DNA of 64,000 nt, taken from the NCBI RefSeq assembly GCF_000612545.2, contig NZ_CP097800.1:930001-994000 (forward strand), in the 5' to 3' direction. The notes below the pieces were generated by a model. That model searched no databases. It was not told the origin of the DNA and saw only the letters and a program-made list of their open reading frames with translations. Positions within the stretch are counted from its first letter, which is position 1. Every line of letters begins with the position of its first letter. The DNA is from Streptomyces sp. PCS3-D2 (GTDB lineage Bacteria; Actinomycetota; Actinomycetes; Streptomycetales; Streptomycetaceae). Both the position numbers and the translations under genes were made by a program. This document shows, piece after piece, positions 1 to 64,000 of this stretch.

Positions 1-188
1 AAGACGTAGGTGAACAGGAAGACGAACATGATCGGCGAGATGCTGTAGTCGACGAGCTCCAGCGGATTGTGCTTGACGGAGACCAGGCTGCGCCAGGCGA
101 GCGTCGCGGTCTGCCGCAGGGCCGCCAGGGGGCGTACCCGGCCACTGCCGCCGAGCGCGCCGGTCACGGGTGTGGAGGCGGTGGTCAC
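1..188 (-). CDS. ABC-2 type (DrrB-like) exporter permease, N-terminal part
   Basis: Only the first 62 codons lie in the window; the gene runs off the left edge. The GTG start overlaps the stop of the upstream ATPase gene in a GTGA tetranucleotide (185-188), so the two are almost certainly translated together. The visible protein is a short polar N-terminus, then an amphipathic stretch (RQTATLAWRSLVSVKHNP), then the beginning of the first membrane helix (ISPIMFVFLFTYVF). That arrangement is typical of DrrB-type permeases that pair with a DrrA-type ATPase to export drugs or lipids across the cytoplasmic membrane. Family assignment rests mainly on the adjacent ATPase. The substrate cannot be told. 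Confidence 0.85.
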   Translation of the reverse strand, partial: MTTASTPVTGALGGSGRVRPLAALRQTATLAWRSLVSVKHNPLELVDYSISPIMFVFLFTYV

Positions 189-1201
189 GGCAGGCTCCCC
201 GCGGTCGCGTACTGCTCGTCGCCCCCGCCCCCGCCCCCGTCCGGGCCCCCGTCGCCCGGTGCCGTCGGCGACTGGGCCCGGTGGCCGGTCAGGACCATGA
301 ACACCTCGTCGAGCGACGAGCGCCGCAGGGTCAGCTCCGCCACCCCGATGCCCGCCCGGTCCAGCCGCCGGACCACGCTCGGCATCAGCTCCGGGTCCTT
401 GACGGGCACGGTGATCCCGCCACCCTCGATCTCCGCCAGGGGGCCCGCTTCCTCGGCGATCAGGGCATGGGCGGTGGCGAGGTCCTCGGCCCGAGCCGGC
501 CGCAGCTGGAGGACCTGCCCGCCGACCTGCGCCTTCAGCTCGTCGGGCGTGCCGTCGGCGATGACCGTGCCCTTGTCGATCACGACGATGCTGTCGGCCA
601 GCCGGTCCGCCTCGTCCAGGTACTGCGTGGTCAGCAGCACCGTGACGCCCTCGGCCACCCATCCGCGCAGCATGTCCCACACCTCACCACGGCTGTGCGG
701 GTCGAGTCCGGTGGTCGGCTCGTCCAGGAAGAGGATCTGCGGCCGCCCCACCAGGCTCGCCGCGAGGTCGAGACGCCGCCGCATGCCACCCGAGTACGTC
801 TTGGCGGCCCGTCCCGCCGCCTCGATCAACCGGAAGCGGTCGAGCAGCTCGGCGGCCCGGGACCGGGCCGCGCCGCGCGGCATGCCCAGCAGTCGACCGA
901 TCATCAGCAGGTTCTCCGTGCCGGTCAGGTTCTCGTCGACGGCGGCGTACTGGCCGGTGAGCCCGATCACCGAGCGGACCCGGCCCGCCTCCCGGACGAC
1001 GTCGTAGCCGGCGACCTCCGCGCGGCCCTCGTCCGGCCGGAGGAGGGTGGCGAAGATCCGGACGGCGGTCGTTTTGCCCGCGCCGTTGGGCCCGAGCAGG
1101 CCGAGGACGCTGCCGACGGGCACTTGGAGGTCCACGCCGGCCAGTGCACGCGTCTGCTTGAACCGCTTCGCCAGGCCCTCGGCCCGGATCGCGTACTGCA
1201 T
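185..1201 (-). CDS. DrrA-type ABC exporter ATPase
   Basis: Soluble nucleotide-binding subunit of an ABC-2 exporter, 338 aa from an ATG at 1201 (MQYAIRAEGLAKRF). Longer in-frame starts exist, but the extra sequence does not look like protein of this family. Walker A is GPNGAGKT (about residue 37), the signature is YSGGMRRRLDLA, and Walker B is ILFLDEPTTGLDP, followed by a switch region TTQYLDEADRLAD. The C-terminal 100 residues, with LRRSSLDEVFMVLTGH, are the extension seen in DrrA-type daunorubicin-resistance ATPases. It overlaps its permease partner by four bases. A palindrome about 50 bp upstream may be the operator of an unseen regulator. Substrate unknown: resistance or product export are both possible. 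Confidence 0.93.
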   Translation of the reverse strand: MQYAIRAEGLAKRFKQTRALAGVDLQVPVGSVLGLLGPNGAGKTTAVRIFATLLRPDEGRAEVAGYDVVREAGRVRSVIGLTGQYAAVDENLTGTENLLMIGRLLGMPRGAARSRAAELLDRFRLIEAAGRAAKTYSGGMRRRLDLAASLVGRPQILFLDEPTTGLDPHSRGEVWDMLRGWVAEGVTVLLTTQYLDEADRLADSIVVIDKGTVIADGTPDELKAQVGGQVLQLRPARAEDLATAHALIAEEAGPLAEIEGGGITVPVKDPELMPSVVRRLDRAGIGVAELTLRRSSLDEVFMVLTGHRAQSPTAPGDGGPDGGGGGGDEQYATAGSLP

Positions 1202-1250
1202 GGAGATCACCCCGTACGGGAGGGACGTGCTGCTGCCACTTCCCTCAACT

Positions 1251-1264
1251 GTGACGCACGTCAC
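1251..1264. promoter_or_regulatory. Candidate operator upstream of the DrrAB exporter
   Basis: Perfect inverted repeat GTGAC-GCAC-GTCAC, 50 bp upstream of the exporter ATPase start and about 190 bp before the divergent nucleoside hydrolase. Exporters of this type are often under a TetR-family repressor, but no such gene is visible beside it. Assignment is from position and symmetry only. Confidence 0.3.
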
Positions 1265-1452
1265 TGACATTGTCCGGTCGGTCGCCCCGTACTGTTCGGC
1301 CGCGGTGAGCACGCCCACGGCTGTTCGCGGGCCTCTCGCCCTCCGTTCGCCGCGCCGGCCGGCGCAAACGGCGTGTGCCGGCCCGTCGGTGCGCACACTG
1401 GATCCGGTGGCCCGCGCCGCAGCGGCGGCGGACCGAGGAGAGGTGTCCGGCC

Positions 1453-2496
1453 TTGAGTGCTCCCGTCTCTTTTCCTGTTCCTGTTCCTGTTCCTGCCCCC
1501 GTCCCGATCGTCATCGACTGCGACCCGGGCCATGACGACGCCCTGGCGATCCTCCTCGCGGCGGGCGACCCAGGGGTCGAGCTGCTGGCCGTCACCACGG
1601 TGGCGGGCAACCAGACCGTGGAGAAAACCACTCTGAACGCCCTGCGGGTGTGCACCGTCGCCGGTATCACGGGGGTCCCGGTCGCCGCCGGGTGCGCGGG
1701 GCCGCTGGTGGAGACGCTGCGGGTCGCCGAGGACGTGCACGGGGTGTCGGGGCTGGACGGCCCCCGTTTCCCCGAGCCGTCCCTGACGGCCCGGCCCGAG
1801 CACGCCGTGGAACTGCTGCGACGGGTGCTGGCCGAGCACCCGGAGCCGGTCACCCTGGTACCGACGGCGCCGCTGACGAACATCGCCCTGCTGCTGACCC
1901 GGTACCCCGAGCTCACGGGCCGGATCAGGGAGATCGTGCTGATGGGCGGTTCCACGGACCGGGGGAACCGGACCCCGGCCGCCGAGTTCAACATCCACAC
2001 CGACCCGGAGGCCGCGGACATCGTCTTCCGCAGCGGCGTGCCGGTGACCATGTGCGGGCTGAACGTCACCCACCAGGCCCTCGCAACTGCCGAGGTCGTC
2101 GCCCGCTTCGAGGCCCTGGACACCGACCTCGGGCGGATCTGCGCCGAGTTGCTGGGGTTCTTCGCGGGCACCTACCTGCGGTTGTGGGGCTTCCCCGCTC
2201 CCCCGGTCCACGACCCGGTCGCGGTCGCCCGGGTCATCGACCCCGGGCTGGTCACCTGTGTGGAGGCGCACGTGGCCGTGGAACTCCACGGCCGGCACAC
2301 CCGCGGGGCGACCGTGGTGGACCTGCACGGCACCCTGGGACGGCCGGCGAACGCCCGGGTCGCCGTCGAGCTGCGGGCCGACCTGTTCTGGGACCGGCTG
2401 GTGGCGGCCGTGGCGGCGCTGGGCGGCTCCGGCACGGGTCAGCAGGCGCCGCCCGCGGACACCGGGCCGGCCCCCTGGACCGGCGGAAGCCGGTGA
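1453..2496 (+). CDS. Nucleoside hydrolase (IU-NH family)
   Basis: Cytosolic N-ribohydrolase that splits nucleosides into base and ribose for purine or pyrimidine salvage. The N-terminal calcium and ribose site DCDPGHDDALAIL is intact (canonical DxDxGxDD), followed by the family landmarks VTTVAGNQ, LVPTAPLTNIALLL, IVLMGGS and AEFNIHTDPEAA. I place the start at TTG 1453 because GAGGAGAGG lies about 9 bases upstream; a longer reading from 1375 adds unlikely sequence. This gives 347 aa, near the usual 310-340. The first residues include a Pro-Val repeat coded by four TTCCTG hexamers. The 3' end overlaps the convergent DUF5133 gene by 58 bp. Preferred base cannot be told. Confidence 0.9.
   Translation: MSAPVSFPVPVPVPAPVPIVIDCDPGHDDALAILLAAGDPGVELLAVTTVAGNQTVEKTTLNALRVCTVAGITGVPVAAGCAGPLVETLRVAEDVHGVSGLDGPRFPEPSLTARPEHAVELLRRVLAEHPEPVTLVPTAPLTNIALLLTRYPELTGRIREIVLMGGSTDRGNRTPAAEFNIHTDPEAADIVFRSGVPVTMCGLNVTHQALATAEVVARFEALDTDLGRICAELLGFFAGTYLRLWGFPAPPVHDPVAVARVIDPGLVTCVEAHVAVELHGRHTRGATVVDLHGTLGRPANARVAVELRADLFWDRLVAAVAALGGSGTGQQAPPADTGPAPWTGGSR
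1472..1495 (+). repeat. TTCCTG x4 tandem repeat at start of nucleoside hydrolase
   Basis: Four perfect 6-bp copies, in frame, encode FPVPVPVP directly before the catalytic DCDPGHDD strand. Slippage in whole units would change the length of the N-terminal tail without breaking the frame. Confidence 0.85.
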
Positions 2497-3020
2497 GCTG
2501 CCACCAGCTCCTCGGCGGCGAGCAGCGCGCTGTGGGTGTTGCGCTGCCCCATCAGGACGCACAGCGTGTACGCGGCGTCCTCCATCGCGGCGCGCAGCGC
2601 CGGGTCCTCCGGCGCCGCCAGGGTACGACGGCGCACGGCCCGCAGGTGGTTCAGGTGGCGGCGCAGCACGTGCGGAGCCGGCAGGAGCGTGCCGGAGGCG
2701 GGCGGTCCGGGAGGGTGGGGGCTCCGGGCGTGCCCGATCTCGGCGTGCAGCGCCCGCTCGCAGTCGGGGTCCGCGGCACCGGGTCCGGTCCGGGTGGCGA
2801 GGACCGTGCGGGCCATGGCGGGGAGCGTGACGCCCGCGGCCTGTGCCGCGTTGCCCAGGACGCGCCGGGCACGTTCGCCGGTGCAGGGCACCAGGGCCAT
2901 CACCGTCCCGGTCGCGGCGGCGAGCGCGGCCCGGTCCGCGGCACCGTCGGCGTCCGCTCCCCCCTCGCTCCGGGCGGCGCCGTCTTCCGTACGGCGGTGG
3001 GCCGCCGGGCTCTGCATCAT
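2439..3020 (-). CDS. ANTAR-like / DUF5133 domain protein
   Basis: Predicted 193-aa cytosolic protein. The N-terminal half (LAAATGTVMALVPCTGERAR ... GVTLPAMARTVLA) resembles an ANTAR-type helical RNA-binding fold. The C-terminal half carries a DUF5133-like stretch, RHLNHLRAVRRRTLA then DAAYTLCVLMGQRN, a family known almost only from Streptomyces and without assigned function. ANTAR domains usually act in transcription antitermination, so a regulatory role is possible but is inference. Start ATG 3020 has a GAGGAG site 7 bases upstream; a second ATG follows at once. The gene is convergent with, and overlaps, the nucleoside hydrolase. No partner histidine kinase or GAF sensor is visible. Confidence 0.65.
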   Translation of the reverse strand: MMQSPAAHRRTEDGAARSEGGADADGAADRAALAAATGTVMALVPCTGERARRVLGNAAQAAGVTLPAMARTVLATRTGPGAADPDCERALHAEIGHARSPHPPGPPASGTLLPAPHVLRRHLNHLRAVRRRTLAAPEDPALRAAMEDAAYTLCVLMGQRNTHSALLAAEELVAAHRLPPVQGAGPVSAGGAC

Positions 3021-3267
3021 CCGTCCGCTCCTCGGGTCCGGTCCGGGTGGATGCCGCTGTGTAGCACCTCCGCAGGAGACGCAGGGGCGCACACGCGGGA
3101 GCAAGGGAGCGGATCCCCCGATACGGGGACGTCCGGGGCCGCGCGTTGACCTCCGGCGGGCCCCGGACGACGCTCAGCACGGCCCGTCCCGCGCGCACGC
3201 CCCCGCCCCGGCGGGTGCCGGTGCGGAGGCGTGCGGCCCAGCGCCTCAGCGGCTCAGCTGGCGGACG

Positions 3268-3543
3268 TCAGGTGTCCAGGCGGCTGTTGGGGCCTTCGTG
3301 CCCGTCGGCGCCGGCGTCGTTGAACCAGTAGTCCCCGGCCGCGAGGTAGCGGAAGGAGTGCGTGGACTTGGCGGGAAGCGCGACCGTCACCGCCCGCATG
3401 CCGTCGGGGCGCGGTTCGAGTACGTGGGCGCCCGGCTGCCAGTCGTTGAACGTCCCCACGACGCTGACGGGGCCCGGCGGGTCGCCGCCGGGCAGCACGA
3501 AGGTCACTGCGGTGGTGTTCTTGCGACGCTGTCTTTCCAGCAT
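3268..3543 (-). CDS. Small CBM48/isoamylase early-set (glycogen-binding-like) protein
   Basis: A 91-aa stand-alone beta-sandwich domain. The core VTFVLPGGDPPGPVSVVGTF followed by NDWQPGAHVL and YLAAGDYWFNDAGAD matches the early-set/CBM48 fold found in AMPK beta subunits, branching enzymes and isoamylases, which binds alpha-glucan. Start ATG 3543 is chosen because AAGGAG lies 7 bases upstream; an upstream in-frame ATG at 3564 has no such site. There is no signal peptide or catalytic domain. Such short proteins are common in Streptomyces next to stress genes; the true ligand is unknown. Confidence 0.8.
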   Translation of the reverse strand: MLERQRRKNTTAVTFVLPGGDPPGPVSVVGTFNDWQPGAHVLEPRPDGMRAVTVALPAKSTHSFRYLAAGDYWFNDAGADGHEGPNSRLDT

Positions 3544-3655
3544 GAAGTGCTCCTTCTGCGTCATGGACGGCCCCACTTGACCGGAGTCATCCTGGCGGCC
3601 CTCCGCGGCGCCCACCCGCGACCCGCCGCAGCTCGGTCAGGGTCACCCGTCGGAA

Positions 3656-4315
3656 CTACAAGCTCAGGGCGTCCTCCGCGTTGTCCACCCACGGGGTCAC
3701 GGAGTTCCTGGTGGCGGAGACGTACAAACCGGGGGTCGACGCCCTGAGCGGCGTCTGGACCAGGTCGGACTCGGTGTTCATGGTCATCGCGATCGAGTCG
3801 ACGGTCCTCCCGGTGCCGTCGGCGGGGCCGCCCATCAGGCCGGCGTAGGCGGACTCGCCCGGGTCGAGCCTGATCGCGTCCGCGATTCCCGGTGCGGTGC
3901 CCCGCTCCGTGGCCTGCCCGTCCAGAGCTCCGAAGGTCACGACGGGGTGCCCGAGCGCCCTGCACGCCTTCGCACCCCTGTTGGTGATCTTCAACAGGTA
4001 GCTGCTGGTCGTGGGCTCCGCCAGGCTCGCCGTGAACGTCACGTCGCCGGTGCCGCACGGGAGCACGGCACCGTCCGGGTCGGTCGGCGTGCTGCTGCCG
4101 GGGGACCCGCCGGACTTCGACGGCTTCGCAGCCGGGGTGGCGGACCCCGAGGGTGCGGCGGAGGCGGAAGGGGAGGCCCCGGCGGCCGGCGTGCCCGCCG
4201 ACGGGGTGCCGGAACCGCCCGCCGCGTCATCGGCGGGACCGCAGGCCGTCAGCGCCAAGGCGGACAGGGCGGACAGGGCGGTGAGGGCGGCGGCGGTTCG
4301 GCGTACGGAGCTCAT
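3656..4315 (-). CDS. DUF4232 exported lipoprotein
   Basis: 219-aa secreted lipoprotein. The N-terminal signal RRTAAALTALSALSALALTAC ends in a lipobox LTAC. It is followed by a roughly 65-residue Pro/Ala/Ser/Thr-rich linker that would span the cell wall, then a DUF4232 domain (CGTGDVTFTASLAEPTTSSY, LKITNRGAKACRALGHPVV) with two conserved cysteines likely to form a disulfide. DUF4232 proteins are widespread in Streptomyces and have no proven role. Start ATG 4315 follows GGGGGA. It is divergent from the VOC gene at 4509, leaving about 190 bp for both promoters. Confidence 0.88.
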   Translation of the reverse strand: MSSVRRTAAALTALSALSALALTACGPADDAAGGSGTPSAGTPAAGASPSASAAPSGSATPAAKPSKSGGSPGSSTPTDPDGAVLPCGTGDVTFTASLAEPTTSSYLLKITNRGAKACRALGHPVVTFGALDGQATERGTAPGIADAIRLDPGESAYAGLMGGPADGTGRTVDSIAMTMNTESDLVQTPLRASTPGLYVSATRNSVTPWVDNAEDALSL

Positions 4316-4508
4316 GGTGTTCCCCCAGATGAGGCGCGACACGCGCGGGGCGGGGCCGGTCCGGTTCCGGCGGCCTGGCACCAGCATCCCGTCGGAGCTT
4401 CACAGCTTGGTGACGGGCCATCGCCGAATCCACGACGGCCGTCCGGCGCGATCTGCCCGACTCCCCTAACGTGAGGGGCCGGCAGACCATCAGGAAGGGA
4501 ACCTCTCC

Positions 4509-4925
4509 ATGCCTTCTCGCCTCAACCCGTACCTCAACTTCGACGGCGACGCCCGGCAGGCGATGGAGTTCTACAAGGAGGTCTTCGGCGGCACCCTGGC
4601 GCTCAACACCTACGGCGACTTCGGCGGCGAGGAGGCCGGCGATGCCGCCGACCGGATCATGCACGGCATGCTGGAGACCGCCGGCGGCTTCACGCTCATG
4701 GGCGCCGACAACCCGCCCGGCACCCGGCACGATCCGGGCAACAACATCTCGGTGAGCGTCAGCGGGGACGACGCCGCCGAGCTGCGCGGCTACTGGGACG
4801 CGCTCTCCGGCAGCGGCACGGTCTCGGTGCCGCTGGAGCGGCAGATGTGGGGCGACGTCTTCGGCATGTGCACGGACCGCTTCGGCATCACCTGGCTCGT
4901 CGACATCAGCACGCCGGAAGGCTGA
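4509..4925 (+). CDS. VOC family (PhnB-like) protein
   Basis: 138-aa vicinal-oxygen-chelate fold protein of the PhnB/glyoxalase-like group. It opens with LNPYLNFDGDARQAMEFYKE and closes with WGDVFGMCTDRFGITWLVDI, the two beta-alpha-beta-beta-beta modules of the fold. PhnB-like members dimerise and bind a metal in some cases, but few have known substrates. AGGAAGGGA sits 8 bases before the ATG. Another VOC protein of the same subgroup and the same length is encoded at 7888, so the window holds two paralogues about 3 kb apart. Confidence 0.9.
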   Translation: MPSRLNPYLNFDGDARQAMEFYKEVFGGTLALNTYGDFGGEEAGDAADRIMHGMLETAGGFTLMGADNPPGTRHDPGNNISVSVSGDDAAELRGYWDALSGSGTVSVPLERQMWGDVFGMCTDRFGITWLVDISTPEG

Positions 4926-5113
4926 CGGCGGCCGTCGGGCAGGGCCGGCGCGCCCCGGCGCCACCGTCCACGATGGCGCTGCGGCCGTCCCCGTTTCGAC
5001 ACCGCGGCAGCGTGCCCGCCCGGCAGGACTCCAGCATGATCGATGGTCCGCACCGTGCGGGATCCGGGCGGTCCGCCCCGTCCCGGCCCCCTTCGAACAC
5101 CGGAGTCCAGCCC

Positions 5114-5572
5114 ATGACCGACATCACCGTGCGCGCCGCACAGCCCGGGGACTTCGCGCAGTGGCGTGTCCTGTACCGCGGTTACGCCGACTTCTACGCG
5201 GTCGAGCAGACCGATGAGGCGGCCACCACGGTCTGGGCGTGGGTGAACGACCCCGAACACGAGGTCGGCGCGCTGGTGGCGGAGGACGGCGCGGGACGCC
5301 TCCTCGGCCTGGCCCACTACCGTCCGTTCGCCCGGCCCCTGTCGGCGACGGTCGGCTGCTTCCTCGACGACCTGTTCGTGGCACCGGAGCACCGCGGTTC
5401 GGGCGCCGCCGACCTGCTGCTCGGCGCGCTGCGCGAGCTCGCCGCCGCGCGCGGCTGGAGCGTGGTCCGCTGGATCACCGCGGACGACAACCACCGGGCA
5501 CGGGCCAAGTACGACCAGGTGGCCGCGCGCACCATGTGGGTCACCTACGACATGCTCCCGGCCCGCCGCTGA
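5114..5572 (+). CDS. GNAT family N-acetyltransferase
   Basis: 152-aa acetyltransferase. The acetyl-CoA loop is LFVAPEHRGSGAADLLL (motif A, consensus V-x-x-x-x-R-G-x-G), preceded by strand TVGCFLDDL and followed by VRWITADDNHRARAKYDQV, the usual motif B. It would transfer acetyl from acetyl-CoA to an amine on a small molecule or protein; the acceptor is unknown. ATG 5114 (MTDITVRAAQPGDFAQW) matches the normal GNAT beginning, with a weak GGAG 8 bases before it. The gene stands alone, between the VOC gene and a DUF2278 gene. Confidence 0.9.
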   Translation: MTDITVRAAQPGDFAQWRVLYRGYADFYAVEQTDEAATTVWAWVNDPEHEVGALVAEDGAGRLLGLAHYRPFARPLSATVGCFLDDLFVAPEHRGSGAADLLLGALRELAAARGWSVVRWITADDNHRARAKYDQVAARTMWVTYDMLPARR

Positions 5573-5745
5573 CCCTGCTCCCCGCGGACGGCGGAGGCCG
5601 CGCGGGAGCGGCGGTGCAACGGCCCCGCCCGCGCGACGGGTTGCCGTCGCCAGCCCTCGCCCGTCCGGACCGGGCCGGGCCGACCCCTGCCGGGGGCGCG
5701 CGTCGCCGCGCCCGCCGCGGCGCCCCGGGTGCTTCACTGGGGAAC

Positions 5746-6402
5746 ATGCCCTTCGCGCGCTACGGGGTGCTGTCCGGCACCCTGCACGAGTACTTCCGGG
5801 ACACCCCCGACACCGAAGGGGCCTGGTTCCACGTCAATCTCCGGGTGGACGCGCCGGACGGACGCTACAGGTGCGCCGTCGACGTGGACAGCCACGACTC
5901 GGCGACCGGCGTGCAGTGGAAAGTGCTCACGGTGGACGCCGCCGCGCTCGGCCCGGTGGCCGTGCTGGCGCCCGGGTTCCACGACCTCGCCCCCACGGCC
6001 GGGTCCGGCGCCCTCGACTACATCCGGCATCCGGCGTTGCGGGGCGGCCCGCCGTTGCCCCCGTGGCTGCCCGAGCGGGTGCGGAAGCTCCTCGAACGGC
6101 TGCTGGGGTGCCCGCGGCCCTGGACCTCGGGCACCAATCTGCAGGCCGCGCTCGCCCTTGAGCCGATGCTCGTCGTCGGACGGCCCGTCCTGGTCTTCGG
6201 GGAACCCTTCGACACCGGCCTGGGCGTGCACAACATCCACCAGAACCAGGGCGACCCGGCCGGCAGCCAGTGGTGGCCCGAGAACGGCGTCTGGCAGGAC
6301 GGCGCGACCCTGACCCGTCGGCCCGACGGCAGGTACGACGTGTTCCTGAACAAATTCTCCACCCAGAAGGACCACACGGACGCCGACGGACACCCGGTGT
6401 AG
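5746..6402 (+). CDS. DUF2278 (YukJ-like) family protein
   Basis: 218-aa protein of the DUF2278 family. Start ATG 5746 gives MPFARYGVLSGTLHEYFRD, the typical opening. The conserved carboxy core is VHNIHQNQGDP ... WWPENGVWQDGATL, where the His/Asn-rich segment suggests a metal or phosphate site. The family, named from Bacillus YukJ, has no established activity; some larger relatives carry nuclease-like additions, absent here. No signal peptide. No obvious Shine-Dalgarno precedes the ATG, so it may be leaderless or weakly expressed. Confidence 0.85.
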   Translation: MPFARYGVLSGTLHEYFRDTPDTEGAWFHVNLRVDAPDGRYRCAVDVDSHDSATGVQWKVLTVDAAALGPVAVLAPGFHDLAPTAGSGALDYIRHPALRGGPPLPPWLPERVRKLLERLLGCPRPWTSGTNLQAALALEPMLVVGRPVLVFGEPFDTGLGVHNIHQNQGDPAGSQWWPENGVWQDGATLTRRPDGRYDVFLNKFSTQKDHTDADGHPV

Positions 6403-6472
6403 GCCGCCGTCTCCATGGCACGGCCGGGTGCCGCCTCCGACCTCGGCCCCCGGACGCCCCTCCCGGCTACGC

Positions 6473-7516
6473 CTACTCGCGTTCGCCCTCGGAGACGAAC
6501 GGCTGCAGGAAGGTCGCGATGTGCTGCTCGACCTCGGTGATCCGCTGCTCGAACGCGTAGAGCTTGTCCCGCGTCCGTGCCTTGGCCTGCTCGTCCGTCC
6601 GGGACTCCTCGATGGTGCGCTGGACGATCCCGATGAGGTGCTGGAGCTGGAGGTGGAGTGTTTCGCTGATTCCGCCCCACGCGGAACGCAGGTCCGCGGC
6701 ACGGCTGTCGGCGTACTGGCGGGCGGTCAGCGCCGCCGAGTCCTTCACGTGGTCGGAGCACTCCTCCGCCGCACGTGACTGGAGCTTGCCGTTGCCGAAG
6801 ATGACCGCCCCCGAGGCCATCAGCGCTCCGACGGCCGCGCCGCCTCCCGCACCGATCGCCATGAGCGAGCTGGGCCGGAACAGCAGCGGTACGTCGTCAC
6901 CGCGGCGGCGCGCGTCGCGCCCGATGCCCTTGCCCGCCGCGATGGCCAGCGTGTAGAGCAGGTGGTCCTGGTCGCGTACGGACTGCGTGCCGGTGAGCTC
7001 GGCGCGGAGCTTGTCGAGGAGGCTGGCGTGCGCCCTGATCAGCGGTTCGAGCTGGCGCACCAGGTCGGCCTGGCGCTGCTCGATGAGCCGGTCGAGGTCA
7101 TCGGCGCAGAACACCTGCATGCGCTCCTGCAACTGGACGGTGTACGCGTCCATCAGCGCGTGCTGGGCGGCGACGCGGCCGCCCTTGGTGTAGGACCGTA
7201 CGGCCCGGGTCAGCCGGCCGGGGCCGCTCGTGACATGCCAGTCGGCGATCTCGCGGCTGATGCCGGTCAGGAACTCGCTGAACTTGAGCTGCAGTTCGTT
7301 CTCGATGTCGAGGATCCTGCCGCCGACGATGTCGCGGATCGCGTCGGCGCTGGCGCGCAGCTGGTCCTGGGTGGACTGGCTCCGTTCGAGGAGTCCGCGC
7401 AACTCGGCCGTGGACTTCATCAGGATCGCGCCCTCATCGTGCAGGCGCACCCGCAGGTTGACGGCGTTGTGGCGGAGGAACTCGGCGAGCCGGACGAACT
7501 TCACCCGGGCCGCCAC
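6473..7516 (-). CDS. Dynamin-like protein lacking the GTPase domain
   Basis: About 347 aa from GTG 7516. The sequence is long amphipathic helices with a hydrophobic hairpin at residues 211-240 (SSLMAIGAGGGAAVGALMAS), ending in another coiled helix. This is the stalk-plus-paddle layout of bacterial dynamin-like proteins (membrane remodelling GTPases), but no P-loop or G motif precedes it. Upstream of the start, all frames are arginine-rich noise. AGGAGG at 7532-7537 lies 15 bases from GTG 7516 and 10 bases from an out-of-frame GTG at 7521, so a small frameshift near the start is possible; GTG 7504 and ATG 7405-7407 region are later alternatives. It may be a decayed gene or a GTPase-free partner of a dynamin elsewhere. 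Confidence 0.6.
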   Translation of the reverse strand: MAARVKFVRLAEFLRHNAVNLRVRLHDEGAILMKSTAELRGLLERSQSTQDQLRASADAIRDIVGGRILDIENELQLKFSEFLTGISREIADWHVTSGPGRLTRAVRSYTKGGRVAAQHALMDAYTVQLQERMQVFCADDLDRLIEQRQADLVRQLEPLIRAHASLLDKLRAELTGTQSVRDQDHLLYTLAIAAGKGIGRDARRRGDDVPLLFRPSSLMAIGAGGGAAVGALMASGAVIFGNGKLQSRAAEECSDHVKDSAALTARQYADSRAADLRSAWGGISETLHLQLQHLIGIVQRTIEESRTDEQAKARTRDKLYAFEQRITEVEQHIATFLQPFVSEGERE

Positions 7517-7887
7517 CCCACCCCGTCGGGACCTCCTGGCAGGGCCATGATGCCAACGGATACCTGGGACGTCCCCGGTTCGGCGGGACGGAACCGGTGC
7601 CCGCTCTGCAGGACGTGGATGCGCGAGCACGCCGGCGGCCCACCGCCGCTCACCGTGTCTCCTCCGCCGCACCCGCCGACGCATCCGCGTCCCGTTCGCC
7701 GTGCTCCGCGACGGCACCTTCTCCGCACGCCGCATCCCCCTGGGCATCGGCTCGCCGCACGACCCCAGCACGACCGAATCACCTCAAACCCGAAGGAAGC
7801 CTTGGCGAAGGACATAGAGTCGCCTCCTTCCCTCATCTCGTCACCCCTCGTCCCCCACCCCCACACCTCACCCGGAGGACCGGCTCG
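7517..7887. other. Intergenic region between dynamin-like and VOC genes
   Basis: 371 bp with no supportable gene. A divergent promoter pair must lie here. On the + strand, 7680-7817 reads as RIRVPFAVLRDGTFSARRIP and onward to a stop, with a plausible amino-acid mix, and could be the tail of a lost gene, but it has no start and I recognise no family. Confidence 0.4.
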
Positions 7888-8304
7888 ATGGCCTCGGCAC
7901 CACAGAAGATCACCACGTTCCTGATGTTCGAGGGCAGGGCGGAGGAGGCGCTGACCTTCTACACCTCCCTCTTCGACGGCTCCGAGGTCATCGACCTCAC
8001 CCGCTACGGCGCCGACGGCCCGGGCGAGGAGGGCACCGTGCTGCGCGCCACCTTCGCGCTCGCCGGGCAGCGGTTCATGTGCATCGACAGCCATGTCAGG
8101 CACGAGTTCGGCTTCACCCCGGCGGTTTCGCTCTTCGTGGAGTGCGAGTCCGCCGCCGAGCTGGACCGGCTCTACACGGCCCTCGCCGACCGGGGCCAGG
8201 AGCTGATGCCCGTGGGCTCGTACGGCTTCAGCGCCCGCTTCGGCTGGGTGAACGACCGCTTCGGGGTGTCCTGGCAGCTGAACCTCCAGGAGGTACCGGC
8301 CTGA
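7888..8304 (+). CDS. VOC family (PhnB-like) protein
   Basis: 138-aa PhnB-type VOC protein. It begins QKITTFLMFEGRAEEALTFY and ends GFSARFGWVNDRFGVSWQLN, the family's characteristic first and last strands. CGGAGGA lies 8 bases before ATG 7888. Compared with the VOC protein at 4509 it keeps the same length and both terminal signatures but differs widely inside, so the two are old paralogues and not a recent duplication. Substrate unknown. Confidence 0.9.
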   Translation: MASAPQKITTFLMFEGRAEEALTFYTSLFDGSEVIDLTRYGADGPGEEGTVLRATFALAGQRFMCIDSHVRHEFGFTPAVSLFVECESAAELDRLYTALADRGQELMPVGSYGFSARFGWVNDRFGVSWQLNLQEVPA

Positions 8305-8441
8305 GCCGTCCGCTCCGCGGCGGGACCGGGCGCAATCCGTCCCGCTCGGCGGGAACCCCGGACGACCCTCGTCCGACTACTGGCACGTGGGAGGCGCGAC
8401 CGCGCCGTCCCGCGCGGCCGAGGACGATCGAGGGGCGTGTG

Positions 8442-9077
8442 ATGGGCGGACTGGACGTGCGCATGCGGGGAGTCGTCTGCCGGCACGGCCGGGTGGAGGC
8501 CGTCGCCGACGTGGACCTGGAGATCGCCGCCGGTGAACGCGTGGCGCTGACCGGTACCAACGGCTCGGGCAAATCCACCCTCCTGCGTGCCGTCCTCGGC
8601 CTGCACCGCCAGACGTCCGGCTCGATCCTGGTCGGCGGTCGGGAGGGCCGCTCCCCCGCCGAGTGGGCGTGGCGGCGGCGGGCCTGTGCCTGGATCCCCC
8701 AGAAGCCGGCAGCGGGACGCTTCCCGCTGCTGGGCACCGAACTGCTGGCCGGCAGCAACGCCCCGGCGGAAGCGGCCGAGGCCGCGGACCGGCTCGGGGT
8801 GGGCGCGCTGACCGGCAGGCCTCTGCACACCCTGTCCGGAGGACAGCTGCAACGCATGTACCTGGCCCGGGCGATCGGGTGTGTGGCCGCGGGCGCCGAA
8901 CTGCTCCTTGCGGACGAGCCGACGGCCGCCCTTGACTTCGACGGGCAGGCGGAGGCCGCCGACGTCCTCACCTCACTGCCGGTGACACTGATCGTGGTGA
9001 CGCACGACCGGACCTTGGCGCAGCGCTGCGACCGCGTGCTGGAGATGGCAGCGGGCCGGCTCCGGGAGGTCCGGTGA
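8442..9077 (+). CDS. Metal ABC transporter ATPase (ZnuC/TroB-like)
   Basis: 211-aa cytosolic ATPase that would power uptake of zinc or manganese through the permease encoded next. Walker A is GTNGSGKST, the signature is HTLSGGQLQRMYLARAI, and Walker B is LLLADEPTAALD, followed by VVTHD with the switch histidine. It is somewhat short for the family (about 230-250), lacking a C-terminal extension. ATG 8442 or the directly preceding in-frame GTG could start translation; AGGGG is 6 bases upstream. The stop overlaps the permease start as GTGA. I did not find a convincing Zur-type palindrome in the 137 bp upstream. Confidence 0.9.
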   Translation: MGGLDVRMRGVVCRHGRVEAVADVDLEIAAGERVALTGTNGSGKSTLLRAVLGLHRQTSGSILVGGREGRSPAEWAWRRRACAWIPQKPAAGRFPLLGTELLAGSNAPAEAAEAADRLGVGALTGRPLHTLSGGQLQRMYLARAIGCVAAGAELLLADEPTAALDFDGQAEAADVLTSLPVTLIVVTHDRTLAQRCDRVLEMAAGRLREVR

Positions 9078-9943
9078 CCACCCTGGCCACCGCCGACCTC
9101 GGCGAACTCCTCCAACTGCTGCCCGTGCAGAGAGCAGGGGCGGCCCTGCTGCTGGCGGCGGTCGGGCTGCCGGTCATCGGCGTGGTCATCGTCGGCCTGG
9201 ACATCATGCCGGTCCGGTTCGCGATGATGCACGTGGCTCTGCTGGGCATCGCCGTGGGTTTGCTCACCGGGCTTGACCCCATGCTGTGCGCGTTGGTCGC
9301 GTGTGCGCTGGCCGGTGCGGGCGTGGCCCCGCTCGCCCGCACCCCCGACGGCCTCTCGGGGGCGATGGGGCTGCTGATGAGCCTGGCCATCGCGGCGGCG
9401 CTGCTGCTGCTCGCCGTGTCGGGGGTCAACGCCTCCGGCGCCTTCGCCCTGCTGTGGGGGTCGATCCTGTCGGTCGGCACGCCCGACCTCGTCGTCCTCG
9501 GTGTCCTCGCCGCGGCCGTGCCCGGCCTGTTCTGGTGGCGGCGGCGCGAGATCGGCCTGCTGCTGTACGACCGCGAGCTCGCCCTGTGTTCCGGAGTCCC
9601 GGTGCGGGCCCTGACGGCCGCACTCCTGGTCCTGGTCGCCGTCGCGGTCGCCGGGGCCATCAAACTCACCGGCGCGCTGCTCGTCGACGCGCTGACCCTG
9701 CTGCCCGCACTCGCCGCGCGCCGCCTGGGCAGCTCGCTGAAGTCGATCACCCTGTGGGCGGTCGGCATCGGCGTCACGGTGAACCTGACGGGGTTCCTCC
9801 TGGCCCTGTGGCTGGACTGGCCGCCCGGCCCGGTCCTCGTCCTGACCGCGGGGGCGCTGGTCCTCGCGGTGCATTTCATACCCGAACGGAGAATCAGCTC
9901 ATGGCGCGCACCCGCGTCCGCATCCCTGCCGTCCTCGCACTGA
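9074..9943 (+). CDS. Metal ABC transporter permease (ZnuB/TroC-like)
   Basis: 289-aa polytopic membrane protein of the ABC-3 family, with eight or so hydrophobic segments (for example LLLAAVGLPVIGVVIVGLDI, LTAALLVLVAVAVAGAIKLT, LVLTAGALVLAV). The stretch AIKLTGALLVDALTLLPALA matches the conserved ABC-3 segment (usually VKVVGALLVTALLLIPAATA). Starts with GTG in a 4-bp overlap with the ATPase. Its 3' end runs 43 bp into the binding-protein gene, so all three cistrons are tightly coupled. It forms the membrane channel for metal uptake. Confidence 0.92.
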   Translation: MTTLATADLGELLQLLPVQRAGAALLLAAVGLPVIGVVIVGLDIMPVRFAMMHVALLGIAVGLLTGLDPMLCALVACALAGAGVAPLARTPDGLSGAMGLLMSLAIAAALLLLAVSGVNASGAFALLWGSILSVGTPDLVVLGVLAAAVPGLFWWRRREIGLLLYDRELALCSGVPVRALTAALLVLVAVAVAGAIKLTGALLVDALTLLPALAARRLGSSLKSITLWAVGIGVTVNLTGFLLALWLDWPPGPVLVLTAGALVLAVHFIPERRISSWRAPASASLPSSH

Positions 9944-10707
9944 GCGCGGCCCTCCTCCTGACCGCCGGCTGCGGGAACGACGACTCGTCCACGTCCGGCG
10001 AGGGCCAGGAGCAGCCTCGTACCGGCAAGCCGTCCGTGGTGGTCACGACCACCTGGGAGGGGGCCTTCGCCAAGGCCGCCGGCGCCGAGGACATCAAGGT
10101 CATCGTGCCGCAGTCCGTGCACCACGCCCCTGACTACGATCCCAAGCCCTCGGACCTCGCCGCCGTGGCCAAGGCCGACTTCGTGTTGTACGCCCCCTTC
10201 GAACCGTACGCCGCGAAGATCAAGGAGGCGGCGGGCTCCAAGGCGAAGCTCGTGGAGGTGGAGCTCGACAACGACCCCGCCAAGGTCTCCGCCGAAGTCG
10301 GCCGTCTGGCCGGCCTGTTCGGCACGGCGGACGCCGCCGCAGCGTGGAAGACCGGCTTCGACGCCGAGTACGCGAAGCTGAACCAGGACCTCCGGGCGGC
10401 CTGGCCCGGCGGCGGCAGCCCGTCCGTCGTGACCCAGGTCTTCACCGCCTGGTCGGCGAAGCTCGCGGGTGCCACCACAGTGGGCACGTACGGGCCGGAA
10501 GCGGTGACACCGGCGCAACTCGCCGAACTCGCCGCGAAGAAGCCGTCGATGGTGCTCGACAACGCGCACATGACGACCGGAGCGGTCCTGCCGGACTCCG
10601 GCGCCAAGCAGGTGGAGATCGTCAACTACCCGGGGGACGACCTCGACCTGATACCGGTCTACCGCAACGCGGCGGCGGAGCTGAAGAAGGCCATGAGCAC
10701 CCCCTGA
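9901..10707 (+). CDS. Metal ABC transporter substrate-binding lipoprotein (ZnuA-like)
   Basis: 268-aa surface lipoprotein with lipobox LTAGC after a hydrophobic signal, then a cluster A-I domain. Candidate metal ligands are the histidines in QSVHHAPDYDPKPSD (family norm DPHxYEPxPSD) and DNAHMTTGA. There is no His-rich loop of the sort that marks many zinc-specific binding proteins, so zinc and manganese are both open. ATG 9901 lies inside the permease gene, giving a 43-bp overlap. A strong GC hairpin 14 bp after the stop closes the operon. Confidence 0.88.
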   Translation: MARTRVRIPAVLALSAALLLTAGCGNDDSSTSGEGQEQPRTGKPSVVVTTTWEGAFAKAAGAEDIKVIVPQSVHHAPDYDPKPSDLAAVAKADFVLYAPFEPYAAKIKEAAGSKAKLVEVELDNDPAKVSAEVGRLAGLFGTADAAAAWKTGFDAEYAKLNQDLRAAWPGGGSPSVVTQVFTAWSAKLAGATTVGTYGPEAVTPAQLAELAAKKPSMVLDNAHMTTGAVLPDSGAKQVEIVNYPGDDLDLIPVYRNAAAELKKAMSTP

Positions 10708-10720
10708 CCCCACGGGGTGC

Positions 10721-10750
10721 GGGAGGGGCCGGGTGCAAGGGGCCCCTCCC
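10721..10750 (+). terminator. Hairpin terminator after metal ABC operon
   Basis: Perfect 10-bp stem GGGAGGGGCC / GGCCCCTCCC with a 10-base loop, 14 bp after the binding-protein stop. It lacks a U-run, as is usual for Streptomyces terminators. Confidence 0.65.
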
Positions 10751-10799
10751 CCGCCGCCGGGCAGGGCGGTGCCGTGCCGTGCCGTGCCGTTAGATTCGA

Positions 10800-10812
10800 C
10801 AACTTGAAGTTG
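10800..10812. promoter_or_regulatory. MarR-type operator candidate
   Basis: CAACTT-G-AAGTTG is a perfect palindrome just downstream of a TAGATT (-10-like) and 18 bp before a GTG with AAGGGGTGG upstream. Palindromes of this type are bound by MarR-family repressors of redox-responsive genes. No MarR gene is adjacent. Confidence 0.4.
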
Positions 10813-10829
10813 CTGGTCGAAGGGGTGGT

Positions 10830-10901
10830 GTGACCGGTGTCCGGGTGCTCACGCTGGTCGTGGGCGGAAGTCTTCGGTGCAGATCATCCGTCAGCGGTTG
10901 A
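10830..10901 (+). pseudogene. Possible stub of an NAD(P)H-dependent FMN reductase
   Basis: A GTG preceded by AAGGGGTGG opens 23 codons, VTGVRVLTLVVGGSLRCRSS and on to a stop. The beginning looks like the first strand and phosphate loop of NADPH-dependent FMN reductases (V-x-ILxLVGSLRxGS). Nothing recognisable follows. Together with the operator-like palindrome this suggests the promoter and first codons of a gene whose rest was lost. The match is short and could be chance. Confidence 0.25.
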
Positions 10902-11029
10902 CTTCGAGGTTCGTCGGGTGGCCGGGCCGGAAGATCCAGATCAGCCGTCCCCTCCCGGTGGGGACGGCTGCCGTAGCCCGCCGACTTCGGCTCTGCACTG
11001 GAGCAGGTGAGGTGGGGGGGGTGGTGTGG

Positions 11030-12124
11030 TCAGTGCTGGCAACGCCCGCCGGGGCGGTCGCCGGCGGCGAGGCTGTGGTTCCGCCCGGCGGCGAGGTGGG
11101 TGATGGTGGTCAGTCCGGTGGCGATGGGAGTCGGGCTGGTGCGGTCGGTCGTGGTGCCGTCTCCGAGCTGGCCGTCGCTGTTGTCACCCCAGGTGTAGAG
11201 GGTGGTGCCGGTGCACCGGCGCTGCTTCCAGGGGCCGCGCGTGACGGTGAGGCTGTGGTGGCCGCCGGCGGTGATGGCGACTGCGCCTGTCAGACCGGAC
11301 ACGGAGACCGGAGTGGTGCTGCTGGTGGTGGTGCCGTCGCCGAGCTGGCCGTCGCTGTTGGCTCCCCAGGCCTTGACGGTTCCGTTCCTGAGAAGTGCCA
11401 GGCTGTGGGAGCTACCAGCGGCAACAGCCACCGCGCCCGTCAGGCCGGACACGGTGACGGGGGTGGTGCTGTTGGTGGTGCTGCCGTCGCCGAGTTGCCC
11501 GTCGGCGTTGGAGCCCCACGCTTTGACGGTGCCGTCCTTCAGTACCGCCAGGCTGTGCGAGCCGCCGGCGGCGACCGCGACCGCGTCGGTGAGGCCGGAC
11601 ACGGTGACGGGGGTGGTGCTGTTGGTGGTGCTGCCGTCGCCGAGTTGCCCGAAGAGGTTGAGACCCCAAGCCTTGACGGTGCCGTCCTTCAGCACCGCCA
11701 GGCTGTGGAAGGCGCCTGCGGCGGCCTGGGTGGCGGCAGTGATGCCGGGGACGGTGCCGGGAGTCGAGTGGCTGACGGTGGTGCCGTCGCCGAGCTGCCC
11801 GAAGTCGTTGAGACCCCAGGCCTTCACGGTGCGGTTGGGCAGGACGGCCAGCCCGTGGTTGGCCTCGGGGCCGGCGCCGAGGCCGGTGACGCTGCTGATC
11901 CCGGCGACCGTGATCGGACTCTGTCGGCCGGCGGTAGTGGCGTCACCGAGCTGCCCGGAGACGTTGGTGCCCCAGGACTGCACGGCGGGGACGAGACCGT
12001 CGCCACCGGCGGACGGCGGGGGGCCGGCATGGGCGGTGACGGGAGCAAGTGCCAGAGCGGCGGCCAGGGCACCGCCGAGCAGTACGGCCCTGCGGCAGCG
12101 CAACGGACGCTGATGACCAAGCAT
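11030..12124 (-). CDS. Secreted RCC1-repeat (beta-propeller) protein
   Basis: 364 aa with a signal peptide (RRAVLLGGALAAALALAPVTAHAG) and then six or seven RCC1-type blades of about 50 residues, each built on HSLAVLKDGTVKAWGxNxxG and QLGDGTTTxSTTPVxV. Such repeats fold into a seven-bladed propeller used for protein or ligand binding; secreted bacterial versions have no assigned role. The fifth-to-sixth blade has an odd insert with Arg/Cys (TRGPWKQRRCTGTTLYTWG). Start ATG 12124 is preceded by GAGGAAGAGG. No membrane anchor or sorting signal follows. Neighbours give no functional hint. Confidence 0.88.
   Translation of the reverse strand: MLGHQRPLRCRRAVLLGGALAAALALAPVTAHAGPPPSAGGDGLVPAVQSWGTNVSGQLGDATTAGRQSPITVAGISSVTGLGAGPEANHGLAVLPNRTVKAWGLNDFGQLGDGTTVSHSTPGTVPGITAATQAAAGAFHSLAVLKDGTVKAWGLNLFGQLGDGSTTNSTTPVTVSGLTDAVAVAAGGSHSLAVLKDGTVKAWGSNADGQLGDGSTTNSTTPVTVSGLTGAVAVAAGSSHSLALLRNGTVKAWGANSDGQLGDGTTTSSTTPVSVSGLTGAVAITAGGHHSLTVTRGPWKQRRCTGTTLYTWGDNSDGQLGDGTTTDRTSPTPIATGLTTITHLAAGRNHSLAAGDRPGGRCQH
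11443..11651. repeat. 150-bp period repeats inside the RCC1 gene
   Basis: A 59-bp stretch at 11443-11501 recurs without change at 11593-11651, exactly 150 bp (one blade) apart; weaker copies flank it. The identity at DNA level points to recent blade duplication or gene conversion. Confidence 0.8.
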
Positions 12125-12623
12125 CGACTACCTCTTCCTCAGGTGGTCCCCCGGTACCCAGAGCGCATTGGCTCCGGTCGTCCCTCGCGAGGTCCTTCCC
12201 GCACTCCGGTACCGCGCCGGGCCCCACCTGCGCCGTTCACCCACTCAGCAGCGCGTCTTCACGCTGCCGGGCGCAGCCAGATCCTCCGTCTTCCACACAT
12301 CCGCCCCGTCTGACGACACAGGATCTGCGGCGCTCAGGGCGCCCGCAGCGGATCGATCGGTCACCTGCCTGCCCGCTGCTGCACCGCCCGGCCGTGACCA
12401 GGAGCGCTGCCCCTCGGAGCGGCTGGGAACGGGCATGACCGGGCTGCCCGCGGTGGCCGTTGGCAGCGGCACCCGTGCCCATCACCGGCGGCTGATCCTT
12501 CCCGCGGGCTCCCACCCACGACCAGCGCGACTTCCCCGAGGGACCGTCACACCAGCCCCTGAACCTGCCATTTCAAGATGGCGGAGGCTCTGTGCGCCGG
12601 ACCGGCCCTCCCGGAAGGCGGCC
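12125..12623. other. Intergenic region upstream of the RCC1 gene
   Basis: About 500 bp in which I find no convincing gene on either strand. The first part must hold the RCC1 promoter. The rest has neither clear repeats nor strong hairpins. Confidence 0.4.
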
Positions 12624-12877
12624 TCAGAACCGGGGCACGAGCACGGCGGCTTCGAGATCGCCCCGTTTCAGGTCCTGCTGACGGATCAGCCACACCAGGG
12701 CTCCGGGCCGGCGGGTGGCCGGTCCGGCGTCGTCGGGGTGGCCCGCCCAGCCCGGGCCGCCGTCGCTCGCTCGGCCGCGTCCCCCTCACCCTTCTCGGCG
12801 GCGAGCCGCACGCCGGGCCGCGTCAGGGCGGCCCAGCGTGCGGCGTCCTGTGCCGGTTCCCGATGCCAGAGCTTCAT
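12624..12877 (-). pseudogene. Small gene remnant, probably frameshifted
   Basis: Downstream of and on the same strand as the acyl-CoA ligase. ATG 12877 opens MKLWHREPAQDAARWAALTR followed by about 40 more residues to a stop near 12690. In the next frame the DNA continues with a protein-like end, ALVWLIRQQDLKRGDLEAAV then LVPRF and a stop at 12624-12626. Joining the frames near 12705 would give one protein of about 80 residues. I do not recognise a family. It may be a real small gene with a frameshift, or two chance frames. Confidence 0.3.
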
Positions 12878-12914
12878 GCGGCGATCAGGCCGTCCGGGGC
12901 GGACCACGGCCCGT

Positions 12915-14573
12915 CTACACGAGTGCCCGGCTCTCGGCCAGGCGCTTGCGCAGGGCCGCGCGGTCCGGTTTGCCGGCCGCCGTCAGGGGCAGCTCCGCGA
13001 CGACGAGGAGCTGCTCGGGGTGCTTGCGCCGCTCCAGACCGCGCCCCGTCAGATGCTCCCCGAGGGAGGCGAGGGTGGGGGCCTGGGTCCCTCGGGCCAC
13101 GACGCAGGCCGCGAGCCGCTCCCCCATCAGCGGGTCGGGTACACCGACGCAGGCCACGTCGCGGACCTGGGGGTGCGCGGTGAGTTCGCGTTCCACCTCG
13201 GCCGGGCTGATGTTGGCCCCGCCGCGGATGACGACGTCCTTGAGACGGCCGACGACGTGCAGGACGCTCTCGCCGTCGAGGTAGCCCAGGTCCCCGGTGC
13301 GTACCCAGCCGTCGGGCGTGCGGTAGCGGGCATCCAGCTCGGGGGCGCCGACGTAACACAGCGGGGTCATCGGGCCGCGCGAGACGATCTCCCCGACGGA
13401 ACCGTCGGGGAGGGGCTCAAGGGTGTCGGGATCGGCGATGCGGATCTCGGCGACCCGGGGGTCGGGCTGGCCCGCGACGACGCCGGAGCCGTCGGTGGGC
13501 GGCACCGCGCTGCCGAGCCCGGTATGGCAGTTCACGCCGTCCGCGGAACCGTAGAGGTTGACGACGGAGCAGCCGAAGGCGCGCGCCGCGGCGGCCGCCG
13601 TGGTCCCGTCCAGCGGCGCCCCGCCGAGGACCAGGGCGGTGGGGGAAGGTGGTTCCTCTCCTGTCTCGTCGAGCCGTTCGAGCATCATGCGGACCATGGT
13701 GGGTACGCCGAGGACGTGCGTCGGCCGGTGTTCGCGCAGGGCCGCCAGCGCGGCGTCGGCGCTGAAGTGGTCGAGCAGTACCAGGGTGCCGCCGTGCCGG
13801 GCCAGGGTGACCGCGGTGCCGTTGGAGCCGAAGGCGGAGGCCAGCGGAACCAGGAAGAGACAGCGCGGCGGGGTCCCGTCGGGCATCAGGGAGGCCAGGA
13901 AGTTGCCGCGGCCCCCGGCCAGCGCGTTGTGCGAGTACGCGATCATCTTGGGTTCCGCCTCGGAACCGGAGGACACCAGGATGCGCGCGGCGCCTTCGGG
14001 GTCGGGACGGGCCGGCACGAACCCGCCGGGGTCGCGGCGCAGCAGCTCCGCCAGCGGAATCGTTCCTTCGGGTGTGGTGTCCGGTCGCCCGGCGGCGATC
14101 ACGTGACGCAGGCGCGGAAGTGCCCCGGCGAGCGTGCGCAGATCGGCCGCGTGCCGCTGCCCGCGGTGCTCGGTCGCCGCGATGACGGCGACGGCCTCGG
14201 CACGGCGCAGCAGGCACTCCGCCTCCAGGACTCCCCGGCCCACGGGGAAGGGCAGCGAGACCGCGCCGAGGGCGGCCAGTGCCAGGTCGGCGATGACGGC
14301 GCCGCGCCCGTCGGGCAGTTGGACGCCGACCACGTCGCCCGGGCCGATCCCGAGCTCCCTCAGGCCGGTGGCCAGGCACCGGACCTTGCGGTCGAGGGCG
14401 GTGTAGCACAGCTTGCCCTTGGCGTCGATGACGGCGGTGCGGTGCAGGTCGGCGATCTGGCGGGCGCGGAAGAGGCTGTAGAGGTCCAGGTCGGGGCAGG
14501 TGCCGTCGACCACCCAGGAACGGCGGAGTTCGGCGGGCAGCAGGTCGCGCAGGACGAGGCTGTCGGCGGTCAT
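12915..14573 (-). CDS. AMP-binding acyl-CoA ligase
   Basis: 552-aa ANL-superfamily enzyme that would activate a carboxylic acid as the acyl-adenylate and pass it to CoA. The adenylate loop is unusual: LVSSGSEAEPKMIAYSHNA in place of TSGTTGxPK. Later motifs are normal: VVNLYGSADG, the hinge WVRTGDLGYLD, LKDVVIRGGANISPAEVE, and the catalytic lysine in LPLTAAGKPDRAALRKRL. Its ATG overlaps the CoA-transferase stop as ATGA, so the pair is co-translated. Neighbours suggest activation and beta-oxidation-like handling of an unusual acid; the substrate cannot be read from sequence. Confidence 0.9.
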   Translation of the reverse strand: MTADSLVLRDLLPAELRRSWVVDGTCPDLDLYSLFRARQIADLHRTAVIDAKGKLCYTALDRKVRCLATGLRELGIGPGDVVGVQLPDGRGAVIADLALAALGAVSLPFPVGRGVLEAECLLRRAEAVAVIAATEHRGQRHAADLRTLAGALPRLRHVIAAGRPDTTPEGTIPLAELLRRDPGGFVPARPDPEGAARILVSSGSEAEPKMIAYSHNALAGGRGNFLASLMPDGTPPRCLFLVPLASAFGSNGTAVTLARHGGTLVLLDHFSADAALAALREHRPTHVLGVPTMVRMMLERLDETGEEPPSPTALVLGGAPLDGTTAAAAARAFGCSVVNLYGSADGVNCHTGLGSAVPPTDGSGVVAGQPDPRVAEIRIADPDTLEPLPDGSVGEIVSRGPMTPLCYVGAPELDARYRTPDGWVRTGDLGYLDGESVLHVVGRLKDVVIRGGANISPAEVERELTAHPQVRDVACVGVPDPLMGERLAACVVARGTQAPTLASLGEHLTGRGLERRKHPEQLLVVAELPLTAAGKPDRAALRKRLAESRALV

Positions 14574-16366
14574 GCGAAGCTCCAGGGGTCGGGGACTGCG
14601 GGGGCGCCGTGCGCGTCGCGGGTGAGGGAGCCGGCGAAGCGCGGGTCGTGGTGCAGGCCGGACAGTTCGGTGGTGACGGCGGCCGCGGTCAGGCCGTTCC
14701 GGTACAGCCAGGACAGAGCCTCCGCCGTGGGCAGGTCACGCAGGTCGTGGCGGGCCGCGGCGCGGGCGTCGGCGTCGGCGGGGGCGATCCATCCGTCGGC
14801 CGTGGCCAGGGGGTGGCGGAAGCCGGCCGGGCGCCGGGGGCTCTGGCCACGGGCCGCCCGGCGCAGGGCCGGGCCGGTGAGGGTGTCGGCTGCTCCGAGC
14901 AGGGAGGATTCGACCCGTACGCCGCGGCCGGTGCGTTCGCGCAGCAGCAGTCCGGCGAGGATCGCCTCGGCACCCAGCAGTCCGCCGAGGACGTCGAGGA
15001 GGGTCATCAGCGAGGGCGCGGGGACCTCGCCCTCGGGCCGGGCGGCCTCGCCGACTCCCGTACGGGCCTGGACCATGAAGTCCGTGCCCATGGGGGCGTC
15101 GTCGAGCCGACCGGCCCAACCGCTGGTGTACGCGTGGACGAGCGCGGGGTTGACCGCCCCGAGGTCGTCGGCGTCGAGGCCGAGGGAGGCGGCCTTGCCC
15201 GGCGCCCAGTTGTGCAGGAAGACGTCGGCGTGCGCCGCCATGTCCCGCAGCCGGCCGCGGTCCGCCGCCGCTTTGATGTCGATCTCGACGGCCCGTTTGC
15301 CGCGGTTGAGCGCGAGCCAGCGGGCGGAGATCCCGGAGCAGGTGGGTGGCATGCCGCGCAGCGGGTCGCCACCCGGCGGTTCGATGCGGATCACCTCTGC
15401 GCCCAGCAGCCCGAGCAGGTGCGCGGCGAGCGGTGCCTGGATGCGGCGGCCCGCCTCCAGCACGGTGAGCCCCGCGAGGGGCCGGCCGGCTGCCGGGCCG
15501 GACGCGCGGCCGGGTCCGCCGGGCACGGCCCCGCCCTCCGTCGGGGTCAGCAACCAGGGTGCGGCCCCGTCGTGCTCCGCGGCCCGGTCCGCGAGGGAGC
15601 GCAGTGCGCACACCTGCGCTCCGGAGGCGGCCGCGGCCCGGCGGATCCGGTCCCAGCCGTGGGACCGCGTGGTGGTGTGGAGGGCCGCCGGCAGCGGGGC
15701 GCAGGCGGTGGCGTAGCGGAACTGGAAGGGTCGCCAGCCTGTCCTGAGGGCGTCCGCGGGTGCCTCCAGAGCCTTCCAGAAGGCGGCCCAGGCACCCGGG
15801 TCGAGCGTCTCCAGTTCGAAGAGGATCCCGTCGGCGGAGGTGAACGGCGGTCCGCCGGGGGCGATGTCGGCCGCCTCGCCCTCGTCGGCGCCGGCCGCCG
15901 CGAGGTACTGGGACACGGCGAGCAGTCCGGCCCGGTCCGCGCTGGTGGCGACCTGGGCGGCGGGGCCGCCCCGGGCCTGGCCCACGAGGTCGGCGAGCAG
16001 GCCCTGCACCGTGAGGACGGCGGTGGCCGTGGCGGCGTAGTCGACGGCGAGTCCGCGTGGGGTGCCGTCACGCCGCCCGTGCACGGCCATCATCCCGGTG
16101 GCGGCCTGCACCGTGGCCTCGTCGGCGAGCCCGCTCACCGGGTCCGCCCAGGTGGCGGTGGCGTGCGCCGGCGCGAAGCCGCCGCCGGTGAGCGTGGTGC
16201 CGGCGGCGGGCGCGTCGCCGTGACCGGCCGGGCCGGGGCGGACCGTCCGCGCGCCGAGCAGCCGGAGGTGATCAGTGACGACGCTTGCGATCTGCGGCGG
16301 CCCCGAGGCGTCGAAGCACAGTGCGTCGAGCGGCCGGACCGTCTGCGTGGTTGCTGGTGACGCCAT
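14570..16366 (-). CDS. CaiB/BaiF CoA transferase, two-half fusion
   Basis: 598-aa class III CoA transferase. Residues about 1-250 look like a degenerate CaiB half (ATVQAATGMMAVHGRRDGTP, YAATATAVLTVQGLLADLVG). Residues about 300-590 form a complete catalytic half: GLTVLEAGRRIQAPLAAHLL, GAEVIRIEPPGGDPLRG, LNRGKRAVEIDIK, and GTDFMVQARTG with the aspartate expected to carry the acyl-CoA intermediate. AGGAGAGGAGAGG precedes ATG 16366. It would move CoA between acids without ATP. Overlap with the ligase gene implies both act on one pathway. It is divergent from an acyl-CoA dehydrogenase across 203 bp. Confidence 0.88.
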   Translation of the reverse strand: MASPATTQTVRPLDALCFDASGPPQIASVVTDHLRLLGARTVRPGPAGHGDAPAAGTTLTGGGFAPAHATATWADPVSGLADEATVQAATGMMAVHGRRDGTPRGLAVDYAATATAVLTVQGLLADLVGQARGGPAAQVATSADRAGLLAVSQYLAAAGADEGEAADIAPGGPPFTSADGILFELETLDPGAWAAFWKALEAPADALRTGWRPFQFRYATACAPLPAALHTTTRSHGWDRIRRAAAASGAQVCALRSLADRAAEHDGAAPWLLTPTEGGAVPGGPGRASGPAAGRPLAGLTVLEAGRRIQAPLAAHLLGLLGAEVIRIEPPGGDPLRGMPPTCSGISARWLALNRGKRAVEIDIKAAADRGRLRDMAAHADVFLHNWAPGKAASLGLDADDLGAVNPALVHAYTSGWAGRLDDAPMGTDFMVQARTGVGEAARPEGEVPAPSLMTLLDVLGGLLGAEAILAGLLLRERTGRGVRVESSLLGAADTLTGPALRRAARGQSPRRPAGFRHPLATADGWIAPADADARAAARHDLRDLPTAEALSWLYRNGLTAAAVTTELSGLHHDPRFAGSLTRDAHGAPAVPDPWSFA

Positions 16367-16538
16367 GCCTCTCCTCTCCTGGCTGCGGCGGTGGCCGCGG
16401 CCCGGGTCTTGCGGGATGCGGGAACCCGGGAGCATCGGCGCCCGACCAGTTCCACGAACAGGAAGTCGGTCGGCCGTTCGTGCGAGTTCCCGCGAGTTGG
16501 CGGCAGCTCGCGCAGCGTTTCGGAAGTCCGCACCAGCA

Positions 16539-16551
16539 CGGGAAGTTCCCG
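16539..16551. promoter_or_regulatory. Palindrome in the CoA-transferase / dehydrogenase divergent promoter
   Basis: CGGGAA-G-TTCCCG, a perfect inverted repeat 18 bp before the dehydrogenase GTG and 172 bp before the CoA transferase. A related half pattern, GAGTTCCCGCGAGTT, occurs near 16483. A shared regulator could bind here; none is encoded beside it. Confidence 0.35.
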
Positions 16552-16569
16552 GACAGGAGGAGGCACACA

Positions 16570-17766
16570 GTGGAAGATCCCCGCACGGACGGCGCCGGAG
16601 TGGCGGAGCGGGATCCGGGCGCAGACGCGCCGGTGGAAGCGGTCGCCCGATTCGTCCGGGACCGGGTGTTCCCCCGGGAACCCGTGCTGGACAGGGGCGG
16701 GCCCGGGGCCGCCGAGGCCCTGGCGGCACTGCGCGCCGAGGCTCGGGCCGAGGGGCTGTGGGCCCTGCCGCTCCCGGCCGGGCTGGGCGGCGGCGGGCTG
16801 TCCTTCGCGGCCTACGCCGGGCTGGCCGAGGCCGAGGGCGCCAGCGACCACGGCCCCGCGGCACTGGGATCCGCCCCGCTGCTCGACGTGACGATGCTGG
16901 CGCGGTACGGGCGGCCGGGGGTGCGCACGGCGTACCTGGCGCGGCTCGTCTCCGGGGAGATGCGCACCTGCTATGCCATGACGGAGCCGGGGGTGCCCGG
17001 CACCGACCCGTCGCGGACCGCCACCCGCGCCGAACGGCACCCGGACGGCGGCTGGCTGGTCACCGGCCGCAAGTGGTTCACCTCGGGCGTGGCCGGCGCC
17101 GACCTGGTGACGGTGATGGCCCGTACGTCCGGGGTGTCCGGAGACCGCGAGGGGCTGTCGCTGCTGCTCGTGCCCACCGGCTCCGCCGGCTTCCGCGTGG
17201 TGCGCGAACTCCCCGTGCTGGGCGCCCCGGGTCAGTACGAGATCGCCCTCGACGGGGTGCGGGTGCCGGCCGACCACCTCCTCGGGGAGCCCGGCGATGC
17301 CCTGGCCATCGCCGGCGAGCGGCTGCAGCTCGGCCGGACGCTGCGCTGCCTGCGCTGGCTCGGCCAGGCCCAACGGGCCTTCGACCTGATGTGCGAACGG
17401 GCCGCCACGCACGGCGGATCCCGCGGGCCGCTCGCCGACCGGCAGCTGGTGCAGGCCCACGTCTTCGACGCCTTGCTCGCCCTGCGCACCACCCGGCCCC
17501 TCGTCCGGGAGGCGGTGGCGCTCGTCGCCGCCGGACGGGACGCGCGCACGGAAGTGGGGCTGGCCAAGGTCGCCGCCGCGCGCATGCTCCAGCAGGTCGC
17601 CGACTCCGCCATCCAGATCCACGGGGCCGCCGGTCTCGGCCCGGACACGGCACTCCCGTCCCTCTTCCGCACGGGCCGCGCCGCCCGCATCCTCGACGGC
17701 CCGGACGAACTCCACATCACCTCGGTGGCCCGCCGCGTCCTGCGCACCTACGGGCCGCCGAGGTAG
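16570..17766 (+). CDS. Acyl-CoA dehydrogenase family protein
   Basis: 398-aa FAD enzyme that would oxidise an acyl-CoA to the enoyl-CoA. Landmarks in order: CYAMTEPGVPGTDPSRTATR (FAD-facing loop), VTGRKWFTSGVAGADLVTVM, a C-terminal QVADSAIQIHGAAGLGPDTA and FRTGRAARILDGPDELHITS. Its active-site base, usually Glu near the C-terminus, falls in the DGPDELH segment. GTG 16570 has AGGAGGAGG 8 bases upstream. It is divergent from the CoA-transferase/ligase pair, which is good evidence for one acyl-CoA pathway. Substrate unknown. Confidence 0.9.
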   Translation: MEDPRTDGAGVAERDPGADAPVEAVARFVRDRVFPREPVLDRGGPGAAEALAALRAEARAEGLWALPLPAGLGGGGLSFAAYAGLAEAEGASDHGPAALGSAPLLDVTMLARYGRPGVRTAYLARLVSGEMRTCYAMTEPGVPGTDPSRTATRAERHPDGGWLVTGRKWFTSGVAGADLVTVMARTSGVSGDREGLSLLLVPTGSAGFRVVRELPVLGAPGQYEIALDGVRVPADHLLGEPGDALAIAGERLQLGRTLRCLRWLGQAQRAFDLMCERAATHGGSRGPLADRQLVQAHVFDALLALRTTRPLVREAVALVAAGRDARTEVGLAKVAAARMLQQVADSAIQIHGAAGLGPDTALPSLFRTGRAARILDGPDELHITSVARRVLRTYGPPR

Positions 17767-18019
17767 CCCGCCCGGCCGGTCAGCGCCGGCTCACAGCGTT
17801 CCGCGCAGGAGCTCGGCCCCGGCCGCCCGCCGGGCTCGGCGAACGGGGCTCAGGCCATCAGGTACCACGGCGGGCAGGCCCGGGGGCCGTGACCCGGGCT
17901 TGACCGGCCGCGCGCGGCGGTCGCTGGGACACCGCGGCGGCGGGGGTTCCGGGCGCGGCCCGCCCGGCCGGGGGCTTCTGGTCCGTGCAGGGGATCACGG
18001 TCCTCCTGGCCGCGCGTCC

Positions 18020-19108
18020 TCAGACCCGGGTGATGTCCACGAGGCCGTGGAGGGCGGACAGGGCGAGGGCCAGGAAGAAGTCGCCCCAGACGAGTTCGTG
18101 GCGGACCGCGAGGTGGTGCGCTGCGTCGTAGCAGCCGTCCAGCAGCATGCCGGCCGGGCGGGGGCCGTCGTCCCCGGTGAGGTGGGACCGGGTGAGGTGG
18201 TCGAGGATCTCCCCGGCGCGAAGGGCGTACTGCTCCGCGCGGGGGCCCGGTGTGCGGGACAGTTTCAGCAGGGCGACCGCCGTGATCGCTGCGGCCGAGG
18301 TGTCGAGGGGGCCGTCCGGGCGGTCGGAGTCGGCCGGCGGAACCGGGCACCCGGTCAGCAGCCCACCGCGCTCGACCAGCAGGGCGGCCGCATCGGTCAA
18401 CTGGGCGGAGCCGGCCGTCGCGACGGCCGGCCGGAGCAGGGCGTCGGCGACCGCCAGGAGCAGCCAGGCCGGGCCCCGGCTCCAGCCGGGCAACGGCTCC
18501 GCACAGGGCCGCCACCGGCCGGTGGCCGCGTCGAAACCCAGGGCGGGCCGGAACCACGGTGCCCCGTCGCCCGGCCTGCCGAGGCAGAGGTCCAGGTGCC
18601 GCTGGAGGTGGGACGCCGCCGCGGCCGCCCCGTCCGCTCCGGCGCCGGCGAGGAGCGGCACGGTGCCGGGTACGGCGTCCACCCGGGCGAGCAGGCGGGG
18701 GCCGCCCAGGGCGTTGCCCCAGGGCAGGATTCCGAGTTCCGGGTCACAGGCCGAGCGGCAGGCACCGGCCGCCCGGTCGCGGAGGGCAGCGGCCTCCGCG
18801 TCGTCGCCGGCCGCAGCGGTCCCGTACCAGAAGATGAGGCCCCGCGTGGCGGTGTCGGCCCCGATCCACGGTTCGAGGCGGGCCGTGCAGGCCGCGGCGG
18901 CCCGCCGGTCGGGACCGGCTCCGGTGTACCGCGCCCTCAGCCACAGCAGTCCGGCCCAGAAGCCCCCGGTCCACGAGCCGCGGCCGGTCGTGGTCCACCG
19001 CCCGTCGGCGGGATCCGCGTACAGCGGGAAGCGCACCCCCACCTCGGACCCGGTCACCGCCACCCGCTCCATGACCGCCGCCAGTGCCCGGCCGGTCCGC
19101 GCGCTCAC
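18020..19108 (-). CDS. GH88/GH105-like unsaturated glucuronyl hydrolase
   Basis: 362-aa (alpha/alpha)6-barrel protein. Features include WTGGFWAGLLWLRARYTG at the start, ILPWGNALGG, GWSRGPAWLLLAVADALLRP and LDTSAAAITAVALLKLSR, all typical of the GH88/GH105 group that removes unsaturated uronic acid left by polysaccharide lyases. No signal peptide, so it acts on imported oligosaccharides. The GTG start at 19108 overlaps the stop of the MFS gene (GTGA), which suggests the transporter brings in its substrate. An exact substrate cannot be assigned; GH127-like helical enzymes are an alternative. Confidence 0.8.
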   Translation of the reverse strand: MSARTGRALAAVMERVAVTGSEVGVRFPLYADPADGRWTTTGRGSWTGGFWAGLLWLRARYTGAGPDRRAAAACTARLEPWIGADTATRGLIFWYGTAAAGDDAEAAALRDRAAGACRSACDPELGILPWGNALGGPRLLARVDAVPGTVPLLAGAGADGAAAAASHLQRHLDLCLGRPGDGAPWFRPALGFDAATGRWRPCAEPLPGWSRGPAWLLLAVADALLRPAVATAGSAQLTDAAALLVERGGLLTGCPVPPADSDRPDGPLDTSAAAITAVALLKLSRTPGPRAEQYALRAGEILDHLTRSHLTGDDGPRPAGMLLDGCYDAAHHLAVRHELVWGDFFLALALSALHGLVDITRV

Positions 19109-20310
19109 ACCGCACCTCCGCGCCGGTCCCGTACCGCCCAGAGGAGCGCGACGGCCGCGGCCGCCGCGAACTCCGCCGCCACCAGGAGCCAGCCCGGTCC
19201 GTAGCGTCCGTTCTGCGCGAGCAGCCCGAACAGCGGCGGGCCCAGCGCGAATCCGGCGAAGAAGCCGGACGCGACCAGCGCGGAGTCCTGTCCGGCCCGT
19301 CCGGGGGCGGCCCGCTGGAGGACCAGCACCATCGAGACGGCGTTGCCCGAGACGGCGAACACCCCTACGGCGACGGCGCCGACCCACACCAGCGGGCCCG
19401 CCACGAGTGCGGCCCCCAGCAGGGCGGCCGCGCCCAGCGCGCCGCACGCGAGCCAGCCGGGGAGCCATTCGGCGCGGCCGGGCCGGGCCGCCCTGGACCA
19501 GCCCACCCGGCCGGCGATGCCGGCCACACCCAGTACGGCGACCAGGGCGCCCGCCGCCGTCGGCCCCATGCCCAGGCGTTGCGCGCCGAAGAGGGCGAGG
19601 TAGGTGTTCACGGAGGCGATTCCCGCACCGAGGAACAGCGAAAAGGCGGCCAGCCAGGCCACCATCCCGCGCGGGGCGAACGAAGGCCGCGGGCCGGCCG
19701 GTGGCGGCGGAGGGTCCGCGGGAAGGACCCGCAGCGCCCACAGTCCGGTGAGCAGCGCCGCCGCGGCGCCCGTCCAGACCGCGCCGCGCCAACCGATGCC
19801 GCCTGCCAGGGCCGCCAGCGGAGCCCCCGCCGCAAAGGCGCCCAGTTGCACACCGGACTGCTTGAGGCCGGTGACGGCGCCCCTCCGGGCGGGCGGAACG
19901 GCGCGCAGCACGGCTTTGTTGGTGGCCGGGTTGGCGAGCGCCTGCGGTACGCCCCCGAGTGCGACGGCGCCCAGCAGCAGGCCGGCACCCGGGGCGGCGC
20001 CGATCAGGGCGAGCGCCGCGGCGGACAGGAGGAGGAGCACGACGAGAGAGCGCCGGGGCCCGATCCGGTCCACGATCCGGCCGCCCGCCGGGGAGAGCGC
20101 GGCGGCGGTTCCGAAACCGATGGTGGTGGTCAGACCCAACAGGGCCGGGGTGAGGCCCAGTTCCGCCACGAGGCGCGGACCGAGCGCCCCGAGGAGGAAC
20201 AGTTGCAGCATCGAGAACGCCATGGCGCAGGTCAGAAGCGCCGTCAGCCGCCGTCCCCCGGTGCCGTCCTGCTCCGCCGGCGATGCCGTCGCCGCTCCCT
20301 CCGACGCCAC
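19105..20310 (-). CDS. MFS transporter
   Basis: 401-aa major facilitator with 12 predicted helices. The loop after helix 2 reads GGRIVDRIGPRRSLVVLL, the family motif G-x3-D-x-x-G-R-R; the helix 5 area has GVQLGAFAAGAPLAALAGGI. GTG 20310 is chosen because AAAGGAGA lies 6 bases upstream; longer in-frame starts lack one. The stop overlaps the GH88-like gene, so import of a sugar-derived compound is the best guess, though export of a drug is not excluded by sequence. It is divergent from the membrane protein at 20505. Confidence 0.88.
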   Translation of the reverse strand: MASEGAATASPAEQDGTGGRRLTALLTCAMAFSMLQLFLLGALGPRLVAELGLTPALLGLTTTIGFGTAAALSPAGGRIVDRIGPRRSLVVLLLLSAAALALIGAAPGAGLLLGAVALGGVPQALANPATNKAVLRAVPPARRGAVTGLKQSGVQLGAFAAGAPLAALAGGIGWRGAVWTGAAAALLTGLWALRVLPADPPPPPAGPRPSFAPRGMVAWLAAFSLFLGAGIASVNTYLALFGAQRLGMGPTAAGALVAVLGVAGIAGRVGWSRAARPGRAEWLPGWLACGALGAAALLGAALVAGPLVWVGAVAVGVFAVSGNAVSMVLVLQRAAPGRAGQDSALVASGFFAGFALGPPLFGLLAQNGRYGPGWLLVAAEFAAAAAVALLWAVRDRRGGAV

Positions 20311-20504
20311 AAAGTCTCCTTTCCCCGGACGTTGAACCGCATGGCCGACCGGGTAGGCAGTCGGGTGGAGCAGCGGGCCGGTTCCCGTTCTCCGCTGTGC
20401 CCTGCACCACACGAGGCGGGCGGCCCGGCTGTGACACGGTCGGCTCGCGGAAACTTGTCCGGAAGTGCGTACCCCGGTGTGCGGCTCGGGAGGCCGGTGC
20501 GAGG

Positions 20505-21245
20505 ATGAGCCCCGCCATGGAGCCGGTCCGCTGTTTACGCGCCCTACGGGCTGCGATGTTCGCAGCCCTCTGCGTGCTGCTCGCGGCCACCGGTCACCTG
20601 CTCATGTCGGGTACGGCGGTGCCCTGGTGGGCGTTCTGCCTCGGGTTCACGGGGGCGGCGACGACGGCCTGGTCCCTCGCGGACCGTGAGCGCGGCATCC
20701 TCGCCGTCACGGGGGCCGCCGTCGCCGTCCAGGCGGTGCTGCACTCGGGGTTCTCCCTGGCCCAGTCCCTCGCCCAGCCCCTCCCGCAGACGCTGCCCCG
20801 GTCCTCGGCTCCGTCCGTCGGTCTGGCGGCCGCACCGGCCACAACCGTGCCTGCGGGAGCGGCCCTTCACGCGCACCACGCCGGGCACGGGACGGCCGAC
20901 GCCCTGTCCGCACCGGCCGCCGTGCACATGGCGGGCGGTGGGCACCAGGCCTCCGCCGTGCCGATGGTGCTCATGTCCCCGGCCGGGATGCTGCTCGCCC
21001 ACCTGCTGGCCGCCGTACTGTGCGGCCTGTGGCTGGCCCACGGCGAACGCGCCCTCTTCCGCGTGGTGCGCGCCGTGGCCGCCCGGCTGCGGACCCCGCT
21101 GTGTCTGCTGCTGCGCCCGGCCGCGGTCGCGCACCGGCCGCGCCCGCGGGTGCGCCGGGCGCGCCGTACGCGCGCACCGCGGCAGCTGTTCCTCGTGCAC
21201 GCCATCACATCGAGGGGTCCGCCGACGGCGACCGCTGTCCTCTGA
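20505..21245 (+). CDS. His-rich integral membrane protein
   Basis: 246 aa with about four membrane helices (MFAALCVLLAATGHLLMSGT, WWAFCLGFTGAATTAWSLAD, GILAVTGAAVAVQAVLHSGF, MLLAHLLAAVLCGLWLAHGE) and an Arg-rich cytosolic tail. The extracytoplasmic loop holds a His/Met-rich run, LHAHHAGHGTADA ... AVHMAGGGHQ, which suggests copper or other metal binding. Similar proteins in Streptomyces often sit with copper-trafficking genes, so a metal role is plausible but unproven. ATG 20505 follows GGGAGG; ATG 20517 is an alternative. It may be co-transcribed with the sigma factor 241 bp downstream. Confidence 0.75.
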   Translation: MSPAMEPVRCLRALRAAMFAALCVLLAATGHLLMSGTAVPWWAFCLGFTGAATTAWSLADRERGILAVTGAAVAVQAVLHSGFSLAQSLAQPLPQTLPRSSAPSVGLAAAPATTVPAGAALHAHHAGHGTADALSAPAAVHMAGGGHQASAVPMVLMSPAGMLLAHLLAAVLCGLWLAHGERALFRVVRAVAARLRTPLCLLLRPAAVAHRPRPRVRRARRTRAPRQLFLVHAITSRGPPTATAVL

Positions 21246-21302
21246 CAGCTGGACACCCGAGCCGCCCCGGCATCCGCGACCGCGTTCGCGACGGCTCTCG
21301 CT

Positions 21303-21329
21303 CACGCCTCGCACGCCTTGCACGCCTCG
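21303..21329. repeat. CACGCCTYG x3 tandem repeat
   Basis: Three 9-bp copies, with degenerate further copies to about 21350, in the 241-bp gap before the sigma factor gene. No function apparent. Confidence 0.6.
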
Positions 21330-21486
21330 CACGCACCTGACGCAACTGACACGCCTCGTGCACCGCATGCACGCGTGGATGCCGCGCCTCGGGCCCTCGG
21401 CCATGCCCTGCGGCAGGCCGTGCCCTTCACCGGTCCCGCCCGCTCACGCGGCACCGGACTCCCCTTGCACATAAGGACCTTTGGCG

Positions 21487-22185
21487 ATGACTCCTGCCCT
21501 GACGACCTCCCCGTCCCGTACCGCCGGCGCGCGTTCCGCCCGGCACACCGAGGACTCCGACGCCGAGGTGACCCGGCTGGCGCTCGCCGCCCGGGACGGC
21601 GACCCCACGAAGACGGACCGGTTCGTGCGCGCCCTCCACCGCGATGTCTGGCGCTACGTCGCCTATCTGAGCGCGGATGCCCAGGCCGCCGACGACCTCA
21701 CGCAGGACGTGTTCCTGCGGGCGCTGGCCGGCCTGCACCGCTTCGAGGGCCGCTCCTCCGCCCGTACCTGGCTGCTGTCCATAGCCCGGCGGACCGTGGT
21801 GGACAGCCTGCGCCACGCCGCCGCACGGCCGAGACTGTCGGACCGCTGCGACTGGCAGACGGCCGCCGAACAGGCCCAGCCGTACGACGTGCCGGGTTTC
21901 GAGGACGGCATCGCGCTGGCGGAACTGCTGGCCGCGATCCCGGCCGAGCGCCGGGAGGCCTTCGTGCTCACACAGTTGCTGGGGCTCCCCTACGCGGAGG
22001 CGGCCGAGGCGGTCGGCTGCCCGATCGGCACGGTCCGCTCTCGGGTGGCCCGGGCGCGCACCTCGCTCCTGGCGCTCCTGACGGACCCTCACACGGCCGC
22101 ACCGGACCAGGTGGCCCAGGCCGCGCAGGGCCGGCGGACCCCGAGCGGGACGCGCGCCGCGGTGCTCGCGGCTTCGGCCGCCTGA
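21487..22185 (+). CDS. ECF-type sigma-70 factor
   Basis: 232-aa extracytoplasmic-function sigma factor. Region 2 has DDLTQDVFLRALAGLHRFEG followed by ARTWLLSIARRTVVDSLRHA, and region 4 has FVLTQLLGLPYAEAAEAVGC followed by PIGTVRSRVARARTSLLALL, the helix-turn-helix for the -35 element. It lacks the extra SnoaL-like C-terminal domain of some ECF groups. ATG 21487 lies after AAGGAC; an in-frame TTG six bases earlier is possible. No anti-sigma gene follows. The targets may include the exported DUF4142 and DUF1996 genes just downstream. Confidence 0.92.
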   Translation: MTPALTTSPSRTAGARSARHTEDSDAEVTRLALAARDGDPTKTDRFVRALHRDVWRYVAYLSADAQAADDLTQDVFLRALAGLHRFEGRSSARTWLLSIARRTVVDSLRHAAARPRLSDRCDWQTAAEQAQPYDVPGFEDGIALAELLAAIPAERREAFVLTQLLGLPYAEAAEAVGCPIGTVRSRVARARTSLLALLTDPHTAAPDQVAQAAQGRRTPSGTRAAVLAASAA

Positions 22186-22532
22186 TCCGGGACGGGCCCG
22201 GCGGGGGCGGCGGCGCGCCGTTCCCGGCCGGGGCCGAGCCGGTCACCGCGCGGGTACGGGTGGCCGCGTGTCTCTCCGCACGACCGCGTGGCGGCAACGG
22301 CCGTCTGCCGTGCGGCGCCTGCATCGGAGGGCACAGGGGCGGAGCGCGGCAAGATATCAGCCTTTCCGGGAGTCGCCGGAGTGTTTATCCGATGGTGATG
22401 TCCTCCGGCAGGGGTGTGGCGCCGGGCACTACCGTCCGGTGACACCCCCGGGAATGCGGGTGTCGCACCGCACCACGCTTGCGGAACCTCCCTGCCCCGC
22501 CACCTCCCGGCCCCACGGAGCAAGGAGGCACT
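22186..22532. other. Intergenic region between the sigma factor and DUF4142 genes
   Basis: 347 bp without a gene. It holds an AT-rich spot (AAGATATCAGCC near 22349, GTTTATCC near 22382) likely to mark a promoter, and a hairpin GACACCC ... GGGTGTC at 22441-22471. CGGAACC at 22474-22482 could be an ECF-type -35, but I see no matching -10. Confidence 0.4.
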
Positions 22533-23213
22533 TTGCTGTCAGTGCAGCGGAGAAACACCCGAGGCTGGTCGATGGCCACCCGGTACTCGATCGCCAGCGG
22601 TGTCGTCATCACCGCGCTCGCGCTCACCCTGATCGCCCTGCTGGTCCCCGTGGACAAGTTCGGCAGCCGGGCGACGGCCGCCACCGCGGCGGTTCCGGCC
22701 GATGCCGACGACGGCCTGGGAACGGTGAGCACGGCATACGGGCCGCTGACCGCCGCGGACCGCGACTTCGTCCGCAAGGTCCGTCTCGCCGGGCTGTGGG
22801 AGCTGCCCGCCGGGCGGCAGGCCCAGCAACGCGGGACGCGGCCCGCTATCCGTACGGCCGGGGACCACCTCGTCGACGGCCACACCGACCTGGACCGGCA
22901 GGCCATCCAGGTCGGCCAGGCCCTCGGCATCGACCTTCCCAACCAGCCCTCCGCGCAGCAGCAGGACTGGTTGGGCCAGCTGAACCGCGCCAAGGGGGAG
23001 GAGTACGAACGGCTGTTCACCCAACTGTTGCGCCGGGCGCACGGAAAGGTGTTCTCCCTGCTGGCCGGGATCCGGGCCCAGACCCGCAACTCCATGGTGC
23101 GAGCCCTCGCCACGTCCGCCAACGCCACGGTCCTGGACCACATCACGGTCCTGGAGGACACCGGTCTGGTCGACTTCGACGGGCTCTCCGACAATGTCCC
23201 ACCGACGAAGTGA
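22533..23213 (+). CDS. DUF4142 exported protein
   Basis: 226-aa protein with one N-terminal membrane anchor (SIASGVVITALALTLIALLV) and a DUF4142 helical bundle outside: TAADRDFVRKVRLAGLWELP, QAIQVGQALGIDLPNQPSAQ, LLRRAHGKVFSLLAGIRAQT. DUF4142 is a ferritin-like-sized helical domain of unknown function common in envelope proteins. TTG 22533 follows AAGGAGG at a short distance; GTG 22542 is the alternative start. The stop is 9 bp before the DUF1996 gene, so both form one operon. Confidence 0.85.
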   Translation: MLSVQRRNTRGWSMATRYSIASGVVITALALTLIALLVPVDKFGSRATAATAAVPADADDGLGTVSTAYGPLTAADRDFVRKVRLAGLWELPAGRQAQQRGTRPAIRTAGDHLVDGHTDLDRQAIQVGQALGIDLPNQPSAQQQDWLGQLNRAKGEEYERLFTQLLRRAHGKVFSLLAGIRAQTRNSMVRALATSANATVLDHITVLEDTGLVDFDGLSDNVPPTK

Positions 23214-23222
23214 AGTGATCGC

Positions 23223-24599
23223 ATGAGTCCAAAGAGCCACAAGCGCGCCCGGTTGTCGACCAAGATCGTGGGAGTGGTCTCCGCGCTCGTGCTGGGCGGC
23301 GGCGGGGTCGCCGTCGTCGCCGGCAACGCCTCCGCGGGCCAGGACGGCAGCCGCAAGGCACAGTTGACGACCACCATCGACTGCCCCGACGTGGGCGAGA
23401 AGCTCACGGCCGTACCCGAGCAGGCCAAGGCCGAGGTCGACACGAACCTGGCCAAGCTGGACGACCAGGTGGCCGACGCCTACCGACGGCTCGCCTCCGG
23501 CCAGGCACAGGGCAACGCCCTGCTCGGCGAGTTGAAGCAGAAGCGGGAACAGACCATCAAGGTCATGTCCGACGCGATCGACCGGGCCGGTGACCCCCCG
23601 AAGGAGATCGCCTCGCTGAGCTCCTGCCAGATGAAGAAGGCGCCGGCCGAGGAGGACGGCGGAGGCGGAGCGGCGGCGCTGGCCTCGGACGCCAAGTCGT
23701 CCGCGGCCGGCAAGAAGGGCGCCCCGGCGAAGAGCGACTTCGTCAACATCACCAAGGTCCGCCCCAACGTCCGCGCGCCCCGGGCGCAGAACGGCGCCTC
23801 CAAGGGCTCCTTCAGCGTGAACTGCGGCCGCAACGAGAACGGCCACTTCAACCCCGACAACGTGATCGTCGCCCCCGGTGTGTCCAACGGCGCCCACCAC
23901 ATGCACGACTACGTGGGCAACGTGTCCACGGACGCCTTCTCCACGAACGGCAGCCTCGCCCGGGCCGGCACCACCTGCGGCAACGGCGACCAGTCCACCT
24001 ACTACTGGCCCGTCCTGCGGCTGCGGGACGGCAGGGCCGAGCGGGACGCGCAGGCGCCCGGCGGCGGGCAGGACGGCAACGTCGGCACGATCCTGAAGCC
24101 CAAGCAGGTCACGATCACCTTCAAGGGCAGCCCCCAGGGCCAGGTCAAGGCCATGCCGCGGTTCCTGCGGATCATCACCGGTGACGCCAAGGCCTTCACC
24201 AACGGCAATGCCAACGCCAACGCGTCGTGGAGCTGCACCGGATTCGAGGACCGCCAGCTGAAGGACAAGTACCCGATCTGCCCCAAGGGCAGCGACGTGG
24301 TGCGCACCTTCTCGTTCCAGAGCTGCTGGGACGGCCGGAACACCGACAGCGCCAACCACCGCACGCACGTGGCCTTCGCGGACCGCAACGGCCGCTGCCA
24401 GAAGGGCTTCACCGCCATCCCGCAGCTGGTGCAGCGCATCGTGTACCGGGTGCAGCCGGGCTCCCGGATCGCCGTGGACAGCTTCCCGGAGCAGCTGCAC
24501 AAGCCGGTGACCGACCACGGAGACTTCATCAACGTGATGTCGAACGGCCTGATGAACAGGGCCGTCAACTGCATCAACAGCGGGCGCAACTGCCGCTGA
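23223..24599 (+). CDS. DUF1996 secreted protein with helical N-terminal region
   Basis: 458-aa exported protein. A signal peptide (KIVGVVSALVLGGGGVAVVA) is followed by about 120 residues of charged helix (KAEVDTNLAKLDDQVADAYR), a Gly/Ala/Lys-rich linker, then a DUF1996 domain with GHFNPDNVIVAPGVSNGAHH, SFQSCWDGRN and HRTHVAF. The paired His/Asp and several Cys suggest a metal- or glycan-binding fold; bacterial and fungal homologues are secreted, with unknown activity. It is 9 bp after DUF4142, and a perfect 18-bp hairpin ends the transcript. Confidence 0.88.
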   Translation: MSPKSHKRARLSTKIVGVVSALVLGGGGVAVVAGNASAGQDGSRKAQLTTTIDCPDVGEKLTAVPEQAKAEVDTNLAKLDDQVADAYRRLASGQAQGNALLGELKQKREQTIKVMSDAIDRAGDPPKEIASLSSCQMKKAPAEEDGGGGAAALASDAKSSAAGKKGAPAKSDFVNITKVRPNVRAPRAQNGASKGSFSVNCGRNENGHFNPDNVIVAPGVSNGAHHMHDYVGNVSTDAFSTNGSLARAGTTCGNGDQSTYYWPVLRLRDGRAERDAQAPGGGQDGNVGTILKPKQVTITFKGSPQGQVKAMPRFLRIITGDAKAFTNGNANANASWSCTGFEDRQLKDKYPICPKGSDVVRTFSFQSCWDGRNTDSANHRTHVAFADRNGRCQKGFTAIPQLVQRIVYRVQPGSRIAVDSFPEQLHKPVTDHGDFINVMSNGLMNRAVNCINSGRNCR

Positions 24600-24674
24600 C
24601 GCTCGCGGCCGGTTCACCCCCCTTCGCCCCCGGGGCGGGCGCTCCCCTCTTCTCTCCCCCGCGCCCGCCCCGGG

Positions 24675-24713
24675 AACGGTGTTGGTCCGAAGCCCCTTCG
24701 GACCAACACCGTT
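24675..24713 (+). terminator. Rho-independent terminator after DUF1996
   Basis: Perfect 18-bp stem (right arm CTTCGGACCAACACCGTT) with a 3-base CCC loop, followed by TTCG. Located 75 bp after the DUF1996 stop. It is one of the cleanest terminators in the window. Confidence 0.9.
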
Positions 24714-24833
24714 TTCGTGTGTCCGGCCACGGTACGGGGCAGCCCTGGTGAGGCTGCGGCATCGCTGGCCCGTCGCCCGCCCGGTCCGCGGCCCGCCCAC
24801 CCCGGCACAGGCACAACCGCCATCCGCACACCG

Positions 24834-24888
24834 CCGCCTGCCGCCTGCCGCCTGCCGCTCACCAGGCCACCCGGCCACCCGGCCACCC
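24834..24888. repeat. Short tandem repeats CCGCCTG x3 and GGCCACCC x3
   Basis: Two adjacent simple repeats, 7-bp and 8-bp units, each three perfect copies, separated by 10 bp. Confidence 0.85.
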
Positions 24889-24958
24889 GGCCAGCCACCA
24901 CGCGCCGGCGAACGGATCGACGGTGACGTGCCCCCGGCCGTATGCGCGGGCACGAAGA

Positions 24959-24998
24959 GGCCCGGCCCGGCCCCGTGGGTACGGGGCCGGGCCGGGCC
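24959..24998 (-). terminator. Perfect 18-bp GC hairpin downstream of the PucR-type gene
   Basis: Left arm GGCCCGGCCCGGCCCCGT, loop GGGT, right arm its exact complement. It lies about 100 bp past the PucR-type stop and would also block read-through from the DUF1996 side. No U-run. Confidence 0.7.
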
Positions 24999-25020
24999 GG
25001 TGTGGTGCGGAGTTCGGGTC

Positions 25021-25095
25021 GGGGGTTGTTCAGAGGGGGTGTGGGTTCGGGGGTTCAGGGGTTCAGGGGTGAGGTTGTGCGGGGGTTCGGGGGTT
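25021..25095 (+). repeat. G-run cluster, possible quadruplex-forming DNA
   Basis: Eight or more runs of 3-5 G on the + strand with mostly 3-9 base loops, built from GGGGGTTC and GGGGTTCA units. It ends at the stop codon of the PucR-type gene. Confidence 0.6.
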
Positions 25096-26405
25096 CAGAG
25101 TCCGTTGACGCGGGCCATGCGGCCGACGACGAGGGGGGTGAAGTCCGCTTGGATGACCCGGGCCGTCCTGCGGGTCACGCGGGAGTGCTGACGCCGCACC
25201 TGTGCCATCAGGCGGCGGCTGCGCAGGGCCATCTCCAGTTCGAACCGGGTCCGCGGGTCACGCAGTCCGGTTCCGAAGAGCTTCTCCAGCTGGCGCATGC
25301 GGTACCGCACGGTCTGCGGGTGCACGCTGAGGGCCTTGGCCGCTTCGGGCGCGCCTCCGCCCTCGAGCCAGGCGAGCAGGGTCACCTCCAGCCGCTCGCT
25401 CTGCCGCGGTGTCAAGTCCGCGAGGGGTCGCAGCCAGCGGGCGGCCAGGGCGTGGGCCAGGGGTTCGTCCTGGAGCAGGAGCAGCGTCGAGAGGTGGTCG
25501 TCGACGAAGACGGCCCTGGGTTCCATGCCGGGTCGGCTGGGGGTCAGACCGGCCAGGCGCAGCGCCCAGCGCAGGGAAGAGGCCGTGTCCCGGATCGGGA
25601 CGGCGTGTCCCACTGCAGCGAACCGGCCGCGCAGCAGGTGCTCCAGCGGTCCGCGGTCATCCTGCTCAGGGCTCGGGACCAGCAGGCACGGCCGGCCCGC
25701 GAACATCCCGACGAGGGCGTCCTCCAGGACGCCCGCCAGTTGCTGTGCCTCGCCGGGCGTGGCCGGAACGATGGCCCGCACGGCCAGCGGGAGGGGCCAT
25801 CCGGCCGCCTCGGCGAGCTCGGTGAGGGAGCTGTCGGACGCGACGCGGTCGTCGGTGAGGGTCCTGAAGAGCTCCTGGCGGGCCCGTTCGCCCGGACGGG
25901 CTTCTTCACCGTTCTCCTCCTCGGTTCCCATCCGGGTGTTGTCCCGGACGCGTTTGAGGACCGGCTGACGGATCCCTTCGCGGGACCCGGGACGGACCTC
26001 CTCGCGGATGTCGCCGCGCCGGCCCTCGTGCGTGATCTCGCACTCGTCCGTGTATGTCGCCTCCCTGCTGACGGCCCTGCCGCGGCCTGCGCGTGCGGCC
26101 TCGGTTTCGGCCTGGGTTTCGGCCTCGGTTTCGTCCTGGTTCTCTGCCTGGTCCTGGCAGTCGTCCGGTGCTTGTTCCCGGGATCGTTCCTGGTAGCCGA
26201 GCGTGGTGAGGAGTGCCTCTTCCACCAGTTGCCGGAACAACTCTGCGTCAATGGCATCGTTGTCATCGACAAGTGCGGAAAATTCCGGAATTCCATGCAG
26301 AAGCTCCTCCACTATCTCGGCAGCCAGCGCGGGGAGTTCCCTGCGCAGGACGCGCGTCCACTCGCCTCGGGGGCGGGACCAGATGCGGTTCAGAAGTTCG
26401 CACAT
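25095..26405 (-). CDS. PucR/CdaR-type helix-turn-helix regulator
   Basis: 436-aa regulator. The C-terminus holds the PucR-type HTH: LEVTLLAWLEGGGAPEAAKA then LSVHPQTVRYRMRQLEKLFG. The middle resembles a GGDEF-like CdaR sensor region. Residues about 95-125 form an acidic low-complexity run (DQAENQDETEAETQAETEAA) of repeated Glu/Thr/Gln. The N-terminal 60 residues are helical (RELPALAAEIVEELLHGIPE). ATG 26405 has GAGGA 6 bases upstream. It is divergent from the cytochrome b/NuoF/lipoprotein module, the usual layout for a regulator of its neighbours. Confidence 0.88.
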   Translation of the reverse strand: MCELLNRIWSRPRGEWTRVLRRELPALAAEIVEELLHGIPEFSALVDDNDAIDAELFRQLVEEALLTTLGYQERSREQAPDDCQDQAENQDETEAETQAETEAARAGRGRAVSREATYTDECEITHEGRRGDIREEVRPGSREGIRQPVLKRVRDNTRMGTEEENGEEARPGERARQELFRTLTDDRVASDSSLTELAEAAGWPLPLAVRAIVPATPGEAQQLAGVLEDALVGMFAGRPCLLVPSPEQDDRGPLEHLLRGRFAAVGHAVPIRDTASSLRWALRLAGLTPSRPGMEPRAVFVDDHLSTLLLLQDEPLAHALAARWLRPLADLTPRQSERLEVTLLAWLEGGGAPEAAKALSVHPQTVRYRMRQLEKLFGTGLRDPRTRFELEMALRSRRLMAQVRRQHSRVTRRTARVIQADFTPLVVGRMARVNGL

Positions 26406-26859
26406 CGTTTTCCTCGTTCGTGCCGGGGTGAGGCTTGCCCGGGGAAGAGCGGCAAGCCCGCCGAGGTTGCCCCCCGCGTCAACATCGTTGCATGACACGG
26501 GAGTTGCGGCCCTCGTACTCCCTCCTGGAGAGGTCCGGCCGCCTATCGTCCCGGGACTTTGCCTTCTTTTTGCTGTCCGGGACGCGTAGGTGGCGGGCGG
26601 CGCGGTGGCCTGTTGCAACCTCCGCTGGAGGGGAATCTTCCGGTGTTGTTCGATGCGCCGGAGACGGGCTGCGAGAAATTATCACGTTTCGATAAATCCT
26701 GTGGAGCTGATGTGACGCTCCACGATGCTGCTGCACTCCGGCCCCAAGTTCCCTCGGCCGGCGCGGAGTTTCACAGCGCGGCCGGGCAGAGACGACAACG
26801 ACCCCCGGGTTCCGAGCGCCAGGTGGAGTGCTCGGTACCCAGGCGCACAGGAGACCTGG
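26406..26859. other. Divergent control region of the redox module
   Basis: 454 bp without a gene, between the PucR-type regulator and the cytochrome. It has a palindromic AT-rich site (26679-26695), an imperfect hairpin (TCCCGGGAC ... GTCCGGGA, about 26549-26583) and a T-rich patch near 26567-26573. All promoters for both directions must lie here. Confidence 0.5.
26679..26695. promoter_or_regulatory. Operator candidate for the redox module
   Basis: TTATC-acgtttc-GATAA inverted repeat in an AT-rich island, 165 bp before the cytochrome gene. Low-GC symmetry is rare in this 73% GC window, so binding by the adjacent PucR-type regulator is a reasonable guess. Confidence 0.35.
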
Positions 26860-27855
26860 ATGCCCTTGCCCCAGCCGCACATGCCTCGCCCGCACAGGGC
26901 CCGCCGTAAAAGCCGACACGCGGCATCGGCTCCGGCAGCGGGACGGAGGGCCGCCCGGCGGCCCTCCCTTTTGCCGACCCCCGGACGGATGAGTCCGGGC
27001 GCGCTCTGCGCCGTCGGCGCGGCCATCGTCTCCATCACCGTGGCCGCCCGCGCGGGCGCCTTCACCCAGTTCTGGGACTTCCTCGACTTCGGGGCAGGCG
27101 TGCTCTCGCTCGTCTCGCTCACCTCCACCGTGCTGTGGGGGCTGATCTCCACCGACCGACTGCTGCTGAAATCGGGGCACCGGCTGCTGGCCCAGGGCGT
27201 GCACCGCGGCCTGGCCGTGTCCGGGCTCGGCTTCCTGGCCCTGCACATCTGGGTCAAGATCGCGGGGCAGCGGACGACCGCCTCGGCGGCGGTGGTGCCC
27301 TTCACCGACATCGGACAGCCCGTGCTGATCGGTCTCGGCAGCCTGGCCGGATACCTCTTCGTCGCGGTCGCCGTCTCCGGCGCGGTGCGCAGCGCGTTCG
27401 CCACCAAGGGCCGCTCCCTATGGTGGCGCGCCCTGCACTTCGCCGCCTATCCGGCCTGGGGTGCCTCGCTGGTGCACGGGCTGAAGGCGGGCCGCGCCGC
27501 CGACCTCTATGTAACGGTGTCGTACGCGCTGTGCCTGCTCGGCGTCGCCGGCATGTTGGCCTTCCGGATCAGGTCCAGGACGAGTGAGTCACCGACCAGG
27601 CCCCCCGGAACGGCGAGTACGCAGCAACTGCCCGTCGTGGCCGCGGTCCCCCGGCAGCGACGGGAGTCGCGCGCACGGGCGTCGGGCGCGCGGGAGAAGT
27701 TCACCGGGCCGGCCGCGCCGCCCACGGACGACCAACCCGCTCTGACGGCCGTGTACGCGGCCGACCCGGCCGGCTCCTCCATGGACGCCGGCTTGGGCAT
27801 GGGCACCGCCGGCATGGACGGGGACCAGTTCGCCACCCGCGAGTGGCGGCTGTGA
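26860..27855 (+). CDS. Ferric-reductase-like cytochrome b membrane protein
   Basis: 331 aa: basic N-terminus, six membrane helices (about 45-240), and a disordered C-terminal tail of about 90 residues. Four histidines are placed as heme ligands: His115 and His129 on one helix, His193 and His206 on another, spacings 14 and 13 as in ferric reductase/NADPH-oxidase transmembrane domains that stack two b hemes. There is no FAD or NAD domain of its own; the next gene, overlapping by GTGA, encodes a NADH-type flavoprotein and may supply electrons. ATG 26860 has AGGAGA 6 bases upstream. A transmembrane electron carrier role is inference. Confidence 0.8.
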   Translation: MPLPQPHMPRPHRARRKSRHAASAPAAGRRAARRPSLLPTPGRMSPGALCAVGAAIVSITVAARAGAFTQFWDFLDFGAGVLSLVSLTSTVLWGLISTDRLLLKSGHRLLAQGVHRGLAVSGLGFLALHIWVKIAGQRTTASAAVVPFTDIGQPVLIGLGSLAGYLFVAVAVSGAVRSAFATKGRSLWWRALHFAAYPAWGASLVHGLKAGRAADLYVTVSYALCLLGVAGMLAFRIRSRTSESPTRPPGTASTQQLPVVAAVPRQRRESRARASGAREKFTGPAAPPTDDQPALTAVYAADPAGSSMDAGLGMGTAGMDGDQFATREWRL

Positions 27856-29303
27856 GCGGCTTCACGCGCCCCAGCCTCGGCTGCGTGGGCGCCCCCAGAC
27901 TGCTGGCCGGGCTCGATCAGGCCCCTCGGCTCGACCGCGTCGCCCATCTGACCACGCACGGCCAGCTACCGCGCTACCGGCCGGACGAGCTCGTCGACCT
28001 CGCCGAGAACATCGACTTGCGGGGACGCGGCGGGGCCGGGTTCCCCTTCGCCCGGAAACTGCGTGCTGTCATGCGCGCGGCCGAGGGCCGCGACACGGGA
28101 ACCGCGGTGGTCGTCAACGCCAGTGAGGGCGAACCGAGTTGCCTCAAGGACAAGGCTCTGCTGCTGCACGTCCCGCACCTGGTGCTGGACGGGGCCCTGC
28201 TGGCCGCCGCCGCGGTCGGCGCCGAGGACGTCGTCATCGGCGTCACCCGGCCGGACGTGGAGCAGTCGCTCCGCGCGGCCGTGGCGGAACGCGGTCCCGC
28301 CGGCCGTCAGGTGCGGGTGCAGGCGCTGCCCGAACGCTTCGTGACGGGTGAGAGCACCTCCATGGTCAACGGCCTGAACGGGGGGCCGACGCTGCCTTCG
28401 GGGCAGAAGATCCGGACCAGCGAGCGGGGCCTGGGCGGCATGCCCACCCTGTTCTCGAACACCGAGACCTACGCCCAGCTCGCCGTGGCGGCACGGATCG
28501 GCGCGCTGGACTTCCGGGCGGTCGGCCTGCCCTCCGAGCCCGGCACCGTGATGCTGACCATCGCCGGCCGCACGGTCGTCGAGGCGCCGCTGGGGACCCC
28601 GCTGGCGTACGTCCTGGAGCTGTGCGGGCTGGATCCCGGCCAGGGTGTCCTGGTGGGCGGTTACCACGGCAAGTGGCTGGACCCGGGGTCCGCCCGTATC
28701 GCCGACCTGTCCCGCGGTTCCCTCGCGGCCTTCGACGCGGTGCTGGGGGCGGGGGCGGTACTGCCCCTGCCGGAGGACACCTGCCCGGCGGGCGAGGTGG
28801 CACGGGTGACCCGCTGGATGGCGAACGAGACGGCCGGTCAGTGCGGCCCCTGCTTCCGGGGGCTGCCCGCGCTGGCCGACGTGATGGAGGACGCGGTGAG
28901 GGGCGGGGGCAGAACCGCGCTGGAAACGATCGAGGCCCGGATGAAAGTGGTGCGGCGCCGCGGTGCGTGCAGCCATCCCGACGGCACCGCGGCGTTCGTC
29001 GCCTCGGCGCTCGCGGCGTTCCCGGACGAGTTCCGCGACCACGCCCTCGGCAGCGGCTGCGGCCGGCGAGTGGTGGGGGCGCTGCCCCTTCCCGAGGACG
29101 AGACCCCGGAGGAACGGCTGGTGGTGGACTGGACCCTGTGCAGGGGACACGGACTGTGCGTGGACATCCTCCCCGACGTCGTACGGCTCGACGCGGACGG
29201 CTACCCGTCCCAGGCGTCCATGCCGGTACCGGCGCAGTTGCGGCAGAAGGCCCAGCGCGCGGTGCGGCGCTGCCCCGCGCTGGCGCTGCGCATCCAGGAC
29301 TGA
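27852..29303 (+). CDS. NuoF-like flavoprotein fused to a ferredoxin
   Basis: 483 aa. Residues 30-250 match the NADH/FMN module of NuoF (RGRGGAGFPFARKL at 57, VVNASEGEP at 87, LFSNTETYAQL at 200), 250-300 an SLBB-like part, and 320-400 the Fe-S module. There the usual C-x2-C-x2-C...C reads A328-x2-C331-x2-C334...C373, so the first ligand is replaced by Ala. The last 55 residues are a small ferredoxin, C430-x5-C436 ... C474-Pro, of the single-cluster 3Fe-4S/4Fe-4S type. GTG overlaps the cytochrome stop. It likely oxidises NADH and passes electrons onward; this role is inferred. Confidence 0.85.
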   Translation: MSGFTRPSLGCVGAPRLLAGLDQAPRLDRVAHLTTHGQLPRYRPDELVDLAENIDLRGRGGAGFPFARKLRAVMRAAEGRDTGTAVVVNASEGEPSCLKDKALLLHVPHLVLDGALLAAAAVGAEDVVIGVTRPDVEQSLRAAVAERGPAGRQVRVQALPERFVTGESTSMVNGLNGGPTLPSGQKIRTSERGLGGMPTLFSNTETYAQLAVAARIGALDFRAVGLPSEPGTVMLTIAGRTVVEAPLGTPLAYVLELCGLDPGQGVLVGGYHGKWLDPGSARIADLSRGSLAAFDAVLGAGAVLPLPEDTCPAGEVARVTRWMANETAGQCGPCFRGLPALADVMEDAVRGGGRTALETIEARMKVVRRRGACSHPDGTAAFVASALAAFPDEFRDHALGSGCGRRVVGALPLPEDETPEERLVVDWTLCRGHGLCVDILPDVVRLDADGYPSQASMPVPAQLRQKAQRAVRRCPALALRIQD

Positions 29304-29355
29304 ACCAACTGCACCGGGTTCAATGTTGGCGCGATCTGACAAATTCCCAGGGAGA

Positions 29356-29386
29356 TTGACATTCTCCGACAGCGGCCCCGTAGAAA
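29356..29386 (+). promoter_or_regulatory. Sigma-70-type promoter for the SCO0930-type lipoprotein
   Basis: TTGACA (29356-29361) and TAGAAA (29381-29386) separated by 19 bp, or GTAGAA at 18 bp, 45 bp before the lipoprotein GTG and inside an unusually AT-rich stretch. It suggests the lipoprotein can be made independently of the two upstream genes. Confidence 0.55.
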
Positions 29387-29431
29387 TTACCCAGGGCACG
29401 AGAACGCGAATCCTGACCTGAAGGAGAGATC

Positions 29432-30439
29432 GTGAAGAAGATGCGTCGTGGAGTATTCGCCGGGTCGGCCGTCGCGGTATTGATGCTGACCGCCGCTTGT
29501 GGCAGCGGCGAGAATTCCGCGGGAAAGCAGGATTCGGTCCAGCCGGTCGGCGACAGCAAACAGGCGGGCTCCGGTTATGACGGATACGGGGGCGGCTCGG
29601 GCGCCGTACCGGCCGCCGACACGGTCAAGAACGGCCCGGCCGGAGAGCTCAAGGTGGAGGCCAACGCGCAACTGGGGTCGACCGTCACCGACAGTGCGGG
29701 CTTCACGCTCTACCGGTTCGACAAGGACACTCCCAAGCCCCCGAAGTCCACCTGTGAGGGGGACTGCGCTGCGGTCTGGCCGGCGGTCTCCGCGGATGAC
29801 GCCTCGGCGGGCGAGGGCATGGACAAGAGCCTGCTCGGATCGGTCGAACGGGCCGACGGGACCAAGCAGCTGACCCTGGCGGGCTGGCCGGTGTACCGCT
29901 ACGCCAAGGACACGAAGCCGGGCGACACGCTCGGCGAGGGCGTCGGCGGGACCTGGCACGTGCTGGCGCCCGACGGGAAGCCGGCCAAGGCGGGCGGCGG
30001 GTCCGGCGCCGACCCGAGCGCGGGCGGCGGAGCGGGCGCGCCCGCGGGTGAGGCCGGCGGCCAGAACGAGGCGCAGGCCGATCCGGTCGGGGTCAACCGG
30101 AACACGAAGCTCGGTGCCATCCTCACGGACGCGGAGGGCCGCACCCTGTACCGGTTCGACAAGGACAGCGCCTGGCCGATGAAGACCAACTGCCTCGGCG
30201 CCTGCCTGAACACGTGGAAGCCCGCCAAGGCCGTCGACAAGGAATTGGTGAAGGGAATTCCCGCGGAATTGGTGGGAACGTTCAAGCGGCCTGACGGCAC
30301 CGAACAGCTGACGATCGACTGCTGGCCGGTGTACACCTTCACCGGGGACAAGGAAGCCGGCGACATCAACGGACAGGGCAAGCAGGGCGTCTGGTTCGCG
30401 GTCTCCGACAAGGGCAAGAAGGTGACGGCCACCGGATGA
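29432..30439 (+). CDS. SCO0930-family COG4315 repeat lipoprotein
   Basis: 335-aa surface lipoprotein; lipobox LTAAC after a short signal. Two COG4315-type repeats follow, each with LGSTVTDSAGFTLYRFDKDT-like strand, then a Cys pair before Trp (CEGDCAAVWP; CLGACLNTWK), then WPVYRY/WPVYTF, separated by a Gly/Ala-rich linker at about 185-215. This matches what I know as the SCO0930 family. Related COG4315 proteins occur in many bacteria with unknown function. Its place after the cytochrome and flavoprotein suggests an outer redox partner, but no heme motif (CxxCH) is present. GTG 29432 follows AAGGAGAG. Confidence 0.85.
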   Translation: MKKMRRGVFAGSAVAVLMLTAACGSGENSAGKQDSVQPVGDSKQAGSGYDGYGGGSGAVPAADTVKNGPAGELKVEANAQLGSTVTDSAGFTLYRFDKDTPKPPKSTCEGDCAAVWPAVSADDASAGEGMDKSLLGSVERADGTKQLTLAGWPVYRYAKDTKPGDTLGEGVGGTWHVLAPDGKPAKAGGGSGADPSAGGGAGAPAGEAGGQNEAQADPVGVNRNTKLGAILTDAEGRTLYRFDKDSAWPMKTNCLGACLNTWKPAKAVDKELVKGIPAELVGTFKRPDGTEQLTIDCWPVYTFTGDKEAGDINGQGKQGVWFAVSDKGKKVTATG

Positions 30440-30510
30440 GGCCGTGAAGCCCGCCCCCAAAGGACTTTCCGCGCCGCACAGCACCGAACAGCACGACACC
30501 CCCTGAACGC

Positions 30511-30544
30511 GTGGTGCCCGGGCCCCTCCCCTCCCGGGCACCAC
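30511..30544 (+). terminator. Terminator after the redox module
   Basis: Perfect 12-bp stem GTGGTGCCCGGG / CCCGGGCACCAC with a 10-base loop, followed by GACCCCTTTT. It closes the unit 72 bp after the lipoprotein stop. Confidence 0.85.
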
Positions 30545-30577
30545 GACCCCTTTTCCCGATCAGTCCGTGAGGTCCGC

Positions 30578-31162
30578 ATGCCGACCACCGACCGCCCCGC
30601 TCCCCGGATCCGCCCGTCCGCCGCCGTCGCCGCGGTGTGCGTCACCGTTCTGCTGTCCGGAGGGTGCGCGGGGCACGCGGCCGTGCCAGCCTCCGCGGAG
30701 GCGGGCACGCCCGGCACCTCGATCGAGGAGATCGCGAAGGCCATCGGGTGCACCGCCGAAGTCAGCGTGGAGGCGGAAGAGTTGCGGCAGGGGGGCTGTG
30801 AGACCGGGCAGGGCGCCTACCGCATGGCCACCTTCGCCGCCCGGGACGGTGCGCGCGCGTGGCTGGACGAGGCCCGGGCGTACGGCGGGATCTACCTGGT
30901 GGGCGACCGGTGGGTCGTCACCACCCAGTCCGCGGACGCCCTGAACGCGCTCCGCGAACGGCTCGGCGGCTCCGTCGAGACGGGCACCGCGCACCACGCG
31001 CCGGCCTCCGGGAGCACGGGGCCCTCCGCGCCCGACGCGGCCCCGGAGGGGAGCGCGGCCCCCTCCGCAGGCATGCCCTCCGGGGCCGCACACACTGGCC
31101 CCTCCGAACACACTGGCCTCTCCGAGCACTCGGGCCACTCGACTCCCGCCGCGGGCGGTTGA
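30578..31162 (+). CDS. Exported lipoprotein of unknown function
   Basis: 194 aa. Signal and lipobox AAVAAVCVTVLLSGGC are followed by a compact domain (IAKAIGCTAEVSVEAEELRQ, AFRMATF-like strand, GIYLVGDRWVVTTQS) of about 90 residues and a Ser/Pro/Gly/His-rich tail with repeated THTGPSEHTG-like units. The domain has the size and pattern of small mycobacterial/streptomycete lipoproteins that sense or bind ligands, but I recognise no family. GAGG precedes ATG 30578. It sits after the redox-module terminator, so it is probably a separate unit. Confidence 0.75.
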   Translation: MPTTDRPAPRIRPSAAVAAVCVTVLLSGGCAGHAAVPASAEAGTPGTSIEEIAKAIGCTAEVSVEAEELRQGGCETGQGAYRMATFAARDGARAWLDEARAYGGIYLVGDRWVVTTQSADALNALRERLGGSVETGTAHHAPASGSTGPSAPDAAPEGSAAPSAGMPSGAAHTGPSEHTGLSEHSGHSTPAAGG

Positions 31163-31315
31163 GTCGGGTCCGCGCGGAGGCGGCGTGTCGGCCAGTGTCC
31201 TGATGTGGGCTCATTCGCGAGGAGCACAAGGACCTCCCCTCCGGGGATGATTCGGCCGGGGTACCGGGTGCAACAAGGTGGACTCGTACGCGACTTCACC
31301 GAAAGGAACGGCTCC

Positions 31316-32890
31316 GTGCGCCTGAAACGCCTCGCACCGCTGCTCGCCGCCGCCGGACTCATCGCCACCGGTGTGCCCCTGCTGACCGCACCGCAGGCCG
31401 CCGCGGCTCCCGCGGCCGACCATCTGCGGCAGAAGCCCGCATGGCAGCGGTGCAGCCCCGACCGGCCTGCCTCGTACGAGTGCGCCACGCTGAAGGTCCC
31501 GCTCGACTACCGGCGTCCCGACGGCCGCACGATCGACATCGCGATATCCAGGATGAAGAGCGAGAACCCCGCCAAGCGGCACGGCGTCCTGCTGCTGAAC
31601 CCCGGTGGCCCCGGTGGTGAGGGGCTCGACCTGCCGCTGCTGATGAGCTCGGCGATGCCCCAGGAGGTGCGGGACACCTACGACCTGATCGGTTTCGACC
31701 CACGCGGGGTCGGCGCCAGCAGCCCCATCACCTGCGGGCTGAACGACGCCGAGCAGCCCTTCGACCGCGCCTACCGTCCGGAGACCTTCCCCTCCGACGT
31801 GGCATGGGCCCGCACCGTCGCCGACAAGTGCCGCGAGAAGGCCGGCGCCGTGCTGCCGCACATCACCACCCGCAACACGGCCCGCGACATGGACACCATC
31901 CGCGCGGTGCTCGGCGAGGGCCGGATCTCGTACCTGGGCTACTCGTACGGGACTTACCTCGGCGCGGTGTACTCGCAGATGTACCCGGAGCGCACCGACC
32001 GCTTCGTGCTCGACAGCGGGGTGGACCCGCAGCGCATCTGGCGCGGGATGATCCAGGTGTGGGCCACCGAGGCCGAACCCGCGTTCGCGCGGTGGACGCG
32101 GTGGGCGGCGGAACGGTCCGAGCAGTTCGGGCTGGGCGACGACCCGAAGGCGGTCTCCGCCACCTTCTGGGGGCTGGTGGAGCGCGCCGACCGGGAGCCC
32201 ATCGACTTCGAGGGCTCGAAGGTCACCGGCGACATGATCCGGTCCGCGCGCGGGGTGTTCTTCTACCCGGCGCAGGCCACACCGCTGGTCGCGGCCCTGA
32301 AGGCCGCCTCCGAGGGCAGGGCGCCGGCGGCGGGCACGGACACCCGGGAACTGAAGCTGCGGCTCCTCGGCCGGACGGCCGAGGAGCCGGCCTCGGACAA
32401 CAGCACGGCCGTCTTCTGGGCCGTGGTCTGCGGGGACACCGGCACCTGGCCCCGGTACACCGAGCAGTACGAGCGGGACGCGGCGAAGGACAAGACGAGG
32501 TACCCGCTGTACGGGGACTTCGCGTCCAACATCAAGCCGTGTGCCTTCTGGGACCGGCCGGTGGAGTCGGCCACCCCGATGCGCAAGCGGGCGAACGTGC
32601 TGACGGTGCAGAACGAGTGGGACTCGCAGACCCCGCTCACCAGCGGTGAGGGCCTGCACAGGGCGCTCAAGGGCTCGCGGATGGTGCTGGCCAAGGGCGG
32701 TGAGGGCCACGGTGTGTACCTCTTCGACGCCGCGTCATGCGCCAACGCCCTGGTCCATGCCTACCTGGCCACGGGAAGGCTGCCCGCCCAGGACGTGACC
32801 TGCGAGAACCCGACGGAAGCCGGCGCCGAGCGCCGCGGAACCGCTCCGGCGAAGCCGCTGCCTCTCCCCCGGCTGCCCGGGCGGTTCTGA
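31316..32890 (+). CDS. Secreted alpha/beta hydrolase, tripeptidyl aminopeptidase-like
   Basis: 524-aa exported serine hydrolase of the Streptomyces TAP/SlpD-type group. Signal peptide LLAAAGLIATGVPLLTAPQA; then GVLLLNPGGPGGEGLDLPLL (oxyanion loop), the nucleophile elbow GYSYGTYLG, a helical cap, then the acid and base in NEWDSQTP and GGEGHGVY. Members cleave tripeptides from protein N-termini or hydrolyse esters outside the cell. GTG 31316 follows AAAGGAAC at 8 bases. The gene stands alone and converges on the SRPBCC gene with a 14-bp gap. Confidence 0.92.
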   Translation: MRLKRLAPLLAAAGLIATGVPLLTAPQAAAAPAADHLRQKPAWQRCSPDRPASYECATLKVPLDYRRPDGRTIDIAISRMKSENPAKRHGVLLLNPGGPGGEGLDLPLLMSSAMPQEVRDTYDLIGFDPRGVGASSPITCGLNDAEQPFDRAYRPETFPSDVAWARTVADKCREKAGAVLPHITTRNTARDMDTIRAVLGEGRISYLGYSYGTYLGAVYSQMYPERTDRFVLDSGVDPQRIWRGMIQVWATEAEPAFARWTRWAAERSEQFGLGDDPKAVSATFWGLVERADREPIDFEGSKVTGDMIRSARGVFFYPAQATPLVAALKAASEGRAPAAGTDTRELKLRLLGRTAEEPASDNSTAVFWAVVCGDTGTWPRYTEQYERDAAKDKTRYPLYGDFASNIKPCAFWDRPVESATPMRKRANVLTVQNEWDSQTPLTSGEGLHRALKGSRMVLAKGGEGHGVYLFDAASCANALVHAYLATGRLPAQDVTCENPTEAGAERRGTAPAKPLPLPRLPGRF

Positions 32891-32904
32891 CCCGGCCCCG
32901 AGGT

Positions 32905-33357
32905 TCAGCTCGTAAGGGACGCCTCCGCGGCAGCCTTGATGCGGCGGCCGAAGTCGGGGGCGTCCTTGCGGGCCGCGCCCGCCGCGATGCCGACCAGGAG
33001 CTTGCCGAGGCCGTGGCCCTCCAGCGTGTTGAAGATCCGGACCCGGGTGCGCCCGCCGGGCAGGGACGCGAGGTCGTAGCCGCCCTCCGCGGTGATCAGG
33101 TTGCGGCTCTGCTCCGTCCAGCGGATCAGATACGGCGGGTCGAAACCGGTGATGCGGAACTCACGGGCCGTCTTCATCCCGGCGTCCTTGACCGTGCTGC
33201 GGAAGACGGTGCCGAGCGCGGTGGGGCCGTCGGGGGTCTTGGTGATCTGCTGCACGCGCGGACTGAAGTCGGGGTCGTTGCGTCCGTCGGCGAGGTAGGT
33301 GAAGACCTGCTCGACCGGCCGGTCGATCTCGATGCTCGCCTCGAACTGTCCGGACAT
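32905..33357 (-). CDS. SRPBCC family protein (polyketide cyclase/dehydrase-like)
   Basis: 150-aa START-like helix-grip domain. MSGQFEASIEIDRPVEQVFT is the classic first strand, then YLADGRNDPDFSP, GFDPPYLIRWTEQ and a long C-terminal amphipathic helix. Such proteins bind hydrophobic ligands in a deep cavity; most in this subgroup have unknown ligands and few are enzymes. GAGGAG lies 6 bases before ATG 33357. It may share a transcript with the thioesterase gene 106 bp upstream. Confidence 0.9.
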   Translation of the reverse strand: MSGQFEASIEIDRPVEQVFTYLADGRNDPDFSPRVQQITKTPDGPTALGTVFRSTVKDAGMKTAREFRITGFDPPYLIRWTEQSRNLITAEGGYDLASLPGGRTRVRIFNTLEGHGLGKLLVGIAAGAARKDAPDFGRRIKAAAEASLTS

Positions 33358-33463
33358 GTCCGCTCCTCGGTGCGACTACCCGTGCCATGCTCCCAGACCC
33401 GCGGGCGGCGCGCGCGCCGAGTGCCCCGATGCCCCGGCCCCGCGGTGTGCGCACCGCCGCGGT

Positions 33464-33877
33464 TCAGCCCAGGAGGGCGTGGACCGTGGAGGCGGTGGCG
33501 GCCGGCTCGTCGGCGCCCTCCGGGGTCAGGGTGATGTCGGCGAAGGCCATGCGCTTGCCGAGCTTGGTGACCCGCACGTGGATCAGTACGTCGGCGTCGA
33601 TCACCGGGCGCTGGAAGCTCGTCGACTGCTGGACGGTGGTCATCGGGCCGTATCCGCCGCGTGCGGCGCAGATCGCGAGGACGGTGGCGGTGTCGGCTGC
33701 GGCCATCATGGCCTGCCCGCAGAGGGCGCCGCCGTCCCGCGCGAGGGCGGCGGACCAGGGCAGCCGCAGGACGGCGTGCCGCTCGCCGGTCTCCTGGACG
33801 GTCAGCCCGAGGGCCAGCACCCAGGGCGCGAAGTTGTCGGCGAGGATCTTGTCTGCGTCTGCGGGAGAGAACGTCAC
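33464..33877 (-). CDS. PaaI-type acyl-CoA thioesterase
   Basis: 137-aa hot-dog fold protein. The core helix area reads ALARDGGALCGQAMMAAADT, with the conserved Gly and the Asp of D-T-A-T in place of the usual HGG...D pair, then QQSTSFQRPVIDADVLIHV. It would hydrolyse an acyl-CoA ester in the cytosol. GTG 33877 gives VTFSPADADKIL, a normal opening; the ribosome site is weak, and a GTG at 33910 with AAAGGGG is an alternative that falls within the hairpin. It follows FadH on the same strand, in keeping with fatty-acid handling. Confidence 0.85.
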   Translation of the reverse strand: MTFSPADADKILADNFAPWVLALGLTVQETGERHAVLRLPWSAALARDGGALCGQAMMAAADTATVLAICAARGGYGPMTTVQQSTSFQRPVIDADVLIHVRVTKLGKRMAFADITLTPEGADEPAATASTVHALLG

Positions 33878-33882
33878 CGGGA

Positions 33883-33914
33883 GATTGTGGCGGCCCGGCC
33901 GGACCGCCACAATC
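33883..33914 (-). terminator. Hairpin between FadH and the thioesterase
   Basis: 11-bp perfect stem GATTGTGGCGG / CCGCCACAATC with a 10-base loop, 10 bp past the FadH stop. It could end FadH transcripts or attenuate the thioesterase, whose start lies 6 bp beyond it. Confidence 0.6.
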
Positions 33915-33923
33915 CCCTTTCGG

Positions 33924-36029
<2,106 letters not shown>

Positions 36030-36145
36030 TAAACAGGCGCGGGCCGTCGGGCCCGGCTTTCCCGGACCGTCGGGCCCGGGACGCACGCGTCTGTGGCGGA
36101 CCTCACGCCGCCGGGCGCCCTGCTGCGCACCGCACCGGCAGCCGG

Positions 36146-39100
36146 TCAGGCGCGGCGGAGGCGGAGCGTCAGGATCTGGAAGGGGCGCAGGCTCAGGGTG
36201 ACCGTGCCGTCCGGCGCCGGGGGCGAGACGGCCGTGCCCGCGAGGGGCCGTTCCAGCAGGTCGCTCTCGACCGCCTCCGCAATCGGGAAGCCCGCCGTCA
36301 GGGTGGCCGTGGCACGGCCGCCGCGGGATTCGTAGAGGCGGACGATCACGTCGCCGCCACGGTCCTCGGCGAGTTTGACCGCCTCGACCACCACCGCGTC
36401 CTCGTCGACCGCCAGCAGCGGGGCGACCGGTCCGGCGCCGTGCACGGTGCGCTCGGGCAGGTTCAGCGCGTGGCCCTCGCGGACCGCGTCCCCGATCCCC
36501 GCGCCGGGCGCGAGGGAGAACCGCAGGGTGTGGGCACCCTGGTCGGTCTCCGGGTCCGGATAGCGCGGGGCGCGCAGGAGGGAGAGCCGTACGGTGGTGG
36601 TCTGGCCGCCATCGGCCCGTACGTCCCGGGTCACGTCGTGCCCGTAGGTGGAGTCGTTGAGCAGGGCGACCCCCCAGCCGGGCTCCTCCGCATGGATCCA
36701 GCGGTGGGCGCAGATCTCGAACTTGGCCGCCTCCCATGAGGTGTTGGTGTGCGTGGCCCGGTACACGTGCCCGAACTGGGTCTCGGACGCGGTCCGGTCG
36801 GCCTTCACGTCCAGGGGGAAGGCCGCCTTCAGGAACGTCTCCGTCTCGTGCCAGTCGACGTCCGTGACGATGTCGACCGTCTTGGCGCCGGCCCGCAGGG
36901 TGATCCGCTGGACCACTCGGGACCGCCCGAAGGAGCGGGTCACCCGTACGGTCGCCGACCGCGGTCCGCTCTCGGCGACGTCCAGGCCGTCCAGCCCGAC
37001 GAGGTCGGTGACGTTGTTGCGGTAGAAGGCGTCGACGTCCCAGGCGTCCCACATGTTGGGGAAGTCGGGGTGGATCTGGAGCAGGTTCGCGGCAGCCCCC
37101 GGGGCGACGGTCTCGCGACGCGCCTCCAGGTCGTAGACGGAGACGATCAGGCCCCGGCCGTCCATCTCCACCAGCAGCCGGCCGTTGGCCAGGACGTGCC
37201 CGCCGCCGTGCCGCTCCTCCACGGTGACCGGTTCCGGCGGCTGCGGCGCCGGGTGGGCCGCCCCGCCCGCCGGAACACCGCGGCGGGCGTAGGGGGCGCA
37301 GTTGAAGACCAGTTCCTCGGCGCCCTCCCCCGCCAGCGCCCGCTGCGCGCCGAGGGTGATGCCCCGGAGCTCCTCGGCCACCCGAACGTACGTCTCGCGG
37401 GCCTCGCGGTGCACCCAGGCGATGGAGGAGCCCGGCAGGATGTCGTGGAACTGGTGGAGCAGCACCGTCTTCCAGATCCGCTCCAGGTCCTCGTACGGGT
37501 AGGCGTACCCGGCCACTCGTACGGCGGCGGTCGCCGCCCACAGCTCGGCCTCGCGCAGCAGGGATTCGCTGCGCCGGTTGCCCTGCTTGGTCTTGGCCTG
37601 GGAGGTGTAGGTGCCGCGGTGCAGCTCCAGGTAGAGCTCACCGGCCCAGACGGGTGCGTCCGCGTACTCGGCGCGGGCCTTCTCGAAGAAGACGTCCGGC
37701 CGTTCGATCTCGATGCGCGGGGAGCCTTCCAGGTCGCGCTGGCGCCGGGCGCGGGCGAGGTGCTCGCGGGTGGGGCCGCCACCGCCGTCGCCCCAGCCGA
37801 AGGGTGCCAGGGAGCGTGAACCCCGGCCCTTCTCACGGTAGTTGCGGGCGGCGTGGGCCATCTGGGCGCCGCCGAGATCGGAGTTGTAGGTGTCGACGGG
37901 CGGGAAGTGCGTGAAGACGCGGCTGCCGTCGATTCCCTCCCACCAGAAGGTGTGGTGGGGGAACCGGTTCACCTGCGACCAGCAGATCTTCTGGGTCAGG
38001 AACCACCGGGAGCCGGAGAGCTTGACGATCTGCGGCAGGGCGGCGGTGTAGCCGAAGGAGTCCGGCAACCAGACGTTGTGCGTGTCGATGCCGAACTCGT
38101 CGAGGAAGAACTTCTTGCCGTAGAGGAACTGGCGGGCCATCGCCTCGCCGCCGACCATATTGGTGTCGGACTCCACCCACATGCCGCCGACCGGCACGAA
38201 CTGCCCGTCCGCGACCTTCTTCTTGACCCGCTCGAACAGCTCGGGCCGGTGGGTCTTGATCCAGTCGAGCTGCTGCGCCTGCGACATCGCGAAGACGAAA
38301 CCGGGGTGTTCGTCCATGAGGTTGACCATGTTGGACGTGGTGCGGGCGACCTTGCGGACCGTCTCGCGCAGCGGCCACAGCCACGCGGAGTCGATGTGCG
38401 CATGGCCGACCGCGCTGATGCGGTGCGCGGAGGCGTGGGCGGGGGCGGCGAGGACTCCGGCCAGGCGGGCGCGGGCGGCGGCCGCGGTGCCGGGCACGTC
38501 GGTCAGGTCGACCGTGTCCAGGGCGTCTCCGAGAGCGTGCAGGATCGTGTGGCGGCGGGTGTCGTCGACGGACAGCTGCATCATCAACTCGTAGAGCACG
38601 TCCAGGTCCTGGACCAGTTCCCAGACCTCGGTCTCGAAGAGGGTGAGGTCCATCCGGGCGAGGCGGTAGAGGGGCCGGTCGTCACTGGTGCGCGCGTCCC
38701 CCTCGTAGGAGGGTCGGTGCTCGACGAGGACGGGGTTGGAGGCGGCCTCGACGTACCATTCGATCCGCTCGCCGCCCTCGGCGCGGTCAGCCACGCGCAC
38801 CCAGTCGTTGTACGGGTTGAGGGCCTTGATCTCGCTGCCGTCGGCCCGGTGGACCAGGCCCTCGCACTGGAAGCCGGGCATCATCCGGTCGAAGCCGAGG
38901 TCGAGGACGGCCTCCACGGTTCGGCCCGCCCAGCCGGCGGGGACGGTTCCGGTGACCTTGAACCAGGTGGTGCCCCAGGCCGGGCCCCACGCGTCGCCGG
39001 GCGCGCAGGGCTGGTAGGGCGCCGCCAGGCCCTCGGCGACGGGGACGGGCTCGCCCGGGGCGTCCCAGCGCTCGACGGTCAGCGGGAGCGAGCTGGAGTG

Positions 39101-39172
39101 GACGGCGGGCTTGATGCGCTCGTGGAGCACCCGGCGGAGGCGGTGTTCGGTGATGCCGCGGTCGTCATGCAT
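36146..39172 (-). CDS. GH38 alpha-mannosidase
   Basis: 1008-aa cytosolic (no signal peptide) glycoside hydrolase. An N-terminal beta domain (to about 245) precedes the catalytic barrel with the zinc ligands in AVGHAHIDSAWLWPLRETVR and the nucleophile Asp in NVWLPDSFGYTAALPQ; the middle helical bundle has LLHQFHDILPGSSIAWV, and a long C-terminal beta domain follows. It removes alpha-mannose from oligosaccharides brought in by the ABC importer encoded just upstream on the same strand. GGGAGCAG precedes ATG 39172. Fungal mannan or N-glycan fragments are likely sources. Confidence 0.94.
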   Translation of the reverse strand: MHDDRGITEHRLRRVLHERIKPAVHSSSLPLTVERWDAPGEPVPVAEGLAAPYQPCAPGDAWGPAWGTTWFKVTGTVPAGWAGRTVEAVLDLGFDRMMPGFQCEGLVHRADGSEIKALNPYNDWVRVADRAEGGERIEWYVEAASNPVLVEHRPSYEGDARTSDDRPLYRLARMDLTLFETEVWELVQDLDVLYELMMQLSVDDTRRHTILHALGDALDTVDLTDVPGTAAAARARLAGVLAAPAHASAHRISAVGHAHIDSAWLWPLRETVRKVARTTSNMVNLMDEHPGFVFAMSQAQQLDWIKTHRPELFERVKKKVADGQFVPVGGMWVESDTNMVGGEAMARQFLYGKKFFLDEFGIDTHNVWLPDSFGYTAALPQIVKLSGSRWFLTQKICWSQVNRFPHHTFWWEGIDGSRVFTHFPPVDTYNSDLGGAQMAHAARNYREKGRGSRSLAPFGWGDGGGGPTREHLARARRQRDLEGSPRIEIERPDVFFEKARAEYADAPVWAGELYLELHRGTYTSQAKTKQGNRRSESLLREAELWAATAAVRVAGYAYPYEDLERIWKTVLLHQFHDILPGSSIAWVHREARETYVRVAEELRGITLGAQRALAGEGAEELVFNCAPYARRGVPAGGAAHPAPQPPEPVTVEERHGGGHVLANGRLLVEMDGRGLIVSVYDLEARRETVAPGAAANLLQIHPDFPNMWDAWDVDAFYRNNVTDLVGLDGLDVAESGPRSATVRVTRSFGRSRVVQRITLRAGAKTVDIVTDVDWHETETFLKAAFPLDVKADRTASETQFGHVYRATHTNTSWEAAKFEICAHRWIHAEEPGWGVALLNDSTYGHDVTRDVRADGGQTTTVRLSLLRAPRYPDPETDQGAHTLRFSLAPGAGIGDAVREGHALNLPERTVHGAGPVAPLLAVDEDAVVVEAVKLAEDRGGDVIVRLYESRGGRATATLTAGFPIAEAVESDLLERPLAGTAVSPPAPDGTVTLSLRPFQILTLRLRRA

Positions 39173-39258
39173 GGCAGCTGCTCCCGGAGGTGGTGGTCGG
39201 TCGGTACGGGGGTCCGCAGTCGGTGCGTCGGGCCTGCTGGTTCGTCGGAGGGTCCGGT

Positions 39259-40101
39259 TCAGAGCTTGACGGCTCCCTCGCCCACGCCCTTGAAGAAGAA
39301 ACGCTGGAGGGCGAAGAAGAGGAGCACCATGGGAAGCAGCGCGGCCATCGCGCCGGCGGCGATGAGCCGCTGGTCGTTGACGGTGGTGGCGCCGGCCAGG
39401 GTCTTCAGGCCGAGCTGGAGGGTGTAGTGGTCGCTGTCGGTGAGGACCAGCAGGGGCCACAGGAAGTCGTCCCAGGCGCCCATGAAGCTGGTGATGCAGA
39501 CGACCGCCAGGGCTCCTCTGGCGGAGGGGACGAACACCCGGGTGAAGCGGGTCCACTCGCCCGCCCCGTCCAGCACGGCGGCCTCCTCGACCTCCCTGGG
39601 CACGGCGAGGAAGGCCGCCCGCATGATCATGATGTTGAGCACGGAGACCGCTCCGGGCAGCCAGACGCCCACGAGGGTGTCGATCAGGCCCATCTCGCGG
39701 ATCGTGAGGAACATCGAGATCATCACGGACTCGAAGGGGAACATCAGGGTCGCGACGAGGACGGTGAAGACGACCTCGCGGCCCTTCCAGCCGGCGCGGG
39801 AGAGGGCGTACCCGCCCATCGCGGCGAAGAGCATGTTCGAGGTGACCGCGAGGACCGCGACGACGAGGGTGTTGCCGACGTACTGCAGCAGGGGGAAGGA
39901 CTCCGCGACGCGGACGTAGTTGTCGAGGGTGGGCTGCGTGGGCAGCACGCCGTCGTACACGTTCTCGGTACGGCCGCGGATCGAGGTCAGGAACTGCCAG
40001 ACGATCGGGCCCAGCATGACCACGAGCACGAGCAGCAGGGTGCCGTAGCGGGCGGCCGGGCCGAGCCGGCGGCGGGCGCGGCCGGAGGATGCCGGGCTCA
40101 T
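39259..40101 (-). CDS. Carbohydrate ABC transporter permease (MalG-like)
   Basis: 280-aa membrane protein with six helices. The cytosolic coupling loop reads EEAAVLDGAGEWTRFTRVFV, the conserved EAA motif, and the C-terminus ends LFFALQRFFFKGVGEGAVKL as in MalG. The ATG overlaps the stop of the MalF-like gene (ATGA). No ATPase gene occurs in the operon; Streptomyces sugar importers commonly share one ATPase, MsiK, encoded elsewhere, and that is the likely motor. Confidence 0.93.
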   Translation of the reverse strand: MSPASSGRARRRLGPAARYGTLLLVLVVMLGPIVWQFLTSIRGRTENVYDGVLPTQPTLDNYVRVAESFPLLQYVGNTLVVAVLAVTSNMLFAAMGGYALSRAGWKGREVVFTVLVATLMFPFESVMISMFLTIREMGLIDTLVGVWLPGAVSVLNIMIMRAAFLAVPREVEEAAVLDGAGEWTRFTRVFVPSARGALAVVCITSFMGAWDDFLWPLLVLTDSDHYTLQLGLKTLAGATTVNDQRLIAAGAMAALLPMVLLFFALQRFFFKGVGEGAVKL

Positions 40102-41057
40102 CCCTCGTCCCCCTTCGTCAGACGGCGGCCCAGCAGACTGAAGACCAGGGTGAGGAGGAACAGCAGGATCGAGACGGCACTGGCGTAGCCGGTCTCGCCG
40201 GAGAAGCCGAGGCCCACCTGGCGGATGAGGAAGGGCAGGGTGCGGGCCCCGCCGCCGGGCCCTCCGCTCTCGCCGCCGAGGATGTAGATCTCGGTGAAGA
40301 CGCGCAGGGCGGAGATGGCGGAGAGGGTGCCGACCAGCAGCATCATCGGCTTCACCTGCGGGACGGTGATGCTGAAGAAGCGGCGGACGGGACCGGCGCC
40401 GTCGATCGCGGCGGCCTCGTGGAGGGAGGCGGGAACGTTCCCGAGGGCGGCCAGGTAGAAAACCATGTAGTAGCCGAGGCCCTTCCACACGGTCACCATC
40501 ATTGCGGAGAACAGCAGCATCGTGCTGTCCGTCAGGAACGGGACCGGCTCGGAGACCAGGCGGAGCCGCTGGAAGACGGTGTTGACGAGGCCGTCGCTGC
40601 GCAGGACCCACTGCCACATCAGCCCGACGACCACGGCGGAGGCGATCACCGGGGTGTAGAAGGCGGAGCGGAAGAAGCCGATCCCGGGGATCCGGGCCTC
40701 GACGAGTACGGCGAGGGCCAGCGGCAGGACGACCAGGCAGGGCACGACCACCAGGAGGTAGAGGACGCTGTTGCCGGTCGCCACCCAGAAGTCGGGGTCG
40801 GCGAGGGCCCGCCGGTAGTTGTCGAGGCCGACGAAACCGCCACCGCGCAGGATCCGGGCATCGGTGAAGGAGAGGACGACGGTGTTGACGAACGGCCAGA
40901 GGCTGAACAGCAGCACCATCGCCAGACCGGGCGCGAGGAAGAGGTACGGGGTCCACCGGCTGCGGTGCGGCAGACCGGTGTCGGCCTCCGTGGACCGCAG
41001 CGGTGCTCGGCCGCGGCGCGGGTCCGCCTCGGGCGGGCGGGTACCGACGGACGTCAC
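40098..41057 (-). CDS. Carbohydrate ABC transporter permease (MalF-like)
   Basis: 319-aa membrane permease. First helix PYLFLAPGLAMVLLFSLWPF, then FTDARILRGGGFVGLDNYRR, the typical MalF periplasmic segment, and EAA loop HEAAAIDGAGPVRRFFSITV. GTG 41057 overlaps the binding-protein stop (GTGA). It forms the translocation pore with the MalG-like subunit for a mannose-containing oligosaccharide, as judged from the GH38 gene downstream. Confidence 0.93.
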   Translation of the reverse strand: MTSVGTRPPEADPRRGRAPLRSTEADTGLPHRSRWTPYLFLAPGLAMVLLFSLWPFVNTVVLSFTDARILRGGGFVGLDNYRRALADPDFWVATGNSVLYLLVVVPCLVVLPLALAVLVEARIPGIGFFRSAFYTPVIASAVVVGLMWQWVLRSDGLVNTVFQRLRLVSEPVPFLTDSTMLLFSAMMVTVWKGLGYYMVFYLAALGNVPASLHEAAAIDGAGPVRRFFSITVPQVKPMMLLVGTLSAISALRVFTEIYILGGESGGPGGGARTLPFLIRQVGLGFSGETGYASAVSILLFLLTLVFSLLGRRLTKGDEG

Positions 41058-42391
41058 GTGCGGGCCGCGTCCGCGTCCACGAGGAGCCGATTCGCCGCGT
41101 CCTCCGCCTTCTTCACCGCCGTCCGGGCGTCCTGCTCGCCCAGGATCGCCTTCTGCACCTCCCGTACGACGGCGTCCCCGACCTGGTTGGTCCACTGGAC
41201 CGGGGTGTTGGCGTCGAGGGCGGCGGTCCTCAGCTGCTCGGCTCCGACCGCGCGGGCGACGGTCTCGGCGTCGTCGCCGTCACCCCGGTCGGAGAAGAAC
41301 GGGTCCGCGAGGCCCTGGGCGTTGGAGGGGTAGATGGTGGCCCTCCTGGAGAACTCCACCTGGTTGGGTCCATTGGTCACCCATTTCGCGAACTCGGCCG
41401 CCGCGTCGGGGTGCTCGGTGTCCTTTCTGATGCCGAGCGACTGGGCGTAGATGCCGATGTGGCCGAGCCGACCGGTGATGGCTCCGGCGACGTGCGTCTT
41501 GGCGTAGACCTGCGGGGCGTTCTGCTTGATGTCCTTGACGAATCCCGGAGAACCCGGGCCGAAGACGAGTTTGCCGCTGCCGTAGAGCTGGTTGATGTCG
41601 TCGGACGTCAGCAGCGACTCCCTGGGCATCGCGCCTTTGGCGTAGAGGTCCTTCATCCGCTCCACCCATTCGACGGCCTTGCCGGTGTCGAAGGTGAACC
41701 GGTCCTTCCGGGGGCTGAGCAGAGGGACGCCCATCTTCTGCCAGTCGCCGGGCAGCCGCCCCTTGGGATCGGCCATGAAGGCCGAGTAGCGGCCCGCGGA
41801 CCGGGCGGCGATCTGTTCGGCGTAGTCGAAGAACTGCTCCACGCTGGTCGGCGGTGCGGCCGGGTCCAGGCCGGAACGCTCGAAGAGCTCCCGGTTGTAG
41901 GTGAGGATCTCCGGAGTGACGTACCAGGGGTAGGCGTAGACGCTGTCGCCCTTTCCGGGCAGCTTGAACTGCTCCCAGGCGCCCGGTACGTACTCCCGGG
42001 CCGAGTCCCCGTCGAGCTTGGCGACGTCGGCGAGCAGGCCCCGGTCGCCAAGGAGCTGGAAGGAGTCGGTGGACAGGTTGATCACGTCCGGAAGGGCGCC
42101 GGCCTGGGCGTCGGCGACGAGCTTCTCGTTGTAGCCGTCGCCCGGCACGTCCTCCCACGTGACCTGGACGCCGGGATGCTCCTTCTCGAAGGCGTCGATA
42201 ACGGCCTGTACGTAGCCGGTGAAGGCGGGCTTCAGCTGGAGGGTCCGGAAGGTGATCTCACCGGCGACCCGGCCCGTTCTCTGCGCCTCCTTGCCGTTCC
42301 CGGCGCCGCCGAGACCGCACGCGCCGGTCGAGAGGAGGGCGCCGGCCACCAGTGCGGCCACAGCCGCACGGGTCGGATTCGAACGGGTCAT
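41054..42391 (-). CDS. Sugar ABC transporter substrate-binding lipoprotein
   Basis: 445-aa surface lipoprotein, first gene of the operon. Signal and lipobox VAALVAGALLSTGAC; then a cluster B extracellular solute-binding fold with EITFRTLQLKPAFTGYVQAV, FEKEHPGVQVTWEDVPGDGY, AQAGALPDVINLSTD and SAFMADPKGRLPGDWQKMG. It would capture a mannoside outside the cell for the two permeases. AAGGCGGCG lies before ATG 42391. A clear palindrome about 180 bp upstream may control the operon. Confidence 0.93.
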   Translation of the reverse strand: MTRSNPTRAAVAALVAGALLSTGACGLGGAGNGKEAQRTGRVAGEITFRTLQLKPAFTGYVQAVIDAFEKEHPGVQVTWEDVPGDGYNEKLVADAQAGALPDVINLSTDSFQLLGDRGLLADVAKLDGDSAREYVPGAWEQFKLPGKGDSVYAYPWYVTPEILTYNRELFERSGLDPAAPPTSVEQFFDYAEQIAARSAGRYSAFMADPKGRLPGDWQKMGVPLLSPRKDRFTFDTGKAVEWVERMKDLYAKGAMPRESLLTSDDINQLYGSGKLVFGPGSPGFVKDIKQNAPQVYAKTHVAGAITGRLGHIGIYAQSLGIRKDTEHPDAAAEFAKWVTNGPNQVEFSRRATIYPSNAQGLADPFFSDRGDGDDAETVARAVGAEQLRTAALDANTPVQWTNQVGDAVVREVQKAILGEQDARTAVKKAEDAANRLLVDADAART

Positions 42392-42711
42392 CGTCGCCGC
42401 CTTCGCAGAAGTCCGGCCGCGTCGCCGGAGGCGGTGCCCACCGTCGCGGGAAAGGAAGTCCTCGTCAACGAGGCCCGGTCGGCGCTGGCCGAGGACGACG
42501 GGTACCGTATCCCGCTGCGTGGCGGAGGGAGCGCGGGCCTACCGCATTTCCATACCCCCGAACTGCACTGATGCGCTTCAGCGCACGGCCCGCCGATGCC
42601 GGTGCCGGTTCGAGCTGGGGGCACCGCGGACGCCCGTGTTGACTCTATGTCGCCCCTCTCCTCCCGGCGCGCACTCACCCGCCTCGCCCCGCACCCCCGG
42701 TCCGCACGGCG
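42392..42711. other. Control region of the mannoside operon
   Basis: 320 bp without a gene. It contains CTCGT-CA-ACGAG (about 42456-42467), the operator candidate at 42572-42585, and on the minus strand a GTATGGAAAT that could be a -10 downstream of that operator. Confidence 0.5.
42572..42585. promoter_or_regulatory. LacI/ROK-type operator candidate for the mannoside operon
   Basis: TGCGCT-TC-AGCGCA, a perfect 6-2-6 palindrome, about 180 bp before the binding-protein start. On the minus strand it lies just upstream of a TATGGA (-10-like), so a bound repressor would cover the -35. The symmetry and a central pair fit LacI-family operators of Streptomyces sugar operons. Confidence 0.45.
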
Positions 42712-44100
42712 TTAGCCGAAGGCCGTCCTGGGGGCGCAGCGCATGCCGATGTAGCAGCAGGGGGTGCCGTCGACGAGGGCGGCGAAGACGACGGGCACCC
42801 AGCCCTCGCCGAAGGAGGGATCGGTGCCGGGTGCGGCGAAGACGGTCGCGCTGAGCGGGAAGAGGTCCATCTCCAGGGCCGGCGAGAAGTCCCGCATGCC
42901 GTCGGCGAACTCGTAGCGCAGGTGCGGGGTGCCGCCGGGGGCGAGGCCGACCGTGATGACGACGCCCTCGCGCCGGTAGGTGCCGAGCAGCGGGGTCATG
43001 TCGACGGCAGGCGGGTGCGCGGGCGGCATGAAGGGGGGCGGCATGCGGACCTCGGCGACGTCCGCGAGGAGTTCGCGCAGGAGGTCGGCGCACAGGCGGC
43101 GGCCCGCGGAGCCGTTGGTGAGCAGGACGACGACGACGTCGGCGCCGGGCACGACGCGCAGACAGGCGTACTGCCCGAGGGCGGCGCCGTCGTGACCGTA
43201 CCCGGGGACTCCGTTCCAGTCGTAGAGCGACCAGCCCAGCCCCCAGCCGTCCGCGCCGACCGTCCACCGGTCGGGGACGTCGACCTCCCACCGCTGCATC
43301 GCCGCGACGGCGCGGGCGCCCAGGACCTGGGTGCCGTCCGCGGTGGCGCCGCCGTCGAGGTGCATCTTGGCCAGGCGCAGCACGTCGGCGGCGCTCGCCA
43401 GGACACGCCCGTGCGGTCCGGCCGAGCGGGGCATCATGTCCCAGGCCGGCGCCGGTTCGGGCTCCGGCCCGTCGCCGGGAAGGTGACCCATCGCCGTGCG
43501 GAAGGCCAGGGCCTCCTCGGGCAGGGTCATGGTGTGGGTCAGGCCCAGGGGGGCGACGATCCGTTCCTTCAGGGCCTGGTCCCAGGTGCGTCCGGTGACC
43601 ACCTCGACGATGCGGCCGAGGATGCCGTAGCCGACGCTGCTGTAGGAGACGGCGCTGCCGGGCGGGCAGTCGAGTGCCACGTTCCGGGCGGCCCGCACGT
43701 ACAAGGCCAGGCAGTCGTCGCCGCGCCCGCTGTCGTAGGTGAAATCGCGGGTGAGGCCGGCGGTGTGGCTGAGGAGCCGGCGTACGGTGATCTCCTTGCC
43801 CGCCCCGGGGGCGGCGGCCGGGCTGAACTCCGGGAGGATGTCCGCGACGGGCGTGTCCAGGTCCAGCCGGCCGGCGTCGACGAGCTGCATGACCAGCGTC
43901 GCGGTGTAGATCTTGGCGATCGAGCCGAGCTGGAACACCGAGTCGGTGGTGGCCTCCACCCCTGTCCCGCGGTGCAGCAGGCCGCTCGCCAGCTCGTGGA
44001 TGCGGCCGTCGGCGAACACGGCCAGGGTGGCGCCGGGAACACGGTGGGCGGTGCGCAACGCGTCGAGGCGGCTCTGCCAGTGGGCAGGTGAGAACGTCAC
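42712..44100 (-). CDS. Beta-lactamase-fold serine hydrolase
   Basis: 462 aa. The catalytic S60-I-A-K63 (VFQLGSIAKIYTATLVMQLV) is intact; the YxN equivalent is YSS (PGSAVSYSSVGYGILGRIVE) and the third motif is HDG (GYGHDGAALGQY), a pattern of class C-like esterases and D-amino peptidases. The last 130 residues are a lipocalin-like beta domain found in related peptidases. No signal peptide, so it acts inside the cell. GTG 44100 has AAGGGTCC upstream; a GTG at 44136 is an alternative. It is divergent from the AraC-type regulator. Confidence 0.88.
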   Translation of the reverse strand: MTFSPAHWQSRLDALRTAHRVPGATLAVFADGRIHELASGLLHRGTGVEATTDSVFQLGSIAKIYTATLVMQLVDAGRLDLDTPVADILPEFSPAAAPGAGKEITVRRLLSHTAGLTRDFTYDSGRGDDCLALYVRAARNVALDCPPGSAVSYSSVGYGILGRIVEVVTGRTWDQALKERIVAPLGLTHTMTLPEEALAFRTAMGHLPGDGPEPEPAPAWDMMPRSAGPHGRVLASAADVLRLAKMHLDGGATADGTQVLGARAVAAMQRWEVDVPDRWTVGADGWGLGWSLYDWNGVPGYGHDGAALGQYACLRVVPGADVVVVLLTNGSAGRRLCADLLRELLADVAEVRMPPPFMPPAHPPAVDMTPLLGTYRREGVVITVGLAPGGTPHLRYEFADGMRDFSPALEMDLFPLSATVFAAPGTDPSFGEGWVPVVFAALVDGTPCCYIGMRCAPRTAFG

Positions 44101-44368
44101 GTCGGACCCTTCGACTCGGAGTCTGGTGGGGATCACGGCACGTGCGGGGCCGGGCGTCGATCCGCGTCCCCGTGATCGCCGCCACCGTAGGCAGGTCCCC
44201 CCGGCGCCCGTAAGGACCCGCGCGCGTCAGTGAGGGGACCCACGGCGCCACCTGGAAGCCGCGGTGGGGCGCCGGGGGCGCGTTTCAGGCCGGGCGGGGA
44301 GGCCGGAGCGCCGGGCTGCTGGTTCTGCACGGAGTTGCGCGGGCCCGACTGGTAGTGTCACCCGCCCT

Positions 44369-45427
44369 ATGCAGCCCACTCCCGCCCACGGCACCGTATC
44401 CGTACATCTCGCGAGGTTCATCGTCGACGCCCTGCGCCGGTCGGGCGGGGACATGGGCAGGTTCGCCCGGTTCCACGACCTCGGCCCCGAGGTGCTGGGC
44501 AACGACCTGGCCCGGGTCTCGACCCCGTCGGCGCTGGCCGTGTGGGAGGAGCTGACGCTCACCGAGCCGGGGATCGCGGTCGGCGCGCTGCTCACCGAAG
44601 AGGCACCGATCGGCACGTTCGGCCTGTGGGACTATCTGGTCACCAGCGGGCCCAGCCTGCGGGAGTCCCTGAAGCAGGTGGTGGAGTACAGCGCCGTCAT
44701 CGGCGACCCGGCCCACGAGAGGCTCCTCATCGAAGAGGACGGGTGCCGCTTCACCATCCGTCACGCGACGGGAAGCTGGGGGCCGGACGTGGTGGAGGCG
44801 ATCGACTGGTTCGCCCTGGCCATGTTCCTGACCCGGGCGCGGGCCGCCACCGGGCGGCCCCTCGTCCCGCTGCGCGTGTCCGTGTCGCACGGCGCGCCCG
44901 CCGGCCACCGCCGCCTGGCGGAGCTCTTCGGCACCGCCCGCATCGACTTCGGGGCGCCGTACAACTCCATCACCTTCCACGACGACGACGTGCGGGCGCC
45001 GTTGCCCAAGGCGCAACCGGGTCTGGACCGCCTCCTGGTGCAGCAGGCCCGGCTGACCCTGGCGGCCGCCCAGCCGGTCGTGCTCTGGCAGGACAGCTTC
45101 AGGATGGTTCTCGCCGGGGCCTTCCGGGAGGACACCGTGAGCCTTGAGCACGTGGCGGGCCGGCTGGCGATGAGCCCACGCACGCTGCAACGGCGTCTGC
45201 GGGAGCTCGGCACGACCTGGCGCGAGGAGGTCGAATCCGTGCGCGAGGAGCGGACCATGGAGCTGCTGCGGACCACCGATCTACCGCTTCAGGTGATCGC
45301 GGCCCGGGTCGGGTACAGCGACATGCGGGCGCTGCGCCGGGCGGTGCGGCGCTGGGACGGTCGGGCACCCCGTGACATCCGCAACGCGGCCCCCCTCACC
45401 GCGCCCGCCGCCCCGGGCGGCGCCTGA
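44369..45427 (+). CDS. AraC-family regulator with Arabinose_bd-type sensor domain
   Basis: 352 aa. The N-terminal 200 residues match the AraC-type arabinose-binding/OruR-like domain (VHLARFIVDALRRSGGDMGR, FGLWDYLVTSGPSLRESLKQ). The C-terminal AraC DNA-binding domain reads SLEHVAGRLAMSPRTLQRRL and LPLQVIAARVGYSDMRALRR. It is divergent from the serine hydrolase across about 270 bp and probably controls it. ATG 44369 follows GTCACCCGCCCT; TAGTGT 14 bases upstream could be a -10, so the message may be nearly leaderless. Confidence 0.9.
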   Translation: MQPTPAHGTVSVHLARFIVDALRRSGGDMGRFARFHDLGPEVLGNDLARVSTPSALAVWEELTLTEPGIAVGALLTEEAPIGTFGLWDYLVTSGPSLRESLKQVVEYSAVIGDPAHERLLIEEDGCRFTIRHATGSWGPDVVEAIDWFALAMFLTRARAATGRPLVPLRVSVSHGAPAGHRRLAELFGTARIDFGAPYNSITFHDDDVRAPLPKAQPGLDRLLVQQARLTLAAAQPVVLWQDSFRMVLAGAFREDTVSLEHVAGRLAMSPRTLQRRLRELGTTWREEVESVREERTMELLRTTDLPLQVIAARVGYSDMRALRRAVRRWDGRAPRDIRNAAPLTAPAAPGGA

Positions 45428-45431
45428 CCCG

Positions 45432-45797
45432 CTACTTCAGCGGGTACTTGGTCTTCTCCGCGAGCTTCCCGTCCTTGAAGCAGAAGCGGAGCACCGTCTC
45501 CTGGCCCGCCTCGGCGTCAGCGGTGGAGAGGTACCAGGCGCAGGTGCTGCCTTCGGGCTCGACCGGTCCGCCGTCCTTGAGGGCGCTCTTGACGAAGCTC
45601 TCGCCCGACGGGAGCTTCGCACGGACGTCGCCCTCCGCGTCACCGGTCTTCACACCCTCGTAGACCACGGGGTCGACCAGGCTCTTGTCGGCCACGTCGG
45701 CGATCTTCGCCACGCCGAAGACCACCGCGACGACGGCGCCGATACCCAGCACCAGCGCCACGCCGCAGCCGATCAGACAACCCTTGCGCTGAGCCAC
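45432..45797 (-). CDS. Small membrane-anchored protein, unknown function
   Basis: 121 aa. One N-terminal membrane helix (GCGVALVLGIGAVVAVVFGV) preceded by KGCLIGC, then a small extracytoplasmic domain with YEGVKTGDAEGDVRAKLPSG and CAWYLSTADAEAGQETVLRF, whose two Cys may pair. The pattern resembles small streptomycete membrane proteins with a SmpA/BamE-like two-strand fold, but I cannot assign a family. GGAGGAAC lies before the GTG. It converges on the AraC gene with a 4-bp gap. Confidence 0.75.
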   Translation of the reverse strand: MAQRKGCLIGCGVALVLGIGAVVAVVFGVAKIADVADKSLVDPVVYEGVKTGDAEGDVRAKLPSGESFVKSALKDGGPVEPEGSTCAWYLSTADAEAGQETVLRFCFKDGKLAEKTKYPLK

Positions 45798-45986
45798 GCC
45801 CGTTCCTCCAAGTCGCTTCGCGTCCGGCGGTGATCGCCTGGACGCTCACACCCTCGCAAGGGCGGGGGCCGCGCGCTGTCCTCGAAAGTCGCCGTCCGCC
45901 GCGACGATCGTCGTTTCGAGGTCGGCCGACCGCTCCGTGTATACAGGGAGAAGATCGACCTTCCGGGCGGAACGAGAGGAACCATC

Positions 45987-46460
45987 GTGAGTGAGCACAC
46001 CACCGAGACTCTGATCGTCGTCGGCGTGGACGGTTCCTCCCACTCCGGGGAGGCCGTGCGCTGGGCCGTGGAGCAGGCCCGGCTCACCGGCGGCCGGGTG
46101 CACGCCGTCATGGCCTGGGAGTGGAACCGCAATCCCTTCGCCGTCGGCATGGCACAGGCCCAGTTCGCGGAGCAGGAGGCGGTGACGGCCGAGGAGGCGG
46201 CCCGCCGGAAGCTGGCGGACACCGTCACCGCGGCCGTGGGTGCCTCTCCCGGGGTGCCGGTCTTCCGCCGCGTCGAGCAGGGCCCGCCGGCACAGGTCCT
46301 GGTGGACGCGTCGAAGGAGGCGGACCTGACGGTGGTCGGGACTCGCGGTTACGGGGGCTTCAAGGGCGCGCTGCTGGGATCGGTGAGCCAGCAGGTCGTA
46401 CAGCACTCCGCAAGCACCGTGGTGGTCGTCCGCGCGAGCGGGGACGGGGGCGACGCCTGA
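45987..46460 (+). CDS. Universal stress protein (UspA family)
   Basis: 157-aa single Usp domain. First strand LIVVGVDGSSHSGEAVRWAV and the ATP-binding signature GTRGYGGFKGALLGSVSQQV are complete, so it should bind ATP. Such proteins protect against stress and dormancy in actinobacteria, some under redox regulators. GAGGAACC precedes the GTG. Upstream, TGTATACA at about 45937 is a good -10-like element. It stands alone and converges on the dehydratase-like gene. Confidence 0.92.
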   Translation: MSEHTTETLIVVGVDGSSHSGEAVRWAVEQARLTGGRVHAVMAWEWNRNPFAVGMAQAQFAEQEAVTAEEAARRKLADTVTAAVGASPGVPVFRRVEQGPPAQVLVDASKEADLTVVGTRGYGGFKGALLGSVSQQVVQHSASTVVVVRASGDGGDA

Positions 46461-46496
46461 CCGTCCCGCGCCGCCCCGGCTCCCGAGCCCGGCGTG

Positions 46497-47438
46497 TCAG
46501 GCCGCCGGGTCCGTCAGGTCCCGCGGGTCGGTGTTGGCCCCGCACAGGACGACGGCCACCGTCTTGCCCAGCGGCTGCGGTGCTTCGCGCACCGCTGCCA
46601 GGGCGGTGGCCGCGCCCGCCTCGACGACGATCCGGTAGTCCTCCCATACGGCGCGCCGGGCCGCCGTGATCGCCTCGTCGGACACCAGGACCGACGTCAC
46701 GTTCTCCTCCTGCGCGGCCGCCATCGCGTCGGCCGAGACCCGGGTGGCTCCCAGGGAGTCGGCCGCCACGGAGTCCACGGCCACGTCGACGGGCCGGCCC
46801 GCCTGCAGGGCCGCGTTCAGCGCACGGCAGTTCTCCGGTTCGGCCGCGACGACCCGTACACCGTGTTCGCGCGCGGCGGTGGCCACGCCGGCGAACAGTC
46901 CGCCGCCACCCACCGCGACGACCACGGTGTCCAGCCCGGGCAGGGCGTCGCGGATCTCCTCCAAGAGCGTCCCGGCCCCGGCGGCGATGAGCGGGTGGTC
47001 GTACGCGTGGCTGCTCAGCGCCCCGCTGGCGGCGGCGAACTCCTGGCAGGCGGCGAGTGCCTCGGCGTACCGGTCACCGACGAGCCGGACGTCGGCCCCG
47101 TAGCCCCGAAGCCGTTCCACCTTCACGCGCGGGGCGTTGGCGGGCAGGAAGACCGTCGCGGGCACGGACAGCGCACGGGCCGCCCAGGCGCAGGCCAGTC
47201 CGGCGTTGCCGCCGGAGGCGATGGTGACGCCGGCGGCCGGGAGAGTGCCGGCGTCGTGGTGGGCGGCGAGGAAGTTGCGGGCGCCGCGCGCCTTGAAGCT
47301 GCCGGTGTGCTGGAGGTACTCCAGCGCGTACCAGAGGCCGTCGGCCGCGGGCGCCACGGTGACGGGCCGTACCTCGCCCTCGATCCGCGCGGCGGCGGCG
47401 CGCACGGCGGCGTGGTCGAGGTGCTGCGAACGTTCCAT
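46497..47438 (-). CDS. Threonine/serine dehydratase-like PLP enzyme
   Basis: 313-aa fold type II pyridoxal-phosphate enzyme. The cofactor lysine is in QHTGSFKARGARNFL (family SxKxRG); the phosphate-binding loop is VAVGGGGLFAGVATAA. It lacks the C-terminal ACT-like regulatory domain of biosynthetic IlvA, so a catabolic dehydratase or racemase acting on Ser/Thr or 3-hydroxy-aspartate is likely. ATG 47438 follows GGGGAGA; ATG 47453, overlapping the TetR stop, lacks such a site. It is co-transcribed with the TetR gene just upstream. Confidence 0.9.
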   Translation of the reverse strand: MERSQHLDHAAVRAAAARIEGEVRPVTVAPAADGLWYALEYLQHTGSFKARGARNFLAAHHDAGTLPAAGVTIASGGNAGLACAWAARALSVPATVFLPANAPRVKVERLRGYGADVRLVGDRYAEALAACQEFAAASGALSSHAYDHPLIAAGAGTLLEEIRDALPGLDTVVVAVGGGGLFAGVATAAREHGVRVVAAEPENCRALNAALQAGRPVDVAVDSVAADSLGATRVSADAMAAAQEENVTSVLVSDEAITAARRAVWEDYRIVVEAGAATALAAVREAPQPLGKTVAVVLCGANTDPRDLTDPAA

Positions 47439-47452
47439 GGTCGGTCTCCCCA

Positions 47453-48094
47453 TCAGGTGGTGGGCCGGGCGGCCTCGATCAGCTGGCGCAGGGCGCCGTA
47501 GTACACCTCGTGGTCCGTCAGGGCCGGCAGCACGTCGGACAGTCCGCCGCTGAGCACGGGGAAGTCCTCGGGATCGAGCGCGGCCAGGGCGGCGCGCGAG
47601 GCGGAGGTGGCCGTGGCCGGATCGCGGTGGTCCACGAAGGCCGCACTGCCCAGCGTGAGCAGGTACATGCGGCGGTATGCGGTGATCGCCTCGGTGACGG
47701 TCATCCCCGCGGCGATGCTGTCGGCGAGGGCCGGCTCGACCAGCCGGGCCAGCAGCTGCCGACCGAGCCAGGGCCGGCCGCCGCGCAGCACGAGGAGCCC
47801 GGGGTGCGCGGTGAGCAGCAGGTACAGCGCGCGGAACCGCTGCTCGGCGGCCTGCGCCCAGTCGGTGCCGGCGGGGATCTCGGGGAGCTGCGCGGCCAGG
47901 TGTTCGGTGCACAGGTCGAGCAGTCCGGCCAGGTCCGCGCAGCGGCGCTGCACGGTGGCGTGGGAGACGTCGAGGCGGTCGGCGAGGGTGCGGAAGCTGA
48001 GCCGCTGCGGCCCCTCTTCGTCGAGGATCCTCAGGGCGGCCACGGCAATGGCCTCGGGGGTCGCGCGGTCCAGGGCGTCGGATCTCCTCGGCAT
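47453..48094 (-). CDS. TetR-family regulator
   Basis: 213 aa. The N-terminal helix-turn-helix is AIAVAALRILDEEGPQRLSF then RTLADRLDVSHATVQRRCAD, followed by a variable ligand domain (LLLTAHPGLLVLRGGRPWLG). Its start codon abuts a strong palindromic site with a TATGAT -10 (minus strand), so it is probably autorepressed and translated from a leaderless or near-leaderless message. It heads an operon with the dehydratase-like enzyme, whose amino acid or product may be the inducer. Confidence 0.9.
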   Translation of the reverse strand: MPRRSDALDRATPEAIAVAALRILDEEGPQRLSFRTLADRLDVSHATVQRRCADLAGLLDLCTEHLAAQLPEIPAGTDWAQAAEQRFRALYLLLTAHPGLLVLRGGRPWLGRQLLARLVEPALADSIAAGMTVTEAITAYRRMYLLTLGSAAFVDHRDPATATSASRAALAALDPEDFPVLSGGLSDVLPALTDHEVYYGALRQLIEAARPTT

Positions 48095-48095
48095 T

Positions 48096-48120
48096 GATAC
48101 AATGTATCATACGATGTATC
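48096..48120. promoter_or_regulatory. TetR operator and leaderless promoter
   Basis: GATAC-AAT-GTATC (48096-48108) is a perfect palindrome, followed by ATACGATGTATC, a second half-related copy. On the minus strand the site contains TATGAT (48106-48111) only 11 bases before the regulator's ATG. Overlap of operator, -10 and start codon argues for tight autoregulation. Confidence 0.75.
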
Positions 48121-48249
48121 GCCTCTTTCGTGTGACATCAATCGCAGCCATATTGCTGGTCATCGGCCGACAAGCACCGACATGCGTTGACACCGGGTGG
48201 CCTGCTCGCTGCACTGGGCCCACGACTGCCCCCACGTCAAGGAGACCCC

Positions 48250-49938
48250 GTGCCGCCTCGCCTGCGCGCAACGCTCCCCTGTCTGACCGCGGCCGCTCTC
48301 CTCGCCCTCGCGCTCTCCCCCGCCCCGGCGGCGGCCGAGCCGCGGGCGACCTCGGACACCCCGCTCGCGCTCACGCCTCCCATGGGCTGGAACAACTGGG
48401 CGCACTACATGTGCGACATCGACGAGGCCACGGTGGTCGCCAACGCCGACGCGCTCGTGTCCACGGGGCTGGCCGCCAAGGGCTACGACACGGTGACCGT
48501 CGACGACTGCTGGATGACGAAGAGCCGCGACGCCCGGGGGAACCTGGTCGTCGACACCGCCAAGTTCCCGCACGGCATGGCCTGGCTCGGAGAGTACCTG
48601 CACGCCAGGGGACTGAAGTTCGGCATCTACCAGGACGCCGGCTCCCTCACCTGCGAGAAGTACCCGGGCAGCGGCGCCCCTCAGGGCGGCGGCCCCGACC
48701 ACTACGCCCGGGACGCACGGCAGTTCGCCTCCTGGAAGGTGGACTACGTCAAGATGGACGGCTGCAACCTGTGGGTGCCTCCGGGGCGCACCAAGGAACA
48801 GGCCTACCGGGACGCCTACAACGGCGTCGCGAAGGCCCTGCGCGAGAGCGGCCGGGACATGGTCCTGTCCGCCTCCGCACCCGCCTACTTCCAGCAGGGC
48901 GAGTGGGGCGGCTCCGACTGGCACAAGGTGCTCGGCTGGGTCGGCGAGACCGGCCAGCTGTGGCGCGAGGGCAAGGACATCAAGGTCTACAACCCGGCCG
49001 CGCCCACCACGTCCCGGTGGAACTCGGTGCTGGGCAACTACGGCTACAACCGCTGGCTCGGCCGGTACGCGGGCCCGGGCAACTGGAACGACCCCGACTT
49101 CCTGCTCGCCGGCGCCCCCGGCCTCACGGCCGCCGAGGGCCGCAGCCAGGTCGCCCTCTGGGCCATGATGGCCGCCCCGTTCATCCTGTCCTCCGACGTC
49201 TCCGGGCTGACCCCGGAAGGGCTCGCCGCCCTCGGCAACACCCGGATGATCGCACTGGACCAGGACCCGATGGGCCTTCAGGGCGCCGTGGTCTCCTCCA
49301 ACGCCACCTTCGAGATCCTGGTCCGCCCGCTCGCGAACGGCGACCGTGCGGTGGCCGTCCTCAACCGCTCCGCCAACACCCGCGACATCCGCGTCCCGCT
49401 CGACGAGATCGGCCTGCCCTCCTGCACGGCTGACGCCCAGGACCTGTGGAGCGGTGCGCGCAGCGAGGTGTCCGACGCGCTGACCGGGAAGCTGGCCGGT
49501 CATGACACCGCCGTGTGGCGGCTCACCCCGCGCGGCTGCGCCGAGGCCGTGCCGACCGGGCAGATCGTCGGTGACGGCGCCCGCTGCGCCGACGGAGCGA
49601 ACACCACCGGGGTCGGCGCGGTCGTGATGGGGGCCTGCACCGGAGCCCCCGACCAGCGGTGGTTCCTGGGCGACGACGCCCGCCTGCGGCTCGCCGGCGA
49701 ATGCCTCTCGGCGGGCGAGAACGGCTCGGTGGAACTGGCCGACTGCGCGCCCCGGCAGCACGCCCAACCCGGCCAGAGCTGGTTCCACCGCCGGGACGGA
49801 GCCCTGGTGGAGGAGGTCAGCGGCCTGTGCCTGACCGCGCCGCAAGCCGCCACCACTCCCGACGCACCCGCGGAGCGGCTGCGGCTGGCGCCCTGCGGCG
49901 ACCACCGGGTCGACCAGGCCTGGTCCCTGCCGGTCTGA
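48250..49938 (+). CDS. Secreted GH27 alpha-galactosidase with ricin-type domain
   Basis: 562 aa. Signal peptide CLTAAALLALALSPAPAAAE; catalytic (beta/alpha)8 barrel beginning LALTPPMGWNNWAHYMCDID, with nucleophile Asp in WKVDYVKMDGC and the WNDPDFLLAG loop; a beta-sandwich domain to about 430; then a C-terminal CBM13-like ricin fold (GTCLDVx-type repeats such as RLAGECLSAGENGSVELADC and QSWFHR). It would release terminal alpha-galactose from plant or glycoprotein glycans outside the cell. AAGGAGAC lies 5 bases before the GTG. A GH89 remnant follows. Confidence 0.93.
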   Translation: MPPRLRATLPCLTAAALLALALSPAPAAAEPRATSDTPLALTPPMGWNNWAHYMCDIDEATVVANADALVSTGLAAKGYDTVTVDDCWMTKSRDARGNLVVDTAKFPHGMAWLGEYLHARGLKFGIYQDAGSLTCEKYPGSGAPQGGGPDHYARDARQFASWKVDYVKMDGCNLWVPPGRTKEQAYRDAYNGVAKALRESGRDMVLSASAPAYFQQGEWGGSDWHKVLGWVGETGQLWREGKDIKVYNPAAPTTSRWNSVLGNYGYNRWLGRYAGPGNWNDPDFLLAGAPGLTAAEGRSQVALWAMMAAPFILSSDVSGLTPEGLAALGNTRMIALDQDPMGLQGAVVSSNATFEILVRPLANGDRAVAVLNRSANTRDIRVPLDEIGLPSCTADAQDLWSGARSEVSDALTGKLAGHDTAVWRLTPRGCAEAVPTGQIVGDGARCADGANTTGVGAVVMGACTGAPDQRWFLGDDARLRLAGECLSAGENGSVELADCAPRQHAQPGQSWFHRRDGALVEEVSGLCLTAPQAATTPDAPAERLRLAPCGDHRVDQAWSLPV

Positions 49939-49953
49939 GGCCCGGACCCCCGC

Positions 49954-50504
49954 ATGAGCCACACGAAACCACGGCCTCGCCCCGAACCGGGGCCCCAGCC
50001 GGAACCGCAGCCGCTGCTCCCACGGCACGCACGGCCGTTCAGCCTGGTGCCCGGGCCCGCGGCCGGGCCTGACACCTTCACGGTGTCCGGCACCACCGGC
50101 GCGATCACCACGACTACGCCAACCGCGAATGCAACGGCCTGATCTCGGAGCTGTACGCGCGGCGGTGGACGGCCTACTTCGCGACGCCGGACGAGGCGCT
50201 GGTGCACGGGGCGGCGCCACGGGAGATCGACTGGCACGCCTTCGAGGAGGAGTGGGCCCGGCGGACCACCCGGCATCCGGACCGGCCGAGCGGGGACCCG
50301 TACCGGCTGGCGGCCGCGGTCGCGGCGGCCCTCCCGCCGGCGGCCGCCGGCCTAGCGGGGCGCGGCCTACCCCAGCGGCCTACCCCATCTGCCGCGGCGA
50401 CGACGGCCCGATGCGAGGACGATCACCCGCCAGGAGGAAAGTCGGCGCTCGTGCGAGGGAGATCGTCGGCAGCGGTAGGCCGCGCCGGCACGGCACTCGG
50501 TTGA
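49954..50504 (+). pseudogene. Internally deleted GH89 alpha-N-acetylglucosaminidase (NAGLU-like)
   Basis: Frame 1 (from 49954) encodes MSHTKP, a Pro-rich tail, then LLPRHARPFSLV and GPDTFTVSGTTGAI, which fit the N-terminal domain of NAGLU-type enzymes. From 50109 a different frame reads HDYANRECNGLISELYARRW, then DWHAFEEEWARR and HPDRPSGDPYRLAAAV, which fits the extreme C-terminal helices of NAGLU (compare [20 protein letters not shown] in the human enzyme). Several hundred catalytic-domain residues are missing and the frames do not match, so a deletion joined the ends near 50100-50110. A functional copy would remove alpha-GlcNAc from glycans, a match to the galactosidase before it. Confidence 0.72.
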
Positions 50505-50522
50505 CTGGCCCGGAGAAGAGCA

Positions 50523-50556
50523 GGGGCGGCCGCCGGAGCGATCCGGTGGCCGCCCC
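50523..50556 (+). terminator. GC hairpin after the GH89 remnant
   Basis: 14-bp stem GGGGCGGCCGCCGG / CCGGTGGCCGCCCC with one G-T pair and a 6-base loop, followed by TTCC. It separates the glycosidase region from the isoprenoid genes. Confidence 0.6.
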
Positions 50557-50600
50557 TTCCGATGCCACGCGGCGCGACGCGACCAGGAGGGCACCCGAGC

Positions 50601-50951
50601 ATGTCCCAGACCGAACACGACCCAAGCGCCTACCAGCGGGAACAGGACCGCCGGCAGCAGGAGCGGCCCACGGGCACCGGCTCCGCCGCCTCGTCCCTGG
50701 AACTGCTCACGCTGCTCGCCGCAGGGGTGGCCGACCTGGCCCTCGACCAGTTGCGGCAGACAGCCGACCGCGCACAGGGCGCGCTGCGCCGGGCCGACCT
50801 GCGCGAACTGCTCACCGACGGTGTGGTGGAACTACGCAAGCGCGGTGAACTGGCCACCCGTCGGGCGGGCATGGGCAGCGAGAACTACCTGGAGACCATG
50901 GCCCGGCGGGTCGCGCAGCAGGGCACTTCCGAGGGTCGCCCCTGTGCATGA
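50601..50951 (+). CDS. Small protein preceding polyprenyl synthetase
   Basis: 116 aa, not recognised. A polar N-terminus (residues 1-28) precedes two amphipathic helices, SLELLTLLAAGVADLALDQL and ALRRADLRELLTDGVVELRK, and a basic end. No signal or membrane helix. It overlaps the synthetase start by 8 bp, so the two are translationally coupled; a scaffold or regulatory subunit for the synthetase is possible. AGGAGGG lies 10 bases before ATG 50601. Confidence 0.75.
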   Translation: MSQTEHDPSAYQREQDRRQQERPTGTGSAASSLELLTLLAAGVADLALDQLRQTADRAQGALRRADLRELLTDGVVELRKRGELATRRAGMGSENYLETMARRVAQQGTSEGRPCA

Positions 50952-51978
50952 CCACACCGGATTCAAGGAGCGCATCGACGGGGTGCTCGGGCGGCTGGCC
51001 GACGAGGAGGAGCGGGCCCTGCTCGGACTGCACGCCGAACTCACGCCGCTCTCCGAGCAGTTACGCCGCTCACTGGCACAGGGCAAGCGCATCCGGGCCG
51101 CCTTCCTGTACTGGGGGTGGCGGGCGGCGGGCCAGCCCGACTGCGAAGGGGTGATCCGGGCCGCGGCCGCCATGGAGCTCGTCCACGCGGCGGCCTGCAC
51201 CCACGACGACATCATCGACGACAGCCGCATACGGCACGGCCAGCCCACCGCGCACGCCGCCTTCGCCGCGAACGGGCAGCGCTCCACCGCCCTCGCGATG
51301 ATCCTCGGCGACCTGCTGATGGGGTACGCCGGACACGTCTTCACCTCCTGCGGGCTGCCCGGCGCGTACCTGGCCCGGACCGTCCCCCTCTGGTCCGCCC
51401 TGCTCCGCGAGACGATGGCGGGCGAGTTCCTGGAGGTGCTGCGCACCGCGGCGCGAGACGGCCGGGAACCGCGGGTGGCGGAGTCCTTGGAGGTGGCCCG
51501 CTTCAAGACGGCCAAGTACACGGTGGAGCGGCCGCTGCACCTCGGTGCCACCCTCGGCGGCGGCTCCGGCGCCCTGCTGGACGCCTTCTCCGGCTACGGC
51601 CTGCCGCTCGGCGAGGCCTTCCAGCTGCGCGACGACCTGCTGGGGACGTTCGGCGACCCCGCCCGGACGGGCAAGTCCAACCTGGACGACCTGCGGGACG
51701 CCAAACCCACGGCGCTGCTCGCGCTGACCGTGGCGGCCGTCGGGCCCGACGACCGCCGCATGCTCGCGAAGCTGGTCGGCCATCCGGAACTGGGCGAGGA
51801 AGAGGCCTCCTCGGTGCGCGAGCTGATGGAGCGGTGCGGGGCCAAGCAGCAGGTGGAGGACATGATCCGCGAGCGCATCGGCCGGGCCGGGGCCGCGCTG
51901 GACCTCGCCCCGATGCCCGCGGAGGCCCGGTCCGCTCTGGGCGGGCTGGCCGCGACCGCCGCCGACCGCGCCCTGTAG
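50944..51978 (+). CDS. Polyprenyl diphosphate synthetase
   Basis: 344-aa trans-isoprenyl synthase that extends allylic diphosphates with IPP. First Asp-rich motif HDDIIDDSRIRHGQPTAHAA (DDxxD), second RDDLLGTFGDPARTGKSNLD (DDxxG type), and lysine/arginine at QGKRIRAAFLY. The residues before the first motif (VHAAACTH) suggest product length is set by small side chains, but I cannot give chain length. GTG 50944 overlaps the small gene; GAGGG is 8 bases upstream. 58 bp later comes a DUF2236 oxygenase, probably in the same operon. Confidence 0.92.
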   Translation: MHDHTGFKERIDGVLGRLADEEERALLGLHAELTPLSEQLRRSLAQGKRIRAAFLYWGWRAAGQPDCEGVIRAAAAMELVHAAACTHDDIIDDSRIRHGQPTAHAAFAANGQRSTALAMILGDLLMGYAGHVFTSCGLPGAYLARTVPLWSALLRETMAGEFLEVLRTAARDGREPRVAESLEVARFKTAKYTVERPLHLGATLGGGSGALLDAFSGYGLPLGEAFQLRDDLLGTFGDPARTGKSNLDDLRDAKPTALLALTVAAVGPDDRRMLAKLVGHPELGEEEASSVRELMERCGAKQQVEDMIRERIGRAGAALDLAPMPAEARSALGGLAATAADRAL

Positions 51979-52035
51979 GGCGTGTCGCCCCGCCTCCCGC
52001 CCGCCGCGCCCGATGACACGACAAGGACGACCGAC

Positions 52036-53223
52036 GTGAACGCCAACGCATCCAAGACCGCGCCGACGCGGGCCCGTTACGACCACGCCGCCCTCGACGC
52101 CCTGAGCACGCAGGGTGATCCGCTCGCCGACGAGACCGTCGCCGAGATGTTCCGCCGCAAGGAGGTCGGCGACCTCAACACCCTCATGCGGTTCTTCACC
52201 ACCGCCGGCGACAAGCTTCCCGAGCAACTCCCGGCATCCGCACGCGCTTACTTCGAGGCGACCGCCATGCCCCCGTCCTGGGTGGACTGGGACGTGATGG
52301 AGCAGGCCAGGCTGTTCTTCATGGACAACGCGGCCCACATCAACACCGGCCTGTCCTTCGCGGCCATGCCCGCGACCTACGCCGTCCCGCGGCTCTCCCG
52401 GCTGCTGGCCTCGACGCACTCCATGGCGTACCCCTCGCGCCGGATGGCCAACACCGGGCAGTTCGTCACCTACCTGATGCAGACCAACTCCTTCGCGGAG
52501 GGCAGCAGGTTCATCCCCGCCGCGCAGAAGGTACGGCTGCTGCACGCGGCGGTCCGCCACCACCTGCGCCACGGTGGCCACTGGGACGTCGAGAAGGACG
52601 GCGTGCCCATCTGCCAAGAGGACATGATCGGCGGGCAGATCTGCTTCTCGCTGCTGGTCCTCGACGCCATGCACCGGCTCGGCATCCACATGAGCGAGGA
52701 CGGCGCCGAGGCCTACTTCTACGCCTGGCGGGTCGTCGGCGCCATGCTCGGCTGCGACATGTCGGCGGTGCCGGAGACCCTCGCCGAGGCCCGCGACTAC
52801 TGCGACCTCTACCTCCTGCGCAACCTCGGCCCCTCGCCCGAGGGGGTCCGCCTCAACGCCCAGCTGATGCGCATGTACGAGGACGTGGTCCCGGGGACCT
52901 TCTTCGACCCGATGGTCCCCGCCACCGTACGGTTCCTCGTCGGTGACACCATCGGCGACTGGCTGGAGATCCCGCGCACCGCCTGGGACACGGCGGCGAA
53001 GGCGGTTCCGGTGTTCCTCGGGCTGCTGGAGACCATCGAGGACAGCAGCCCGTACGCGGAATGGGCGCTCGACAGGGCCGGCTCGCTGCTCTCCGGCTTC
53101 GAGCTGGCCTCCCTGACCCGGGGCAGGGTGATGCACCACGCCATTCCCGCGGAGCTGAAGGACGACTACGGGGTGAAGGCGCCGCGCACCGGGCGCTGGG
53201 TGCCGCCGGCGCCCGTGCACTGA
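52036..53223 (+). CDS. DUF2236 (MpaB/Lcp-type) heme oxygenase
   Basis: 395-aa member of the DUF2236 family, which includes rubber oxygenase Lcp and the prenyl-chain cleaving fungal MpaB. R136-x3-T140 (RRMANTGQF) and H170 (VRLLHAAVRHHLRHGGHWD) have the same spacing as Arg164, Thr168 and the heme ligand His198 of LcpK30 (from memory). Unlike Lcp it has no export signal, so its substrate is inside the cell. With the prenyl synthetase 58 bp upstream, oxidative cleavage of a prenyl chain is a strong guess. GTG 52036 follows AAGGAC. Confidence 0.85.
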   Translation: MNANASKTAPTRARYDHAALDALSTQGDPLADETVAEMFRRKEVGDLNTLMRFFTTAGDKLPEQLPASARAYFEATAMPPSWVDWDVMEQARLFFMDNAAHINTGLSFAAMPATYAVPRLSRLLASTHSMAYPSRRMANTGQFVTYLMQTNSFAEGSRFIPAAQKVRLLHAAVRHHLRHGGHWDVEKDGVPICQEDMIGGQICFSLLVLDAMHRLGIHMSEDGAEAYFYAWRVVGAMLGCDMSAVPETLAEARDYCDLYLLRNLGPSPEGVRLNAQLMRMYEDVVPGTFFDPMVPATVRFLVGDTIGDWLEIPRTAWDTAAKAVPVFLGLLETIEDSSPYAEWALDRAGSLLSGFELASLTRGRVMHHAIPAELKDDYGVKAPRTGRWVPPAPVH

Positions 53224-53283
53224 CGCGCGCCGCTCCCCCGCGGATGCGACGCGCCGCGCCGGGCCCCGGGGCAGACTGGCGGT

Positions 53284-54870
53284 GTGAGGGCACGACGGAG
53301 CGGTTCCGGGAGGCGGTGGGCGGCGGGCGCCGTCTGCGGCGTCGTCGCCGCGTTCGCGGGCCTCGCGGTGGCGGAGCCGGTCGCGGCGGTGGTCCGGCCG
53401 GAGGCCTTCCCGGTGACCGCGGTGGGCTCCGCGGTCGTCGATCTGACGCCCACCGCCGTCAGGGAGTGGGCCATCGCCGCGTTCGGCACCGCCGACAAGA
53501 CGGTCCTGACGGCGGGTGTCGTCGCCGCGCTCACCGCGATCGCGGCCGGGGCCGGGCTGCTCGCCCTGCGCAGCCTGCCCGCCGGGATCGCGGTCGCCGG
53601 CGGTTTCGGGCTGCTGGGGGCGGCGGCCGCGCTCAGCCGGCCGGCGGCCTCCTGGAAGGACGCCCTGCCCTCTCTCGTCGGCGGACTGGCCGCGGCCGGT
53701 GTGCTGTGGGTGCTGATCACCGCGGCCACTCGGCCCCGGCCGCGCGGGGCGCCGCCCGGCGGTGCCTGGGCGATGGACCGGCGCGGCTTCGGGCGACTGG
53801 TCGTCGGCGTCCTGGCCGCGGCGGGCGCGGCCGGCCTCGCCGGACGGCGGCTTGGCGCCCACGGCTCGGCGGGGGCGACCGCCTCCAGGGCCGATCTGGT
53901 CCTTCCCCCGCCTGCCGTGCCCGCGCCGCCGGTGCCGGCCGGTGCGGACCTGCGGGTACCCGGCGTCGGCCCCTTCCTCACCCCCGCCCGGGACTTCTAC
54001 CGGGTGGACACGGCTCTGGTCGTGCCCCGCGTGGACGCCGACACCTGGCGGCTGAGCATCCTCGGCGAGGGGGTCCCGCGTCCCCTCACCCTCGGCCTGC
54101 GGGAGTTGCTCGCCCGACCCCTGGTCGAGCACGACATCACCCTCACCTGCGTGTCGAACGAGGTCGGCGGACCCTACGCGGGCAACGCGCGCTGGCTGGG
54201 CGTACGGCTCGCGGACCTGCTCCGCGAGGCCGGGGTGCGGCCCCCCTCCCGGGGCGGCCCCGCCGACCAGCTCGTGGCCCGTTCCGTCGACGGCATGACG
54301 CTGGGCACGCCCGTCGAGACGGTGATGGACGGCCGGGAGGCACTGCTGGCCGTGGGGATGAACGGCGAGCCGCTGCCCTTCGCGCACGGCTTCCCCGTCC
54401 GGATGGTCGTACCGGGCCTGTACGGGTACGTCTCCGCCTGCAAGTGGCTGACCGAGCTGCGGCTGACCACCTTCGCGGCGTACGACGCGTACTGGGTCCG
54501 CAGGTCCTGGGCACAGCGGGCCCCGGTGAAGACCCAGTCGAGGATCGACACCCCGCGCTCCTACGCGGCCGTGCGGCCGGGCCGGGTGGCGGTGGCGGGG
54601 GTGGCGTGGGCGCAGCACCGCGGGATCCGCCGGGTCGAGGTACGGGTGGACGGCGGCCCCTGGCAGGAGGCGCGGCTCGGCGCGGCGGACGGCGTGGACA
54701 CCTGGCGGCAGTTCGTGTGGCCGTGGGAGGCGACGGCCGGACCGCACACCCTGGAGGTCCGGGCGACGGACGGTACGGGCGCCGTCCAGACCGGGGTGCG
54801 CGGCGGGACCGTGCCGGACGGGGCAACGGGCTGGCACGCGGTGCAGGTCCGCGTCACGGACCCCGGCTGA
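53284..54870 (+). CDS. Membrane-anchored molybdopterin oxidoreductase (sulfite oxidase/YedY fold)
   Basis: 528 aa. The first 180 residues hold about four membrane helices (AGAVCGVVAAFAGLAVAEPV, TAGVVAALTAIAAGAGLLAL, GIAVAGGFGLLGAAAALSRP, LPSLVGGLAAAGVLWVLITA) and a fifth (VVGVLAAAGAAGLAGRR). The rest is a sulfite oxidase-type Moco domain with the Mo-ligand Cys in HDITLTCVSNEVGGPYAGNA and a dimerisation domain (IRRVEVRVDGGPWQEARL). The active site faces outward. Substrate unknown; methionine-sulfoxide-type repair or sulfur oxidation are options. GTG 53284 is 60 bp after the oxygenase. Confidence 0.9.
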   Translation: MRARRSGSGRRWAAGAVCGVVAAFAGLAVAEPVAAVVRPEAFPVTAVGSAVVDLTPTAVREWAIAAFGTADKTVLTAGVVAALTAIAAGAGLLALRSLPAGIAVAGGFGLLGAAAALSRPAASWKDALPSLVGGLAAAGVLWVLITAATRPRPRGAPPGGAWAMDRRGFGRLVVGVLAAAGAAGLAGRRLGAHGSAGATASRADLVLPPPAVPAPPVPAGADLRVPGVGPFLTPARDFYRVDTALVVPRVDADTWRLSILGEGVPRPLTLGLRELLARPLVEHDITLTCVSNEVGGPYAGNARWLGVRLADLLREAGVRPPSRGGPADQLVARSVDGMTLGTPVETVMDGREALLAVGMNGEPLPFAHGFPVRMVVPGLYGYVSACKWLTELRLTTFAAYDAYWVRRSWAQRAPVKTQSRIDTPRSYAAVRPGRVAVAGVAWAQHRGIRRVEVRVDGGPWQEARLGAADGVDTWRQFVWPWEATAGPHTLEVRATDGTGAVQTGVRGGTVPDGATGWHAVQVRVTDPG

Positions 54871-55062
54871 CCGCCTCGCGCCCGGGCCCGGCCGGCGCCC
54901 CGGAGGACCGCCGTCCGCGTCACCGGCGGACGTCACCGGCGGACGTCACTCGCGGAACGCCTCCCGCGTGCGGCGGGTGGGGCCGCCGGTTAGCCTGCCG
55001 GGACGAGGCCTGCAATCGCGAGGCGGGGGACCTTCGTCTTCGACCCGCAAGGGGGGCACGCC

Positions 55063-56241
55063 GTGCGACATTCCAGGACCTTCACCCTCGCCTGTGTGGG
55101 AGCTCTCATGCTCGGCGCGGCCCTGGCGGGCGGCTACCCGGCCGGTCGCGCCGAGAGCGCCGCCCGGCAGTGCCCGGCGGGCCAGGTCTCGCGGGGCGGC
55201 ACGTGCCTGCCGGCCGACACGGAGGCGTTCGTCGAGCGGCAGGTCGCGGACGCGCTGAAGACCTACCGGCTCACCGCCGCGATGGCCGGGGTGTGGGTCG
55301 ACGGCGAGCGGGTGTCGGCCGCCGCGGCCGGGGAGACGATGACGGGCTTCCCCGCGACGACGGACATGCGGTTCCGCATCGGGTCGGTCGCGATCCCCCT
55401 GATGACGACCGAGCTGCTCAGGCTGGTCGACGAGGGCAGGGTGACGCTCGACGACAAGCTCTCCCGCTGGCGCCCCGACCTGCCGCACGCGGACGAGGTC
55501 ACGCTGAGGATGCTGGCGTCCGCCTCCGCCGGATACGCGGACTACGTCACGGACGACGCCTTCATCGACGCCCTCTACGAGAACCCCTTCCGGCACTGGA
55601 CCGGAGAGGAGCTGGTCCGGATCGCGATGTCCAGGCCCATGGCCCGGCCGCCCGGTTCGGGCTTCGCCTACTCGCACGCCGACTGGGTGCTCCTGGGAGA
55701 CATCATCGCCCGGGTGGAGCAGAGGCCTCTGGGGGAGGTGATGCGCGAGAAGGTCCTTGAGCCGATGGGCCTGACCCAGACCGACATCTCGTCCAGGGCC
55801 GAGATCCCCCCGCCGGTGCTGCACGGCTTCGACAACGAGCGGGGGGTGTTCGAGGACTCCACCTACTGGGACCCGTCGTGGACCGTGGCGGAGGGGGCGG
55901 TGATGACCTCGACGCTGGAGGACATGGCGAAGTCCTTCACGGCGATCGGCGAGGGGAAGCTGCTCACCCCCCAGTCGCACAAGGCCCAGCTGACTCCGGT
56001 CGTCAAGATCAAGGGGAACGCCTGGTTCGCCCTGGGGCTGCCCGTGGAGAACACCTGGATCCTGCAGAACCCGTCCTTCGCGGGCTACGCGGGTACGGTC
56101 GCCTACCTGCCGTCCCGGAAGCTCGCCATCGCCACGGTGGCGACCCAGGGTCTCGGCAGCACCGTCCGGAACGCCAGCTCGAACGTGCTCCAGGCGATCG
56201 CCGCCCATCTGGCCCCGGAGCGCCCCCTGTCCCTGGGCTGA
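55063..56241 (+). CDS. Secreted beta-lactamase-fold protein, active site degenerate
   Basis: 392 aa with signal peptide (FTLACVGALMLGAALAGGYP) and then a PBP-like/beta-lactamase domain. The expected SxxK reads S108-V-A-I111 (RFRIGSVAIPLMTTELLRLV), so the general-base lysine is lost; YxN reads Y203-S-H205; the SHTSG loop reads SASAG. The fold is otherwise well kept, including GFAYSHADWVLLGDIIARVE. It is therefore likely a non-catalytic binding protein or one with changed chemistry. Two Cys near the start (C37, C48) may pair. AAGGGGGG lies before the GTG. Confidence 0.85.
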   Translation: MRHSRTFTLACVGALMLGAALAGGYPAGRAESAARQCPAGQVSRGGTCLPADTEAFVERQVADALKTYRLTAAMAGVWVDGERVSAAAAGETMTGFPATTDMRFRIGSVAIPLMTTELLRLVDEGRVTLDDKLSRWRPDLPHADEVTLRMLASASAGYADYVTDDAFIDALYENPFRHWTGEELVRIAMSRPMARPPGSGFAYSHADWVLLGDIIARVEQRPLGEVMREKVLEPMGLTQTDISSRAEIPPPVLHGFDNERGVFEDSTYWDPSWTVAEGAVMTSTLEDMAKSFTAIGEGKLLTPQSHKAQLTPVVKIKGNAWFALGLPVENTWILQNPSFAGYAGTVAYLPSRKLAIATVATQGLGSTVRNASSNVLQAIAAHLAPERPLSLG

Positions 56242-56250
56242 CCCGCCGAC

Positions 56251-56286
56251 CCGCTGTCCGCCGGGGCCGGTCCCGGCGGACAGCGG
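56251..56286. terminator. Bidirectional terminator
   Basis: Perfect 15-bp stem CCGCTGTCCGCCGGG / CCCGGCGGACAGCGG with a 6-base loop, in the 49-bp gap between the converging beta-lactamase-fold and P450 genes. Confidence 0.85.
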
Positions 56287-56290
56287 CCGG

Positions 56291-57568
56291 TCAGCGACGG
56301 TGCAGGCGCACCGGCAGGGCCTCGACGCTGTTGCCGATGAAGCTGCGCTGGTGGGGCAGTTCGGCCTCGGCGGTGGCGAGGTCGAGGTCGGGGAAGCGCG
56401 TGAACAGCCGCTCGAGCGCGACGGTGGCCTCCAGCCGGGCCAGCGGGGCGCCCACGCAGTAGTGTGCGCCGTGCCCGAAGGAGAGGCTGCGGGCGGCCGT
56501 GGGGCGGGTGATGTCGAATCGGTCGGCGTCCGGGCCGTGGACGTCCTCGTCGCGGCCGGCCGCGGTGTAGCCGGCGAGGACCGGGGTGCCCTGCGGGATC
56601 ACGGTGCCGCCGACGGTCAGGTCCCGGGTGGGGTAGCGGAAGGGGAACCAGCTGACGGGGCCGTCCCAGCGCAGCGTCTCGTCCACGACGTCCGACCAGG
56701 TCGCCCCGCCCTCCAGGACGAGCGCGAGCTGGTCGCGGTGGGTGCACAGGGCGCGGACGGCGTTGCTGATGAGGTTGAGGGTGGTCTCGTGACCAGCGAC
56801 GAGCATCAGCCGCATGGTGCCGCCGAGTTCGGCCTCGCTGAGCCGGTCGCCGTCGTCCTCGCGGGCCGCGATGAGGGCGCTGGTGAGGTCCTCGCCCGGC
56901 TCCGCCCGGCGGGTCGCGGCGATCCTGCCCATGAGTTCGACGAGCTCCCGTACGGCGGCCATCGCCTCGGCCGGGGTGGTGTCGGTCGCGATGATCACTT
57001 TGTTGGACAGGTGGTGGAGGCGTGCCCGGTGCCCGGGGTCCACGCCGAGCAGTTCGCAGATCACGCTCATCGGGAGCGGGAGCGCGAAGTGTTCGCGCAG
57101 GTCGGCGACCCCATCGGGCGATTCCGCGGCGGCCCGGTCCAGGTCGTCGAGGAGTTCGGCGGTGAGTTCCTCGACGCGCGGGCGCAGGCGTTCCACCTGG
57201 CGCGCCGTGAAAGCCCTGCCGACCAGTGCACGGAGACGGCGGTGGTCGTCCTCGTCGGCGGTGTGCATGCCCCGGGCGTCGGCGAAGGCCCGCAGTGGCC
57301 AGTCGCGGGGGATGCTGCCGTCGCGCAGGGCGGGGAAGTGCCGTGCATCCTTGGCCACTTCGGGGTGGGCGAGGAACTCCTTCAGCGCGTGATGGCCCAG
57401 GACGACCGCCCCGGGCACTCCGCCGGGGAGCACGACCTGCGCGACGGCCCCGTGCTCGGCGCGCAGCCGGGCGTTGAGGGCGTGCGGGCAGCCTCCGGCC
57501 GGGTCGATCACGTACGGGGCGTCCGGGCCGGACGGAGTCTGCGGGACGGGTGCGGCGTGGGAGGACAA
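56291..57568 (-). CDS. Cytochrome P450
   Basis: 425-aa class I bacterial P450 (CYP107/105-like). I-helix oxygen motif VAGHETTLN, K-helix ExxR in VDETLRW, and heme loop LSFGHGAHYCVGAPLARLE with the thiolate Cys. It starts at TTG 57568 with AGGAGA 7 bases upstream. Partner ferredoxin and reductase are not adjacent. It would hydroxylate or epoxidise a small molecule; it is divergent from an SDR gene across 238 bp, which may act on the same compound. Confidence 0.94.
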   Translation of the reverse strand: MSSHAAPVPQTPSGPDAPYVIDPAGGCPHALNARLRAEHGAVAQVVLPGGVPGAVVLGHHALKEFLAHPEVAKDARHFPALRDGSIPRDWPLRAFADARGMHTADEDDHRRLRALVGRAFTARQVERLRPRVEELTAELLDDLDRAAAESPDGVADLREHFALPLPMSVICELLGVDPGHRARLHHLSNKVIIATDTTPAEAMAAVRELVELMGRIAATRRAEPGEDLTSALIAAREDDGDRLSEAELGGTMRLMLVAGHETTLNLISNAVRALCTHRDQLALVLEGGATWSDVVDETLRWDGPVSWFPFRYPTRDLTVGGTVIPQGTPVLAGYTAAGRDEDVHGPDADRFDITRPTAARSLSFGHGAHYCVGAPLARLEATVALERLFTRFPDLDLATAEAELPHQRSFIGNSVEALPVRLHRR

Positions 57569-57806
57569 ACCGGTTCTCCTGACCTGGTGGACGGGACTCG
57601 GTCAACAGTGCTGCCCCGAAGGCTGGTTGGACAAGTCGGTACCCGGCCCGTGCAGGCGGCCGGTCTCGGTGAGGGAGAGGGGGTGGTGAAGGGCCGGGCT
57701 CACGGCCGGTGCGGCGGGCGCTGCGGCGGGTGGTCCGCCGGCGTCCCGGCCGGGAACCCGCGTGTTGGGCGGGTGACGGGCGGGCCGGCCGCCGTAGGGT
57801 CGTTGC

Positions 57807-58733
57807 ATGACTCTCGAAGGCACCGGAGGTCTCCACGGCAGGGTGGCCCTCGTCGCGGGCGCCACGCGGGGCGCGGGCCGGGGCATCGCGGTCGAGCTGG
57901 GGGCGCGGGGCGCGACGGTGTACGTGTCGGGGCGCAGCACCCCGGGCCGGCGTTCGGAGTACGACCGGCCCGAGACGATCGAGGAGACCGCCGAGCTGGT
58001 CACCGCGGCGGGCGGCCGGGGGATCGCGGTGGTCGCCGACCATCTGGTGCCCGGTGAGGTGGAGGCGCTGGTGCGGCGGATCGACGCCGAACAGGGCCGC
58101 CTCGACGTGTTGGTGAACGACATCTGGGGCGGGGAGCTGCTCTTCGAGTGGGACAGCACGGTGTGGGAGCACGACCTGGACAAGGGGCTTCGGCTGATGC
58201 GACTGGCGGTGGAGACGCATGCCGTCACCAGCCATTTCGCGGTGCCGCTGCTGCTGCGCGAGCCGGGTGGCCTGGTGGTGGAGATGACGGACGGCACCGC
58301 CGACTACAACGCGACCCGTTACCGGGTCTCCTTCTTCTACGACATCGCCAAGTCCTGCGTGCTGCGGATGGCGTTCGCCCTGGGGCACGAGCTGGGTCCA
58401 CGGGGGGCAACGGCGGTGGCCCTGACACCGGGCTGGCTGCGCTCGGAGATGATGCTCGACGCCTTCGGGGTGCGGGAGGAGAACTGGCGGGACGCGCTGG
58501 CCGAGGTTCCGCACTTCGCGATCTCCGAGACCCCCGCGTACGTGGGCCGCGCGGTCGCGGCCCTCGCCGCGGACCCGGAGGTGTCCCGTTGGAACGGCCA
58601 GTCCCTCTCCAGCGGCCGGCTGGCACGGGTCTACGGCTTCACCGACCTGGACGGCAGCCGCCCCGACGCCTGGCGCTACCTGGTCGAAGTCCAGGATCCC
58701 GGCCACCCCGCGGACACCACCGGCTACCGCTAG
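57807..58733 (+). CDS. SDR family oxidoreductase
   Basis: 308-aa NAD(P)-dependent short-chain dehydrogenase. Cofactor loop GATRGAGRGIA (GxxxGxG), Arg in VSGRS favouring NADPH, NND-like VNDIWGG, and the catalytic Y-x3-K as YDIAK. It is longer than most SDRs (about 250) by a C-terminal extension, RVYGFTDLDGSRPDAWRYLV. No Shine-Dalgarno is obvious before ATG 57807. Divergent from the P450. Substrate unknown. Confidence 0.92.
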   Translation: MTLEGTGGLHGRVALVAGATRGAGRGIAVELGARGATVYVSGRSTPGRRSEYDRPETIEETAELVTAAGGRGIAVVADHLVPGEVEALVRRIDAEQGRLDVLVNDIWGGELLFEWDSTVWEHDLDKGLRLMRLAVETHAVTSHFAVPLLLREPGGLVVEMTDGTADYNATRYRVSFFYDIAKSCVLRMAFALGHELGPRGATAVALTPGWLRSEMMLDAFGVREENWRDALAEVPHFAISETPAYVGRAVAALAADPEVSRWNGQSLSSGRLARVYGFTDLDGSRPDAWRYLVEVQDPGHPADTTGYR

Positions 58734-58831
58734 GCCGTCTCTTTCGGATCTTGCCGTTACGTCCGCGGAGGCTCACCGGGTCACCCCACCAGCCCGTCGG
58801 CGCCCCGGCGCCCCGGGGGCCGGACGACGGC

Positions 58832-59593
58832 TCACGGGGCGGCGCGGGAGGACAGGCGGTGGGCGAGGCCGTCCAGGACGCATCGGAGGCCGAAGGCCCA
58901 GATCGTCCCGGGGTGGTAGCCGGCGACCGCGGTGCCGACCCGGGCCGCCAGGGGGTAGCGGTCGGGCTCCAGGACGCGTTCCAGCAGCGGCGCGCTGACG
59001 GCCCACCAGTCCTCCTGGCTCAGGCGGCTGTTGTGGTCGGCGTCGTCGGCGGCGGCCAGCGCGTTGGCGTGCACGAAGCCGAGCAGGTGGGTCAGGGCGG
59101 CATCCATCTCGGTGTCGGTGAGCCCGATACCGTCGAAGGCCGCCAGCTCGTGCTCGTACTTCCCGATCACCCCGGGGCCCAGCGGCGGACGCGTGACGGC
59201 CAGGCCGGTGATCCAGGGGTGGCGGAGCATCAGGTCCCGGTTGTCCTCGGCGACCCGGGTCACCCGCGCCCGCCAGGGCTCCTTCGGGTCCGCCGGACGG
59301 CGTTCCATCCGCAGGTAGGCGTCGTCGAGCATCAGGTCGAGGAGCTCGGCCTTGCCGGGGACGTACGTGTAGAGCGTCATCGGCGTCACACCGAGCCGCT
59401 GCGCGAGCGCCCGCATGGTCAGCGCGGCCAGCCCTTCCTCGTCGGCGAGCACGGTCGCGGCGCGGACGACGGCGTCGACACTGAGGCCCTGCCGCGGGCC
59501 GCGGCGACCCGGCTGCGCGGGCTGTCCGGACGCGCGCCACAGAAGCTCCAGCGTGCGGACGGGGTCTCCCGCCCCGCTGCGATCCTGCACCAT
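58832..59593 (-). CDS. TetR/AcrR regulator of the UvrA-like gene
   Basis: 253 aa. HTH: AVVRAATVLADEEGLAALTM then RALAQRLGVTPMTLYTYVPG; the C-terminal ligand domain is of the TetR_C_1 (TetR class) type with HLLGFVHANALAAADDAD. It is divergent from the UvrA-like ATPase with a 70-bp gap containing a direct repeat and promoter. This pairing with resistance-type UvrA paralogues is known in Streptomyces, so it is likely the repressor that responds to the toxic ligand. Confidence 0.92.
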   Translation of the reverse strand: MVQDRSGAGDPVRTLELLWRASGQPAQPGRRGPRQGLSVDAVVRAATVLADEEGLAALTMRALAQRLGVTPMTLYTYVPGKAELLDLMLDDAYLRMERRPADPKEPWRARVTRVAEDNRDLMLRHPWITGLAVTRPPLGPGVIGKYEHELAAFDGIGLTDTEMDAALTHLLGFVHANALAAADDADHNSRLSQEDWWAVSAPLLERVLEPDRYPLAARVGTAVAGYHPGTIWAFGLRCVLDGLAHRLSSRAAP

Positions 59594-59627
59594 GTCCCGG
59601 CCTCCGCACACGCTCCATCAATTCACT

Positions 59628-59655
59628 ACGCCGTACAGAATACACCGTATAGAGT
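59628..59655. promoter_or_regulatory. Shared operator/promoter of TetR and UvrA-like genes
   Basis: Tandem 14-bp direct repeat ACGCCGTACAGAAT / ACACCGTATAGAGT, with ATAC-ACC-GTAT (59640-59650) as an inverted core. TATAGA (59648-59653) is a good -10 for the UvrA-like gene, 10 bases before GTG 59664. Repressor binding would block transcription of both genes. Confidence 0.65.
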
Positions 59656-59663
59656 AAAGCGCA

Positions 59664-61967
59664 GTGAGTCAGCCGAGACCCCGCACCTCGAGGAGTTCCG
59701 TGCACATCGCCGCCGACAACCACCAGGTCATCCAGGTCCGCGGGGCCCGCGAGAACAATCTCGCCGACATATCCCTCGACATCCCCAAGCGCCGCCTCAC
59801 GGTCTTCACCGGCGTTTCCGGCTCCGGGAAGTCCTCCCTCGTCTTCGGCACCATCGCCGCCGAGTCGCAGCGCATGATCAACGAGACGTACACCGCCTTC
59901 ATCCAGTCCTTCATGCCGAGCCTCGGCCGGCCGGACGTGGACGGACTGCACAACCTGAGCGCCGCCATCGTCGTCGACCAGGAGCGGATGGGCGCGGGTT
60001 CCCGCTCCACCGTGGGTACCGCCACCGACGCCTCCACCATGCTGCGCATCATCTACTCCCGCGTCGGCACGCCCCACATCGGCACGTCCAGCGCGTTCAG
60101 CTTCAACAACCCCGAGGGGATGTGCCCGCGCTGCGAGGGCGTCGGCGAGGTCTCCGACATCGACGTGGACCAGCTGGTCGACCGCGAACTCTCGCTCAAC
60201 GAGGGCGCGATCACCGCCCCCGGCTTCGCCGTGGACTCCTGGTACTGGCAGAACATGGCGAACTCCGGCTTCTACTCCCCCGACACCAAACTCAAGGACT
60301 TCACCGAACAGGAGTGGGCCGACTTCCTCCACAAGAGCGCGGTGAAGGTCAAGGCCGGCTCCAACGGCTTCACCTACGAGGGCCTGATCACCAAGATCAC
60401 CCGCCTCCACCTCGCCAAGGACCGCGAGTCCATGCAGCCCCACATCCGCGCCTTCGTGGAGCGCGCGGTGATCTTCACCTCCTGCCCGGACTGCGGGGGC
60501 ACCCGCCTCTCGGCGGCCGCCCGGTCCTCGCGCATCCACGGCGTGAACATCGCCGAGTGCGCGTCGATGCAGATCAGCGAACTCGCCGGCTTCGTGCGCC
60601 GGATCGACGATCCCGCCGTGGCGCCGATGCTGTCCAACCTCCGGGGCCTGCTCGACTCCCTCGTCGAGATCGGCCTGGGCTACCTCAGCCTGGACCGCCC
60701 CTCGGGCACGCTGTCCGGCGGGGAGGCCCAACGCGTCAAGATGGTCCGCCACCTGGGATCCTCCCTCACGGACGTCACGTACGTCTTCGACGAGCCCACC
60801 ACCGGCCTGCACCCGCACGACATCCAGCGCATGAACGGCCTGCTGCTGCGGCTGCGCGACAAGGGCAACACCGTCCTGGTCGTGGAGCACAAGCCGGAGG
60901 TCATCGCCGTGGCCGACCACGTCGTGGACCTCGGGCCGGGCGCCGGCACGGCGGGCGGGCAGCTCTGCTACAGCGGGGACGTCGCGGGGCTGCGCGCCTC
61001 CGGCACTCTCACCGGGCGCCACCTCGGACACCGAACACGACTGCGGGAGTCGGTGCGCAGCCCGCGCGGCCACCTGTCGGTGAAGGGCGCCGACCTGCAC
61101 AACCTCAAGGACGTCAGCGTGGACGTGCCGCTCGGCGTCCTCACGGTGGTGACGGGTGTCGCGGGGTCCGGGAAGAGCTCACTGATCCACGGCTACCTGG
61201 CCGGGCGCGAGGGGGTGGTGGTGGCCGACCAGTCCCCGATCCGCGGCTCGCGCCGGTCCAACCCGGCCACCTACACCGGGCTGCTGGGGCCGATCCGGAC
61301 CGCCTTCGCCAAGGCCAACGGCGTCAAGGCCGCGCTGTTCAGCGCGAACTCGGAGGGTGCCTGCCCCAAGTGCAACGGCCTCGGGCTCGTCTACACGGAC
61401 CTGGCGATGATGGCCGGGGTGGCCACGGTGTGCGAGGAGTGCGAGGGCAGGCGGTTCACCCCCGAGGTGCTGACGTACCGGCTGCGCGGCAAGAACATCA
61501 GCGAGGTGCTGAACATGCCGGTCGCGGAGGCGTACGCGTTCTTCCCCAGCGGCCAGGCGCGGGCCGTCCTCGGGCGGCTGGTGGACGTGGGCCTCTCGTA
61601 CGTGCGGCTCGGCCAGCCGCTCAACACCCTGTCCGGCGGTGAGCGGCAGCGGCTGAAACTGGCGATCAGCATGGCGGAGAAGTCCTCGACGTACATCCTG
61701 GACGAGCCGACGACCGGGCTGCACATGGCCGACGTCGACAAGCTGCTGGCCCTGCTCGACCGGCTGGTCGAGGACGGCAACTCGGTGATCGTCATCGAGC
61801 ACCACCAGGCCGTGATGGCGCACGCCGACTGGCTGATCGACATCGGCCCCGGCGGCGGGCACTCCGGCGGCCGGGTCGTCTTCGAGGGCACCCCGGCCGC
61901 CCTGGTGGCCGGGGCGGACACGCTGACCGCCCGGCACCTCCGGGAGTACGTCGGCGCCGACGCGTAG
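59664..61967 (+). CDS. UvrA-like ABC-F-type drug resistance ATPase (UvrA paralogue)
   Basis: 767-aa UvrA paralogue, shorter than true UvrA (about 950) and lacking the UvrB-binding insert. Two ATPase halves: Walker A FTGVSGSGKSSLVFGT and TGVAGSGKSSLIHG; signatures GTLSGGEAQRVKM and NTLSGGERQRLKL; zinc pairs CPRCEGVG, CPDCGGTR, CPKCNGLG, CEECEGRR. Such proteins (DrrC type) protect DNA from intercalating drugs. With -10 TATAGA ten bases away, GTG 59664 would be nearly leaderless; GTG 59700 has GAGGAG close upstream and is an equal candidate. Paired with a TetR repressor. Confidence 0.92.
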   Translation: MSQPRPRTSRSSVHIAADNHQVIQVRGARENNLADISLDIPKRRLTVFTGVSGSGKSSLVFGTIAAESQRMINETYTAFIQSFMPSLGRPDVDGLHNLSAAIVVDQERMGAGSRSTVGTATDASTMLRIIYSRVGTPHIGTSSAFSFNNPEGMCPRCEGVGEVSDIDVDQLVDRELSLNEGAITAPGFAVDSWYWQNMANSGFYSPDTKLKDFTEQEWADFLHKSAVKVKAGSNGFTYEGLITKITRLHLAKDRESMQPHIRAFVERAVIFTSCPDCGGTRLSAAARSSRIHGVNIAECASMQISELAGFVRRIDDPAVAPMLSNLRGLLDSLVEIGLGYLSLDRPSGTLSGGEAQRVKMVRHLGSSLTDVTYVFDEPTTGLHPHDIQRMNGLLLRLRDKGNTVLVVEHKPEVIAVADHVVDLGPGAGTAGGQLCYSGDVAGLRASGTLTGRHLGHRTRLRESVRSPRGHLSVKGADLHNLKDVSVDVPLGVLTVVTGVAGSGKSSLIHGYLAGREGVVVADQSPIRGSRRSNPATYTGLLGPIRTAFAKANGVKAALFSANSEGACPKCNGLGLVYTDLAMMAGVATVCEECEGRRFTPEVLTYRLRGKNISEVLNMPVAEAYAFFPSGQARAVLGRLVDVGLSYVRLGQPLNTLSGGERQRLKLAISMAEKSSTYILDEPTTGLHMADVDKLLALLDRLVEDGNSVIVIEHHQAVMAHADWLIDIGPGGGHSGGRVVFEGTPAALVAGADTLTARHLREYVGADA

Positions 61968-62008
61968 GCCTGCGCGGCTGCTCCCGCCCGCGCCCCAGCC
62001 CCCGAGGG

Positions 62009-63094
62009 CTACGGCAGGCTCGACCCGTGGTCCTCGGCGAGCGGGGCGAAGAACCGCTCCACGTCGGCCTCGGTGACCGCGGCCAGGGTCGGCGGGGACC
62101 AGCGCGGGGCGCGGTCCTTGTCGACGACCTGCGCCCGGATGCCCTCCACCAGGTCGGGTGAGGCCAGCGCGTTGCAGGAGACCCGGTACTCCTGGGCCAG
62201 CGCCTGCTCCAGTGTGCCGAGTTCGGCGGCCCGGCGCACCGAGGCGAGGGTGACCTTCAGCGCGGTCGGGGACTTGGCGAGGATCGTCTCCGCGGCCTCC
62301 TTCGCCGCCGGATCGCCCTGGTCGGTCAGCCTCTGGACGATCTCCTCGACGGTCCCGGCCGCGTAGCAGCGGTCGATCCAGGAGCGCTGTCCGGCGAGTA
62401 CCCCGGGGGCGGGTGTGGCGGCGTACCGCGGCAGGACCTCGCCCGCGGGGGCGGTGGCGAGCGCGGCTGTCAGCTCCGGGAGTCGGGCGGCGGGTACGAA
62501 GTGGTCGGCGAGCCCGCAGAGCAGCGCGTCGGCGGCGCCCACGGCGGCACCGGTGAGGGCGAGATGGGTACCGAGCCGGCCCGGGGCGCGGCCCAGCAGC
62601 CAGGTGCCGCCGACGTCCGGGACGAAGCCGATGCCGGTCTCGGGCATGGCGACTCGGGAGCGTTCGGTGACGACGCGGACGCTGCCGTGGGAGGAGACGC
62701 CGACGCCGCCGCCCATGACGATGCCGTCCATGAGGGCGACGTACGGCTTGGGGTATCGGGCGATACGGGCGTTGAGCCGGTACTCGTCGCGCCAGAAGCC
62801 GGCGGAGGCGGTGGTCCCCGCCCTGGCGTCGTCGTGGATGGCCCGGATGTCACCTCCCGCGCACAGTCCGCGCTCGCCCGCTCCGCGGATCAGCACCTGC
62901 CCGACGGCGTCGTCGTCCGCCCAGGCGTCGAGGGCCTCGGCCATCCGCAACACCATCGTGTGGGTGAGCGCGTTGAGGGCCCCGGGGCGGTTGAGGGTGA
63001 CCACGCCGGTCCGTCCCTCGACGTGGAACAGGACGGTGCCGTCGTCGGAGGTGGCGTGCGTGTCGGTATCGGGTTGCCTTTTCACAGCCCTCAC
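62009..63094 (-). CDS. Enoyl-CoA hydratase/isomerase, 3-hydroxyisobutyryl-CoA hydrolase-like
   Basis: 361-aa crotonase. The N-terminal fold VEGRTGVVTLNRPGALNALT, oxyanion loop GLCAGGDIRAIHDDAR, and MDGIVMGGGVGVSSHGSVRV with RVAMPETGIGFVPDVGGTWL match the HIBYL-CoA hydrolase group (valine catabolism) rather than short hydratases, being 100 residues longer. Both catalytic Glu positions fall in the ETGIGF/PDVGGT segment (E present in PETG). GTG 63094. It stands alone; the next gene upstream on the same strand is carbonic anhydrase. Confidence 0.9.
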   Translation of the reverse strand: MRAVKRQPDTDTHATSDDGTVLFHVEGRTGVVTLNRPGALNALTHTMVLRMAEALDAWADDDAVGQVLIRGAGERGLCAGGDIRAIHDDARAGTTASAGFWRDEYRLNARIARYPKPYVALMDGIVMGGGVGVSSHGSVRVVTERSRVAMPETGIGFVPDVGGTWLLGRAPGRLGTHLALTGAAVGAADALLCGLADHFVPAARLPELTAALATAPAGEVLPRYAATPAPGVLAGQRSWIDRCYAAGTVEEIVQRLTDQGDPAAKEAAETILAKSPTALKVTLASVRRAAELGTLEQALAQEYRVSCNALASPDLVEGIRAQVVDKDRAPRWSPPTLAAVTEADVERFFAPLAEDHGSSLP

Positions 63095-63168
63095 AGTAGG
63101 GCCACGCCAACGGTGCGCCCCGGGCGCCCGGCGCCGGCAGCACGGGGCACGGGCCGGGCGGCGGGCGC

Positions 63169-63906
63169 TCAGTGCACCAGGCGTACGCGCTGGCTGGTCA
63201 GTTCGTAGCGGGCGCCCACGACGGCAAGCGCCCCGGCGGAGATCCTGGCGGCCATCTCGGGCTCCGCGGCCAGCCGCCCCCGCACCAGCCGCACGTTCGC
63301 GGTGATCGCGGCGTCGATCCGCGCGGCGCCGCGGAGCCCCCGGTCGATGGCGGGGCGGATCTGATCGACCAGATACTGCATGTGGCCCGGGAGCGGCGGT
63401 CCGCCCTCGGCGGCCCGCACCGCTGCGCCGACGGCCCCGCAGGACTGGTGTCCCAGGATGACGACCAGCGGGATGCGCAGCTCCAGGACTCCGTAGGCGA
63501 TGCTCCCCAGGACCGCCTCGTCCAGGACCTCGCCCGCCGAGCGCACGGTGAGCAGGTCACCGAGGCCCTGGTCGAAGACCAGTTCCGGCGGGACCCGGGA
63601 GTCGACGCAGCCGAGGACGACGGCGAACGGGTGCTGGCCGGCGACCAGCGTGCGCCGCACGGTGCGCGTCTGGTCGGGATGGCGCTCGTGGTAGGTCCGC
63701 CAACGCCCGTTTCCCGTCACCAGTGCACGCAGCGCCGACTCGGGGGTGGTGGGCCTCGATCCGGCCCCGCCCCCGGGCGGAGCGGCCATGGGCACGCGGG
63801 CGGAGCCCGCCACCAGCCCCGCCCCCACGGCGGCCACGCCCGTCAGCACCGCCCGGGCCAGCCGCCGCCGGCCCGGTACCTCTCGACCTTCAGCCTCGAC
63901 ACTCAT
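63169..63906 (-). CDS. Exported beta-carbonic anhydrase
   Basis: 245 aa. Zinc ligands and dyad are complete: CVDSR and GHQSCGAVGAAV (Cys, Asp-Arg, His, Cys). An N-terminal basic-hydrophobic segment RRRLARAVLTGVAAVGAGLV looks like a Tat or membrane-anchoring signal, so the enzyme probably hydrates CO2 outside the membrane. It catalyses CO2 + H2O to bicarbonate. ATG 63906; no clear Shine-Dalgarno was noted in the 90 bp upstream. Confidence 0.92.
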   Translation of the reverse strand: MSVEAEGREVPGRRRLARAVLTGVAAVGAGLVAGSARVPMAAPPGGGAGSRPTTPESALRALVTGNGRWRTYHERHPDQTRTVRRTLVAGQHPFAVVLGCVDSRVPPELVFDQGLGDLLTVRSAGEVLDEAVLGSIAYGVLELRIPLVVILGHQSCGAVGAAVRAAEGGPPLPGHMQYLVDQIRPAIDRGLRGAARIDAAITANVRLVRGRLAAEPEMAARISAGALAVVGARYELTSQRVRLVH

Positions 63907-63961
63907 ATCAGGACAAACTATTCACTTGCGACTCGCCGGCTCCGCAGGACACGTCCCCGGT

Positions 63962-64000
63962 TCAGTCGAGCCCCGAGCGCGCTTCGGGGTCGGTGGCGTG
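63962..64000 (-). CDS. Last 12 codons of an unidentified gene
   Basis: On the minus strand the right edge reads HATDPEARSGLD then TGA at 63962-63964. Polar, acidic and typical of a protein tail. It runs off the window; too short to assign. Confidence 0.45.
   Translation of the reverse strand, partial: HATDPEARSGLD

Follow-up and report, generated by a model that had tools for sequence, protein, structure and literature searches.

A set of genes in Streptomyces sp. PCS3-D2 probably encodes a transmembrane module that takes electrons from NAD(P)H and exports them to proteins of the cell envelope. Its core consists of a six-helix cytochrome, a NuoF-like protein and a ferredoxin, a PF03640 lipoprotein is an optional part, and the genes for a DUF4142 and a DUF1996 protein belong to the module as well. 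This reading builds on which genes occur together and how well they are conserved, on the fold predicted for the flavoprotein, and on the patterns of His and Cys residues. The window, i.e. the whole stretch of 64,000 nucleotides that was analysed, comes from an assembly whose 3 contigs total 7.63 Mb and whose completeness is rated at 100%.

Composition of the locus

The features of the locus are listed below; clade A is described in the next section.

21481..22185, + strand: ECF sigma factor gene, start uncertain (Sigma70_r2 60.8 bits, Sigma70_r4_2 57.1 bits)
22572..23213, + strand: DUF4142 protein gene (PF13628 76.5 bits, cut-off 27)
23223..24599, + strand: DUF1996 protein gene (PF09362 92.6 bits, cut-off 27)
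25095..26405, - strand: PucR-type regulator, divergent (HTH_30, PF13556, 62.6 bits, cut-off 27)
26860..27855, + strand, alternative start 26725: six-helix cytochrome gene, 331 aa (AlphaFold2 model, four conserved His)
27852..29303, + strand, alternative start 27843: NuoF-like FMN/Fe-S flavoprotein with fused ferredoxin (PF01512, PF10589 and PF13459 above cut-off)
29432..30439, + strand: SCO0930-family lipoprotein (NF040526 'SCO0930 family lipoprotein' 400 bits, cut-off 275; four PF03640 stretches)
30510..30545, + strand: 13-bp hairpin, possible terminator, clear T run absent (folding)
30578..31162, + strand: second small lipoprotein gene, possibly associated (matched in 29/39 clade-A loci, some of the remaining loci being cut short)

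The first-pass annotation of this DNA had proposed that three genes, coding in order for a cytochrome, a NuoF-type protein fused to a ferredoxin and a lipoprotein, move reducing power from NADH through the membrane. Its outline, a unit with this topology, was right, but it was incomplete and not wholly new. The gene order is borne out, as is the GTGA overlap, in which the GTG start of the NuoF-like gene at 27852 overlaps the cytochrome stop (an earlier in-frame GTG lies at 27843), and the regulator described as PucR-type and divergent indeed carries an HTH_30 domain on the minus strand. All three named genes are real, but the module is larger, the upstream DUF4142 and DUF1996 genes having been missed; the ECF sigma gene upstream and the small lipoprotein gene downstream were also absent from that description. 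That the three genes all end at one terminator is plausible: the hairpin folds, yet a scan for intrinsic terminators gave no site.

The ECF sigma gene is a candidate regulator of the upstream half of the module. ECF genes also adjoin the cluster in four of six loci (L106-L111) of another family, f17, with 31-34% identity, which may be generic ECF likeness. A membrane protein (judged by eye) with a His-rich stretch, at 20505-21245 of the window, precedes the ECF sigma gene and has no Pfam match. The small lipoprotein downstream likewise matches no Pfam family above cut-off.

Distribution of the core and its partners

A scan with one genome per species kept 80 loci, all from Streptomyces. Of these, 39 form clade A and 41 form clade B, the latter with 51-56% identity to the NuoF-ferredoxin fusion of the window. 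Among the clade-A loci, 38/39 have the lipoprotein, 37/39 the cytochrome and 37/39 the PucR gene, the gaps being contig ends, and the three module genes occur together in 36 of the 39, the rest again being contig ends. The earlier reading had been staked on the three genes keeping company in other genomes, and this they do; because the set recurs in clade A, it is more than a chance arrangement. The cytochrome and the NuoF-like protein form one unit: both are present in 37/39 clade-A and 35/41 clade-B loci (gaps at contig ends), and in 37/40 further loci, the exceptions without a NuoF match being L119, L144 and L155. The one clade-B neighbourhood that was read gene by gene (L079) adjoins a leucyl-tRNA synthetase gene and has the same GTGA overlap.

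The first-pass annotation had treated the lipoprotein as a fixed third part of the system. This is contradicted by clade B, where none of the 41 loci, a few of which lie on short contigs, was found to have it alongside, so that an obligatory third subunit was rejected, and by 12 loci from among the top-scoring members of the lipoprotein family, all 12 of which have no match to another module gene, cytochrome and NuoF included, nearby. Cytochrome and lipoprotein lie within 4 kb on the same strand in at least 26 of 150 Streptomyces genomes (by eye). The lipoprotein itself has the two Cys pairs that had been described (CxxxC at 108/112 and 254/258, both conserved), and it has four PF03640 repeats; a search of solved structures gave no match. 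SCO0930 of S. coelicolor, a member of the same NCBIfam family, is among the genes listed for the SigU regulon (PMC6295645); it also has an entry in an expression table for mycelial stages (values 0.9, 4.4 and 4.3; PMC3610822) and in one from work on AfsS (PMC2267785), and the available parts of these three papers show it only as a listed gene. A second lipoprotein of the family, also with four PF03640 repeats, is encoded in the window's own genome, away from any cytochrome (L084, 5764-6819, minus strand).

DUF1996 and DUF4142 genes are each located upstream in 33 of the 34 testable clade-A loci (L008, L020, L027, L028 and L035 being too short upstream), the exceptions being L031 for DUF1996 and L010, which is cut there, for DUF4142. 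In f17, sampled as all ten f17 genomes with a listed cytochrome match among 296 genomes of the class, DUF4142, DUF1996, the cytochrome and the NuoF-ferredoxin fusion lie within 12 kb in 10/10 loci, with the DUF4142/DUF1996 genes upstream, downstream or divergent and a PF03640 match in addition in 6/10; in L139 the cytochrome and NuoF matches are ~2 kb apart. Beside clade B neither gene was found (0/41 loci, six of them cut upstream and L063 and L067 also short downstream). In a maximum-likelihood tree of 58 NuoF-like rows, the ferredoxin-fused proteins form one clade (99/93), and clade A (100/100) and f17 (95/87) stand on opposite sides of its basal split; most of clade B is placed beside A, and L118, a Streptomyces row labelled B, groups with f17/f37. 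The partnership is therefore either old and lost beside B, or was gained twice, and either way it suggests a functional linkage.

The association of DUF1996 rests on gene neighbourhood, because DUF1996 itself is common in Streptomyces (136/150 genomes); as a phyletic marker of clade A it was rejected for the same reason. None of eight DUF1996 loci examined away from the pair has a DUF4142 or cytochrome match, and together with its commonness this means that DUF1996 does not always depend on the conduit. At two stand-alone DUF1996 genes, small lipoprotein genes resembling (by eye) the one at 30578-31162 were seen (L159, 6928-7392; L162, 4947-5480). By eye, the DUF1996 protein has a signal peptide and the DUF4142 protein an N-terminal membrane helix. 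Conserved in at least 97% of 44 rows are E78, H105, H158, H191 and E196 of DUF4142 (P0006 numbering) and H226, H228, D229, H382, H426, D431, H432 and D434 of DUF1996, along with many Cys, and these sets of His, Asp and Glu residues suggest metal sites. The search of solved structures found nothing for DUF4142, and for DUF1996 a best E of 0.021. HyaS, which has been called a copper-binding amine oxidase (PMC10771440), may be a relative of DUF1996, a lead on which nothing here is built. Fungal vacuolar proteins share the Pfam domain of the window's DUF1996 protein, and their mutants show raised sensitivity to oxidation and several metal ions; they differ in that the abstract names no electron partner (PMC4738358).

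A third, more distant cytochrome group (E about 1e-16 to 1e-27) has ApbE beside the cytochrome in 22/24 loci and NuoF in 22/24, and 20 further loci of this group gave 20/20 and 18/20, respectively. With these ApbE-type members included, the cytochrome family is present in 116/150 sampled Streptomyces genomes and in 67/296 genomes of the class sample. Two f37 loci have a DsbD/CcdA-like gene after the cytochrome/NuoF-ferredoxin pair (L105 from 9099, L141 from 9343), hinting at a thiol-directed version; the L105 protein scores 23.9 bits for DsbD_TM, just under the cut-off of 27.1, that of L141 is 76% identical, and in L105, where this was checked, a redoxin gene lies between the pair and the DsbD/CcdA-like gene. 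ApbE was found beside none of 12 f17/f37 loci. It is also absent from the whole assembly of the window, with the same search positive in 7/14 control genomes, and the window's version therefore cannot rely on ApbE.

Cytochrome, flavoprotein and the proposed route

The AlphaFold2 model of the cytochrome (pLDDT 86.1, pTM 0.74) has six membrane-length helices, the fifth of them broken. Helices three and five carry the two His pairs, 115/129 (spacing 14) and 193/206 (spacing 13). Sequence and model thus agree with the six helices and spacings reported before, and conservation of the four His, which had been named as a test of the idea, holds in 73/73 aligned rows; they are also present in every group added later, gapped rows aside. 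Against PF01794 (Ferric_reduct/MsrQ-like) the window cytochrome reaches 10.6 bits, below the gathering score of 28 bits, and it has no DUF4405 match among the matches listed. Of 52 relatives, 32 match PF01794 (best 4e-5) and 22 match DUF4405 (best 1.8e-4) at E up to 1. The sole PF01794 match of the genome (G000:C1:5139108-5139473) lies inside a separate frame of 481 aa. Counting Lys and Arg together, with helix limits taken from the model, the N-terminal tail has 11 and the C-terminal tail has 5 within its first 30 residues; the inner loops have 2 and 1, and the outer loops 0, 1 and 1. This distribution places H115/H193 inside and H129/H206 outside, and the modelled topology fits electron transfer from inside to outside through the putative haems. 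The search of solved structures gave no match with the cytochrome sequence and none up to E 10 with its profile.

The outer haem could also reduce O2 to superoxide or peroxide, as in a NOX-like oxidase, the products being used or removed by DUF4142/DUF1996 and the lipoprotein being no electron carrier. I regard this as unlikely: in a fold comparison with solved structures cytochrome b6f matches equally well and b561 almost as well, oxygen use is unreadable from sequence, and the outer partners in sister groups resemble electron carriers.

The flavoprotein has a predicted NuoF fold, and its fusion to a ferredoxin, already noted before, is confirmed by all three Pfam domains, the ferredoxin domain PF13459 (Fer4_15) with 54.1 bits against a cut-off of 22.4. 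Its score for TIGR01959 (complex I NuoF) is 151.6 bits, below the cut-off of 558.65. The FMN-side residues F67, K72, E95 and E97 are kept in the NuoF-like proteins, and several adenosine-side positions are changed, which is why the donor is left as NAD(P)H; the NADH originally named is not specifically supported. A preference for NADPH, considered because E185 is replaced, was dropped, as HydB (8a6t_B) has the same E-to-S change, and its cofactor I take to be NAD. NuoF has four N3 Cys, which I assume to be the cluster ligands, and the window protein lacks the first: this is replaced by Ala, Ser or Leu in 116/116 loci examined (Ala in the window), and His378, near the last N3 Cys, is kept in 115/116. 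The altered Fe-S site perhaps consists of three Cys with His378 as a further ligand, and the combination of a missing Cys and a retained neighbouring His makes it a concrete target for spectroscopy. The protein thus shares fold and FMN-side motifs with the complex I NuoF/HydB/RnfC flavoproteins, and differs from them in the Ala, the conserved His378 and the C-terminal ferredoxin.

The ferredoxin is fused to the NuoF-like protein in 95/95 loci of the window's kind, and His436 sits between its first two Cys in 94/95. In ApbE-type relatives the Cys of the fused domain are absent (21/21 rows), and a separate ferredoxin is the next gene after NuoF in 22/22 loci having NuoF (43.2 bits for PF13459 in L124, the one scanned); a ferredoxin exclusive to the window's kind was therefore rejected, and the difference is one of gene fusion. 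CxxHxxC...C ferredoxins serve P450s in actinobacteria, and by this analogy the NuoF-ferredoxin fusion could serve cytosolic acceptors, with the cytochrome and outer proteins as mere neighbours. This is very improbable, given that cytochrome, NuoF-like gene and ferredoxin are found together across all groups with the few exceptions named above.

I favour export across the membrane; its course is inferred throughout from anatomy and neighbourhood, and so are the haems and clusters, the electron donor and acceptor, the direction and every protein contact. In the cytosol the FMN of the NuoF-like protein would accept a hydride from NAD(P)H; electrons would then move one at a time by way of the altered Fe-S site (three Cys, perhaps with His378) to the ferredoxin and on to the cytochrome's inner haem (H115/H193). 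From its outer haem (H129/H206) they would reach envelope proteins: generally the DUF4142/DUF1996 pair, of which DUF1996 is a candidate terminal enzyme, and also the PF03640 lipoprotein at those loci that have it. The main support for a general outward conduit is that the same core of cytochrome, NuoF-like protein and ferredoxin is combined with at least three different outer partners; the 3/40 loci without a NuoF match (L119, L144, L155) count against it.

Alternatively, electrons could run from NAD(P)H through the fusion protein and the cytochrome to menaquinone, making the module an extra dehydrogenase at the side of the respiratory chain. MsrQ, to which such cytochromes have been likened, is called quinone-binding in the available text of PMC8238504, and since the genome contains a single further NuoF gene (31% identical), a second entry point is possible. 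This route leaves the conserved outer proteins unexplained, and I consider it quite improbable.

Within the export reading, I tentatively entertain a flavinylation-free system made of a flavoprotein related to that of complex I with a 3Cys-1His N3 site, its own ferredoxin, a two-haem cytochrome and secreted DUF1996/DUF4142 metalloenzymes. If true, this would give DUF1996, DUF4142 and PF03640 a common redox role; the available portions of the open-licence literature yielded no bacterial function for any of them, and three families of unknown function would be tied to a testable electron source. As the cytochrome family is common, these bacteria may possess a widespread outlet for reducing power that has gone unstudied.

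Known systems and ApbE-type relatives

The initial remark that no such pathway was known in Streptomyces went too far: flavinylation clusters in which an MsrQ-like cytochrome accompanies a NuoF-like protein were published in 2021, 31 of them with PF10589 (PMC8238504). According to the available text, these clusters are mostly actinobacterial, six helices and two haem sites are predicted for their cytochrome, and electron transfer to the outside was proposed; the third group described above fits them. The window differs from them in having no ApbE and in its PF03640, DUF4142 and DUF1996 partners. New here are thus the lack of ApbE, the different outer partners and the fused ferredoxin, the pairing of cytochrome and NuoF-like protein being already known; a cluster of cytochrome, NuoF-ferredoxin, lipoprotein, DUF4142 and DUF1996 was not found described in the open-licence literature, as far as its text was available. 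DUF4405 cytochromes, with reported haem b spectra, resemble the window cytochrome in their six helices and four His, and differ from it in their partners (PMC11334425, available text).

In the ApbE-type relatives, the protein in the place of the outer partner resembles a flavinylation substrate, with ApbE next to it. The gene that immediately precedes apbE (in L112-L115, L120-L124, L142, L143, L146-L156 and L165-L184) codes for a membrane helix and a long tether rich in Ser, Thr, Gly and Pro, which ends at the extreme C-terminus in [ST]-[GSA]-[GAS]-[ST] (TSGAS, TTGAS, STGGS). This end resembles the core of the ApbE flavinylation motif, without its domain. No report of such a tether was found in the available text of the literature on flavinylation. 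By script the pattern is present in 19/22 loci (18 after discarding L152), and in 15/20 of a held-out set, for which the pattern was fixed beforehand and the position window was narrower; among all open reading frames of at least 80 aa it occurs in 28/1682 and 17/902, hits included, many of the hits being close orthologues. The tether is possibly a minimal flavin-carrying arm, and the proteins of L179, L180 and L184, which miss the pattern, also end in Ser.
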